Shown one piece after another: positions 1-46,634 of a DNA stretch of 46,634 nt (the first letter of the stretch is position 1; each line of letters opens with the position of its first letter). The stretch is from Candidatus Peregrinibacteria bacterium CG10_big_fil_rev_8_21_14_0_10_55_24 (GTDB taxonomy: Bacteria; Patescibacteriota; Gracilibacteria; Peribacterales; Peribacteraceae). A program made the translations under genes and the position numbers. The notes beneath the pieces are model-generated. The model was not told where the DNA came from and searched no databases. It worked only from the letters and a program-made list of their open reading frames with translations. The stretch spans positions 1-46,634 of the forward strand of contig PFDV01000007.1 of NCBI GenBank assembly GCA_002772745.1. Direction: 5' to 3'.

Positions 1-468
<468 letters not shown>

Positions 469-560
469 TATTTGCACTGTTCACATGTCACGTATGGCGA
501 GCAAGACGTGGTCACACGTTGAGGTATCTCAATGCTTTGCGCCACGTTTTGCTCCTTTTC

Positions 561-705
561 AAGACCCTTCAGTCCTGGTGTCTCGAGCGGCGGGGGTACA
601 CCTGTTCCCATCCCGAACACAGCAGTTAAGCCCGCCAGCGCCGATGGTAGTTCCCCTTTGCGGGGTGCGAGAGTAGGTCGACGCCAGGACTGAAGGGTTT
701 TTAAT
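561..705 (+). other. Long stem enclosing 5S rRNA, with T-run (processing stem/terminator)
   Basis: CCCTTCAGTCCTGG (565-578) is perfectly complementary to CCAGGACTGAAGGG (684-697), and A-T/G-U pairs extend the helix outward to about 561/701. The stem continues the 5S terminal helix outside the mature rRNA and runs directly into TTTTT. It probably serves as the RNase processing stem and may help end transcription. The pairing is seen; the role is inferred. Confidence 0.6.
573..690 (+). rRNA. rrf: 5S rRNA
   Basis: The terminal helix TCCTGGTG (573-580) pairs with CGCCAGGA (682-689). Between them are the standard 5S landmarks: CACCTGTTCCCATCCCGAAC in loop B/helix III, the AGTTAAGCCCGC segment, and GATGGTAGT...GCGAGAGTAGG near the 3' end. 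The length of about 118 nt is normal. It lies about 105 bp after the 23S end, as in a standard rRNA operon. Confidence 0.95.
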
Positions 706-711
706 CATGAA

Positions 712-787
712 AGAAAACCTATGGTTTTCTCTCATGGACTCTCTTTCCCTTTAAAAAAGTGTCGCTCCAGCCAGGCAAAGCCTGGCT
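712..787 (+). terminator. Two hairpins after the rRNA operon
   Basis: AGAAAACC-TAT-GGTTTTCT (712-730) is an 8-bp stem with a 3-nt loop. AGCCAGGC-AAA-GCCTGGCT (769-787) is an 8-bp GC-rich stem. Neither is followed at once by a strong T-run; the first is followed by pyrimidine-rich sequence and a TTATTCATTATTTTTTT stretch lies after the second. They probably separate the rRNA operon from the gene that starts at 860. No gene is seen between 690 and 859. Confidence 0.4.
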
Positions 788-859
788 TCGCGATGTTATT
801 CATTATTTTTTTCGGTATGGTGTTTTCCGTTGAGGAGAGCGGTTTCTTGTTAGAAGAGA

Positions 860-2269
860 GTGAAATGTGCGATAGTTGCCGCCAGTATGCCGCATCGAGC
901 GTTCCTTTTTGTTCTCTTTGGCACGTTCCTCTTCGCGTATTCCTACGTGCATCGAGCGGATGGCTGGAATCAGGTCTCTCGATTGGATTTGCTCCACGCC
1001 CTCGTCCAAGAACACACGATACGCATTGATTCCTATCATGAGAATACGCAGGACAAAGCGTTCGTGCGGGGCCACTACTACAGCGAAAAGGCCCCGGGGA
1101 TTGTTGTATTAGCGATTCCAGCCTTTGTTTTCTCTAGCGAGGCACTGAAGGCTGTAGGCATGGATATCGATAGTCCGCGAGGATGGCTCCTCTCATCATG
1201 GATAACCACAGTGGGATCTGTCGGTATTCTTACGGCGCTAGGGGCTGTAGCCCTCTACCTACTCCTCCTACAGTGGGTGGAGGCACGTATCGCTCTCATG
1301 GCGATCTTCGCCCTTTTCTTGGGATCTCTGCCGTTCCCATACGCCACGATGCTCTTCTCGCACGCCGCGGTTGCAGGGCTTCTCGCCATTGCTCTATGGG
1401 CTTTGTTTGCGGATATGATTCGCGGCGTGCTTGCGCGCTGGAATATCGAAATTGCCGGGCTATGCTGCGGCTTTGCCGTTGCGAGCGAGTACCCATTCAT
1501 ACTGATCGTTGGGTGCATTTTTGTGGTGCTTCTTGTGGAACATCGTTGCAGGGCACTGCGCTTTGCGCTCGCTGCATCATTGCCTATGCTCCTTATTCCT
1601 CTCAACAACTTCTTGGTCACGGGTTCTCCATTGCATCTGGGATACGGTCAAGTCGCACTGGATCAACTGGGGCTATTGCACCAGAATGAATTAAGGATTT
1701 TTGGCTTTGGTTTGCCAAAATTCGACGTACTCTTCGCCATGCTCTTCAGTCAGTACAGAGGTTTATTCTTCTGGACGCCATTCCTTGTCCTTACACTTCC
1801 GGGATTCACTCATCTCTACCGGCGGGAAAGAAAATTCTTTTGGTGCAGCATTTCCCCGGTGCTCCTGTATAGCATCGCATTCTCTGCCAATTACTACTGG
1901 TTCGGGGGCGCGGCTCTTGGGATGCGTCATCTCACCCCTCTCATCCCCCTGCTGGCGGTTCCCGCCGCACTGGGAGCGGCGGAATTTCGTCTATTCGCCG
2001 GGTTCATGGCCGCGATTTCTCTCTTCCTCATGGGCACAGCAACATTTCTCAATACCATGCCCCCTTCACTTGCGACGGCTCCGATATGGTCGCACTATGT
2101 TCCGCTCTTCAAGGACGGAACTACCATGATGAAGAACCTGGGTATGGTTGTGGGCATGCAGGGGCTCTGGAGCGCATTGCCACTCCTCATCGTCACTGGC
2201 GTAAGTTTTCACTGGTTGTACCGCAGGAGTGACAGACTGGAGGTTTCTCCATCCTCAAACGCATGCTAA
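860..2269 (+). CDS. Polytopic membrane protein, GT39/ArnT-like glycosyltransferase candidate
   Basis: 469 residues with about ten strongly hydrophobic segments and a short N-terminal segment (FLFVLFGTFLFAYS). After the first membrane span comes an extracytoplasmic loop with charged residues and the pattern DKAFVRGHYYSEKAPG, which is typical of uncharacterised GT39-like (dolichyl-phosphate-mannose mannosyltransferase superfamily) membrane proteins. That suggests transfer of a sugar from a lipid carrier on the outer face of the membrane; the donor and acceptor cannot be read. GTG at 860 follows AGAAGAGA; an ATG at 887 (MPHRAFLF) is an alternative that would start right at the first span. The 3' end overlaps the next gene by 7 bp, so the two are likely cotranscribed. 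Confidence 0.75.
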   Translation: MKCAIVAASMPHRAFLFVLFGTFLFAYSYVHRADGWNQVSRLDLLHALVQEHTIRIDSYHENTQDKAFVRGHYYSEKAPGIVVLAIPAFVFSSEALKAVGMDIDSPRGWLLSSWITTVGSVGILTALGAVALYLLLLQWVEARIALMAIFALFLGSLPFPYATMLFSHAAVAGLLAIALWALFADMIRGVLARWNIEIAGLCCGFAVASEYPFILIVGCIFVVLLVEHRCRALRFALAASLPMLLIPLNNFLVTGSPLHLGYGQVALDQLGLLHQNELRIFGFGLPKFDVLFAMLFSQYRGLFFWTPFLVLTLPGFTHLYRRERKFFWCSISPVLLYSIAFSANYYWFGGAALGMRHLTPLIPLLAVPAALGAAEFRLFAGFMAAISLFLMGTATFLNTMPPSLATAPIWSHYVPLFKDGTTMMKNLGMVVGMQGLWSALPLLIVTGVSFHWLYRRSDRLEVSPSSNAC

Positions 2270-3108
2270 CCATAGCGCATGTCCTCTCGCCCTTTTTGGC
2301 ATCCCCTGGGTCTGAACTCGCTGTTGCACAGCCAGTTGTATTCGAGAGCATGCGTCGTGCCCGTGCGCTTGCAGCAGGTACGGTATCCGTAGAATTTCTC
2401 GCGGTAACATTCCCAGAGGATGCTTCGGCTCTTCCCTCTGATTTCTCGGGAACTTCCCCCCTGGATCGCTCCGTCCTCGACATGGGGATTTTTCGTGAGC
2501 GGCGCAAGCTCCCACTCCTCTGTGACATACTCGAGCGTGCGGCTGCTGCAACAAGCGCTTCCTACCTCATTTATACGAATGTGGATATCTGCTTGATGCC
2601 GCACTTCTACCGCTTTGTTGCAGAGCAGATTGGCCAGGGAATTGATGCATGTACCATCAATCGTCGAACCATACGAAGCCGACAACACAATACCAGCGAA
2701 GGTTTATCGCTGTTGTATGAAGAGGAGGGCAAACCGCATCCCGGGTACGATTGTTTTGTTTTTCGTAGGGAGAAGCTGGATTCGTTTATCCTGGGGCTCA
2801 ATTGTCTCGGAATCGGACACGTAGAATTGCCTCTCCTCTGCAGCATGATTGCTCTGTCAACGGCATACCGTGCGTATCGCCGTGAGCATCTCACCTTCCA
2901 CTTCGGCGATAGTCGCACATGGCGTGCAAGGTCGTTTCGCGACTATCAACGGTTCAATGATCAGCAGTCGGTTGCTTCGCTGCGCGCGCTCCTTGAACGT
3001 ACGGGAAAAGCTCAAGAACTTCCTCTGCAATTACGTTGGATGCTCAGCACAGGCATGCTCGTCAACCGTTTCCTCATTCCCTCATGGAGAGCGCTCTACG
3101 GGCAATAG
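2263..3108 (+). CDS. Uncharacterised GT-A-like family protein (NVDI motif), copy 1
   Basis: 281 residues. It is a clear paralogue of the protein at 22768-23604: both share a start of the form ML-IAH, a KLPL..DIL block, YTN[VA]DI.LMP.FY, INRRT, the block GKPHPGYDCFVF and EHLT-H-G. The YTNVDI segment resembles the DxD-type acidic turn of GT-A glycosyltransferases, and a similar YVNADI occurs in the protein at 14896. No named family can be assigned with certainty, so the glycosyltransferase role rests on this motif and on the locus. The gene overlaps the membrane GT39-like gene, pointing to joint function. No signal peptide or membrane span is seen. Confidence 0.7.
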   Translation: MLTIAHVLSPFLASPGSELAVAQPVVFESMRRARALAAGTVSVEFLAVTFPEDASALPSDFSGTSPLDRSVLDMGIFRERRKLPLLCDILERAAAATSASYLIYTNVDICLMPHFYRFVAEQIGQGIDACTINRRTIRSRQHNTSEGLSLLYEEEGKPHPGYDCFVFRREKLDSFILGLNCLGIGHVELPLLCSMIALSTAYRAYRREHLTFHFGDSRTWRARSFRDYQRFNDQQSVASLRALLERTGKAQELPLQLRWMLSTGMLVNRFLIPSWRALYGQ

Positions 3109-3170
3109 GAAAGGCAGAGCAGCAGCGGGATTTTCCTGTTCCTATCTTTCGTTAGCCTCCTTTGGCCCGC

Positions 3171-3176
3171 TACACT
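3171..3176 (+). promoter_or_regulatory. -10-like TACACT, six bases before the next start codon
   Basis: TACACT is followed by only CGTGCC and then ATG at 3183. If this is a -10 box the transcript would begin at or next to the start codon (leaderless). The -35 position (about 3148, TTCGTT) is weak. The same spacing recurs at 14884, 19423 and 35091. Confidence 0.4.
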
Positions 3177-3182
3177 CGTGCC

Positions 3183-3893
3183 ATGCAGGAGCGCTTGCAG
3201 AAGATTCTCTCAGCTCGCGGCATTTGCTCGCGCCGCAAGGCAGAAGAGTACATCCTTGCCGGCCTCGTTACGGTGAATGGACGCACGGCGAAACTTGGTG
3301 ACAAGGCTGACCCGGAAACAGATACGGTCGCAGTGGACGGATCGGTGATCGAGGCAAGAAAAGAACTCCTCTATTACCTCCTCCATAAACCTGTTGGTAT
3401 TGTGACCACAAATGCATCGCGGCACGGGCAGACGACCGTGCTGGATATTCTTCCAGAGCGCTTGCGGGGGACAGTTTTCCCTGTGGGAAGGCTTGATAAG
3501 GAAACCTCGGGGCTCCTGCTCCTTACGAATGACGGCGTGCTGGCGTATCGTCTTACGCACCCATCCTTCGATCATGAGAAAGAATACGAAGTGACCGTTG
3601 CGCATGCGATCACCGATGGGCAATTGCGGAAGCTCCAGGAGGGGATCACTCTCTCCGGTGTAAAAACCAAACCTGCTCTCGTGCGCAGAATCGAACCTAC
3701 GAAATTCCGTTTAGCCCTTACAGAAGGGAAAAACAGGCAGATTCGTCGCATGTGTCAAAAGGTAGGATGCCCCGTGACGCAGTTGCAGCGCATCCGTATA
3801 ACGACTCTGGAAGACCGTTCGCTCAAACCCGGGCAATTGCGCGTAATTACGCCGCAGGAGAAAGCTGCACTTTTGGCCTCTGTTGGGCTATAA
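3183..3893 (+). CDS. Pseudouridine synthase, RsuA/RluB family
   Basis: 236 residues. It converts uridine to pseudouridine in rRNA. An N-terminal S4 RNA-binding domain (residues 1-48, QERLQKILSARGICSRRKAEEYI) leads into the catalytic domain with GRLDKETSG, where Asp105 is the expected catalytic residue, followed by LLLLTNDG and the C-terminal EGKNRQIRRMC block. All key motifs are intact and the length is normal. ATG 3183 was chosen because MQERLQKIL is the standard family start; an upstream TTG at 3162 is unlikely. RsuA, RluB, RluE and RluF cannot be told apart from sequence alone, so the target base is not assigned. Confidence 0.93.
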   Translation: MQERLQKILSARGICSRRKAEEYILAGLVTVNGRTAKLGDKADPETDTVAVDGSVIEARKELLYYLLHKPVGIVTTNASRHGQTTVLDILPERLRGTVFPVGRLDKETSGLLLLTNDGVLAYRLTHPSFDHEKEYEVTVAHAITDGQLRKLQEGITLSGVKTKPALVRRIEPTKFRLALTEGKNRQIRRMCQKVGCPVTQLQRIRITTLEDRSLKPGQLRVITPQEKAALLASVGL

Positions 3894-3894
3894 T
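3889..3894 (+). promoter_or_regulatory. Consensus -10 box TATAAT upstream of the beta-CASP nuclease gene
   Basis: A perfect TATAAT spans the stop codon of the pseudouridine synthase gene. ATG follows 11 bases later, so the expected transcript has a leader of about 5 nt. No good -35 element is visible at 16-18 bp. Confidence 0.5.
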
Positions 3895-3905
3895 AGAAGT
3901 ACAAC

Positions 3906-5315
3906 ATGAAGATCATTCCCCACGGAGCGGCGCAGGAGGTCACAGGGACCTGCCACGAAATTTGCGTAGAGTCTTCTGCCGGGGCTAAACGGGTTCTCCT
4001 CGATTGCGGGCTCTTCCAGGGCAAGCGCAAAGAGGCAGCCGTGAAGAACGCAACGTTCTCCTTTGATCCATCCTCCGACATTGATGCGGTCATCCTCACC
4101 CATGCCCATATGGATCATGTGGGGAGGATTCCCCTCCTCTACAAAAAGGGATATCAAGGAGCCGTACACTGTACGTATGCGACACGTGATCTCGCAGAGG
4201 TCATGTTGCAGGATAGTGGATACATCCAAGAGAAAGACGAAGAGTATTTTCGTAAACACCTCAAGAAATCCATGATTCCCTACGATGGGCCTCTGTACAC
4301 CCAGCAGGATGCGTTGGACTGCATGAAGCTTTTTCAGGGGAAGAATTACGGGGAATGGTTTCCGGTTTGCGAAGGAGTTCGTGCGCAGTTTCTTGAAGCA
4401 GGTCACATTGTTGGAGCCGCAATGGTGGTACTGGAGATCGTAGAACGAGGAAAGACGCACCGCCTGGGGTTCACCGGTGATTTGGGCAGGAGCACCCTTC
4501 CGATTATCCGCGATCCGCAGCCCATGCCTCCGGTCGAAACGTTGATCTGCGAGAGCACGTACGGAAATCGTCCTCACGAGGACATCTCTTCGGCAAAGCA
4601 GCACCTGCGTGACGCAGTGTGCCAGACGGCAAAACGCGGTGGGAAGGTCCTGATTCCGGCCTTCTCTCTCGAGAGGACACAGGAGATTGTCTACGATCTT
4701 CACCTGCTCTGGGACGCAAAGGAGATTCCGGCGGTGCCAATCTTCATTGATTCTCCGCTTGCATCGCGTGTTACCGAGGTGTTCATGAAGCATCCCGAAT
4801 GCTACGACCAACAGATGTATGAGCAATTTCTTTCGCGTGCCCACAACCCATTCCAGTTCTCACTCGTCAAATTCACTGAGAGCGCAGAGGAAAGCAAGGC
4901 ACTCAATGGAATGCCGGGCCCCATGATCATTATGGCGGGGTCGGGAATGTGCGAGGCAGGGAGGATCCGTCACCACCTGCGCAATGGGATCGAAGATCCC
5001 AAGAACACAGTTCTCGCTGTGGGATACATGGCGGAACAAACCCTCGGGCGCAGGATTGTTGATCCGAATATCACGGAGGTGAAGATCTTCGATCGCATGT
5101 ATGCCAAACGCGCCCAGGTGCGGTACATCAATGCGTACTCCGGTCATGCGGATATGACGGATCTCGACAAGCTTGTCCGTAGCGTTGAGGGGCTAAAAAC
5201 CGTGATATTGGTGCATGGCGAAACAGATGAAATGGGTCCATTTGCAGAGCGCATACGTCATGTCCGTACTGTAGAAGTGATGATGCCGGAGAAAGAAGCA
5301 CTCGTTGAGCTGTGA
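3906..5315 (+). CDS. MBL-fold beta-CASP ribonuclease (CPSF73/Ysh1-like)
   Basis: 469 residues. The metallo-beta-lactamase motif HAHMDH (residues 66-71) sits in LTHAHMDHVGRIPLLY and should bind two zinc ions. Later blocks are GFTGDLG (motif with metal ligand Asp), the beta-CASP segment FIDSPLASRVTEVF, the signature MAGSGMCEAGRIRHHL and the C-terminal YSGHAD...LVHGE. This is the COG1236 type of RNA-processing hydrolase rather than classical RNase J. All ligands seem present, so it should be an active RNase. It is separated from the glycan genes by function and is probably housekeeping. The start is a single good ATG close to a TATAAT. Confidence 0.93.
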   Translation: MKIIPHGAAQEVTGTCHEICVESSAGAKRVLLDCGLFQGKRKEAAVKNATFSFDPSSDIDAVILTHAHMDHVGRIPLLYKKGYQGAVHCTYATRDLAEVMLQDSGYIQEKDEEYFRKHLKKSMIPYDGPLYTQQDALDCMKLFQGKNYGEWFPVCEGVRAQFLEAGHIVGAAMVVLEIVERGKTHRLGFTGDLGRSTLPIIRDPQPMPPVETLICESTYGNRPHEDISSAKQHLRDAVCQTAKRGGKVLIPAFSLERTQEIVYDLHLLWDAKEIPAVPIFIDSPLASRVTEVFMKHPECYDQQMYEQFLSRAHNPFQFSLVKFTESAEESKALNGMPGPMIIMAGSGMCEAGRIRHHLRNGIEDPKNTVLAVGYMAEQTLGRRIVDPNITEVKIFDRMYAKRAQVRYINAYSGHADMTDLDKLVRSVEGLKTVILVHGETDEMGPFAERIRHVRTVEVMMPEKEALVEL

Positions 5316-5380
5316 AGGGGCTCATGACACATTGTCTGTAGCATCCCCCTTCTGTGGCATACTCCTGTAAGATTATCTGG

Positions 5381-6646
5381 ATGGCGATAAGCGTTGTTCA
5401 CATCGTAGAGAATGATTTCAGTGGGGCTGGGAGGGAAGCATGCCGTATTCACAAAAGCCTCATGGCCCTCGGCGTACATTCCTCCGTGCTCGTGCGAAGA
5501 GGGTCTGCTAGCACGAGCGTACACATCCATACACTAAGGAGCACCCGGCGCTATGCGCTGGCACAGGTGTGGAAGAATGTGAAGTTGTCCATGTACAAGT
5601 CGGTGCTACCGGATACCTTCACGTACTTCTCCGACGATCGCATAGGATTCGACATTAGTGACCATCCACTCGTGCGTGAAGCTGACATCATACACCTGCA
5701 CTGGATTACGGATTTTGTGGATTACACTTCATTCTTCAGAGCAATCAGGGGGAAGCGGATTATCTGGACACTGCATGACTGCAACGCATTCCTCGGCGGA
5801 TGGCATCTTCTCACTGATCAGCAAGGTTATGAACAGTGCTTGTGTGAGAGACGATCAAGCCACCTTTTGCGCTCTTTCATGCGTTCCTGGCTGAGGGGAA
5901 TTTCTAGGCGCATGGAACAGGCATTCGCTGGCCAGCGCATGCACATCGTGGCACCGAGCTTATGGATGTTCAAGAACGTGGGATTGGAGCAGTCACTCCT
6001 CAGGAGTTTTCCGAAATGTCACATCCCGCACGGGGTCGATACCACAATCTTCCTGCCACGGCCGAAAGATCTTGCCAGATTGCGATGGAAATTACCGAGC
6101 GATAAGACTCTCCTTTGCTTTGGTTCGGAGTACGATGCGGTGAATAAAGGGGGTAAATGTTTTGAGAAAGCACTTTCCATCCTCTCGCAGGAGCGCACGC
6201 TCATCGATGTTGGTATCATTGTCTTCGGTAGGGCTACGTTCAATCTCTCTGGGATATCCCTCCCCCTGTACAAACTGGGGATGATCTACAATGAAGAGGA
6301 GATGTCCCACTGCATGAGTGCAGCTGATGTCACCGTTGTCCCCTCGTTTGAGGAAAATTGTAGTTTGACGGTCATGGAATCCCTCGCATGTGGGACGCCT
6401 GTCATCGCCTCTGCGGTGGGAGGTCTTCCTGAACAGGTGCAAAACGGGGAGAACGGTTTTCTCTTTCCAGTGTGCAATGCCCAGGAACTGGCTGCCAGGG
6501 TGGGTGCTTTTCTTGATCTCAGTGCGCATCAGAGGGAGGCGATGCGCGCGAGAGCTCGTGAGAGCATACTCCAACGTTTTACAGCGGAGAAAACAGGCAA
6601 GGAGTACTTGCGGCTCTACGAGGAGGTGATGAGTGAGGAGTCGTAG
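5381..6646 (+). CDS. Glycosyltransferase family 4, copy 1 (Cys cluster degraded)
   Basis: 421 residues, GT-B fold. The N-terminal VHIVENDFSGAGREA is the glycine-rich acceptor loop; IHLHWI and WTLHD follow; the C-terminal half has the nucleotide-sugar block FEENCSLTVMESLACGTPVIAS with the E-x7-E retaining GT4 pattern and ENGFLF. It is a paralogue of the protein at 18127. In that copy the WTLHD motif is followed by a Cys cluster (C-C-CC-C); here several of those Cys are replaced. ATG 5381 is preferred to an upstream GTG (5354) because it places the VHIVEN strand at the usual distance. It converges on the next gene with only 12 bp between. Confidence 0.88.
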   Translation: MAISVVHIVENDFSGAGREACRIHKSLMALGVHSSVLVRRGSASTSVHIHTLRSTRRYALAQVWKNVKLSMYKSVLPDTFTYFSDDRIGFDISDHPLVREADIIHLHWITDFVDYTSFFRAIRGKRIIWTLHDCNAFLGGWHLLTDQQGYEQCLCERRSSHLLRSFMRSWLRGISRRMEQAFAGQRMHIVAPSLWMFKNVGLEQSLLRSFPKCHIPHGVDTTIFLPRPKDLARLRWKLPSDKTLLCFGSEYDAVNKGGKCFEKALSILSQERTLIDVGIIVFGRATFNLSGISLPLYKLGMIYNEEEMSHCMSAADVTVVPSFEENCSLTVMESLACGTPVIASAVGGLPEQVQNGENGFLFPVCNAQELAARVGAFLDLSAHQREAMRARARESILQRFTAEKTGKEYLRLYEEVMSEES

Positions 6647-6658
6647 GGTGGAAATGAT

Positions 6659-8002
6659 TCACAAAACTCTTTCAAAAATATGCCACAGCCGAGCGATAAG
6701 CGCTTCCATGGAGAATATTTTCTGCGCTCTTTCTCGGGCAGCTTGCCCCATCTTTCCTGCCAGTGCCGGATCACGCGCAAGTTGGAGCATGTACTCCGTC
6801 ATGCCATTGATATCCCTTTCTTCAACGAGGAATCCTGTTTCTCCCTCGGTGACTATTTCGGGGATGCCTGAATGACGAGTCGAGACCACTGGAAGCCCAG
6901 ATGCTGCCGCTTCCACTATGGCGATGGGGATACCTTCGGAATCGCCTCTATTTCCAGGAGTCTGTGCAGTGACCGAGTGCTGCACGAAAGCTCGTGCAGA
7001 ACGCATGAGACGTGCCACTTCTTCATGGGGAAGTGGTGGGAGGAAAGTGATGGCCTTTTCAAGATGCAACGTTTTCACCAATTCTTTGCACTGTTCAAGG
7101 AGTGGACCGTTTCCTACCATGGTCATGTGAGCATCTGCACTCTGCCGTTTCACGGCGGAGAATGCCTGAATGGTGAGGTGAGGAGCTTTTTTTTCTACAA
7201 ATCTCCCCACGGCGCAGAAGTGTGGTGGAGCAGAGGAAGGATCAGCGCCGTAGAAGAGTGAGAGATCGACGCCGGAAGCTGGCATGCAGTGGATTTTTTC
7301 TCGTGGAGCACCTAAACGGACGAGTTGCTCACCGAGGGCATGTCCTGCAGCAATGATCGCCGCAGCATCGGTGAAAACTCTTTGATAGGATTTTCCGAAT
7401 ATTCGCAATGTATTCTCGTGGAAGGCATCGAAGCCATGGAAGAATACGATGTATGGAACATGTGCATGTGTACACGCGCGCGATACCTTGGTTGCTGTGG
7501 GTCCGTACTCTGCCAGGACGACATCAATACAATTTTCCCGGAGGAATGTACGAAGAGCATGTTCCTTGAAGAGTGTAGCTGTAAATTTCGCTGTCCTGCC
7601 TACATGTCGATGGATAGTTTTCAGGAGCGGAGACAGATAGTCTAGGAGCAGCTCTCCGGTGTCTATGACGAGCGGGAACCAGCCGCCGTAGATGACGCGG
7701 ACATGTGCTGGGAGATAACGGATATGCGCGCGTATGAATGTCTCTGAGTAGGCATTCTGATTGGGGCACAGTACGCACACGCGTCTCTCCCCCTCATCCG
7801 CACACACAAAACCACTCACTGTTGTTCGAGTCTGATGTGGTAAGGGAAGATAACAACAGGTAGGTAGGTTCACTTGTACGGGTGCGCTTGGAAGTAATTC
7901 TTGAAATGTGTTGGTGGAAGCCATTTTATAGACGGTGACAAATTGTAATATGATGAGTTTATCAGGAGAGAACCTCTCTTCACAGGGGTCCGGTTTCCTC
8001 AT
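6659..8002 (-). CDS. Glycosyltransferase family 4 (WcaL/colanic-type)
   Basis: 447 residues, GT-B fold. The recognisable GT starts near residue 72 (VCVLCPNQNAYSETFIRAHI), as in colanic-acid-type GT4 enzymes. HGFDA, the GVDLSLF sugar-nucleotide segment, AVGRFVEKKAPHLTIQAF and the C-terminal SEGIPIAIVEAAASGLPVVS, with the E-x7-E pair, are all present. The ATG at 8002 overlaps the stop of the upstream gene as ATGA, which supports translational coupling. It gives an N-terminal tail of about 70 residues with no clear domain; ATG at 7924 (MASTNTF) is the alternative. Likely a retaining hexosyltransferase of the island; sugar unknown. Confidence 0.88.
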   Translation of the reverse strand: MRKPDPCEERFSPDKLIILQFVTVYKMASTNTFQELLPSAPVQVNLPTCCYLPLPHQTRTTVSGFVCADEGERRVCVLCPNQNAYSETFIRAHIRYLPAHVRVIYGGWFPLVIDTGELLLDYLSPLLKTIHRHVGRTAKFTATLFKEHALRTFLRENCIDVVLAEYGPTATKVSRACTHAHVPYIVFFHGFDAFHENTLRIFGKSYQRVFTDAAAIIAAGHALGEQLVRLGAPREKIHCMPASGVDLSLFYGADPSSAPPHFCAVGRFVEKKAPHLTIQAFSAVKRQSADAHMTMVGNGPLLEQCKELVKTLHLEKAITFLPPLPHEEVARLMRSARAFVQHSVTAQTPGNRGDSEGIPIAIVEAAASGLPVVSTRHSGIPEIVTEGETGFLVEERDINGMTEYMLQLARDPALAGKMGQAARERAQKIFSMEALIARLWHIFERVL

Positions 8003-9051
8003 TTAAACTGCTGACGCAGCTGCCGGGTGATATCCATTTCCACTTTGTACGTGGCGAGCCACGTAGGATAGAAGCGAAGAAGTATCTTCAACAAAAATAC
8101 CTCTGTGCTATATAGAGGGGAGCGCAAGAGCTGTTCAATATCTTCTGTCTCTCGTTGAGGGGTGTGGACCGTACCGTTCAATATATCTTGTCGTAGGCAT
8201 TGGGCTTGTTCCGGATGTGCCCCTCGAAAACGCTCGAGCCAGCTGAGATAGGTATAGACGTTGTGCACGTGAAGCGGATGCTTCATCTGCAGGAATGTCT
8301 GTTGAGCCCACTGTTCCATCTGCGCACGCACTGTCCACTGTGCAGCATCGTAGTATCGACATTTTTCGAGGACTTGGTGAGGGAAGAGAAGACAATAGTG
8401 GTAACGATAAACACCCATTCGCTTCATATCCCTCGCGTTGAGAGGACGAACCTTTCGTAAGTCTCTAGCCTGTGTATCTGCCACTATTGGTGGTCGATGG
8501 GAACAGTACCTATACCCTGCTCCCCAGCGGAAAATCCTGTGCGACCAATGCTCGACTTCCTTCAGGAAAAAACCATCCGTATAGAAGTCGAATCCCCCCC
8601 AGAAAGAGATTTGGGGGAAAGAGATGGCGGTGATTCTCGGGTCGTCGCGGAGCACGGTGAGAATTTTTTCCATGTCCTCTGCTCTGTAGAACTCATCGAT
8701 GTCGACCTGCCAGATGTACTCACCCTGTGCTTGTCGAGTGTACGCTCTCGACATTTCATCTTTCTCTGTCCAAAATCCTTCTTTGGTGATGATCTGGATT
8801 TTATTCTGAGGATCCTCCTCTGCTTTGAAGCGCCGAAGAACATCGAGTGTCCCATCCCGGGAGTGTCCATTGGGGGTTGCGTTACACGCAGCAGACTTGC
8901 ACGCACCTTCGACGACGATGATTTTGTGCGCGAAAGGATAAAGCGAGCGCAGGCAGTAACGCGTGAATGGTTCGCCGTTGAGGACGATGATCCCAAACGT
9001 GATCTTGGGCCATTTCTTCACAATCCTCCGTTGATCAGGATCTCCATCCAT
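7999..9051 (-). CDS. Glycosyltransferase family 2, inverting
   Basis: 350 residues. The N-terminal GT-A domain has FGIIVLNGEPFTRYCLRSL, a variable loop with NATPNGHSRDGT, and the metal-binding WQVDIDEFY (DxD). The segment ISFWGGFDFYTDGF and the His-rich middle resemble GT2 enzymes of cell-surface glycan loci. The C-terminal 100 residues carry no membrane span. It is first in a two-gene minus-strand operon with the GT4 gene (ATGA overlap) and is divergent from the GT2 gene at 9117. Substrate is not predictable. Confidence 0.85.
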   Translation of the reverse strand: MDGDPDQRRIVKKWPKITFGIIVLNGEPFTRYCLRSLYPFAHKIIVVEGACKSAACNATPNGHSRDGTLDVLRRFKAEEDPQNKIQIITKEGFWTEKDEMSRAYTRQAQGEYIWQVDIDEFYRAEDMEKILTVLRDDPRITAISFPQISFWGGFDFYTDGFFLKEVEHWSHRIFRWGAGYRYCSHRPPIVADTQARDLRKVRPLNARDMKRMGVYRYHYCLLFPHQVLEKCRYYDAAQWTVRAQMEQWAQQTFLQMKHPLHVHNVYTYLSWLERFRGAHPEQAQCLRQDILNGTVHTPQRETEDIEQLLRSPLYSTEVFLLKILLRFYPTWLATYKVEMDITRQLRQQFK

Positions 9052-9116
9052 GGGGACGTAGCATACAGTGTTCTGCTATTTTACGCGGGCAATTATACGA
9101 TACACTATAGCTTCAC
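9052..9116. promoter_or_regulatory. Divergent promoter region between two glycosyltransferase genes
   Basis: Only 65 bp separate the two starts. On the plus strand TACACT (9101-9106) lies 10 bases before ATG 9117. On the minus strand TATGCT lies 8 bases before the ATG at 9051, and a TATAAT also occurs further upstream on that strand. AT content is well above that of the flanking genes. Box assignment is by eye. Confidence 0.45.
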
Positions 9117-9896
9117 ATGCTCTCGATCATCACACCCGTCAGGAATGGCAAACCGTTCATTCGGGCTTGTCTCCAGAATGTCATCGACCAGAAGTGTGAT
9201 GGTATTGAACACATTATCATCGACGGTGGCTCGACAGATGGGACGGTGGAAGTGGTGATGGAGTACGCAGGGAAATACGCATATGTTCGTTGGATATCGG
9301 AGCCAGATAGCGGTCAATCTGACGCAATGAACAAGGGGTTGGCGATGGCTCGCGGCAGTATCGTGTCCTTCCTCAATGTTGATGATGACTACGAGCCCGG
9401 CGTACTGGCGCGTGTTTCAGAACTCTTCCGGCATCTCCCGGAACCATCTCTCCTTGTTGGTAACTGTAACATCTGGCTAGATGGAGGAGTGCTCAGCGAG
9501 GTGAACTGTCCTTCCAGACTCACTGTCACGGATATTCTTGCAAGCCGCAAAGGACCGGCCAATCCCTGCGCGTACTTCTACCACAAATCCCTCCACGAGG
9601 CTATCGGTCTCTACGATACCGAAGACCATTATACCATGGATTACCAATTCATCCTCCGTGCAGTGCAAGTGGCGAACGTCCAGTATGTCAATGAGACGTG
9701 GGGAAACTTTCACTTATATCCCGGGTGCAAGACGTACGAGTCCTGCATCGTCACCAAGCAAGCCGCGTTCCGCAAGGATCGCATCATCCGAAAGTACCTT
9801 GGTACACTGTCATTCCAGAAGAAAACCTTGTATTACCTAAAGCGCTTCGGCTTCAGAATCAAACCGAAGCTCAAGCGGCTCATGATGTCTCACTGA
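9117..9896 (+). CDS. Glycosyltransferase family 2 (WcaA-like), short paralogue
   Basis: 259 residues. ITPVRNGKPFI, IIDGGSTDGT and SEPDSGQSDAMNKG, then NVDDDYEPG as the DxD turn, give a complete inverting GT2 core. The protein is strongly similar to residues 1-260 of the fusion protein at 16236 (shared blocks RVSELF-HLP-PS, NIWL-GGVL, YFYH-SLHE-IGLYD, YTMD, and ETWGNF). That shows a duplication in the island, with the other copy fused to an extra domain. The start has the strand SIITPV right after Met, as usual. No membrane span. Confidence 0.9.
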   Translation: MLSIITPVRNGKPFIRACLQNVIDQKCDGIEHIIIDGGSTDGTVEVVMEYAGKYAYVRWISEPDSGQSDAMNKGLAMARGSIVSFLNVDDDYEPGVLARVSELFRHLPEPSLLVGNCNIWLDGGVLSEVNCPSRLTVTDILASRKGPANPCAYFYHKSLHEAIGLYDTEDHYTMDYQFILRAVQVANVQYVNETWGNFHLYPGCKTYESCIVTKQAAFRKDRIIRKYLGTLSFQKKTLYYLKRFGFRIKPKLKRLMMSH

Positions 9897-9927
9897 GCCT
9901 CCATACCTGTGTTCGGATTTGAAGGGT

Positions 9928-10527
9928 TCACAGTCCGATTTCCCCTGCAACTGATTTCATCGCTTCGAGCGTAATGCTGATGAACTCATCGGGGGGAATC
10001 CCCAGGAGCTCTTCACACCGCAGGATCTGCTCGCGGTTCACCTGTGCAGCAAAGCTCTTCTCCTTCATCTTCTTCTTCACACTCTTCACCTCGACACCCG
10101 CAAGTTTCTTGCTGGGTCGCACCAGTGCTACAGCGATGATGAGTCCTGTGAGCTCATCAACGCAGTACAAGCACTTGCGTAGCATGCTCTCGAGGGGGTG
10201 TGCTGCACCGTACTTCTCGGCGTAGTGTGCGCGGATATCAGCAAGGAGCTCCTGTGGTGCTTTCACGGTTTTCAGGAGTTCTTCGAGCGTCTCGCCACAG
10301 TGCTCTTCCATATCCTTCTCCAATTTGTCCCAGTCTAAATCATGGAGCATGCCAGCGACTTTCCATGTTTGGGGGTCTCCACCGAAGCGCTTCGCGAGTG
10401 CTTCCATTGCAGCACCAGTGGCAATGAGGTGCTCGCGAATCTTGTCGGCGTGCTGCGTGAGGAGATTGTGTGCTTCGGGAAGCATGTAGCCGTATTCAGC
10501 GTGTTGGAGGAGAGGAGTGGTACTCAT
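9928..10527 (-). CDS. HD-domain phosphohydrolase-like protein
   Basis: 199 residues. The HD fold is indicated by HLIATGAAMEAL, the AGMLHDLDWD block (HD pair) and a later His (AHY) plus CVDELTGLI, which together resemble HDIG-type hydrolases. The substrate is unknown; such proteins act on nucleotides or phosphate esters. The C-terminal part is Lys-rich (VKSVKKKMKEK). The start lies 4 bp after the end of the lysyl-tRNA synthetase gene on the same strand, so they form an operon. Confidence 0.82.
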   Translation of the reverse strand: MSTTPLLQHAEYGYMLPEAHNLLTQHADKIREHLIATGAAMEALAKRFGGDPQTWKVAGMLHDLDWDKLEKDMEEHCGETLEELLKTVKAPQELLADIRAHYAEKYGAAHPLESMLRKCLYCVDELTGLIIAVALVRPSKKLAGVEVKSVKKKMKEKSFAAQVNREQILRCEELLGIPPDEFISITLEAMKSVAGEIGL

Positions 10528-10531
10528 GGAC

Positions 10532-12124
10532 CTATGATACTACAGCATCGATGCGCCGTAGGACCTCTTCCCGCTGAAACGTACTCAGAAACCACCCAAC
10601 CTGCGGTCCGCTCGTTCGTCCGAGGAACAATTGGTAGAGCGGCTGGAAAAGGTTCTTTGGCTCTATAGCTTGCTCTGCTTTCACCAGGTGGATCGTCTCG
10701 TGGATCGGTGCACCCTCCCATACAAGAGAGGGGGAAGCGAGTGCGGTTTTCAGTGCCTTCAGCGCTGTCACTTGTGCGGGATCCAACTTCAAATCACTCA
10801 GTGGTTCCTTGAGAATCTTGTAGATGAACTCCTCTGGTGCGTAGTTCTTCAGCCATGGGAGCACGTACTTGGCTCGCTCCTCAAGAGCGGCGAACTCATC
10901 GGCATTCAGTGGAGATCCTTTGAGCTTTACTGCTTCTTCTCTGAGTGTTAAGTGTGGCATCTGAAGGATGAAGCTCAAGACCGTGAAGCGCATCTTCCAG
11001 AGGTCTTTCGGCGGTACAATCGGATCGATCTGTGTGAGCTGGAACGTGCGTGCGTACCCCTCGTAGGGTTCCGGATGACGCCTGAAGTAGTGATCGGCGA
11101 GACGATCATACTCATCGAAGAGTGTGGGGATGGTTGCTCCTTCTGGATCGAGGTCGATGGGCTGGTTTGGAACTTTGCGAATCATGAGAAGCTTCAATAG
11201 TGTCGGTGGGAGGAGATCGGCAATTTCCTTCGCTGATGCTCCAAGCCCCTTACTCGCGCTCATCTTCTTCCCTTTGAAGTTGAAGAATTCGTACGGGATA
11301 TTGAGGGGTTCCGGATTGTGGAAGACTTCCTCGGAGATCCGTCGACCGATTTCGCGTGACCCTCCTGCGGCATAGTGGTCTTTCCCCGCCCCCTCGACGT
11401 CTACACCGAGAACCTTCCATTTTGCAGGCCACTCCACTTTCCAGGGGAGCTTGGCATTCCCATCGAAGGGGCTTATAGAGCCTCGATGCCCGCAACCTTC
11501 AGCCCACTTCACATAATGCTCTTTGCATGTGTAGTGAACCTTCTCGCCGTCCCATCCGGTTACCTGAGTTGTCCCGACCCTCCCACACTGCTCACAGATG
11601 ACACTAAGAGGGTGCCAATCATCAGCCTTCTTTCCTCTACTCACCTCGTAGTAGATCGTCCGGATCTTCTCTGCGTTATCGAGCGCTTCGCGGATCACTT
11701 CATTGAATTTCCCCGTTTCGTAGAGAGGGCGAAGAGTGTAGTACTCGATGGGTAAGCGGAGTGGTTCGACCACTCGTTGAAGTTCTTTACCGAATACCAT
11801 GGGATAGTTTTCCGCACCGGGTTCATGTGCGGGGACGGCGAAGAGAGGTTTGCCCATGTGCGGTCGATACTGCTCCTGATCCACGTAGATAGGTAAGCCG
11901 TCCATGGGATCGAAGTCGTTGAGCTCGAACTTGAACGTATTCTGGATATTTCGCATGGAGAGGACTTGAGAGACGAGTCCATGAATGACGATGCCGCGCA
12001 GGGACCCCACATGCACGCGGCCGGAGAGCGTCTTCTCATCTCTGATGATGAGTGGTTTCCCCTCAGCAATCTTGTCATGGAACCGCGTAGCAATTTCCTC
12101 GACGATTTGATCCACCCAGATCAT
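10532..12124 (-). CDS. lysK: Lysyl-tRNA synthetase, class I
   Basis: 530 residues. It charges tRNA-Lys with lysine. It is the class I (archaeal-type) enzyme: the HIGH-like motif is GRVHVGS (about residues 35-41) in TLSGRVHVGSLRGIVIHG, the KMSKS loop is KKMSASKG (about residue 290), and a Cys-rich insert with CEQC and later Cys/His pairs lies near residue 180. The C-terminal helical anticodon-binding part is intact. ATG 12124 (MIWVDQIV) was taken over a longer upstream ATG at 12175 because this is the usual family start. Class I LysRS is the minority form in bacteria. Confidence 0.94.
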   Translation of the reverse strand: MIWVDQIVEEIATRFHDKIAEGKPLIIRDEKTLSGRVHVGSLRGIVIHGLVSQVLSMRNIQNTFKFELNDFDPMDGLPIYVDQEQYRPHMGKPLFAVPAHEPGAENYPMVFGKELQRVVEPLRLPIEYYTLRPLYETGKFNEVIREALDNAEKIRTIYYEVSRGKKADDWHPLSVICEQCGRVGTTQVTGWDGEKVHYTCKEHYVKWAEGCGHRGSISPFDGNAKLPWKVEWPAKWKVLGVDVEGAGKDHYAAGGSREIGRRISEEVFHNPEPLNIPYEFFNFKGKKMSASKGLGASAKEIADLLPPTLLKLLMIRKVPNQPIDLDPEGATIPTLFDEYDRLADHYFRRHPEPYEGYARTFQLTQIDPIVPPKDLWKMRFTVLSFILQMPHLTLREEAVKLKGSPLNADEFAALEERAKYVLPWLKNYAPEEFIYKILKEPLSDLKLDPAQVTALKALKTALASPSLVWEGAPIHETIHLVKAEQAIEPKNLFQPLYQLFLGRTSGPQVGWFLSTFQREEVLRRIDAVVS

Positions 12125-12262
12125 GGAAAAAAGCTTACCTTGAGGGATGCTGGAAGTACATGGGGTTCTTCTCATACTATCGTTTCATTATCTTTTTGCG
12201 CGGGGAACCGTAGCAGTTAGGGATGTTTTTTAGGATGGTTCCACATTAGTAAGTTCTGTACC

Positions 12263-13045
12263 ATGATTGACATGAAACATCTGTCTTTCTCGATGGTGCG
12301 CAGGCAAATGAATTTCATTATCCAGCTTACGAGGGCTCACCTCATTCTCAGGAATGAAGGGAGTTATCTTGGTTTCTTGTGGTACATGCTTGGTCCGATA
12401 CTCTCCTTCATCATCCTCTTCCTGGTATTTCAACACAGATTGGGAGGAGATATCTCTCTCTATCCTCTGTATCTCTTTTTGGGCATTCTTGTCTGGGATT
12501 TCTTCAATACAGGCAGCATGATGTGCCTGAGGTGCATGGTATCCAGTGGAAGCATCATCAAAAGTCTTCCACTGAGCAGAGATGCCATCGTCATATCGCA
12601 AGTATTTTCTGTCTTTGTGATGCACTGCGTATCGCTGGTAGTGCTGTTGATGATCTGCCTGTTCTTCAATCTCTTCTCTCCTTTCTGGTTTTTCCTTCCC
12701 ATACTCCTCTTCTTGGAGTATCTGTTCGTTCTTGGAGTGGGATTCGCACTCTCTGTCTTCTACGTGTATTTCCGTGATCTGGATCAAATTTGGTCGTTAT
12801 TACTGCGTGTATGGTGGTTCGCAACACCCATCTTCTATGCACTCACTGAGACGGGTCCAGGATCGAAATTAAACATGTTCAATCCGATGTATCATATGAT
12901 CGCACTCTCGCGATCAATCATTCTCTATCAGCAAGCCCCCGAAGTAAAATCTTTCGTCATCCTGTCACTTTTTTCCTGTGTTTCCATTATGATTGGATAT
13001 GTTATCTTTCGAAAGCTCTCCCCTCATCTTGCAGAATATCTATGA
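12263..13045 (+). CDS. wzm: ABC-2 polysaccharide export permease (Wzm-like)
   Basis: 260 residues with six hydrophobic segments. The pattern LILRNEGSYLGFLWYMLGP (amphipathic gate helix and first span) and the LFLGILVWDFF span are typical of ABC-2 permeases exporting O-antigen or teichoic-acid-type chains. Its stop overlaps the ATPase start as ATGA, so the two are cotranslated halves of one exporter. It is placed among the glycosyltransferases, which fits export of the chain they build. Confidence 0.9.
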   Translation: MIDMKHLSFSMVRRQMNFIIQLTRAHLILRNEGSYLGFLWYMLGPILSFIILFLVFQHRLGGDISLYPLYLFLGILVWDFFNTGSMMCLRCMVSSGSIIKSLPLSRDAIVISQVFSVFVMHCVSLVVLLMICLFFNLFSPFWFFLPILLFLEYLFVLGVGFALSVFYVYFRDLDQIWSLLLRVWWFATPIFYALTETGPGSKLNMFNPMYHMIALSRSIILYQQAPEVKSFVILSLFSCVSIMIGYVIFRKLSPHLAEYL

Positions 13046-13872
13046 ACGCACTAGCATCCACTATTGGTATTCACGCAGAAGATTTACACAAGCGCTTTCG
13101 TATTGATCCTCACGGTACGCTCTTCACCAAAATCGTTGCATGGGCGAACGGGTGGGATCACTCTTTTGATCTGTGGGCGGTGAGGGGTATATCTCTCGAT
13201 GTTCGTGCAGGTCAAGTTGTGGGTATCGTGGGGAGAAATGGCTCCGGGAAAAGCACTCTACTACGTCTCATCGCGGGGATCTACCGTCCGAGCGTGGGGC
13301 AAGTGGAGATCAAAGGGAGATTAGTTTCTCTGATTGATCTGGGGTCGGGGATGCAACAACGCATGACACTGCGGGACAATATCTATGTTCAGGGAACCCT
13401 TCTCAACATGACACGAGAGATGATAGAAGAGGCTTTTGACTCGATCCTGGAATTCGCAGAGCTCACAGGATACGAACATCTTCAGCTCTTTCAGTGTTCC
13501 AATGGTATGAGAGCTCGCTTATGTTTCTCTATTGCGCTGCATTCTGCACCACAGGTACTGCTACTCGATGAAGTATTTTCTGCGGGGGACGGATGGTTTG
13601 TGAAGAAAAGTCAGGAAGCAATGGAGCAATTAATAAAAAGTAATATCGCTGTGGTCCAAGTGAGTCACAACTCCGACTTGCTCAGGAAAATATGCGACAG
13701 GGTATTGTGGTTAGAGCAAGGAAGTTTACGAATGGAAGGTGATCCCATCCAAGTTCTCGATGCGTATGAGAAATCGTGCAACCAGCCAGGTGCCGACCCC
13801 ACAGTTCTCATCGACCGCAAACCTCACTCCAGTTATGCTCTTGAACGAAGAGAACGAGTCCTGACAGCATGA
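13042..13872 (+). CDS. wzt: ABC transporter ATP-binding protein (Wzt-like)
   Basis: 276 residues. Walker A is GRNGSGKST (about 64-72), the signature loop is QCSNGMRARL (the Wzt/TagH-type variant of LSGGQ), Walker B is VLLLDEVFSAGD and the switch His is in VSHNSD. An N-terminal HLHKRF-like strand precedes it. The C-terminal carbohydrate-binding domain found in many O-antigen Wzt proteins is absent; only about 50 residues follow the ATPase. This suggests an exporter that does not read a terminal cap by a separate domain. It is translationally coupled to the permease gene. Confidence 0.92.
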   Translation: MNALASTIGIHAEDLHKRFRIDPHGTLFTKIVAWANGWDHSFDLWAVRGISLDVRAGQVVGIVGRNGSGKSTLLRLIAGIYRPSVGQVEIKGRLVSLIDLGSGMQQRMTLRDNIYVQGTLLNMTREMIEEAFDSILEFAELTGYEHLQLFQCSNGMRARLCFSIALHSAPQVLLLDEVFSAGDGWFVKKSQEAMEQLIKSNIAVVQVSHNSDLLRKICDRVLWLEQGSLRMEGDPIQVLDAYEKSCNQPGADPTVLIDRKPHSSYALERRERVLTA

Positions 13873-13893
13873 TAGCAGTGGTGTACTTCAGCT

Positions 13894-14793
13894 ATGTTTG
13901 TACTAAGCTTCCCATCTGTTATGCATGATCCTGTTGTTTCTGTAATTATCCCCTGTTTTAACCACGGACAGTACCTGCCAGAAGCGGTAGAGAGTGCTGA
14001 ACGATGTCATAGTGTGCCTCTGGAGATCATCATTATCGATGACGGTTCTACCGATGAGCTCACGAGAAAAGTATTCAAGCAGATGGAAGCAAAGGGGCAC
14101 CATGTCATTGTGCGTCCGCACGAGGGTCAACCAGCATCCCGTAATGCGGGAATCCGAGCATCCCATGGTCGCTACATCTTTGCTCTTGATGCTGACAATC
14201 GTGTGGCTCCTCAATACATCATCAAAGGTGTGCGTATTCTTGATAAACATGAACGCGTGGGAGTGGTATACAGCGATGCATGGTGGTTTGGCGAGCAAGA
14301 GAAATGGTATAGGGCAGGGCGTTTTGATTTAAACCGGCTGATGCTCACGAACTACATCGATACCTGTGCGCTTTTCCGGAAAACAGTGTGGCAGGATGTT
14401 GGTGGGTACGATAGTGAGATGTGTGGCTTCGAAGATTGGGGATTATGGCTTGCTGCAGCAGCACGTGGTTGGAAGTTTCACTACATCCCAGAGCCCCTCT
14501 ACGAGTACAGGGTTTGCTCAGATTCCGCAATCCGTACTCTCCTGAAGGATCATGTGTATGTGAAAAGGATCTACACAACTGTGTGGATGAAGTACTTTGA
14601 GCAGATATACATGTCACTTCAATATGGGTCTCATGCACTCTATCTACAGCGAAATAGTAGGGGATTGAGATTTATAGATAGCGCTCTGCGGGAGACATTT
14701 TGGAAGGTGCGGTCTCTCTGTGCCGTACAACGTCGTAAAATGATCAACCGGCTTGGCTCTTTTTTACAGAAGTTACATATCACGAAGAGATGA
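13894..14793 (+). CDS. Glycosyltransferase family 2
   Basis: 299 residues. VSVIIPCFNHGQYLPEAVES, the IIDDGSTDE turn, PASRNAGIRASHGRYIFALDADN (DxD) and the acceptor-side GFEDWGLWLAAAARGWKF (an ED-type catalytic base region) give a complete GT2 core. The C-terminal 90 residues are Lys/Arg-rich. ATG 13894 is used; ATG 13921 (MHDPVVSVII) would place the first strand closer to the start and is equally possible. It follows the wzt gene by 21 bp, so it is probably in the exporter operon. Confidence 0.88.
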   Translation: MFVLSFPSVMHDPVVSVIIPCFNHGQYLPEAVESAERCHSVPLEIIIIDDGSTDELTRKVFKQMEAKGHHVIVRPHEGQPASRNAGIRASHGRYIFALDADNRVAPQYIIKGVRILDKHERVGVVYSDAWWFGEQEKWYRAGRFDLNRLMLTNYIDTCALFRKTVWQDVGGYDSEMCGFEDWGLWLAAAARGWKFHYIPEPLYEYRVCSDSAIRTLLKDHVYVKRIYTTVWMKYFEQIYMSLQYGSHALYLQRNSRGLRFIDSALRETFWKVRSLCAVQRRKMINRLGSFLQKLHITKR

Positions 14794-14861
14794 TACCGAG
14801 AAGTGAAGTGGTGATGCAGGGGTTGTGTAGTAATTGTGTACAGAGAAGAAGTACTAACTAC

Positions 14862-14889
14862 TTGGCACAACTGCGATATTCGATACACT
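14862..14889 (+). promoter_or_regulatory. Promoter TTGGCA-N16-TACACT, six bases before a GTG start
   Basis: TTGGCA (14862-14867) and TACACT (14884-14889) are spaced 16 bp. The hexamer ACAACT then leads to GTG at 14896. The expected transcript would start at or next to the start codon. This supports GTG 14896 as the start of the next gene. Confidence 0.55.
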
Positions 14890-14895
14890 ACAACT

Positions 14896-16185
14896 GTGCC
14901 TACGCTTGTCATCTTCTCCATCCCAAAGGCCTTCCACGGACAAGTAGGTATCATTCAACAAAATGCTCTGCGCAGCTGGAAGGCCACGGATGCAGAAGTG
15001 GTGATTTTTGGGGATGAACCTGGGTGTGCCCAAGTTTGCCAGGATCTGCACATTCGACATTGTCCGACAGTCGCATGCAGTCCGAACGGTACAGGTGTTC
15101 CGCTTGTGAGCGATGCTTTTCAACAGGTGCAAGAGATGATCATTGCGGACTTCTACGTGTATGTGAATGCGGATATTATTCTTCTGCACGAGGAACTAGA
15201 AGAGATTCTGCAAACCATTCGTGCAACGGTACCGCGATCACTGACCATAGCCCGTCGTTGGAACATCGACGTTGCGGGTAACATTGACCTCAGCACGCAC
15301 GATCAACGATGGGTCCTACGGGCATCAGTACATGCGAGCGGGACGATGGAAGGTCGGCTCTGTGGCATTGATATCTTCATATTTCCGCGTGGAATTCTCG
15401 CCTGGATCCCGACGTTCGTCGTCGGGCGTGCGGGATGGGATGGGCGCCTTGTCTATGAGGCGCTCGAGCATGGGCTTCCTGTTATTGATGCTACAGGACA
15501 ACTCACGGTCATTCATCAGAATCACGACTACAGTCATGTGATTGGTGGAAGACGAGAGATCTTCATGAATTGCGACGCCATCTTCAACGGCCAGAAAGAA
15601 ACACGGAAATTACGGTTTGTCGAAGATGCCACATTCACCATTGAGAGCCTCTCCTGGATGCATGGTGCCGGGCAAACAATGCCTGCACCCTGCCCACGTC
15701 AACCACGTCTCTCGATCGTGACACCAATTTCACAGGCTCATCCTGCGGAGCTAGAGGCGACCATCCTAAGCGTGTTGCAACAAAGGTACATGAATCTTGA
15801 GTACCTGCTCGTTGGGGAAGTGGATGCCGGCATTAGTCCGCTCATTAAGCGCTATGAGCGCTATCTTGCGGGATTGGTGCATGCATCGGAAGGAGACACT
15901 GTTCGCCGTGCTTTTGATCGGGTGCTCGGTGCTATCGTGGGGTGGCTACCGCCGGGGTGCACTCTCACGCCGGGGAGCATCAATGCCATCCTTGCGCAAT
16001 GCACTGCCGGGGAGCCGGTGATTGTCGGATCTACACGTGGAGTTCCGCACCGTTGTGCGGTGTTCGGGAATAAGGATCAATGGATGCAATGTGTCTTCGA
16101 TCCGTTGGCTCTCCGCTGCATGGCACGCTCTCCCGTGAGCGGGCTTAAGCATCAAGACGTTCATTGCTGCCGAGAAACCACGTAG
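14896..16185 (+). CDS. Two-module glycosyltransferase-like protein; second GT2 module lacks catalytic motifs
   Basis: 429 residues. Module 1 (about 1-240) begins TLVIFSIPKAFHGQVG and has FGDEPG and YVNADIILL, a GT-A-like module related to the NVDI/NADI proteins of this island; it ends with YEALEHGLPVID and HQNHDYSH. Module 2 (about 270-429) begins LSIVTPISQAHPAELEATILSVLQ, a clear GT2 start, and continues with spacing like a GT2 enzyme. The DGGSTDG and DxD turns are replaced by VGEVDAGIS and WLPPGCTLTPG, so it is probably not catalytic. GTG 14896 is supported by a promoter six bases away and by the family start; a GTG at 14836 would add 20 residues with no likeness. Confidence 0.78.
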   Translation: MPTLVIFSIPKAFHGQVGIIQQNALRSWKATDAEVVIFGDEPGCAQVCQDLHIRHCPTVACSPNGTGVPLVSDAFQQVQEMIIADFYVYVNADIILLHEELEEILQTIRATVPRSLTIARRWNIDVAGNIDLSTHDQRWVLRASVHASGTMEGRLCGIDIFIFPRGILAWIPTFVVGRAGWDGRLVYEALEHGLPVIDATGQLTVIHQNHDYSHVIGGRREIFMNCDAIFNGQKETRKLRFVEDATFTIESLSWMHGAGQTMPAPCPRQPRLSIVTPISQAHPAELEATILSVLQQRYMNLEYLLVGEVDAGISPLIKRYERYLAGLVHASEGDTVRRAFDRVLGAIVGWLPPGCTLTPGSINAILAQCTAGEPVIVGSTRGVPHRCAVFGNKDQWMQCVFDPLALRCMARSPVSGLKHQDVHCCRETT

Positions 16186-16194
16186 TGTGAGTGG

Positions 16195-16223
16195 TTTGTA
16201 GGTCATGCATTTTCCTTCATACT
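16195..16223 (+). promoter_or_regulatory. Promoter TTTGTA-N17-CATACT
   Basis: TTTGTA (16195-16200) and CATACT (16218-16223) are 17 bp apart, and the ATG of the fusion gene is 12 bases beyond. The predicted leader is only a few bases long. Confidence 0.4.
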
Positions 16224-16235
16224 CTCTTCCTTGGT

Positions 16236-18122
16236 ATGTCCGTAAAGATCAGCATCATCACGCCGGTGCTCAATGGAGCTGACTATATCAACTTCTGCTT
16301 GCGGAACGTTGCTACACAAGGATACCCCGATATAGAACACATTGTTGTTGATGGAGGATCAACGGACGGCACACTCGAATATATTCAGCGCTTTGCAGAG
16401 AGGCATTCGCACGTGAGGCTGCTCTCCCGGCCGGGTTTGGGACAGTCAGCAGCGATGAATCTGGGCATTTCTATGGCAACGGGTGATGTTCTGGGCATTC
16501 TCAATGATGATGACTACTACGGGCTGGGAGTGCTGAAGAGAGTGAGTGAACTCTTCAAGCACCTCCCCAATCCAAGTTTTGTTGCAGCAGATTGCAATAT
16601 TTGGCTGAAGGGAGGAGTGCTCTTGCGCGTTGATCGGCCCACTCGTCTCGGTATTACTGATCTCCTTCAAGGGCCACAGGTGTATCCGTTCCCATGCAAT
16701 CCATCCTCGTACTTCTACCATCGTTCGCTCCATGAGTTCATTGGACTTTATGATGAAACTGACGATTATACGATGGATGTGGAATTCATTTTTCGCGCTG
16801 CACGTGCTGCACATTGTGTATACGTTGAAGAAACGTGGGGGAACTTTCGGTTTTTCCCTGGGACGAAGACTTATGAGGATATTCAACAACATCGCTGTGG
16901 AATTCGGGTGGCAGAAAAAATTCATAAACATGAGCGCATTCTTCCGTGGCACCTGCGCACGGTGACTGTGATCAAGCGTTTCATGCTAAGGGTGCAACGC
17001 ATTGCACGTCGGTTCATGCATCACTATCTCGGCGTTGCGTGGTTACCTCCGTTCGTGAAGGGAGTTCAGTTGCCCAGATGTGTGCGACGTAGAGTGAGAC
17101 AATTCTCCATTGCACGAGGACTCGTTGTGCCATCTTCTCCGATGCAAATACAGACAAATCCTTCCATGCAGCGCTGGCATGAAAGCAGGATGAGCGTCCA
17201 GGGTGTTCGAGAAGCAGCAGAAATACCTGAGCATGTCTTGTCGGCGAGTATGCCCGGGAAACCATCTATCTGTCTCATTGCCTTATACATTGGTCAATGG
17301 CCTCAATGGATGAGTTTCTTCTACGAAACCTGCCGTTACAACCCCACAATTCACTGGCTCCTGGTTGGCTCAGAGCCTCTCCCCTCGGGGGCGCCTTGGA
17401 ATATACAGTATCTTTCACTTGATCTCCCCGCATTCAACCGCTTGGCCTCGGAGCGCTTGGGATTGCAGGTTGAAGTACATCCACAGTTCCTCCGAAAGTT
17501 TTGTGATTTTAAATGTACATATGGGAGGCTCTTTGAGGAGTGTCTTTCTCCGTATACATTTTGGGGTCATTGCGATTTGGATGTTGTTTTCGGTGACATC
17601 CGATATTTTCTCACGCGAGAGATCCTCGATAAATACGACGTGATTTCTTCGTACGGCCTCCGCCTGAATGGACCGTTTACAATCTATCGCAAAACTCCTG
17701 AACTCCTACGATTCTACGAGAAGAATGATATGCATGCTGTTGTGTTCTCTGATACTTGGAAACCCTACTCATTCGACGAGTACTATCTCACACAGACTGT
17801 ACAGGAGCTCGCAGCGCGAGGGGAATTAAGATTACGCTTAGACGATACCTTTCAGCGACATGACCGTCATGGGGGCTTGCATTACTGGTATGAGGGTAAT
17901 CTCTTAGATGCATGCAGTCGCAAGCCGGCCCTTCTCTTCCATTTTGCACAATGGAAGAAACAATGGACGAATCAAGCGTTCTCCTTTGACGCACTGGGGC
18001 CCAAAGCTTTTGTCATCCTTCGAGAAGGACTATTCCAATTCCAACGCGATTGGAGCGATTCGTTAAAGGATGACTACAACAAAGCGCTGATTAACATGCG
18101 GTTAGGGTATATGCCTCATTGA
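16236..18122 (+). CDS. Fusion: GT2 glycosyltransferase + DUF6625-like GT-A domain
   Basis: 628 residues. Residues 1-260 are a full GT2 core (ISIITPVLNGADYI, VVDGGSTDGT, the acidic turn NDDDYYG), paralogous to the 259-residue protein at 9117. A linker of about 90 residues follows. The C-terminal 280 residues match the DUF6625 pattern as remembered: ICLIALYIGQWPQWMSFFYETCRYNP, FCDFKCTYGRLFEECLSPY, WGHCDLDVVFGDIRYFL (acidic DLD metal turn), and SFDEYYLTQTV. So one chain probably holds two transferases adding successive sugars. ATG 16236 (MSVKISIITP) is preferred over the upstream GTG. The next gene starts 4 bp after the stop. Confidence 0.85.
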   Translation: MSVKISIITPVLNGADYINFCLRNVATQGYPDIEHIVVDGGSTDGTLEYIQRFAERHSHVRLLSRPGLGQSAAMNLGISMATGDVLGILNDDDYYGLGVLKRVSELFKHLPNPSFVAADCNIWLKGGVLLRVDRPTRLGITDLLQGPQVYPFPCNPSSYFYHRSLHEFIGLYDETDDYTMDVEFIFRAARAAHCVYVEETWGNFRFFPGTKTYEDIQQHRCGIRVAEKIHKHERILPWHLRTVTVIKRFMLRVQRIARRFMHHYLGVAWLPPFVKGVQLPRCVRRRVRQFSIARGLVVPSSPMQIQTNPSMQRWHESRMSVQGVREAAEIPEHVLSASMPGKPSICLIALYIGQWPQWMSFFYETCRYNPTIHWLLVGSEPLPSGAPWNIQYLSLDLPAFNRLASERLGLQVEVHPQFLRKFCDFKCTYGRLFEECLSPYTFWGHCDLDVVFGDIRYFLTREILDKYDVISSYGLRLNGPFTIYRKTPELLRFYEKNDMHAVVFSDTWKPYSFDEYYLTQTVQELAARGELRLRLDDTFQRHDRHGGLHYWYEGNLLDACSRKPALLFHFAQWKKQWTNQAFSFDALGPKAFVILREGLFQFQRDWSDSLKDDYNKALINMRLGYMPH

Positions 18123-18126
18123 GAAT

Positions 18127-19389
18127 ATGCAGCTCGTACACATTAGTACTATCGATATCTACGGGGCTGGTAACGCCGCATGCGGTCTCCATGAGGCGCT
18201 GCGCGATGTTGGAGTGCAGTCTCATATGCTCGTGCTCAAACGACATGTTTCAGCGCAAGGTCTTGTGGAGTTCGTTCCGGCAAGAGATGTGCCGTTCGGC
18301 AGACTCCGCAATAATCTCCTTCGTCAGCGTAGCGATTGTGATTGGTCTCGCTCGAGTGTAGTGCGCAGTAAGTATGAAAAGATGACCGATGATCGAACAA
18401 TGCACCGTGTGGAAAGACACCAACTTGTACGTTCTGCTGATGTCATCCATCTTCACTGGATTGCAGAGTATGTCAACTACTTGAGTTTTTTTGCTGGAGT
18501 GCGAGGGAAGCCAATGGTCTGGACACTCCACGATATGAATCCATTTACCGGCGGATGTCACTATGCTTCGAACTGTACGCGATACGAACAATGCTGCGGA
18601 GCCTGTCCGCAACTGCAATCGCTCGTAGAACAGGATGTCACGCGCCGTATTTGGCAACGCAAGCAACGCGCATTTGCAGGACAGCGTCTCCATGTGGCGA
18701 CTCCGAGTAAGTGGCTTGCCCAATGTGCTGAGCGCAGTACCCTGCTCAGGGGATTCCCAGTGAGTGTCATTCCAAACAGTATTCCATCTTCCGCGTTCCC
18801 ATCCTGTTCCAGAGAAGAATCACGGCGCGTGCTTGGTCTTCCGCCTGAAAAGACAATCATGGTCTTCAGCGCTATGGGTACTGGGCAGCGGAAAGGGGCT
18901 GTGTACCTTCAGCAAGCCCTAGCACGCCTCGGTCAAATCATCACATCCACACAGTCGCTCTCTCTTTTGATTTTCGGCTCTTTCCCAGTGAAACTCCTGT
19001 CGCAGAGTCCGTTCCCTTTCCATTCTCTTGGGTATCTCAACGATCCTGCGCGTGTCACGCATTGTTACAATGCAGCGGACTTCCTCGTCGTGCCATCACT
19101 CCAGGATAATCTCCCCAATGTGATTCTTGAGGCATTCGCAGCTGCCATTCCCGTTGTGGGGTTCCGCGTCGGGGGCATTCCCGATATGGTTTTCCCAGGC
19201 GAAACTGGTCTGCTAGCAACACCGGAGAACAGCGATGACTTGGCACAGAAGATGCTCTGGATGCTTGAGCATCCAGAAGAACGTCGTCGCATGGGGATCT
19301 GCGCGCAGGTATTAGCTAGAACAGAATACTCACCACAACTGCAAGCACAGCGTTACCTGGAAGTGTACGACACCCTTCTTCACTCATAA
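18127..19389 (+). CDS. Glycosyltransferase family 4, copy 2 (Cys cluster intact)
   Basis: 420 residues, GT-B fold. VHISTIDIYGAGNAACGLHEAL is the acceptor loop; IHLHWI, WTLHDMNPFTGGCHY, then a Cys cluster NCTRYEQCCGACPQL follow; the donor domain has ATPSKWLAQC, SLQDNLPNVILEAFAAAIPVVG with the E-x7-E-type region, and GETGLL. The Cys cluster is characteristic of one GT4 group and may bind a metal. It is the closest relative in the window to the protein at 5381. It lies 4 bp after the fusion glycosyltransferase, so they are cotranscribed. Confidence 0.9.
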   Translation: MQLVHISTIDIYGAGNAACGLHEALRDVGVQSHMLVLKRHVSAQGLVEFVPARDVPFGRLRNNLLRQRSDCDWSRSSVVRSKYEKMTDDRTMHRVERHQLVRSADVIHLHWIAEYVNYLSFFAGVRGKPMVWTLHDMNPFTGGCHYASNCTRYEQCCGACPQLQSLVEQDVTRRIWQRKQRAFAGQRLHVATPSKWLAQCAERSTLLRGFPVSVIPNSIPSSAFPSCSREESRRVLGLPPEKTIMVFSAMGTGQRKGAVYLQQALARLGQIITSTQSLSLLIFGSFPVKLLSQSPFPFHSLGYLNDPARVTHCYNAADFLVVPSLQDNLPNVILEAFAAAIPVVGFRVGGIPDMVFPGETGLLATPENSDDLAQKMLWMLEHPEERRRMGICAQVLARTEYSPQLQAQRYLEVYDTLLHS

Positions 19390-19422
19390 TGTGTAATAGT
19401 CATCTTCAGGCAATTAGTGTAG

Positions 19423-19428
19423 TACGAT
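19423..19428 (+). promoter_or_regulatory. -10-like TACGAT, six bases before ATG
   Basis: TACGAT then CTGGCA leads into ATG 19435 of the broken methyltransferase gene. No clear -35 box is seen. It shares the six-base spacing of other candidate leaderless promoters in the window. Confidence 0.3.
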
Positions 19429-19434
19429 CTGGCA

Positions 19435-20149
19435 ATGATGTTTCCTACTCATGATATTTTGGGCAAATGGAAGAACTGGATACGACATGTGGCTCATAGG
19501 AGCATGTCCTCTTACATGATGTATCGGTATGGGAAAACTACGCTTATCAACGGGATATGGGAGAATTTGGTGCACTGGCGAACCAATTCATGTTTGCACC
19601 GCACATCACTCCGGACAGCAGCGTGCTGGATTTCGGATGTGGTGGGGGTGCGATGCTGAAACATCTCAACTGCAGAGAGCGTGTTGGCATTGAAGTGAAT
19701 CCTTATGCACGCCGCGATGCGGCAGCCCGCGACATTGCTACGAAGCCGTCCCTCGATTGCATTGGTGCAGAGACGATTGATATCGTGATTTCCTGCCATG
19801 CTCTTGAACATGTACACAATCCTTGGTCAATTGCCTGTGAGATGTTTCGGGTGTTGCGCCAGGGGGGGGGCGTGCCATCATTGTTGTGCCGCATGATTGT
19901 GTCCAACAAGCGTACCGTGAAGCTGATATCAATCAGCATCTGTACACGTGGAATCCTTTGCTCCTCGGTAATCTTTTCCGAGGTGCAGGATTCCTCATTG
20001 AATCAGTGGAATTACTGCAACATGAATGGGTCACGACATCGCTTCAGGAGTTGAAGCAGATGGGGGAAGAGGAGTTCCATCGTCGTTGCCGTGAGCACGC
20101 GCAGAAACGAGGGAGCCATCAAGTAATACTCATGGCAGTGAAGCCCTGA
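19435..20149 (+). pseudogene. SAM-dependent methyltransferase, frameshifted (possibly phase-variable)
   Basis: A class I methyltransferase split over three reading frames. The core frame (from about 19500, ATG 19557) reads WENYAYQRDMGEFGALANQF, then motif I VLDFGCGGGAML, IEVNPYA and SCHALEHVHNPW. At 19862-19870 a run of nine G shifts it out of frame; with 7 or 10 G the protein continues as RAIIVVPHDCVQQAY...LLLGNLFRGAGF and ends at 20149. A second discontinuity lies upstream: the N-terminal ATG frame (MMFPTHDILGKWKNW) must join the core frame near 19530-19545. Either the gene is decayed, or the G-run switches it on and off, or there is a sequence error. It follows the GT4 gene in the same direction. 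Confidence 0.75.
19862..19870 (+). repeat. Homopolymer G9 tract in methyltransferase gene
   Basis: Nine consecutive G after CA, inside a conserved LRQGG-type motif of the methyltransferase. Removing two G or adding one restores the frame. Such tracts are classic sites of slipped-strand variation in surface-glycan genes; that role is inferred here. Confidence 0.7.
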
Positions 20150-20160
20150 GATAAGCTGGC

Positions 20161-20176
20161 GAAGGCGGGAGCCTTC
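20161..20176. terminator. Hairpin between convergent genes
   Basis: GAAGGC-GGGA-GCCTTC is a 6-bp stem between the plus-strand methyltransferase remnant and the minus-strand methyltransferase. A TCTCTCTCT tract follows on the plus strand. It could act in both directions. Confidence 0.45.
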
Positions 20177-20207
20177 TCTCTCTGACCTATTTCGGGAACA
20201 GTAGGGA

Positions 20208-21209
20208 CTAATGAGGGAAGAATGTGCGGAGCGCAGACCGTGCCAGAGGATAGAGCACAGGGATTCTCCGCAGACGATCACGTGCCTTCACAGCGCAACG
20301 ATATGTCTGAGAGGAGAGAATGGAGTGGAGATTGAGACGCAATGCAGTTTTTTCGGCAGTGAGACGGATGATATTTGCCCGCGCATGTTGCAGGCTCTCT
20401 CTCAAAATGACAGCCTCTTTTTGAAGGTTCTCTCTCAAGACAACGGCCTTTTTTCGCTCATTCTCCAATGTTGCACGTGTGTCTTGAAGTTGGGATTGAA
20501 AAGTATTGCAGGAGTTTTGCAAGTTAGAGTTTTGGTTCAACGCTTCCAGGAGCTTCAGAGGATGCACGAGAGGGAGGATATTCGTATGAAGACGTTCTTT
20601 CTCGAGAGCGTGGTGGAGTGCAGGGTGTGATTGCAGATGCTCTTCTGAAACAAGGAGGAGGATGTTCTGCCTGTAGCACCAGTCAATCGCCTCATCATTC
20701 CAGACATCTTTCCGGAGAATATCAAATGCGACGAACCCCTTTTTATTAAAACGGTTCAACCAGTACTCAGGCCACTGCTCATTTTGGTGATCGGTGCCTC
20801 CTTGCCCGGGGATCGCTGCAGAGAAGAGGATGATAGGACTCGCCCGTGCAACAGTGTCGACGTAGGTTTCTGCTGCTTCCGGAGGGAGGTGCTCTGCAAC
20901 TTCGAGTGAGAGGGCAAGATCGAACGTTCTCTTCAGCGGAAATGGTTTTGTGAGATCAGCACTCTGGAAGCACTTCTGGGGGATACGCAGTGCTTGGGGA
21001 TCCACCCAGTGGCCATCAATGCCGAGGATGTCCGTGATGCCGTGATCCCAGCAGACAGATAACCAGGTACCCACGCCGCAACCGACATCAATAACCGAAC
21101 TCAGTGCAGTGAGCTTGAAGATATGCGGTAGAAGCTGCTTTGCGGAGCGGAGCGAACCAGCACTCTGCCTCGCAAAGAACTTTTCGTCGTAGGGAAGTGC
21201 ACTTGTCAT
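20208..21209 (-). CDS. SAM-dependent methyltransferase with C-terminal coiled coil
   Basis: 333 residues. Residues 1-190 are a class I methyltransferase: VIDVGCGVGTWLSV (motif I), GIDGHWVD, ADLTKPFPLKRTFDLAL and EVAEHLPPEAAETYV. Residues about 218-297 form a predicted coiled coil rich in Leu, Glu, Lys and Gln, with two nearly identical 11-residue units, KAVVLRENLQ and KEAVILRESLQ. The C-terminal 35 residues are basic and hydrophobic. ATG 21209 (MTSALPYDEKFF) is chosen because upstream in-frame sequence overlaps the sulfotransferase gene and looks non-coding. A methyltransferase joined to a coiled coil beside Wzm/Wzt recalls the WbdD chain-terminator/ruler, but no kinase domain is present. Confidence 0.85.
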   Translation of the reverse strand: MTSALPYDEKFFARQSAGSLRSAKQLLPHIFKLTALSSVIDVGCGVGTWLSVCWDHGITDILGIDGHWVDPQALRIPQKCFQSADLTKPFPLKRTFDLALSLEVAEHLPPEAAETYVDTVARASPIILFSAAIPGQGGTDHQNEQWPEYWLNRFNKKGFVAFDILRKDVWNDEAIDWCYRQNILLLVSEEHLQSHPALHHALEKERLHTNILPLVHPLKLLEALNQNSNLQNSCNTFQSQLQDTRATLENERKKAVVLRENLQKEAVILRESLQHARANIIRLTAEKTALRLNLHSILSSQTYRCAVKARDRLRRIPVLYPLARSALRTFFPH

Positions 21210-21240
21210 AGGCTGTGAAGTATAGCTTGTGCAGGGGGAA

Positions 21241-22125
21241 TCAATGCTGAGCAGCATGTGTCGTGATGGCAGCTGTAGAAAGCGCAAGGGCGGGAGGCCT
21301 AGCCAATCCCAATGCATCATTGAGCTTCCCAGTGTACTCATCGATGATGTGCAGCCACGACAGAGGCAATGTTTTCCAGCGCGAGTTGAATCCGGTATCC
21401 TCAAGGAAGGAGCTTCCTACAGGTGATGCCACTGGGCGGAGCATCTGTTTCTGTATGTGGCCCAGTGTTTTTCCTAAATAATGCAGTAAAGACAGGAATT
21501 CTCCTCCTTCTTCAATGAGATCTTCGTATTTTATTAGATAGCTGTGATATTGGGGGTTCCGATACCATTGCAAGAGTGTTTCGACATGTTGTTGCCATTC
21601 CTTACATTTGTTTTTCAATAATTGCTCATCTGAGCAGTTGGTGGGAAAGGCGATCCTGCTGCTTGCTAGTGTGTTAAAACTGCTGCGGACAACAAACACA
21701 AAAATACTGTGGGGATAGAGGGCATGCAATAAATCCAAAGCTCTGTCTTTTTTATTGCTGCCATACCGGATTTCCTTAAACCCCCATATGCGCTTATCCT
21801 GGAAGTCCATTGGGGAAAAAAGCGAGGAGAGAAATTGCCTGAAGCAGTCATCCCACTGTGATTCATCAAGCCATGTTAGCCAGGCAGGCCATGCATGCGT
21901 TGCGATTTTATTTTGCATTTGTTCTGACGGCTGACACGGTTTGAGGAAGTTTTTTGATTCCATTCCACAGAAAAATGCATCTGCGATGAAGGATAGGACT
22001 CCTTCATGTTCTCCCCAAATGAGAATGTCGTCATAACTGTTCAGAAGACGTTGTACGAGTGTGGTTCCTGATCGAGGGGGGCCGATGACGAACAATGGTT
22101 GACCGATGTCGTTCTGTATCGTCAT
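21241..22125 (-). CDS. PAPS-dependent sulfotransferase family protein
   Basis: 294 residues. The 5'-phosphosulfate loop is PPRSGTTLVQRLL (RSGTT at residues 18-22). The 3'-phosphate-binding region is FVVRSSFNTLASSRI, where Arg and Ser match the family R-x7-S pattern, and the later YLIKYEDLIEE is also typical. It would transfer sulfate from PAPS to a sugar or another hydroxyl, in the cytoplasm. It heads a two-gene minus-strand unit with the methyltransferase (31 bp gap). A CysC-like kinase that could make PAPS lies 3 kb away, but no ATP sulfurylase is seen in the window. Confidence 0.85.
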   Translation of the reverse strand: MTIQNDIGQPLFVIGPPRSGTTLVQRLLNSYDDILIWGEHEGVLSFIADAFFCGMESKNFLKPCQPSEQMQNKIATHAWPAWLTWLDESQWDDCFRQFLSSLFSPMDFQDKRIWGFKEIRYGSNKKDRALDLLHALYPHSIFVFVVRSSFNTLASSRIAFPTNCSDEQLLKNKCKEWQQHVETLLQWYRNPQYHSYLIKYEDLIEEGGEFLSLLHYLGKTLGHIQKQMLRPVASPVGSSFLEDTGFNSRWKTLPLSWLHIIDEYTGKLNDALGLARPPALALSTAAITTHAAQH

Positions 22126-22237
22126 GTATCGACAATATTCCCACTGACAAGTGAGTGTAAAGTGCGCAGCGTCCTTATCAACTGTGGGTACGAGGGCTGG
22201 TGTGGGATAGATGCTGTGATATCATGCTCTCCCCACC

Positions 22238-22501
22238 ATGAAAACCGGCATCTTCATCGGACGCTTCCAGCCTTTTCATGAAGGGCATAGGAAGTGTGTA
22301 GAAACAATCCTCAAAGCGTGTGATCGTTGCATCGTCCTGATGCGCGAAACACCACAGACAGAGAAGAATCCCTTTGAATTTGAAAAGCGCAAAGCGATGA
22401 TTCGCGCAGCATTACCGATGAAAAGTAGGTGCTCATCATGGCATCTGCGTCCAGTGATGAAACCGCGCACATGCTGCGGTGGTCGGGAGGTGTTCTCGTG
22501 A
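22238..22501 (+). pseudogene. Truncated copy of the NMNAT-like nucleotidyltransferase
   Basis: The first 66 residues (MKTGIFIGRFQPFHEGHRKC ... KRKAMIRAALP) are about 75 percent identical, by eye, to the intact protein at 24659. After that the frame is lost: a one-base shift is needed to continue as DEK, a TAG then interrupts it, VLI follows and after that no likeness to the intact copy remains. The active-site GRFQPFHEGH is present but the C-terminal half with the ISATDIR-type motif is missing. It is probably a non-functional duplicate and marks a duplication event in the island. Confidence 0.75.
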
Positions 22502-22767
22502 GAATTGCGGCACGGCGCTTTGCCAGTGCCCGTAGCGGCAGCGAACGGGAAACGTGGTCGGCACTCCTCGTCGAAGGGAGGCCACTGTGCCATGGTGGCA
22601 GCGTCCGGTACCGTCGCATGAGGAGTACCGAAGCCTCAGCCCCAGCAGTGCGATCAGAAATCGCACCCACGATTGTGCGAGGTTACTACGGTCCTTTCCT
22701 CCATAAATCCTCGCGTGCAAGGGCAATCTGAACACTTCTATTCCCTCCCGTCATTTCTACGCCGTAC
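22502..22767. other. Gene remnant or structured spacer, 266 bp
   Basis: No convincing gene. Short overlapping frames on both strands have no recognisable motifs. The stretch is rich in hairpins, for example GTGCGAT-CAGAA-ATCGCAC near 22650. I looked for SRP RNA, RNase P RNA and tmRNA landmarks and found none. It is best read as the decayed rest of the duplicated region. Confidence 0.35.
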
Positions 22768-24652
<1,885 letters not shown>

Positions 24653-24658
24653 ACGACG

Positions 24659-25060
24659 ATGATGGATTACCATACTCCTCGCGTGAAAACAGGGATCTTC
24701 ATCGGCCGCTTCCAGCCTTTCCACGATGGGCATCGCCGATGTGTGGAGAAGATTCTTGCATCCTGCGATCGCTGCATCATCTTCATGCGTGAGACACCGC
24801 AGACTCAGAAAAATCCATTCGATTTAGAGAAACGTCGCGCCATGATCCGGAAAATATTCCCCGATAAGGAACAGGTCATCATTGCCGACTTCGATGATCC
24901 GGGAGCGGAGCTCTCCGTCTTCATCGGGCGCGACGTGGGATACGAACTCATCCAGCTTGATGCGCGAACCGAGGACATCTCCGCGACGGATATTCGCAAG
25001 AAACTCTACGAAGAAGCTGGCAAATCCTACGATCCGGATGCACACCTCAAAGTGAAGTAA
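24659..25060 (+). CDS. NMNAT/cytidylyltransferase-like nucleotidyltransferase
   Basis: 133 residues. GRFQPFHDGH (residues 16-25) is the NMNAT-type nucleotidyltransferase active site, followed by CIIFMRETPQTQKNPF and, at the C-terminus, ISATDIRKKL (ISxTxxR motif). It is shorter than NadM (about 165-180). Related enzymes join ATP or CTP to a phosphate group. It ends 3 bp before the CysC-like gene, so the two enzymes probably act in one pathway. ATG 24659 is used; GTG 24683 aligns with the Met of the truncated copy at 22238 and is an alternative. Sulfate adenylylation, NAD salvage and activation of an unusual group are all possible and not resolved. Confidence 0.82.
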   Translation: MMDYHTPRVKTGIFIGRFQPFHDGHRRCVEKILASCDRCIIFMRETPQTQKNPFDLEKRRAMIRKIFPDKEQVIIADFDDPGAELSVFIGRDVGYELIQLDARTEDISATDIRKKLYEEAGKSYDPDAHLKVK

Positions 25061-25063
25061 TCC

Positions 25064-25591
25064 ATGGCACAACGCTTTCCCATCATCTGGCTCACGGGGA
25101 ATACTGGCGCGGGAAAGACGACGCTCGCCGTGGGAGCTCGCGCGTACTTTAACGGAGAACTCTCCCCAGAGCACCAGGCTGCTCGACGAGTGATCGTGCT
25201 GGATGGCGACGAGATGCGCGCAACCATTTCCACCGAAGAGGGGCTCTCTCCTCAGGATCGTCGCAGACACAACCTGCGTGTAGCTCGACTAGCGGCACTT
25301 TTACAATCCCAAGGGTTCTGTGTCGTGGTGGCCGTCATCGCTCCTTTCGCGCAGGTGCGCGGTGAGCTTGATGCGATCTGCGCGCCACGGTGGGTCTACG
25401 TGAAGCGAAGCGGTCTCGATGGAGCGGATCGTCCCTACGAACCGCCGATATCCCCAGAAGCTGTCATTGACGACGATGTATGGAATGTGGAGGAAGCACG
25501 CGCGCAATTCATCCGGTATCTCTTGCGCGTGTGGGGTGGTGGAACCTCGGTGGTTCGCCATACAGATATACGATCGGCACGTGTTGCGTAG
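25064..25591 (+). CDS. cysC: Adenylylsulfate kinase-like protein (CysC family)
   Basis: 175 residues. Walker A is GNTGAGKTTL (12-21); VLDGDEMRATI (46-55) is the CysC strand-and-loop; LSPQDRRRHNLRVARLAALL and VVVAVIAPFAQVRGEL match the mobile helix and APS-binding region; WVYVKR follows. A CysC normally phosphorylates the 3'-hydroxyl of APS to give PAPS. Related CysC-like kinases act on other adenylyl or cytidylyl compounds, so the substrate is open. It is in operon with the nucleotidyltransferase (3 bp gap) and close to a sulfotransferase, which would use PAPS. Confidence 0.85.
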   Translation: MAQRFPIIWLTGNTGAGKTTLAVGARAYFNGELSPEHQAARRVIVLDGDEMRATISTEEGLSPQDRRRHNLRVARLAALLQSQGFCVVVAVIAPFAQVRGELDAICAPRWVYVKRSGLDGADRPYEPPISPEAVIDDDVWNVEEARAQFIRYLLRVWGGGTSVVRHTDIRSARVA

Positions 25592-25651
25592 AAACCAGTC
25601 TCCCTCGTGAAAGATGTCCTGCAAGCTCAGGAGAAAAAGCAGTGGGAATCA

Positions 25652-25681
25652 TTGACGGGTGATGTAGGTGCGCCGTAGAGT
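25652..25681 (+). promoter_or_regulatory. Promoter TTGACG-N18-TAGAGT of the ribosomal-protein operon
   Basis: TTGACG (25652-25657) and TAGAGT (25676-25681) are 18 bp apart. This is the first promoter-like pair before L3, and the preceding gene ends at 25591. Transcription would begin near 25688, giving a leader of about 144 nt. Confidence 0.5.
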
Positions 25682-25687
25682 AGCCCT

Positions 25688-25831
25688 GCTGACGCGAGAA
25701 GCCTTCCAAACCTTCTCTTAAGGTAAGAGAGGCTCGCTTGTGTTCCTGTCTGCCTTCGCCCTGCGGGTGGAGATGGCAATTGAGTGCGCCGTAAGGTCCA
25801 GAATAAGCAGACTGCACGAACCGCCAAGTCT
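25688..25831 (+). promoter_or_regulatory. Structured leader of the L3-L4-L23 operon
   Basis: The leader can fold a nested hairpin: GCGAG (25694-25698) with CTCGC (25733-25737) outside, and TCTCTTA-AGG-TAAGAGA (25714-25730) inside. GTGCGCCGTA occurs twice, at 25668-25677 and 25784-25793. Autogenous control by a ribosomal protein is common for such leaders, but this fold is not one I recognise. No gene is seen here. Confidence 0.45.
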
Positions 25832-26446
25832 ATGCCAGCCGGTCTTATCACCACCAAAATCGGCATGTCCCGCATCTTCCTCTCCGGTGGGGAAGCAGTT
25901 CCTGTGACCTATCTACGCGCACAACCAAATACGGTTATCCGTTTAAAGACACAGGAGAAAGACGGGTACAACGCAGTGGTGCTGGGTGTTGGTGAACGGC
26001 GCAAGAAAACGCGCAACGGGAAAGAGCACATGACGTATGTTGCGGAGCGGGAATGGAAAGTGGATTCCCTGGAAGGTTACCAAGCCGGAACGCAGATCAC
26101 CGCAGAAACTATCCCCGCTGAAAGTCTGGTGACAGTGACGGGCGTGAGTAAGGGCAAGGGATTCCAAGGTGTCATGAAACGCTATGGATTCAAGGGCGGT
26201 CCTGCGTCGCACGGATCGCACTTCCATCGTGAGCCCGGATCCATCGGTATGCGCGCACACCCCGGTCGTGTGCTCAAGGGCCATCGCATGGCTGGTCATA
26301 TGGGGAAGGACACCGTCACTCTTCGCAAGAGGCCTGTTATTGCTCTGGATGCGGAGAAAGGCATTCTTGCCATCAAGGGGCCGATCCCCGGACCCAACGG
26401 ATCTACGGTATATCTCACTCTTGAATCGTCCTCCTCGGCAGCATGA
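25832..26446 (+). CDS. rplC: Ribosomal protein L3
   Basis: 204 residues. It starts the large operon; the N-terminal MPAGLITTKIGMSRIF is the universal L3 start and fixes the ATG at 25832 against an upstream GTG. The conserved loop VTGVSKGKGFQGVMKRYGF and HGSHFHREPGSIG is intact, as is the MAGHMGKDTVT block. Normal length. Its stop overlaps the L4 start as ATGA. S10 (rpsJ), which usually precedes L3, is not present here. Confidence 0.97.
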   Translation: MPAGLITTKIGMSRIFLSGGEAVPVTYLRAQPNTVIRLKTQEKDGYNAVVLGVGERRKKTRNGKEHMTYVAEREWKVDSLEGYQAGTQITAETIPAESLVTVTGVSKGKGFQGVMKRYGFKGGPASHGSHFHREPGSIGMRAHPGRVLKGHRMAGHMGKDTVTLRKRPVIALDAEKGILAIKGPIPGPNGSTVYLTLESSSSAA

Positions 26447-27198
26447 CGATCGATGTCTTCACCGCCACTGGCACGAAGAAAGGCACGGCCGTACTGCCGT
26501 CGGTGCTCTTTGAAGCTCCGATCAACGAGGGGCTGATGCACCAGGCGCTTATCATGCAGTTGAGCAATCAACGTCACTCCATTGCCCATGCGAAGACTCG
26601 CAGTGAAATCCGTGGGTCGACGCGCAAACTTTTCGCGCAGAAAGGCACCGGTCGAGCACGACGCGGTTCCATTCGCAGCCCTCTTCTTCGGGGTGGAAAC
26701 AAGGCTTTTGGTCCTCGTTCCAACGCGAATTTCCGCAAGGAGATGCCACAAGCAATGCGCAGGAGGGCATTGATTTCCTGTCTCTCTGCCCAGGCGAAGA
26801 ACGGGGTGATTATCGGTTTGGAGGGCTTTACCGGGACAAAGACGAAGGAGGCGCATGCACTCCTCACCAAGCTCCCCGTTGCGTTGGGGCGCCGCGTTCT
26901 CTTCGTGGTGGACCAGGAGAGCCATGGACTCACGCGTTGTATTCGCAATATCCCAAACGTATCCACTGTGCACGCGCAGTACCTCAATCCCCGCGATGTG
27001 CTCTCTGCCCGTCACATTGTATTCCTCATGAGTGCCCTTCGTGTTGCCGAGCAGACATTCGGCGCTCCGAAGAGTACGCGCAAGACAAAGCCGGAAGATG
27101 TGATGCAAAAAGAACGAAAAGCGCCAAAGAAGGTACCAACAACGAAAACACGCGCACCGAAGAAGAGCACCAAAGTAACGTCCGATCCCTCTGCCTAA
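26443..27198 (+). CDS. rplD: Ribosomal protein L4
   Basis: 251 residues. HAKTRSEIRGSTRKLFAQKGTGRARRGSIRSP is the exit-tunnel loop, and GGNKAFGPRS and MRRRALISCL follow; NVSTVHAQYLNPRDVL is the usual C-terminal domain. A tail of about 45 residues rich in Lys, Thr and Pro goes beyond the normal end (about 205). L4 often represses its own operon; that would be consistent with the structured leader upstream. Confidence 0.96.
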   Translation: MTIDVFTATGTKKGTAVLPSVLFEAPINEGLMHQALIMQLSNQRHSIAHAKTRSEIRGSTRKLFAQKGTGRARRGSIRSPLLRGGNKAFGPRSNANFRKEMPQAMRRRALISCLSAQAKNGVIIGLEGFTGTKTKEAHALLTKLPVALGRRVLFVVDQESHGLTRCIRNIPNVSTVHAQYLNPRDVLSARHIVFLMSALRVAEQTFGAPKSTRKTKPEDVMQKERKAPKKVPTTKTRAPKKSTKVTSDPSA

Positions 27199-27238
27199 GC
27201 ATCCCTCCTCTCCTCCTCTTTCGCCTCCAGTACATCCC

Positions 27239-27535
27239 ATGGATCTCTCTCGCGTCATCATCGGTCCCGTTGTGACGGAGAAGGCCGAGCGCCTGAAGAC
27301 ACAGCATGTGTACACGCTGCAGGTGGATGCACAGGCGACCAAAATCGATGTTTGTGCCGCACTGCGTCGCTACTACGATGTGGAAGTGAAGCAAGTACGC
27401 GTGCTCTGCGTCAGACCGAAGTTCCGTGCGTTTGGACGTTCCGGTGTCATGCGCAAGAGGCACCCCGCGAAGCGTGTTCTTGTTACGCTCAAGCCCAAGA
27501 GTAAACCGCTCGATATTGCTACCATCAAAACGTAA
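27239..27535 (+). CDS. rplW: Ribosomal protein L23
   Basis: 98 residues. VIIGPVVTEKAERL and YTLQVDAQATKIDV are the L23 core, and RPKFRAFGRSGVMRK is the basic loop that lines the tunnel exit. It is the docking site for trigger factor and SRP. The 40 bp before it (GCATCCCTCCTCTCCTCCTC...) are pyrimidine-rich, with no purine-rich SD. Confidence 0.96.
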   Translation: MDLSRVIIGPVVTEKAERLKTQHVYTLQVDAQATKIDVCAALRRYYDVEVKQVRVLCVRPKFRAFGRSGVMRKRHPAKRVLVTLKPKSKPLDIATIKT

Positions 27536-27537
27536 TC

Positions 27538-28389
27538 ATGCCGCTCAAGAAGATGAAACCAACGACTCCGGGGCGGCGCCAAATGACGGTTGCCGACTTC
27601 TCTGGGCTCACACGCAAGCGCCCCGAAAAGGCTCTCGCCTCCGGACGCCAGCGTATTTCTGGTCGCAACAGCGGTGGCCGTATTACGGTGCGTCATCGCG
27701 GGGGAGGACATAAGCGTCTCTGGCGTGCGATTGATTTTCGGCGCACAGACAAAAAGGGCATCCCTGCTCTTGTGAAGGCGCTGGAGTACGATCCCAATCG
27801 CTCTGCGCGCATTGCGCTCCTGCAGTATGCCGATGGCGAGAAACGCTACATTCTTGCTCCGGATGGCCTCATAGTAGGAAACCAGGTGGTTTGTGCGGAG
27901 TGCACCAAGGTGAAACCGGGAAACCGCATGCAGCTCAGGTATATTCCGGTGGGTTACAAGATCTTCAACATCGAGATGGTTATGGGCAAGGGTGGACGCA
28001 TCGTCCGTTCCGCAGGAACCGCCGCAACACTCATGGGTGTTGACGGGGAGTACGCTCTCGTCCAACTGCCCAGCGGAGAAGTCCGCAAAATTCACAAGAA
28101 TTGCTATGCCACGATTGGTACGGTCAGTAATCCAGAGCATAACCTGGTGAGTATTGGCAAAGCAGGACGCACGCGATGGCTTGGGCGGCGGCCGCAGGTC
28201 TTAGGTAAATCCATGAATGCCGTCGACCACCCGCATGGTGGTGGAGAAGGACACTCTCCGGTTGGTCTCAAGGGTGGCCCCAAGACCCCGTGGGGCAAGA
28301 AAGCTCTGGGGGTAAAGACCCGCCATCGCAAGCAGAAATCCGACAGACTCATTATTCGGCGCCGCACGCATAAGAGGCGCAAGCGTTAA
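27538..28389 (+). CDS. rplB: Ribosomal protein L2
   Basis: 283 residues, essential for peptidyl transfer. SGRNSGGRITVRHRGGGHKR and the conserved AVDHPHGGGEGHSPVG loop near the C-terminus (with its peptidyl-transfer-related His) are intact. Standard length. It starts 3 bp after the L23 stop. Confidence 0.97.
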   Translation: MPLKKMKPTTPGRRQMTVADFSGLTRKRPEKALASGRQRISGRNSGGRITVRHRGGGHKRLWRAIDFRRTDKKGIPALVKALEYDPNRSARIALLQYADGEKRYILAPDGLIVGNQVVCAECTKVKPGNRMQLRYIPVGYKIFNIEMVMGKGGRIVRSAGTAATLMGVDGEYALVQLPSGEVRKIHKNCYATIGTVSNPEHNLVSIGKAGRTRWLGRRPQVLGKSMNAVDHPHGGGEGHSPVGLKGGPKTPWGKKALGVKTRHRKQKSDRLIIRRRTHKRRKR

Positions 28390-28407
28390 TCCTCCTCTTC
28401 CTCTCCC

Positions 28408-28743
28408 ATGTCACGTTCTCTCAAGAAAGGCCCCTACATCGATCCGAAGCTCCTTAAAAAGGTGCTCAAAATGGCAGAAGCTGGCGGGAAGAACATCGTC
28501 AAGACGTGGGCGCGTGACTGCGATATCCCGCCGGAATTCGTTGGGTTTACGTTCGCGGTGCACAACGGAAAAGATTTCACCCCCGTGTATGTGACAGAAC
28601 AGATGGTGGGGCACAAACTTGGTGAGTTTGCCTGGACGACAAAGTTCAAGGTGCACGGAGGCAAGATGGCTGAAGCTCAGGGTAAAGCTTTAGGTGCATC
28701 TGCAGCACCAGCTCCTCAAGCCCCAGTGCCCAAAAAGGCGTAA
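28408..28743 (+). CDS. rpsS: Ribosomal protein S19
   Basis: 111 residues. [41 protein letters not shown] and [10 protein letters not shown] are standard. About 18 extra residues (Ala/Pro/Gln-rich) lie at the C-terminus. The 17 bases before the ATG are all pyrimidine (28391-28407). Confidence 0.96.
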
Positions 28744-28761
28744 TAGATCACTCTCTTTTGT

Positions 28762-29307
28762 ATGAAAGCTTACCTCCACGCAACGCGCATCTCCCCCAAG
28801 AAGGCCAACCTCATTGCCAAGATGGTCCGTGGCAAGTCCGTAGAAGATGCACAGTATCTTCTGGAACATACGCATAAAAAAGGAGCGCGTCTTCTGCAGA
28901 CACTTCTCGCATCTGCCGTGGCGAATGCGCGGGAAAATGATAAGCAAGATCCGCAGCATCTTTTTGTAAAAATACTGACGGTGAACAAGGCACAGACCTA
29001 CCATCGCGGCGTGCCCATGGCGCGCGGGAGAATGCGCTCCATGCGCAAGTTCCTGAGCCATATTTCCCTCACGTTGGGTGTAGCTGGCCATGATGAGGAT
29101 TCCACGGCACGCAAAACAGAGCAGAAGGGTTCTGCTGAGAAAAAAGCCACGAAAGTCGCTTCACAGCGGGTGCAGAAACCGGTACAACACTCACGCGCTT
29201 CCGCGCAGAGTACACAGGATCGCGGGAAAGGTTCCCGGAAGTCCTCTTCCAGGAATACCTCCCCGGCTCCCAGGGTTTCTGTGAGGAAGTCTCCTCCTCC
29301 CGCCTGA
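28762..29307 (+). CDS. rplV: Ribosomal protein L22
   Basis: 181 residues against a usual 110. The core (1-112) has ATRISPKKANLIAKMVRGKSV, the tunnel hairpin with RGVPMARGRMRSMRK, and AVANARENDK. The other 70 residues form a low-complexity tail rich in Ser, Lys, Arg and Gln, with no domain. It starts 18 bp after S19 and ends 5 bp before S3. Confidence 0.95.
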   Translation: MKAYLHATRISPKKANLIAKMVRGKSVEDAQYLLEHTHKKGARLLQTLLASAVANARENDKQDPQHLFVKILTVNKAQTYHRGVPMARGRMRSMRKFLSHISLTLGVAGHDEDSTARKTEQKGSAEKKATKVASQRVQKPVQHSRASAQSTQDRGKGSRKSSSRNTSPAPRVSVRKSPPPA

Positions 29308-29312
29308 CATTC

Positions 29313-29984
29313 ATGGGACAGAAAGTTAACCCCAACGGCTTCCGCTTACGGATCACCCATCCGTGGCCCAGCACGTGGTTTGCGCGTGGTCGCAAGTATC
29401 GCGATCTCTTCCTGCAGGACACGCGCATCAAGCGTTTTGTGCATGATCGGTACAAGGATGCGGGCATCAGTGACATCACCATCGAACGTGGCAAGAAAAC
29501 AACTCTCATGATCCTCACGTCCAAACCCGGTATCATCATTGGGAAACAGGGGAGTGCTATTGAGGAGTTACGCAAGATGTTGGAGCGCCAGTTCGGAGGC
29601 AGTTTCGAGGTGAACATACAGGAGATCCGCAACCCCGATGCGGATGCCGTGGTGATTGCGGAGGCGATCCAGGGACAGATCCAACGGCGTATGCCCTACC
29701 GACGTGCCTCAAAGATGGCTCTAGAAAAGGCAATACAAGCAGGTGCTATCGGGATCAAAATCCGTGTTTCCGGTCGCTTAAACGGCGCGGAGATCGCGCG
29801 ATCCGAACTCTTCAAAGAGGGCAATATTCCCTTGCAGACGCTGCGGGCGAACGTGCAGTTCGCCGTGCGCCATGCACGCACGACCTACGGGACCATCGGC
29901 GTTCAGGTATGGGTCTATAAGGGAATGGTGTTCCGCAAAGTAGAGCACGTACAGTCCGCTTCCTTACCTGTTTCCGAGGCGTAA
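29313..29984 (+). CDS. rpsC: Ribosomal protein S3
   Basis: 223 residues. MGQKVNPNGFRLRITHPW is the normal start; the KH domain has KPGIIIGKQGSAIEELRKML (GKQG loop), and the C-terminal domain has RVSGRLNGAEIARSE and ARTTYGTIGVQVWVYKG. Functions in mRNA entry and helicase activity. The length is normal. Confidence 0.97.
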   Translation: MGQKVNPNGFRLRITHPWPSTWFARGRKYRDLFLQDTRIKRFVHDRYKDAGISDITIERGKKTTLMILTSKPGIIIGKQGSAIEELRKMLERQFGGSFEVNIQEIRNPDADAVVIAEAIQGQIQRRMPYRRASKMALEKAIQAGAIGIKIRVSGRLNGAEIARSELFKEGNIPLQTLRANVQFAVRHARTTYGTIGVQVWVYKGMVFRKVEHVQSASLPVSEA

Positions 29985-29987
29985 ATC

Positions 29988-30407
29988 ATGCTTGAGCCCA
30001 AGAAGATCATCTACCGGAAGCAGCACCGTCGTCGCGGTGCATTCAGCGGGACCGCCAAGCGCGGTCACCAGCTCGCTTTCGGCTTTATCGGACTCAAAGC
30101 GCAGTCCAATGGTGAGTTGACTGCGCGGCAAATCGAAGCAGCTCGACGTGCCATGACGCACTCTGTGCAGCGTGGCGGCAAGATTTGGATTCGTATCTTC
30201 CCCCACACGCCAGTCACAAAGAAGGCAGCAGAAGTTCCCATGGGCTCTGGAAAAGGAACGCCGGAATACTTTGCTTTGGCAGTGAAGGCCGGCACCATCC
30301 TCTTTGAGATGGATGGTCTCGATGAGCCTTCGGCGCGCATTGCATTGCGTCTGGCCGGATACAAGCTTCCACTCAAAACCAAGGTTGTTACCCGCTTTAC
30401 GCACTGA
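29988..30407 (+). CDS. rplP: Ribosomal protein L16
   Basis: 139 residues. MLEPKKIIYRKQHRRRGAF, QLAFGFIGLKA, QIEAARRAMTHSVQRGGKIWIRIFP and MGSGKGTPEYFALAVK are standard. The stop overlaps the L29 start as TGATG. It lies 3 bp after S3. Confidence 0.97.
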   Translation: MLEPKKIIYRKQHRRRGAFSGTAKRGHQLAFGFIGLKAQSNGELTARQIEAARRAMTHSVQRGGKIWIRIFPHTPVTKKAAEVPMGSGKGTPEYFALAVKAGTILFEMDGLDEPSARIALRLAGYKLPLKTKVVTRFTH

Positions 30408-30637
30408 TGGCAACGCAACTCTCCATGGACGAGCTTCGCAACATGAACCTGACGGATCTCCGCCGGGAGATCCGCGAGGGAAGTACACTGCTGGCAAAGC
30501 TGCGTTTGGGGATCAAGATGAAAAAAGAAAAGGACACCGCGCGCTATCGTCGTGAAAAACGGCAGCTCGCCCGCATGCAGACCGCCCTCACGCAGAAGTG
30601 CAGCGCAGACGCTCCTCATTCCCCCGCAATCTCATGA
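30407..30637 (+). CDS. rpmC: Ribosomal protein L29
   Basis: 76 residues. MDELRNMNLTDLRREIREGSTLLAKLRLGIKMKKEKDT matches the two-helix L29 fold, followed by RREKRQLARMQTALTQK. A short extra tail ends in [11 protein letters not shown]. Stop and next start overlap (ATGA at 30634). Confidence 0.92.
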   Translation: MATQLSMDELRNMNLTDLRREIREGSTLLAKLRLGIKMKKEKDTARYRREKRQLARMQTALTQKCSADAPHSPAIS

Positions 30638-30987
30638 GGCAGAAGAAAGGCATTGTCACATCGGCGAAGATGGAGGGAACGGTTACCGTTGCTGTGCACA
30701 GTCATGCGTTCCATCCGGTGTACAAGAAGCGTTTCCGCAAGAGTAAGAAATTCCTTGCAGATGCGGTGGGCATCGAGGATTTGCAGGAAGGAGATATGGT
30801 CATCATCACCGAGTGCCGTCCCTTAAGTAAGCGAAAGCATTTCCGTGTCACGGAAGTGGTGGAGCGGGCCCCCCGCGTCAGTGCTCTTCAGGAGGAAGAA
30901 GGCATTGAGCAGGTTATCCATCGTGAGAAGCATGCTCCGGAAGTGTCAAAGAAATCCGAACGTTCCCCTAAGAAACCTCAAGCATGA
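30634..30987 (+). CDS. rpsQ: Ribosomal protein S17
   Basis: 117 residues against about 85 usually. [40 protein letters not shown], and [27 protein letters not shown] are the OB-fold. The last 35 residues are a Lys/Glu-rich tail. ATG 30634 is fixed by overlap with the L29 stop. L14 starts by a 4-bp ATGA overlap. Confidence 0.93.
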
Positions 30988-31352
30988 TTCAGGTGCAGAC
31001 CATCCTTGGCGTAGCAGATAATACGGGCGCAAAAAGCGTCATGTGCATCAAGGTGCTTGGCGGGTCCAAGCAACGCTATGCGCATGTGGGGGATGTGATC
31101 ATTGTTGCCGTCAAGAATGCAGCTCCGCGTGGTGCAGTTCGGAAGAAAGCGGTCGAGCGAGCTGTCATTGTCCGTACGAAAGCATTGACGCGACGCAAGG
31201 ATGGCAGCGGCATCCGTTTCGATGATAATGCCTGCATCATTGTTGCCAAAGACGGCATGCCCAAGGGCACGCGCGTGTTCGGACCCGTGGCCCGCGAACT
31301 GCGTGCCAAGGGTTTCCAGAAAATTATTTCCCTTGCACCCGAAGTCCTATGA
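30984..31352 (+). CDS. rplN: Ribosomal protein L14
   Basis: 122 residues. [65 protein letters not shown] and [26 protein letters not shown] are standard. No tail. ATGA overlap with L24. Confidence 0.97.
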
Positions 31353-31927
31353 AGATCCGTGCCGGCGATCTCGTCGTCATCATCAGCGGCAAGGATAAGG
31401 GCAAGACCGGCACAGTACTGCGGGTGCTTGCACGCACGAATCGTGTGGTGGTGGGGGATGTGAATATGCGAACGAAGCATATCCGTGCTCTTCCGAATCG
31501 CCCCGGACAAATTGTGCGATACGAGGCGAGTATCCACGCGAGCAATGTCATGCTGGTGGATCCTCAGAGCAAGAAGCGCACCCGTCTGGGGATGCGGAAA
31601 GATGAGAAGGGCAGGATGCAGCGCGTTGCCAAGCGCAGCGGTGCCATTGTCACGGTTTCTGCGGGTGCGAAGAAAGAGACGAAGGCGGAGAAACCCGAAA
31701 CAAAAGAGACTGCGGCGAAGCGTTCAGCGAAAAAGGCGGAGAAGGAGTCTTCTGCGCAGCGTGTTCAGGCACCGGAAAAGTCGCCGTTCTGGAAGCGCAT
31801 GGGGTTTGGAGCCGAAGCCATTGAGGATGCTGCTGAGCAGCAAGGCGCAGCGCACATGAAGGAAGATCACAGTGTTCCCGAGGAAACCAGAACTCCCGAG
31901 AGTTTTGCTCACCAACGTGGTTCCTGA
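31349..31927 (+). CDS. rplX: Ribosomal protein L24 with long C-terminal extension
   Basis: 192 residues against about 105 usually. The KOW core has [27 protein letters not shown] and [20 protein letters not shown]. After residue 107 comes a tail of about 85 residues: first Lys/Glu/Ala-rich, then [17 protein letters not shown], which looks like a folded helix rather than plain low complexity, then an acidic end. TGATG overlap with L5. Confidence 0.94.
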
Positions 31928-32517
31928 TGGCCTATGCATCCCTCCATGATCGGCTGAGAGGTCCTATTGCTGCAGAGCTCAAAAAAGAGCTGAAGATCGC
32001 CAATACCTACGCATTGCCGCGTCTGGAAAAAGTTGTGGTGAATGTAGGCATTAACAGGTCGAAAATGGATCGCAGCGAATTGCATGAGTACATTGAGCAG
32101 AGTTTGGCTGCCATTACGGGGCAGAAGCCTGTATTCACACGCTCTCGCAAGGCGATTTCCAACTTCAAAACTCGCAAAGGACTGGTTGTTGGAGCTATGG
32201 TAACGCTGCGCGGGCGGCACATGGAGGAATTCCTCGATCGGCTCATTGGCTATATTCTTCCCCGTATCCGCGACTTCCGGGGGCTTCCAACAAAACTCGA
32301 CGGTCACGGAAATTATGCAATCGGCATCCGCGACCACTCCATCTTCCCCGAGGTGCCTCTTCCCGATGCGAAGGATATCTTTGGTTTGCAGGTGCAGATT
32401 ACGACGACTGCGAAGAATGACGAAGAGGCGCAAGCGCTCCTCAAGCACATCGGCATGCCCTTCCGTCCAGAGAAGAAGGACGCTAGGGGTGCAGCATCTT
32501 CCCCCGCTTCCGCATAA
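31927..32517 (+). CDS. rplE: Ribosomal protein L5
   Basis: 196 residues. The N-terminal [57 protein letters not shown] and [16 protein letters not shown] are the L5 signature blocks. It contacts 5S rRNA. A short Ala/Ser-rich end follows. Confidence 0.97.
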
Positions 32518-32521
32518 GCCC

Positions 32522-32746
32522 ATGGCACGAACCGCACTCAAGAACAAGCAGCAATCACAGCTCCAGGCCTTCCTGAGAGCAAAAGCCGCTGGGCAAAAGT
32601 CTAAATTCCCTACGCGTGTGTACAATCGATGCCAGCTTTGCGGCCGACGCCACGGATATATGCGCTTCTTCGGTATCTGCCGCATTTGTTTCCGAGAGCT
32701 TGCCAGCAATGGTGATGTCCCCGGTGTTACCAAATCTTCCTGGTAG
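32522..32746 (+). CDS. rpsN: Ribosomal protein S14, zinc-ribbon type
   Basis: 74 residues (usually 61 for the zinc type). [11 protein letters not shown], then [18 protein letters not shown] (C37, C40) and [13 protein letters not shown] (C53, C56) form the zinc site. The ATG at 32522 lies 4 bp after the L5 stop; reading on from further upstream in this frame gives only non-homologous sequence. The extra residues are in the linker before the first Cys pair. Confidence 0.93.
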
Positions 32747-32750
32747 ACCT

Positions 32751-33140
32751 ATGGCCTTCGTAACAGACCCCATCGGCGATCTCCTCACCCGCATGCGCAA
32801 CGCGCAGAGCGCGGGCCAAACGGAGTGCAGAGCTCCCTGGTCACGTACCAAGCAGAGTCTCTGCGAAATTCTTCAAAAAGAAGGCTGGATTGCCGGAGTG
32901 AAAGTGGAGGGCGAGGCTCTCAGGCAGAACATCGTCGTTACGTTCTCTCCCGAAAAAAATCGTCTGATTCTCAAGCGTGTGAGCAAGCCTGGTCGTCGTG
33001 TCTACAAGGGCGTAGCTGAACTCAAGCCGTTCCTCCGAGGGTATGGCATTGCCATCATTACCACCAGTCAGGGCCTCCTAACCGATGCGCAAGCGCGCAA
33101 GAAGGGAGTCGGAGGCGAACTCCTCTGTACCATTGCATAG
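32751..33140 (+). CDS. rpsH: Ribosomal protein S8
   Basis: 129 residues. MAFVTDPIGDLLTRMRNAQ is the universal start, with KQSLCEILQKEGWI, and the C-terminal GYGIAIITTSQGLLTDAQARKKGVGGELLC is intact. It starts 4 bp after S14. Confidence 0.96.
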   Translation: MAFVTDPIGDLLTRMRNAQSAGQTECRAPWSRTKQSLCEILQKEGWIAGVKVEGEALRQNIVVTFSPEKNRLILKRVSKPGRRVYKGVAELKPFLRGYGIAIITTSQGLLTDAQARKKGVGGELLCTIA

Positions 33141-33141
33141 C

Positions 33142-33705
33142 ATGTCGCGTATTGGCAACAAACCAGTGGCAATTCCCGCAGGAGTGACCGTAACCGTCAC
33201 AGGCTCCTGTGTGGCTGTCAAAGGAACCAAAGGGCAGCTTTCGTACGAATACCTTCCGCAGGTAACCGTAGCAGTAGAGGCTGAGCGTGTCGTTGTGAAG
33301 CGTATCGATGACACACCGCAGTCTCGCGCACGCCACGGTCTGACTCGCCAGATCATCGCCAATATGATTACGGGGGTGAGTCAGGGGTACGAGAAGCAAT
33401 TGGAAATCATTGGTGTGGGCTACAAAGCGCAAGCCAAAGGCAAGTCTGTCACACTCAACCTTGGTTTCTCCCATCCCATTGAGTACAAGGCTCCGGAAGG
33501 CGTAGAGATTTCCCAGGACGAAAAGAACAAAAATCTCCTTAAGATCTGCGGTATCGATAAGCAGAAGGTGGGCCAGGCTGCCGCAGATATTCGCGCGATG
33601 CGCCCCCCAGAGCCCTACAAGGGGAAGGGAGTGCGCTATGTCGGCGAGCAGGTCCGACGCAAAGTCGGTAAGACCGCAGCGAAGGGGACTGCGGCAGCAG
33701 AGTAA
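33142..33705 (+). CDS. rplF: Ribosomal protein L6
   Basis: 187 residues. MSRIGNKPVAIPAGVTVTV is the standard start, ITGVSQGYEKQLEIIGVGYKAQ the central loop and PEPYKGKGVRYVGEQVRRKVGKTA the C-terminal signature. It begins one base after the S8 stop. An upstream in-frame start at 33085 is not used. Confidence 0.96.
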   Translation: MSRIGNKPVAIPAGVTVTVTGSCVAVKGTKGQLSYEYLPQVTVAVEAERVVVKRIDDTPQSRARHGLTRQIIANMITGVSQGYEKQLEIIGVGYKAQAKGKSVTLNLGFSHPIEYKAPEGVEISQDEKNKNLLKICGIDKQKVGQAAADIRAMRPPEPYKGKGVRYVGEQVRRKVGKTAAKGTAAAE

Positions 33706-33727
33706 GCTTTTTCTCTCACTGTCTTTC

Positions 33728-34072
33728 ATGCTCATGCCCAAGATGAAGAATCGGCTCTCCCGCAAGCGACGCATCCGCGCACGCGTGCAGGGTACGACAC
33801 AGAAGCCACGCATGACCGTGTACCGGTCTCTGACGCAGATGACGGCACAGATCATCGACGATACGTCTGGCAAGACCATTGCATCGGCGAGCACAAAGGA
33901 GCTCAAGGCGAAGCCGAATGCCGCAGGGGCTAAAAAGCTCGGTGCTCTGATTGCGAAGAAGGCTAAAGATGCGGGGATTTCCGCCGTCGTCTTCGATCGT
34001 AATGCCTATGCCTACCACGGTCGTGTCCAAATCCTCGCCGATGCGGCGAGGGAGGGTGGCCTTACGTTTTGA
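33728..34072 (+). CDS. rplR: Ribosomal protein L18
   Basis: 114 residues. KNRLSRKRRIRARVQGTTQKPRMTVYRSLTQMTAQIIDD is the basic N-terminal region and first strand; VVFDRNAYAYHGRVQILADAAREGGL is the usual C-terminus, and it binds 5S rRNA with L5. Start could be 33728, 33734 or 33743 (three ATGs); 33728 is used. The leader GCTTTTTCTCTC... is pyrimidine-rich. Confidence 0.94.
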   Translation: MLMPKMKNRLSRKRRIRARVQGTTQKPRMTVYRSLTQMTAQIIDDTSGKTIASASTKELKAKPNAAGAKKLGALIAKKAKDAGISAVVFDRNAYAYHGRVQILADAAREGGLTF

Positions 34073-34096
34073 TTCCCCCATATTCTTTCTCCTCTC

Positions 34097-34717
34097 ATGC
34101 CCAAGACTTCCCGTCCCGACCGCAAACGTTCCGACCGCCGCACACGCGAGCCTAAAGAGTACGAAGAGACCACACTCTCCGTTGATCGAGTTACCCGCGT
34201 GGTGAAGGGTGGTCGCAGATTACGCTTCCGCGCGGTGGTGGTTCTTGGGAATAAGAAGGGCAAAGTGGGGCTCGGCACCGGCAAGGCCACAGAAGTTCAG
34301 GTAGCAGTGCAGAAGGCGACGGCCGATGCCAAGCGGAACATGATCCGTGTACCGATCGTGAACGGCACTATCCCTCATGAAGTGGATACCAAGTTTAAAG
34401 CGGCACGCATCCGCCTGCTTCCGGCGAGCGAAGGCACCGGTATCATCGCCGGAGGAGCGCTCCGTGTTATCCTGGAGCATGCGGGCGTGCAGAATGTACT
34501 TTCCAAGCGCTATGGAACGGGGAACAAACTCGTCAACGCTCAGGCAAGCATGCGAGCGCTGCAAGAGCTGCGCGGTGTACCTCCCAATGAGCAGGATTCC
34601 AGTGTCAGTGTGGAGGAAACCAAGCAAATGAAGGAAGCGCGCCAGGATGCCGAGGCACTGGCGGGCGAGCAACTGACGGTAAAAGAAGTGCGACGCGAGG
34701 ATGTTGTTGGGGAATAA
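34097..34717 (+). CDS. rpsE: Ribosomal protein S5
   Basis: 206 residues. VTRVVKGGRRLRFRAVVVLG and KKGKVGLGTGKATEVQVAVQKA form the dsRNA-binding fold; NVLSKRYGTGNKLVNAQASMRAL is near the C-terminus. The tail is acidic. In most bacteria L30 (rpmD) would follow; here it is absent and two other ORFs are found. Confidence 0.96.
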   Translation: MPKTSRPDRKRSDRRTREPKEYEETTLSVDRVTRVVKGGRRLRFRAVVVLGNKKGKVGLGTGKATEVQVAVQKATADAKRNMIRVPIVNGTIPHEVDTKFKAARIRLLPASEGTGIIAGGALRVILEHAGVQNVLSKRYGTGNKLVNAQASMRALQELRGVPPNEQDSSVSVEETKQMKEARQDAEALAGEQLTVKEVRREDVVGE

Positions 34718-34735
34718 GGAATTTTCCTTCGGGAC

Positions 34736-35068
34736 ATGCAACCGCAGGAACAGCCCCTTACCATCGGCACGGTCGTGGATTTGCGACATTTCCACAGCTC
34801 CATAGCGCCGGAGATGATCCATCCAATGGTTGCGCGGTGTCCTCTTGTTTATCAAGGGGCTTTGGAGGTACGTGCAGGGCTTAAAAATGGATCGTCGTGG
34901 CAATCATGTACCGCGCGCTGTGCGCATTACAACAACAGGATCTGCAACGTGCTCACGGCTAAGAATAGGGAGATTACGCGGTGTCCGATCCAGGATCGCA
35001 AGGGATATGTCTACACCGAGGAAGGGAGTGCGCGTCATTCCATCGCCGTTAGGGTAGAGCGACAATAA
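34736..35068 (+). CDS. Unknown protein, Cys-containing, between S5 and DJ-1
   Basis: 110 residues. I do not recognise it. It has seven Cys-region features (CPLVYQG, SCTARC, RICNV, RCPIQD), with five Cys in the second half spaced in a way that could bind a metal. No signal peptide or membrane segment. It starts 18 bp after S5 on the same strand and is in the place of L30, but shows no L30 likeness. A second overlapping frame (34830-35057) is basic and also unassigned, so coding status is uncertain. Confidence 0.4.
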   Translation: MQPQEQPLTIGTVVDLRHFHSSIAPEMIHPMVARCPLVYQGALEVRAGLKNGSSWQSCTARCAHYNNRICNVLTAKNREITRCPIQDRKGYVYTEEGSARHSIAVRVERQ

Positions 35069-35090
35069 GCGCTTCGGCTGAATTCAATGC

Positions 35091-35096
35091 TATACT
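35091..35096 (+). promoter_or_regulatory. Extended -10 box TGC-TATACT, six bases before ATG
   Basis: TGC TATACT then GGGTTC leads into ATG 35103. Extended -10 promoters need no -35 box. The transcript would start at or near the start codon. Confidence 0.5.
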
Positions 35097-35102
35097 GGGT
35101 TC

Positions 35103-35615
35103 ATGAAGCGAGCGCTCATCATCCTCGCGCATCAGGGATACCAGGATCAGGAGTACGCGGGAGTACGCAATGGCTTAGAAGAAACCGGTTTTTCGATCGT
35201 CATCGGCAGCACCATTGCGGGGATGTGTACGGGCAGATTTGGGGGAGCAGAGCAGACAGATGTTGCATTACGTGATGTTCGCGTAGGGGAATACGACTGC
35301 GTTGCATTCATCGGAGGACCAGGGGCCGCCTTGCTCAAAGAAGATCCGGAAGCACTGCGCATTGCGCATGAGACTGTGCGTGCCCAAAAGCCTCTCGGCG
35401 CCATCTGCATTGCGCCGCTCATTCTGGCGCGTGCGAAGGTGCTGGAGGGGCGGCGTGCTACGGTGTGGGATGGAGGCACGAGGGAGCAGATCGCTGAACT
35501 CGAGCGTTACGGAGCAATCTTCACTGGTGAATCCGTGAGTGTGGATGGCCGCATTGTCACGGGGGATGGTCCCGGTGCCGCGGAGGAATTCGGCAAGACA
35601 CTGGGGTCTCTCTAA
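35103..35615 (+). CDS. DJ-1/PfpI-family protein inside the ribosomal operon
   Basis: 170 residues. The nucleophile elbow is GAICIAPLILAR (Cys102) with the upstream FIGGPGAALL loop, Glu17 in DQEY as the usual acid partner and GDGPGAAEEFGKTL at the end, as in PfpI/YhbO/Hsp31-type proteins. Activity in this family ranges from deglycase or glyoxalase to peptidase and chaperone; it cannot be predicted here. It has its own extended -10 promoter and may be a stress gene placed within the translation block. Confidence 0.88.
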   Translation: MKRALIILAHQGYQDQEYAGVRNGLEETGFSIVIGSTIAGMCTGRFGGAEQTDVALRDVRVGEYDCVAFIGGPGAALLKEDPEALRIAHETVRAQKPLGAICIAPLILARAKVLEGRRATVWDGGTREQIAELERYGAIFTGESVSVDGRIVTGDGPGAAEEFGKTLGSL

Positions 35616-35760
35616 CGGTCAAGCACGCGGCAGCAAGCCGCAGAGCTTCTTCTGTCGAAGGGTGAAATTTCGCCGATTCTCTTTGACCAGAGCCGCAAGT
35701 CCCCTTACCATGCCTCTACGCTGTTCTCCTCTACAGGGAGGCAGGGAGTTCCCCATAATC

Positions 35761-36198
35761 ATGCTCCATACACTCAGGCCAGCTCCGGGTTCTCGCAAGC
35801 GCGCCAAGCGCGTTGCGCGCGGCAACAGCGGACACGGTGGCACGACAGCCGGCCGTGGTACCAAGGGGTACCACTCCCGAGCGGGATCCGGGCGTCGTCC
35901 TGGGTTTGAGGGCGGTCAAGTCCCTCTGCTCATGCGTCAGCCTAAGCTCCCGGGGTTTCGCAATCCGAATAAGATTCAGTATGAGGTATTCAACCTTGAT
36001 ACTCTGGAGCAGAAGCTCCCCGCAGGAAGCTACGACACGGCGGCGCTCCGTGAGCATCGGCTCCTGCGCACCAAGCGTCCCGCGAAGCTGCTCTCGCGCG
36101 GAGTGGTAACCAAGAAGTTCACACTCACCGTTTCTGCCACATCCAAGAAGGCCAGAGAGGCCATTGAGAAGGCCGGCGGTTCCGTGACAATCTCTTAA
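35761..36198 (+). CDS. rplO: Ribosomal protein L15
   Basis: 145 residues. The N-terminal basic stretch GSRKRAKRVARGNSGHGGTTAGRGTKGYHSRAG is the classic Gly/Arg-rich L15 start, then RPGFEGGQVPLLMRQPKLPGF. The C-terminal VSATSKKAREAIEKAGGSVTI is normal. ATG 35761 is fixed by the MLHTLRPAPGSRK start. The 145 bp between DJ-1 and L15 hold no gene. Confidence 0.96.
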   Translation: MLHTLRPAPGSRKRAKRVARGNSGHGGTTAGRGTKGYHSRAGSGRRPGFEGGQVPLLMRQPKLPGFRNPNKIQYEVFNLDTLEQKLPAGSYDTAALREHRLLRTKRPAKLLSRGVVTKKFTLTVSATSKKAREAIEKAGGSVTIS

Positions 36199-36218
36199 GC
36201 AGGGTCCATTGACCCTGC
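36199..36218 (+). other. Hairpin between L15 and SecY
   Basis: GCAGGGTC-CATT-GACCCTGC is an 8-bp perfect stem directly after the L15 stop. No T-run follows, so it is not a classical terminator. It may affect RNA stability or partial termination between L15 and SecY. Confidence 0.5.
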
Positions 36219-36246
36219 GGTGTTCAGCATCGACAATAGTACCCAC

Positions 36247-37524
36247 ATGTTCACGTACCTGCGACAGCTCTGGCACTCCGAGGACTTGCGCAAGCGCATC
36301 CTCATGACGCTGGGGCTCCTCTTCATCTACCGTATCATTGCGCACATTACCATTCCGGGTACCGATCCCTTCGCTCTCCAGCAGTTCTTGGATTCACGCA
36401 GTGGCGGCGGAGTGGTTGGCGTATTTGCTGCGCTTACCGGCGGCGCCATCGACAACTTCTCCATTGTGATGCTCGGGCTCTCGCCCTACATCAATGCCTC
36501 GATCATCATGCAGCTCTCCACGGTGATCTTCCCGCGCTTAGAGGCGCTCAGCAAGGAAGGTGCCACCGGACAGCAACAGATCAATCGTTACACGCGCTGG
36601 CTCACAGTCCCGCTCGCGTTCGTGCAGAGCTACGGTTTCCTTATCCTTCTGCAGCGCGGAGGCATTAACCTGCTGGATTTGAGCTTCCCCGCGGTGTTTG
36701 CTCCCATGATCTTCGTCACCGCTGGCGCAGTGTTCCTCATGTGGCTGGGAGAACTCATCACCGAAAAGGGTATTGGTAACGGTATATCGCTCATCATCTT
36801 CACGGGGATCGTCTCGGGTATCCCGACAGTCGTGAGCTCACTCTTCATTGCCGGTGAGGGCAAAATGGCTGCGTTCTACCTCTTCTGCATCGTCTCCTTT
36901 GCGCTCCTTGTCATGGTGGTGCTCTTTACCGATGCGCATCGCTTAATCCCCATCACCTATGCCAATCAAGGTGCAGGACGCGGCGTGCAGGGGGGGATCC
37001 CCATTCGCTTGAACCAGGCGGGAATGATCCCGATCATCTTTGCGATTTCCCTCATCACCTTGCCGGCAATCGTTGCGCAATTCCTCTCCACTGCCCCGCG
37101 TTTCGCGAAGGTCGTGAGCTTCGTCAATGCCTACGTTAATCCGCAGAATCCCAGCATCCTCTACATGCTGCTCTACTTCCTGCTCGTGCTCGGATTCACA
37201 TTTTTCTATGTCTCCGTGACGTTCCGCCCCGAAGAAGTTGCCGAAACCATCCAGAAGCGTGGCGGGTTCATCCCCGGTATTCGCCCGGGGAAACAGACGG
37301 CGGAGATTCTCGCCAAGACCAGCAATCGCTTGAATCTGTGGGGAGGCAGCTTCCTCGGTATCGTTGCGATCATCCCGCTCCTCTTCACTAAGTACTCGAA
37401 TTTGAGTTCTCAGGATCTCATCATTTCCGGTTCAGGACTCATCATTATCGTGGGTGTCGTCATGGAGCTCATTCGACAGGTCAACGCGCAGCTCCTGGCG
37501 CACGATTACGAGAAACTCGTGTGA
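36247..37524 (+). CDS. secY: SecY preprotein translocase subunit
   Basis: 425 residues with ten transmembrane segments. It forms the protein-conducting channel. LRKRILMTLGLLFIYRIIAHITIPG is TM1; GLSPYINASIIMQL is the plug-region span; GAVFLMWLGELITEKGIGNGISL is a signature; YANQGAGRGVQGG is the conserved cytoplasmic loop; RPEEVAETIQKRGGFIPGIRPG is the C5 loop that binds SecA and the ribosome. ATG 36247 (MFTYLRQLWHS) is the usual start; a GTG at 36220 is unlikely. Confidence 0.96.
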   Translation: MFTYLRQLWHSEDLRKRILMTLGLLFIYRIIAHITIPGTDPFALQQFLDSRSGGGVVGVFAALTGGAIDNFSIVMLGLSPYINASIIMQLSTVIFPRLEALSKEGATGQQQINRYTRWLTVPLAFVQSYGFLILLQRGGINLLDLSFPAVFAPMIFVTAGAVFLMWLGELITEKGIGNGISLIIFTGIVSGIPTVVSSLFIAGEGKMAAFYLFCIVSFALLVMVVLFTDAHRLIPITYANQGAGRGVQGGIPIRLNQAGMIPIIFAISLITLPAIVAQFLSTAPRFAKVVSFVNAYVNPQNPSILYMLLYFLLVLGFTFFYVSVTFRPEEVAETIQKRGGFIPGIRPGKQTAEILAKTSNRLNLWGGSFLGIVAIIPLLFTKYSNLSSQDLIISGSGLIIIVGVVMELIRQVNAQLLAHDYEKLV

Positions 37525-37553
37525 GAGCATCAATTGTCGTTCGTCTCACCATC

Positions 37554-37571
37554 GCGCCCACGAAGGGGCGC
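37554..37571 (+). terminator. Intrinsic terminator after secY
   Basis: GCGCCC-ACGAAG-GGGCGC is a 6-bp GC stem followed by TTTCGTTG. It lies 30 bp after the SecY stop. It would separate the L3-SecY part from adk. Confidence 0.5.
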
Positions 37572-37623
37572 TTTCGTTGTGCAAGCCCAACGAGGACAGA
37601 TGTTTTTGCTGCTGAGGGTTACT

Positions 37624-37697
37624 TGAATTTTGAATCTTGAATGATGAATGATGGGTGAGAAGCTCTTCATTATTCATAGTTCATACTTCATACTTCA
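37624..37697 (+). repeat. TGAA-heptad repeats arranged as an inverted repeat before adk
   Basis: Left arm: TGAATTT TGAATCT TGAATGA TGAATGA TG (37624-37653), a 7-base periodic repeat. Right arm 37668-37697 reads, in reverse complement, TGAAGTA TGAAGTA TGAACTA TGAATAA TG. So the arms are imperfectly complementary over 30 bp with a 14-base loop. It ends 3 bases before the adk ATG, and its right arm would occupy the ribosome-binding region of adk. Role unknown. Confidence 0.7.
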
Positions 37698-37700
37698 GCC

Positions 37701-38270
37701 ATGGATTTAGTTTTCTTCGGTATTCAAGGCTCCGGTAAAGGTACGCAGGCCAAACGGCTTGCGGCGCAGTTCCATTACTCTATTTTTGAAGCGGGAGGCG
37801 AACTCAGGAAAATCGCCGCCTCGGGATCGCAGCTAGGGGAAACCGTGAAATCCTTCATTGATGTGGGCAAGCTTGTCCCCTTCGCCATCATCATGCAGGT
37901 GGTGAAAGAGGCGATTCTCGCGCGACCCAAGGATCAAAAAATCCTCTTTGACGGCATCCCGCGTGATGAGGACCAGATGAACGCCTTCGATGTGATCATG
38001 CGCGAGGTGGGCCGAAAATTCTCCTGCGTCGAAATTTTCCTCCCCGAAGAGGAGGCGCTTCAGCGCATTCTCGGACGTGCGCAGCAGGAGGGGAGAGCCG
38101 ACGACGCCGACGAAAAGACTATTCGTCGACGTATGGAAACGTTCCACGAGAAAACGCGTCCGGTGATCGAGGCCTACCGTGCACAGGGGCTCCTCATCGA
38201 GGTGGATGGGCATGGCTCGGTGGAGGAGATCTACGAGCGGCTCACGGAGGCACTCGTACTGGAGGAGTAG
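37701..38270 (+). CDS. adk: Adenylate kinase
   Basis: 189 residues, short form without a zinc LID. It converts ATP + AMP to 2 ADP. P-loop GIQGSGKGT (7-15), FEAGGELRKIAASG as the AMP-binding helix, LFDGIPRDEDQ (84-88 region) and the LID with RILGRAQQEGRADDADEKTI followed by RRRMETFHEKTRPVI. The P-loop has Gln in place of the usual Pro/Ala. Length is that of the small bacterial group. It is alone between a terminator and map. Confidence 0.93.
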   Translation: MDLVFFGIQGSGKGTQAKRLAAQFHYSIFEAGGELRKIAASGSQLGETVKSFIDVGKLVPFAIIMQVVKEAILARPKDQKILFDGIPRDEDQMNAFDVIMREVGRKFSCVEIFLPEEEALQRILGRAQQEGRADDADEKTIRRRMETFHEKTRPVIEAYRAQGLLIEVDGHGSVEEIYERLTEALVLEE

Positions 38271-38272
38271 CC

Positions 38273-38292
38273 TATGGCTTTATGAAGCCATA
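38273..38292 (+). terminator. Hairpin after adk
   Basis: TATGGCTT-TATG-AAGCCATA is an 8-bp perfect stem directly after the adk stop, without a T-run. Confidence 0.35.
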
Positions 38293-38349
38293 AAGTGTCA
38301 TATGCGAAAGTGTCTTCGGCACGGTCTCTTTCTTCGCTATCCTTGTCCT

Positions 38350-39096
38350 ATGTCTCAATGCCAAACATTCACTGACGAGCAGATTGCGCTGCTACGCACA
38401 GGAGGCAGCATTCTTCGTGCATGCTTGCACCATATGGCTACACTCGTGGAACCCGGCAGGCAGACGGCGGAACTCGATCGCGAAGCGGAAGCTTTCATCC
38501 GCGAGCGCGGCGGACTGCCGGGCTTTAAGGGGTATAACGGTTTTCCCGCAACGCTCTGCACTTCCGTGAATGCCGTGTGCGTACACGGTATCCCCGACAC
38601 CTATGCTCTTCAAAAAGGAGACATCATTGGTATCGATTGTGGTGTGCTGTATGAAGGGTTCTACACGGACGCCTGTATCACCGTACCTGTCGGTGCGGTG
38701 AGCACGCAGGCGCAAGAACTCATTGCCGTAACACAGGATGCACTCAACCGCGTTGTTGCGTTGGTGTGTGAAGGGATACACGTTGGCGACATTTCCTCCA
38801 CCGTCCAGAAGACAGCGGAATCGGCGGGATTCCATCCTGTACGTGCATTGACGGGGCATGGGCTTGGCACGCACTTGCACCAGTTTCCCGATATCCCCAA
38901 TATTGGCAAAGCGGGTACAGGTCCCCGGCTTCCTGCACGGACGATTATCGCCGTGGAGCCGATCATTTCTGCAGGAAGTGACGCCATTGTTGAGGAGCGC
39001 GACGGTTGGACGCTCTCCACCAAAGACGGCTCTCTGTGTGCGCATTTTGAGCATACCATCCTTGTGCTTCCACAGGGGTGTGAGGTGCTGACGTAG
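38350..39096 (+). CDS. map: Methionine aminopeptidase, type I
   Basis: 248 residues. The metal ligands are Asp96 (GIDCGV), Asp107 (YTDACI), His170 (GHGLGTHLH), Glu203 (AVEPII) and Glu234 (FEHTI), with the substrate His79 (CVHGIP). It removes the initiator Met from new proteins. ATG 38350 (MSQCQTFTDEQ) is the standard start; upstream in-frame sequence overlaps adk and is not homologous. A TATCCT box lies 5 bases before the ATG. Confidence 0.95.
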   Translation: MSQCQTFTDEQIALLRTGGSILRACLHHMATLVEPGRQTAELDREAEAFIRERGGLPGFKGYNGFPATLCTSVNAVCVHGIPDTYALQKGDIIGIDCGVLYEGFYTDACITVPVGAVSTQAQELIAVTQDALNRVVALVCEGIHVGDISSTVQKTAESAGFHPVRALTGHGLGTHLHQFPDIPNIGKAGTGPRLPARTIIAVEPIISAGSDAIVEERDGWTLSTKDGSLCAHFEHTILVLPQGCEVLT

Positions 39097-39105
39097 GGCT
39101 CTTTG

Positions 39106-39125
39106 GAGGGGCGGGAAAACCCCTC
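39106..39125 (+). terminator. Hairpin after map
   Basis: GAGGGG-CGGGAAAA-CCCCTC, 6-bp GC stem, directly after the map stop. No clear T-run follows, but the next stretch is very AT-rich. Confidence 0.45.
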
Positions 39126-39130
39126 GAACA

Positions 39131-39159
39131 TTGACGGAAAACGGAAATATTATTATAAA
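39131..39159 (+). promoter_or_regulatory. Sigma-70-type promoter TTGACG-N17-TATAAA upstream of infA
   Basis: TTGACG (39131-39136) and TATAAA (39154-39159) are 17 bp apart, a near-consensus pair. The surrounding 39140-39185 is strongly AT-rich compared with its GC-rich neighbours. It probably drives IF-1-L36-S13-S11-S4-RpoA and onward. Between it and infA, about 120 bp hold no gene. Confidence 0.65.
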
Positions 39160-39279
39160 ATAAATCTAATAATTAAGCAATATGTTTTTCTGGCTTCTGC
39201 AGAAAATATTGGCAATTCGCTTGAAGAAGCGAAGATCGCTCTGTAGCATTCATCGGCTTGTAATTTCACCTTGCACTCA

Positions 39280-39594
39280 GTGGCAAAGGATGTGATTGAT
39301 TTGATCGGCATCGTAGAAGAGTCCTTTCCTAATGCCACATTCCGGGTTCGTATCCTGAGTCCCCAGGCGAAAGACCACGAGCTCTTCTGTACCCTCGCCG
39401 GGCGAATGCGAAAGTTCCGCGTTCGTATCCTCCCGGGAGATCGTGTGCGCGTGGAAATCACGCCCTACGATCTTGAGAAGGGGCGCATCACCTATCGTTT
39501 CCGCTCTGACCAGCCCTTGGGGCTAGAGGAGCCGCAGGAACAGAGGTCCGGTAGCGCACCAGATGCAAACGACTCTTCCGCCCCCTCCTCATGA
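39280..39594 (+). CDS. infA: Translation initiation factor IF-1
   Basis: 104 residues, against about 72 usually. [20 protein letters not shown] is the standard OB-fold start and [32 protein letters not shown] the second half. GTG 39280 (AKDVIDL) is taken, as IF-1 usually starts MAKxDVI; a TTG three codons upstream is possible. About 25 residues of Ser/Pro/Gln-rich tail are added at the end. Its stop overlaps L36 (ATGA). Confidence 0.93.
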
Positions 39595-39722
39595 AAGTCC
39601 GTAGCTCCGTTAAGCCCATGTGCAAGGATTGCCGACTGGTCATCCGACGCAGTGGCGGCACGAAGAAGATGACTCGCCGCATTGTCTGTAAGAATCCAAA
39701 GCACAAGCAGCGCCAAGGCTGA
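39591..39722 (+). CDS. rpmJ: Ribosomal protein L36
   Basis: 43 residues. [14 protein letters not shown] (C11, C14), then RRIVC (C33) and NPKHKQRQG (H38) form the zinc-ribbon. Starts by ATGA overlap with infA. Standard L36 with the usual zinc ligands; about five residues longer than the common 37-38. Confidence 0.95.
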
Positions 39723-39742
39723 TATCTCCTCCTTCTCCCCTC

Positions 39743-40123
39743 ATGCTCCGCATTGCCGGTGTCGTCCTCCCAGGTCAGAAACGCATTGTGATTGCTCTCA
39801 CGGCAATCAAGGGCATCGGCCGACCTCTTGCGGGGAGGATCGTGCGTGAACTCAGCATCAATCCCGACTGCAAGACGGATGATTTGGGTGAGGAAGAACA
39901 GTCCCGCCTGCGTGCGCGGGTGGAACAGGAAGAAGTGGAGGGAGATCTCTCGCGCAAGGTATCGATGGATGTGAAACGCCTCCAGGATATTGGCACGTGG
40001 CGCGGGTACCGTCATCGAAAAAAGCTCCCCGTGCGTGGCCAAACTTCACGGCGTAATGCGCGCACAAAGCGCGGCAAGAAGAAGACCGGACTCTCCGGTC
40101 GTGTCACGTTGACCAAGACGTAA
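39743..40123 (+). CDS. rpsM: Ribosomal protein S13
   Basis: 126 residues. MLRIAGVVLPGQKRIVIALTAIKGIGRPLAGRI is the standard start, then DVKRLQDIGTWRGYRHRKKLPVRGQTSRRNARTKRG. The 20 bases before the ATG are almost all pyrimidines. Confidence 0.97.
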   Translation: MLRIAGVVLPGQKRIVIALTAIKGIGRPLAGRIVRELSINPDCKTDDLGEEEQSRLRARVEQEEVEGDLSRKVSMDVKRLQDIGTWRGYRHRKKLPVRGQTSRRNARTKRGKKKTGLSGRVTLTKT

Positions 40124-40142
40124 TCCTTCTTTTCCTCCCCTC

Positions 40143-40559
40143 ATGGCCGAGACCACTCCACCAGCACCGGAAGCAACCCCCAAAGTTGTTCGCAAGAAGA
40201 AGATCAAGCGCACCGTACCCAAGGCGCGTGTCTGTATTCATGCAGGAGAGAACAACACCATCGTCACGTTCACCGATCTGGAGGGGAACAAGCTGGCAGG
40301 TTCCAGCTGCGGTGCCGCAGGATTCCGCGGGACCCGCAAATCCACGCCCTACGCAGCCAAGGTCGCTGCGGAGAAGGCTGCGGAGATGGTACAAGCCTAT
40401 GGCGTACAGTCCGTGCAAATAGAGGTGAGAGGATTGGGCCCCGGTCGCGAGCAGGCGATTCGCGGTATCCAGGGCGCGGGCATCGATCTTGACGCCATTA
40501 TCGACACCACTCCCATTCCCCACGGCGGTTGCCGCCCACGGCGTCGCAGACGCGTGTAG
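40143..40559 (+). CDS. rpsK: Ribosomal protein S11
   Basis: 138 residues. RVCIHAGENNTIVTFTDLEGNKLAGSSCG, FRGTRKSTPYAAKVAAEKAAEM, VQIEVRGLGPGREQAIRGIQGAGIDLDAIIDTTPIPHGGCRPRRRRRV are standard. The 19 bases before the ATG (40124-40142) are all pyrimidines. Confidence 0.97.
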   Translation: MAETTPPAPEATPKVVRKKKIKRTVPKARVCIHAGENNTIVTFTDLEGNKLAGSSCGAAGFRGTRKSTPYAAKVAAEKAAEMVQAYGVQSVQIEVRGLGPGREQAIRGIQGAGIDLDAIIDTTPIPHGGCRPRRRRRV

Positions 40560-40583
40560 TTTTTGTCCCCATCTTTCTTTCGT

Positions 40584-41201
40584 ATGAAGTACACAGGACC
40601 TAAGGCACGGCGCTGTCGCAGGCACGGAGTGAACCTCTATGCCAGCGATAAGTACGACAAAATTCTCCAGCGCAAATCGAGTCCTCCGGGCAAAGGTCCG
40701 CGCGCACGTCTGGGGCGCAAGTCCGAGTATGCTCAGCAACTTACAGAGAAGCAGAAGGTCCGTGACATGTATGGGTTGGGCGAGCGTCAGTTCCATCTCC
40801 TCTACCAGGAAGCCACTGCTGCCAAGGGGCAAACGGGAGACATCTTCAAGCAGCTCCTTGAGCGCAGGCTGGATAATGCCATTTACCGTGCAGGATTCGC
40901 TCTGACGCGTTTTCAGGCACGCCAACTCGTTGGGCATGGACACTTCACCGTCAATGGCCGACGTGTCACGGTCCCTTCGTACCGTTTGCGTCAGGGTGAT
41001 GTTGTGGAGTTACGTTCGCGCAGCCGTACGTCGCCGCTCTTCGGCCCTATTGTCGAGGCACATGAAAAGTATCTTCCTCCCGGATGGATAAAAGTGGACA
41101 GTGCCAAACTCCATCTGGAGGTGACGGCGGTCCCCACGCCCGACATGGCCGAACAATCCATCGATATGCGCCAAGTGATTGAGTTCTACTCCCGCAACTA
41201 A
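40584..41201 (+). CDS. rpsD: Ribosomal protein S4
   Basis: 205 residues. KYTGPKARRCRRHG, KSEYAQQLTEKQKVRDMYGLGERQF and the S4 domain LERRLDNAIYRAGFALTRFQARQLVGHGHFTVNGRRV are intact. It lacks the zinc Cys cluster (S4 without Cys4). ATG 40584 was chosen over a GTG-like start upstream. It nucleates 30S assembly. Confidence 0.97.
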   Translation: MKYTGPKARRCRRHGVNLYASDKYDKILQRKSSPPGKGPRARLGRKSEYAQQLTEKQKVRDMYGLGERQFHLLYQEATAAKGQTGDIFKQLLERRLDNAIYRAGFALTRFQARQLVGHGHFTVNGRRVTVPSYRLRQGDVVELRSRSRTSPLFGPIVEAHEKYLPPGWIKVDSAKLHLEVTAVPTPDMAEQSIDMRQVIEFYSRN

Positions 41202-41226
41202 CCCACTGGAGACGCATTCTCCGTTC

Positions 41227-41246
41227 TTCCCTTCCCTTCCCTTCCC
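41227..41246 (+). repeat. (TTCCC)4 tandem repeat abutting the rpoA start
   Basis: Four copies of TTCCC run directly into ATG 41247, replacing any Shine-Dalgarno. It is the clearest case of the pyrimidine-rich leaders seen before many genes in this operon. A change in copy number would not change the protein. Confidence 0.75.
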
Positions 41247-42242
41247 ATGCACATTATCCAGGAAGAAATTGGCCTCCCCACCTTCTCGGCCGTGCCCGTG
41301 CAGAAGGGTGATGACAATCATGTAATCTTCACGATCTCTCCTTTGCCACAGGGCTACGGCGTCACGCTGGGGAATGCCATGCGCCGCGTTCTCCTTTCCA
41401 GTCTGCCGGGTGCCGCAGTCACCTCGGTGCGTATCAAGGGCGTGCAGCACGAGTACACCACGCTCAAAGGAGTACGCGAGTCTGTCATCGATATCTGTCT
41501 GAATCTGAAGGAACTCAAGCTGCGAAAGTACAACAAGGATGCGGAAGTGATCTCCCTTGTGGTAAAGGGGCCGAAAGCCATTACAGCCAAAGATCTCAAA
41601 GTCTCCTCAGACATCGAGATTCTGGATCCCGATACTCCTATCATGACTCTGGAGAAAGGAGGACAGTTGGATGTGGATATCACCGTGGAAAAGGGTGTGG
41701 GCTACTCGCCTGCATCCGAGCGGAATAAGAAGCAGAACGAACCCGGTCTCATCCATATCGATGCCGTGTTCAGCCCGGTGGAACGCGTGCGTTTTGCGGT
41801 GGAGTCGGCCCGTGTAGGGCAGCGTACCGATCTTGATAAACTCATTCTCGATGTGCAGACAAACGGATCACTCAAGGCAGAGGAGGCTGTGCAATTTGCC
41901 TCTCAACTTCTGAAGAATTACTTTGAGTACTTTGGAAGCAGCGACAAAGTCGTGGAGGGTGAGTTCATTGCCGACTTCACACGATCGGGCGCGCGCGGTG
42001 TCTCTGAGGACGATGCTGCCCCCGTGAAAGAGAGCTACACCCCCATCGAAATTCTCAACTTCTCTCCCCGAACACTCAACGCTCTTATCAATGCGGGCGT
42101 GGGGAGCATTGAGCAGCTTACCAAGTGTACAGAGGCCTCTCTGAGTAATTTCCGTGGCTTCGGTGCCAAGGCGCTTGAGGAGGTGAGGAAGACGCTCGCA
42201 GAGCGGGGACTTGCCCTTGCCGATGATTCCCTCGATACCTGA
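41247..42242 (+). CDS. rpoA: RNA polymerase subunit alpha
   Basis: 331 residues. The N-terminal domain has GYGVTLGNAMRRVLLSSLPGAAVTSVRI, the dimer core, and the C-terminal domain has LNALINAGVGSIEQLTKCTEASLSNFRGFGAKALEEVRKTL, which binds UP elements and regulators. Standard length. It is directly preceded by a (TTCCC)4 run. Confidence 0.97.
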   Translation: MHIIQEEIGLPTFSAVPVQKGDDNHVIFTISPLPQGYGVTLGNAMRRVLLSSLPGAAVTSVRIKGVQHEYTTLKGVRESVIDICLNLKELKLRKYNKDAEVISLVVKGPKAITAKDLKVSSDIEILDPDTPIMTLEKGGQLDVDITVEKGVGYSPASERNKKQNEPGLIHIDAVFSPVERVRFAVESARVGQRTDLDKLILDVQTNGSLKAEEAVQFASQLLKNYFEYFGSSDKVVEGEFIADFTRSGARGVSEDDAAPVKESYTPIEILNFSPRTLNALINAGVGSIEQLTKCTEASLSNFRGFGAKALEEVRKTLAERGLALADDSLDT

Positions 42243-42280
42243 TTGACGGGAGGAAAAGCCTTCCGCAAGATCACTCACCC

Positions 42281-42742
42281 ATGCGTCATCGAACATCCCG
42301 CCTCCGGCTCCCGCAGAAACCCGCTCACGCGCGGATGATCAAACGGAATCTCGTTACGTCGCTTCTCCTCTACGAAACCGTGCGTACGACCAAGAAGCGC
42401 GCCCAGGTGGTACGCCCCATGGCCGACCGTTTGATTACCGTGGCGAAGACCAAACAGCCGCACCTTGCTATCCGCTTCATTAACCGCGTTGTGACCGATA
42501 AGAATGCCAGTCGTAAGCTCATGGAGGTCTTGCGCGAGCGCTACAGCGACCGTCAATCGGGATTTACCCGCATGATTCCCGTTGGTGCGCGCAAAGGCGA
42601 CGGGGCCGAGCTCGTGGAGATCAGTCTCCTTGAGGGGAAGGACGTTGTGCCTCGCGAGGCAAAGGCTCCTCGTTCCACCGTCAAGAAGTCCGTGAAAACG
42701 GCAAAAAGCAAAGCCAAGAAAGATTCCTCCTCTGCATCATGA
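42281..42742 (+). CDS. rplQ: Ribosomal protein L17
   Basis: 153 residues, usually about 120. RLPQKPAHARMIKRNLVTSLLLYETVRTTKKRAQVVRPMADRLIT and GARKGDGAELVEISLL are the core. About 30 residues of Lys/Ser-rich tail are added. Its stop overlaps L13 (ATGA). A GGGAGGAAAAG lies upstream but too far (about 30 bp) to act as an SD. Confidence 0.96.
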   Translation: MRHRTSRLRLPQKPAHARMIKRNLVTSLLLYETVRTTKKRAQVVRPMADRLITVAKTKQPHLAIRFINRVVTDKNASRKLMEVLRERYSDRQSGFTRMIPVGARKGDGAELVEISLLEGKDVVPREAKAPRSTVKKSVKTAKSKAKKDSSSAS

Positions 42743-43164
42743 AGACCTCTACGATTCCCGCACCAGCTCCGCAGTGGGTACTCATGGATGCCGATGGGCA
42801 GTCTCTGGGGCGCCTGGCCGCTGCCGCCGCAACGCGTCTGCGCGGCAAGCATCGCGTAACGTTCTCTCCGCACCAACTTTGTGGTGATCATGTAGTCGTA
42901 GTGAATGCGCGCAAGCTTGCGCTCCATCCTACGAAGTTACATCGCAAGACGTACTATAAGCACAAAGGGATGCTGGGACACCTGAGCAAGGAAACGCTCG
43001 GTGAGAAGATGGAACGCAATCCCACAGAAGTCATTCAGCTGGCCGTTGAGCGCATGCTCCCTCCCAATCGGCTCAGAAAGCAGATGCTCAAGAGACTCCA
43101 TGTTTTTGCAGAGGCGCAGCACGACTACGAAGCGCAGAAGCCTCTTCCCGTCACCCTCCCGTAA
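42739..43164 (+). CDS. rplM: Ribosomal protein L13
   Basis: 141 residues. WVLMDADGQSLGRLAAAAATRLRGKHRVTFSPHQLCGDHVVVVNA is the standard start, LHRKTYYKHKGMLGHLSKETLGEKMERNPTEVIQLAVERMLP the core, and LRKQMLKRLHVFAEAQHDYEAQ the end. Standard length; 6 bp from S9. Confidence 0.97.
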   Translation: MKTSTIPAPAPQWVLMDADGQSLGRLAAAAATRLRGKHRVTFSPHQLCGDHVVVVNARKLALHPTKLHRKTYYKHKGMLGHLSKETLGEKMERNPTEVIQLAVERMLPPNRLRKQMLKRLHVFAEAQHDYEAQKPLPVTLP

Positions 43165-43170
43165 TTTCCC

Positions 43171-43578
43171 ATGGCACTCTCCACCGATAAACGGCAGTAC
43201 TTTTATAGCGCAGGGAAGCGTAAGACCGCCATTGCCGGCGTCAAACTCTTCGAGGGTGGGAGCGGTCAGGTGACCGTGAACGGTCTTGCGATCAAAGACT
43301 ACTTCTCTGGCACGGATGTGGAGAATGCCGTTGCACCTCTGCGTATTACAGAAATGAAAGGAACGTTCGATGTCGAAGCTATTGTGCATGGCGGCGGCAA
43401 AGCAGCACAATCCGATGCTGTGCGGCACGGCATCAGCCGAGCACTGGTTCTCATCAATCCCGATCTTCGGCCCACGCTCAAGCGCGAAGGGTTTCTCCGG
43501 CGCGATGCTCGCATCAAGGAACGCAAGAAGCCGGGGCTCAAGCGCGCGCGCCGCGCCCCACAATTCAGTAAACGTTAA
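43171..43578 (+). CDS. rpsI: Ribosomal protein S9
   Basis: 135 residues. YFYSAGKRKTAIAGVKLFEGGSGQVTVNG, VHGGGKAAQSDAVRHGISRAL and the end RRDARIKERKKPGLKRARRAPQFSKR are standard; the terminal SKR reaches the P-site tRNA. It is the last gene of the translation block. Confidence 0.97.
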   Translation: MALSTDKRQYFYSAGKRKTAIAGVKLFEGGSGQVTVNGLAIKDYFSGTDVENAVAPLRITEMKGTFDVEAIVHGGGKAAQSDAVRHGISRALVLINPDLRPTLKREGFLRRDARIKERKKPGLKRARRAPQFSKR

Positions 43579-43631
43579 TTGTGGTTCGGGCAAGCCGTGC
43601 TTTGCAGTTCAGCAAACGATAGCAGGGATGT

Positions 43632-43672
43632 TGTGTCATGGTTCGATTCCGCTCACCATGACACACGTTTTT
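43632..43672 (+). terminator. Intrinsic terminator of the ribosomal-protein operon
   Basis: TGTGTCATGGT (43632-43642) pairs with ACCATGACACA (43655-43665), an 11-bp perfect stem with a 12-base loop, followed by CGTTTTT. It lies 54 bp after the S9 stop. Confidence 0.85.
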
Positions 43673-43683
43673 CGTCACTCTTC

Positions 43684-43737
43684 GACTCCGCCACAGTCGT
43701 TCGCGAACGACGTGGCTCCGCTCAGGGTGACACAGCT
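43684..43737. repeat. Palindromic element with CGACTCCGC..CTCAGGGTGACAC ends
   Basis: Centre: GTCGTTCGCGAACGAC (43696-43711) is a perfect 16-base palindrome flanked by GCCAC and GTGGC that extend the stem with one bulged A. The outer sequence is CTTCGACTCCG before and CTCAGGGTGACAC after. A TTCGATTCCGCTCACCATGACAC segment in the terminator just upstream resembles the outer ends. Similar TCGACTCCGCTCAGGGTGACA motifs are a common type of intergenic repeat in bacteria (recollection). No gene is seen here. Confidence 0.55.
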
Positions 43738-43770
43738 ATTCATGGTTCGGCGGGTATTGCCGGTCTTCTT

Positions 43771-44127
43771 TCAAGCTACCGCCATCTTCACGTAGTAGAG
43801 ACTTGCGCCCTCTTCGGTATCCAGGATGAAGCGTGCATCCATTGTGGAGAGCTCCAGGATTGTCCTGCACATTTTGAGGAGTGTGGCTGCGGGGAGCTCC
43901 ACGCCGGCTTCCAAGCACGTCGCACACAGGCCTGCGGCATCTTTGGCGCGCAGGTAGGATTCGCCCTTCTCCTGAATCGTCCGGTAGAGCGATTCCTGCA
44001 CGGTGAGGATGTAGCGCTCAATGTAGAGCTCCAGCTCTTCCACAGGGAGCTCGTGGACCTCTGGCAGAACTTCCAGGATATCGAGGTCGTTGTGGATCGC
44101 ATGGGCGATGCAGGCTTCCAGTGACAT
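43771..44127 (-). CDS. Unknown small protein
   Basis: 118 residues, not recognised. It is predicted to be mostly alpha-helical and acidic: LEACIAHAIHNDLDILEVLPEVHELPVEELELYIERYIL, then a Cys pair in CATCLEAGVELPAATLLKMC. No signal peptide or membrane segment. It has a good promoter on its own strand (TGCTACAAT), which supports that it is real. It stands alone between the ribosomal-operon terminator and the Cys-rich protein gene. Confidence 0.65.
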   Translation of the reverse strand: MSLEACIAHAIHNDLDILEVLPEVHELPVEELELYIERYILTVQESLYRTIQEKGESYLRAKDAAGLCATCLEAGVELPAATLLKMCRTILELSTMDARFILDTEEGASLYYVKMAVA

Positions 44128-44154
44128 GGGTGTTTGTTGTGGAGAAATCCAAGC

Positions 44155-44163
44155 ATTGTAGCA
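44155..44163 (-). promoter_or_regulatory. Extended -10 box TGCTACAAT upstream of the unknown small gene
   Basis: On the minus strand TGC TACAAT lies 27 bases before the ATG at 44127, a near-consensus extended -10 box. Confidence 0.5.
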
Positions 44164-44217
44164 CGTCTTCGTGTTTTCTTCAATGCCCTTAGGCCGGTCC
44201 CGCTGTACAAACTCAGC

Positions 44218-44247
44218 TTGTTCGGCGATCCCGCGGGGTGCTACGCT
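44218..44247 (+). promoter_or_regulatory. Promoter TTGTTC-N18-TACGCT (extended -10) upstream of the Cys-rich protein gene
   Basis: TTGTTC (44218-44223), spacer 18, TGC TACGCT (TACGCT at 44242-44247). ATG 44259 follows after 11 bases, so the leader is about 4 nt. Confidence 0.5.
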
Positions 44248-44258
44248 ATTTTGTAAGT

Positions 44259-46634
44259 ATGCAGAAACAATCTTCCGGGCTTGTGCTGGGCATTGCCGTC
44301 TTCCTCACGGTGATCGTTGCGGTGCAGTGGGGGACGACCATGCAGAGCGGAGTGAGCTTGCAGGGAGCGGTTGCTCCGGTGTCGTCTTCAACGACAACGA
44401 CGCCCCCTTCTTCTGCCACGACGACGTCGCCTTCTTCCTCGTGGTCGTTTTCCTCATCTTTTAGCTTTTCCTCCCCCAGCTCGTCGTGGTCGTTTTCCTC
44501 GTCCTTTAGCTTCTTTCCTTCCACAACTTCATCCAGCACTTCCTCTTCTACCTCGCCATCATCTTCCTCTACCACAAGCTCTTCGTCTTCTTCGCCGGAA
44601 TGCGGTAACTGGATACAAGAAGAGGGAGAGCAGTGTGACGGGAATGACGATCCTTGTGCCGCAGGATACGCCTGTGACGATGAATTCATCTCTCACCCCA
44701 CTTGTACGTGTAAGCCCATTTGTGAACTTTCGATCAATAACGATTCTGAGTGCAAGACCGACTCTCAATGCCCTGAAAATCAGACGTGTGTCGTTGCAGA
44801 CGCATCGCAGGGTGGTGTTGAGGGGAGGGAGCTCTGTAAGTGCTCCGGCATCTGCGGCGATGGGAAAGTTACGGGTGCGGAGCAGTGCGAAACGACGTCG
44901 GATTGCGCAAAGAAGGGTCCAGAGTACGTGTGTCACGAGTGTGGGTGCCTCCATTACTGCGATGTCCGCACGGGGAGTTTCTCATTGGCTGAGTGCTACG
45001 AGGACGACATGTGCAGCCCAGGGGAAGCATGTGATTTCAGGTTAGGATTTGGAGATACGCCAGTTGGCACGTGTACCTGCTACCACAAGTGCAGCAAAGA
45101 GGGTGGTGATGAGTGCGAAGAATGGAGCGATTGTGATGAGGATACGGAATACTGCAAGAACTGGGTCGGCGGGGACTGCACCTGTGTGAATGTTTGTGAG
45201 AATTCTGATAATCCCGATTCCCTGTGCAATAGTGACACACAGTGCCCGGATGGAGAAAAGTGTGTGTCAACTGGAGGTGTAGGATTTGGCATGGGTGACG
45301 ATCGCAACTATGATCTTTGCAAGTGTTCCGGCGTCTGCGGCGATGGGAGTATTACGGGGATAGAGGAATGTGAACAGAAGAGCGATTGCTCGCTTGCGGA
45401 TGAGGAATGTATTGGATGTCAGTGTGAAACGTGGTGTGAACGACAGGAAAATTATGAATGTGCCTCGGATGATCAATGCCTTACTCCTGATGAGTACTGT
45501 GACAGCGAACCGGAATACGGGGATTGCACGTGCAAGGAATGCCCCGACGTGAACGGGGACGCGTTCTGTCAGGCGAAGAAAGGGGAATCCAGTTGGATAT
45601 GTGTTGAAAACAAGTGCGAGCTTTACTGCGATGGTGTGCAAGGTGCGGAGTGCGGGATAGGTATAGGAGCTGTCCACTGCCCTTCAGGCGAGTACTGTGA
45701 CAACACGCCGGGGACAGGAACATGTACCTGTAAGAAGAAGGAGTGGGATGAAGTACCAGCAGATTCTTCTGCCCTCTCCGCCTCCGTCTCCTCCTCCACC
45801 GCTTCCTCCTCCCTCTGGTCCTCCCTCCTCCGGTTCCTCGCCCAGGTCACGGGCACCGTAGACCGCTCCTTTGCGATTACAGAGCTCTCCCTCACCTCAA
45901 GTTCCATCGGCTTCTCTCCTGCCTCTGTTACAGAGGGAGGCTTCCTTGAGGCTACCTGCGGTGAGGACACCTTCATTCAACCCTTCGCTTTCCCTCAAGG
46001 GGCTCTCTCCACTCCCGTCACTCTGGGTCTTGGAGGTCTTAACCCCACGGCTCTCCAGCACATCATGCTTACGGATTACGTCCTCACCTTCGCCGACGGT
46101 TCCCAGCGCTTCTGCACCATCACTGCCCGTTCCTGCTCCAACGAGGACACGGACACAGACAACAACTGTCCTACCTCCACGAACGAATTCACGATCTCCA
46201 TCCACACCGAGGAGGAGTGTAGCCAGGGCCTCACCATGTTCGCCCGCACTCCCATCCACTCTCTCCCATTACGTCACTACTGGCGCTGCCCCTCCTCCGC
46301 CCCCTTCTCCACCGCTTCCTACGAGGAACTCTCCTCCGCCTACTGGCTCTACCGCTTCCTCCCAGAGGAAACCCAGTTCTTCCGTGGGACAGGGCCCTAC
46401 CATGCCTCCCTCCTCCTCATGAACGAACTCCCTGAGGACACCCTCACCGCCCTCTCTAACCGCCCCCCCATCACCTCCTTCCCCGCCCACAGCTTCCACC
46501 AGCTCCTCTCCGACCGCGGTACCTTCTTCTTCACCCCGCAGGAGGGCCTCAGAGTAGGTTTCTGCACCTCCGACGCGCAGTGCACCCCCTTCGACCCCGA
46601 TCTGCGCTGCTCCACCTCCCAGGGCGATTGCAAC
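44259..46634 (+). CDS. Giant secreted Cys-rich protein with Ser/Thr stalk (partial)
   Basis: 792 residues seen, open at the window end. Residues 1-25 are a signal-anchor-like start (KQSSGLVLGIAVFLTVIVAV). Residues 42-112 are almost only Ser, Thr, Pro and Phe/Trp, with repeated SSSWSFSSSFSF. Residues 115-491 hold 58 Cys (about 15 percent) in modules; the block CKCSG[IV]CGDG..TG.E.CE occurs twice, 161 residues apart (193 and 354). CGNWIQEEGEQCD is of the CGDGxxxxGEQCDD type often found in secreted Peregrinibacteria and myxobacterial proteins. A second Ser-rich linker (about 502-522) leads into a domain with few Cys (523-760) and a further Cys-rich end. Function unknown; possibly surface adhesion or a wall scaffold. 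Confidence 0.85.
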   Translation, partial: MQKQSSGLVLGIAVFLTVIVAVQWGTTMQSGVSLQGAVAPVSSSTTTTPPSSATTTSPSSSWSFSSSFSFSSPSSSWSFSSSFSFFPSTTSSSTSSSTSPSSSSTTSSSSSSPECGNWIQEEGEQCDGNDDPCAAGYACDDEFISHPTCTCKPICELSINNDSECKTDSQCPENQTCVVADASQGGVEGRELCKCSGICGDGKVTGAEQCETTSDCAKKGPEYVCHECGCLHYCDVRTGSFSLAECYEDDMCSPGEACDFRLGFGDTPVGTCTCYHKCSKEGGDECEEWSDCDEDTEYCKNWVGGDCTCVNVCENSDNPDSLCNSDTQCPDGEKCVSTGGVGFGMGDDRNYDLCKCSGVCGDGSITGIEECEQKSDCSLADEECIGCQCETWCERQENYECASDDQCLTPDEYCDSEPEYGDCTCKECPDVNGDAFCQAKKGESSWICVENKCELYCDGVQGAECGIGIGAVHCPSGEYCDNTPGTGTCTCKKKEWDEVPADSSALSASVSSSTASSSLWSSLLRFLAQVTGTVDRSFAITELSLTSSSIGFSPASVTEGGFLEATCGEDTFIQPFAFPQGALSTPVTLGLGGLNPTALQHIMLTDYVLTFADGSQRFCTITARSCSNEDTDTDNNCPTSTNEFTISIHTEEECSQGLTMFARTPIHSLPLRHYWRCPSSAPFSTASYEELSSAYWLYRFLPEETQFFRGTGPYHASLLLMNELPEDTLTALSNRPPITSFPAHSFHQLLSDRGTFFFTPQEGLRVGFCTSDAQCTPFDPDLRCSTSQGDCN
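44382..44594 (+). repeat. Low-complexity Ser/Thr codon tract with SSSWSFSSSFSF repeats
   Basis: The tract encodes about 70 residues, mostly Ser, Thr and Pro, with two copies of a SSWSFSSSF unit. The same DNA read on the minus strand gives an acidic frame that is a shadow. Such stalks hold surface domains away from the cell. Confidence 0.8.

Follow-up and report, generated by a model that had tools for sequence, protein, structure and literature searches.

Introduction

Few stretches of bacterial RNA are as strongly conserved as the anti-Shine-Dalgarno (anti-SD) sequence of 16S rRNA, and initiation on leaderless mRNAs is known from Actinobacteria, Deinococcus and many archaea. Candidatus Peribacter riflensis was tabulated in 2024 as an SD-scarce species without CCUCC (PMC10783764). 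Flavobacterium johnsoniae (Bacteroidota) initiates independently of SD, with an A-rich start context and a retained anti-SD (PMC6847099). Low local structure has been treated as the condition that permits SD-free starts (PMC3121790), and S1-dependent pyrimidine-rich leader elements have been described in E. coli (PMC3296737).

Here we analyze a window, the whole stretch of 46,634 nt, corresponding to contig 9 in a Candidatus Peribacteraceae (Patescibacteria) genome of 1.29 Mb (98.8% complete). A record under the name Candidatus Peribacteraceae matches its RpoA at 83% identity, and almost every one of the best 80 RpoA records carries the name Peribacteria, Peregrinibacteria or Patescibacteria. 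The genome resembles the P. riflensis case in its lineage, its altered anti-SD core and its rare SD motifs, and thus belongs with the SD-scarce class lacking CCUCC (class iv). With the Bacteroidota it shares mRNAs without SD, weak structure at the starts and S1 as a suggested reader. However, the Bacteroidota keep the anti-SD, leader most of their transcripts and favor A at -3 and -6, whereas the Peribacteraceae have C/T at -1 and -2, some genes predicted to be leaderless, and no enrichment of A (22% at -3 and 15% at -6 among 166 starts). As in the E. coli S1 leaders, a single-stranded pyrimidine-rich stretch lies 5′ of the AUG; that element stands 5′ of an SD, whereas the tract described here adjoins the AUG without one. 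The -10 box at -12 to -7 of first genes is a likeness to the leaderless systems, but that model covers part of the genes, and operon-internal genes need another route. Comparing the sequences of this genome and its relatives, we consider it probable that the tracts form the conspicuous extreme of an SD-independent initiation that is general in Candidatus Peribacteraceae, with SD loss extending to the sampled wider class.

Results

Pyrimidine tracts adjoin start codons in the ribosomal operon

We examined the spacers of the ribosomal operon, which the initial annotation had described as CT-only or nearly so. All features given here lie on the forward strand. The rpsK (uS11) tract at 40124-40142 is indeed all pyrimidine (19/19) and ends next to the ATG at 40143. 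Pure tracts also adjoin the ATGs of rpsS (uS19; 28390-28407, 18/18, ATG 28408), rpsM (uS13; 39725-39742, 18/18, ATG 39743) and rpoA (41224-41246, 23/23, ATG 41247), the last including the (TTCCC)4 already noticed. The rpsM tract had been placed at 39723-39742; it is present, with one A inside that interval, and the pure run begins at 39725. A run of 14 bases adjoins the rpsE (uS5) start (34083-34096, ATG 34097), a stretch of 18/20 precedes that of rplR (uL18; 33708-33727, ATG 33728), and upstream of rplW (uL23) a run of 21/21 (27202-27222) stops about 17 nt 5′ of the ATG at 27239. Runs of at least 18 pyrimidines occur five times in the 18.6 kb operon, where a first-order Markov model predicts 0.037; all but one of the five end directly at the base 5′ of an ATG.

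The description of the spacers as CT-only holds for rpsS, rpsM, rpsK and rpoA but not for rplB, rplO and secY (10/20 pyrimidines each) or rplP (11/20), which are ordinary. Over the 30 operon starts, the spacers average 14.2/20 pyrimidines; the rpsZ and rpmJ coordinates in this set are 1 base late, which leaves the picture unaffected. The accompanying claim that the operon lacks SD sequences is right for 28 of the 30 starts, the exceptions at -17 to -5 being rplP (GAGG) and rplO (GGAG). Upstream of rplO, the segment 35737-35760 holds GGGAGG and GGGAG about 12-24 nt 5′ of the ATG, and these are among the few SD-like sequences of the operon.

Shine-Dalgarno motifs are scarce in the family and the sampled class

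Genome-wide analyses were performed on a spread sample of about 451 kb, roughly one-third of the genome, and, for several relatives, on 80-160 kb per genome. Starts were computed calls from a coding-potential finder blind to upstream sequence, and the confident ones were kept. SD 4-mers at -17 to -5 were scored against shuffles of the same stretch. In two class members (G098 and G176) genes were called with TGA as a sense codon, since almost none are found in the standard reading, TGA being sense there. In f10 and f14, the families of these two genomes, long frames emerge only when TGA is translated, a trait shared with other Gracilibacteria; both families have A/T-rich starts, and the anti-SD varies there too.

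Scoring the sample, we find SD 4-mers at 12% of the starts compared with 7% after shuffling (z 2.9). This residue could reflect a few genes that still use pairing. The observed and shuffled fractions were 0.11/0.07, 0.05/0.04 and 0.07/0.07 in three other family members, and 0.02/0.01 and 0.00/0.01 in class members outside the family. The same method returned 0.66/0.26 for E. coli and 28/11, 17/7 and 51/18 (%) for three phylum members outside the class. E. coli and G363, the positive controls, both yielded their SD. The finder thus detects SD where it is present, in E. coli and in SD-using phylum members, and the loss holds for the tested class members.

Orthologous starts from up to 80 named relatives gave the same picture. 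An SD 4-mer was present at 1/73 starts of uS13, 4/56 of uS11, 0/77 of uS4 and 0/79 of rpoA; these starts are 4-9% G and 65-81% pyrimidine. The rpoA starts alone have a mean of 81% pyrimidine and 4% G, and 43 of the 79 reach at least 85% pyrimidine. At about -12 to -6, most genes thus lack a purine motif able to pair with the 16S tail. The absence of SD first noticed in one operon extends across the genome and the lineage, and a mere quirk of the ribosomal operon is rejected, tracts standing before about one-fifth of the genes genome-wide.

We also considered that the tracts might be a feature of DNA or transcription (strand bias, pausing or terminators) that lies at starts by coincidence. Most pyrimidine runs of at least 15 bases in the sampled genome, 89 of 115, are indeed more than 100 nt from a called start. 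However, 17 of the 115 lie just 5′ of a called start, within 5 nt and on its own strand, a position for which the available space predicts fewer than one (some 380 starts over 2 x 451 kb). The operon tracts, moreover, adjoin AUGs within the operon and occupy the same place in relatives. A coincidental origin therefore seems very unlikely to us.

The start context is G-poor, pyrimidine-rich and predicted to be unfolded

The stretch from -20 to -1 is 63% pyrimidine at 166 confident starts and 48-49% before internal ATGs. At least 85% pyrimidine is reached by 24 of the 166 (14.5%), against 0.2-0.4% of internal ATGs. The starts are low in G, and 81% of them in this genome have C or T at -1. The predicted folding energy from -20 to +20 is -4.7 kcal/mol at starts, compared with -6.9 upstream and -7.5 downstream, and it is -2.5 at tract starts versus -5.5 at pyrimidine-poor ones, in line with the earlier suggestion that the tracts keep the start unpaired. 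Low structure at starts is not special to this lineage, because E. coli, with SD in use, shows it too (-4.9 versus -7.5).

A class relative of lower GC, G051, is A/T-rich at the same position, with 7% G and an even stronger depletion of G. All-pyrimidine is for this reason not the conserved property; judged from these contexts, that property is a G-poor, unfolded start with a pyrimidine at -1. In this comparison the tract reads as the high-GC form of such a leader, an extreme of the context rather than a motif carried by every gene.

A different reading takes the tract itself as a dedicated initiation signal, recognized by S1 or another protein and replacing the SD of highly expressed genes. 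The genome does encode an S1 protein of 491 aa with four S1 stretches, a multi-domain form, which answers the question that the initial annotation had raised about its domain number. Tracts adjoin AUGs well above chance and are strongest before the ribosomal genes and rpoA, where relatives keep the property despite different letters; TCCTC and TTCCC are more frequent than in composition-matched shuffles. Against a dedicated signal, just 42 of 202 starts (about 20%) have at least 16 pyrimidines in their last 20 bases, both motif and spacing vary, and at this place G051 carries A/T instead of C/T. Such a signal is conceivable, but we rather doubt it and prefer the G-poor, unfolded leader.

The anti-SD has drifted together with its 16S trailer

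The 16S tail of this genome reads ...GGAACACUUCCUUA and ends in ...GGAUGGAACACUUCCUUA, with the anti-SD core CUUCC in place of CCUCC. CCUCC is missing from 37 of 39 family genomes (kept in G001 and G191), and its place is taken by CUUCC, UCUCC, UUUCC or GUUUCUG, whereas the 41 tails read from phylum genomes outside the class all have it. Within the class, the anti-SD is variable also in families f2, f4, f6, f10, f14 and f22. A trivial complementarity between tail and tracts, which would have refuted the initial annotation, does not exist, because the tail is itself pyrimidine-rich and its anti-SD has drifted.

The drifted tail raises the question of a variant SD, GGAAGU, matching it. The tail, ACACUUCCUU, would allow such pairing, and GAAGT, which is complementary to it, occurs 8 times upstream of starts in this genome against 2.5 expected. 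However, the count of GAAGT is 0 in G027, whose tail is identical; GGAAG occurs only 4 times against 2.6 expected; and the 4-mers GGAA, GAAG and AAGT are scarcer at -18 to -4 (0.07) than farther upstream (0.17). With no overall enrichment of GGAAG or GAAGU, a variant SD is largely refuted, and we give it hardly any credence.

Just past the usual 16S 3′ end lies UACCAGGGAA/G, which can pair with the anti-SD. Among 22 distinct family tails, the variable anti-SD base and its trailer partner form U-A in 12 and C-G in 8 and are unpaired in 2. The covariation score was reached by 0 of 500 shuffles, and a slid partner scored lower. It stems mainly from one variable pair, with about four changes on a 16S tree whose branches are weakly resolved, and G191 breaks the covariation. 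In G008, which has the most eroded anti-SD of the family (16S end ACGUUUCUGUACCAGGAAAC), GUUUC can pair with a downstream GAAAC; the energy model favors a different fold. Outside the family, f6 has GCCU/AGGC and f2 (G067) has UUCC/GGAA, and CUCC..GGAG occurs commonly elsewhere in the phylum, which makes the hairpin old. Since changes in the anti-SD are matched by changes in the trailer, a short anti-SD:trailer hairpin persists while the code for pairing with mRNA is lost. We infer, as the simplest role for this hairpin, the masking or the maturation of pre-16S rRNA; a limited literature search found no paper on anti-SD masking in precursor 16S.

SD motifs are missing as well from two class members, G037 and G051, that have kept CCUCC, so drift of the anti-SD is unnecessary for the loss of SD. 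This comparison of tails suggests that SD use was lost first and that the tail drifted later.

The trailer could also be imagined as part of a longer 16S 3′ end, in which GGGAA pairs with UUCCC of the tracts as an inverted SD. Its GGGAA(U) is the complement of TTCCC, a motif enriched 5′ of starts (29 versus 16.4) and repeated in the rpoA tract. The trailer of G029, however, is GGGAG, yet TTCCC is still enriched there (13 versus 5.4) and CTCCC is not (4 versus 5.2). The trailer is moreover already paired with the anti-SD, and it is removed in other bacteria. G029 rules this pairing out, and we regard an inverted SD as extremely improbable.

A bolder version of the hairpin reading is that it is kept in mature 16S rRNA, locking the anti-SD in cis, and that leadered genes start via pyrimidine-rich, G-free leaders with C/U at -1 and an altered initiator tRNA. 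We hold this combination to be unlikely. A 16S end at ...CUUCCUUA would support a processing hairpin, whereas an end beyond GGGAAU would support a retained lock; if the latter were true, the rRNA itself would have removed rRNA-mRNA pairing from a bacterial initiation system.

Many first genes of operons are probably leaderless

Checking the region upstream of first-in-operon genes, we find that 17% have a TANNNT box whose last base lies at -7, 10.5 times background. TGnTAnnnT, the extended form, likewise has its peak there (13/285). A -10 element must lie there for transcription to start at the start codon; these genes are therefore predicted to be leaderless, and on the placement of the box many first-in-operon genes probably are. 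Examples on the forward strand of the window are boxes at 3171-3176 (ATG 3183) and 14884-14889 (GTG 14896) and the extended box TGC-TATACT at 35091-35096 (ATG 35103), each ending at -7. The last belongs to frame 35103-35615, a predicted leaderless gene; this frame and the frame 34736-35068 lie between rpsE and rplO at the place of rpmD (uL30), and neither is a recognized ribosomal gene.

The -7 box stands 9-21 times above background in other family members and 3-9 times in SD-using phylum members. Because the latter have it as well, it is not an invention of the family; it is absent in the class members G037 and G051. In SD-bearing phylum members outside the class, boxes at -7 precede 17% (G317) and 42% (G295) of first genes. 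By these two genomes, leaderless genes may be widespread in the phylum.

The anticodon stem of the initiator tRNA is altered

Three G-C pairs in the anticodon stem aid P-site selection of the initiator tRNA, and a change similar to the one reported here is known from some mycoplasmas. In this genome the anticodon stem-loop is cgAGG-CUCAUAA-CCUcg, with A-U at pair 29-41 instead of the usual third G-C. The AGG/CCU stem is present in all 20 matched family genomes, including G000:C8:307473-307546, and also in f4, f22 and one f7 genome. GGG/CCC is found in f2, f6, f9, f15 and most f7 genomes. Pairing of a C at -1 with G37 of the initiator tRNA is rejected, the loop CUCAUAA having A37.

Discussion

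In high-GC members, the G-poor, weakly structured start stretch is filled with C/T, and all-pyrimidine tracts result. In the mechanism that we propose, ribosomes at operon-internal genes would bind the single-stranded leader RNA and settle on the nearest AUG, perhaps assisted by the four-domain S1. Leaderless mRNAs would be bound directly by ribosomes loaded with initiator tRNA. The anti-SD:trailer hairpin would be a maturation or masking element of pre-16S rRNA, and pairing with the trailer would then be what now constrains the anti-SD part of the tail. In the Bacteroidota arrangement, the anti-SD is kept and is sequestered by ribosomal proteins around bS21; here the anti-SD is not kept, and a bS21-like gene, a weak match, is encoded. 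The initial reading of the window is borne out in the absence of SD, the 16S tail and the unpaired start; the leaderless route, the anti-SD/trailer covariation and the initiator tRNA go beyond its content.

On SD-less or leaderless initiation in this lineage, our literature search turned up PMC10783764 alone. Its main text presents one species, in a table; the present analysis extends the drift to the family and adds trailer covariation, predicted leaderless promoters, start context and the initiator tRNA. The kind of system is thus already known; what appears new, within the literature searched, is a family-wide anti-SD drift compensated in the trailer, together with a leader of pyrimidine form and an altered initiator tRNA.

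A drifting anti-SD with a compensated trailer pulls apart two constraints, on pairing with mRNA and on pairing with the precursor, that ordinarily cannot be separated. The family would offer a naturally SD-less bacterium in which the 16S tail, the leader context and the initiator tRNA stem show three linked changes, and these make SD-less start finding testable by comparison.
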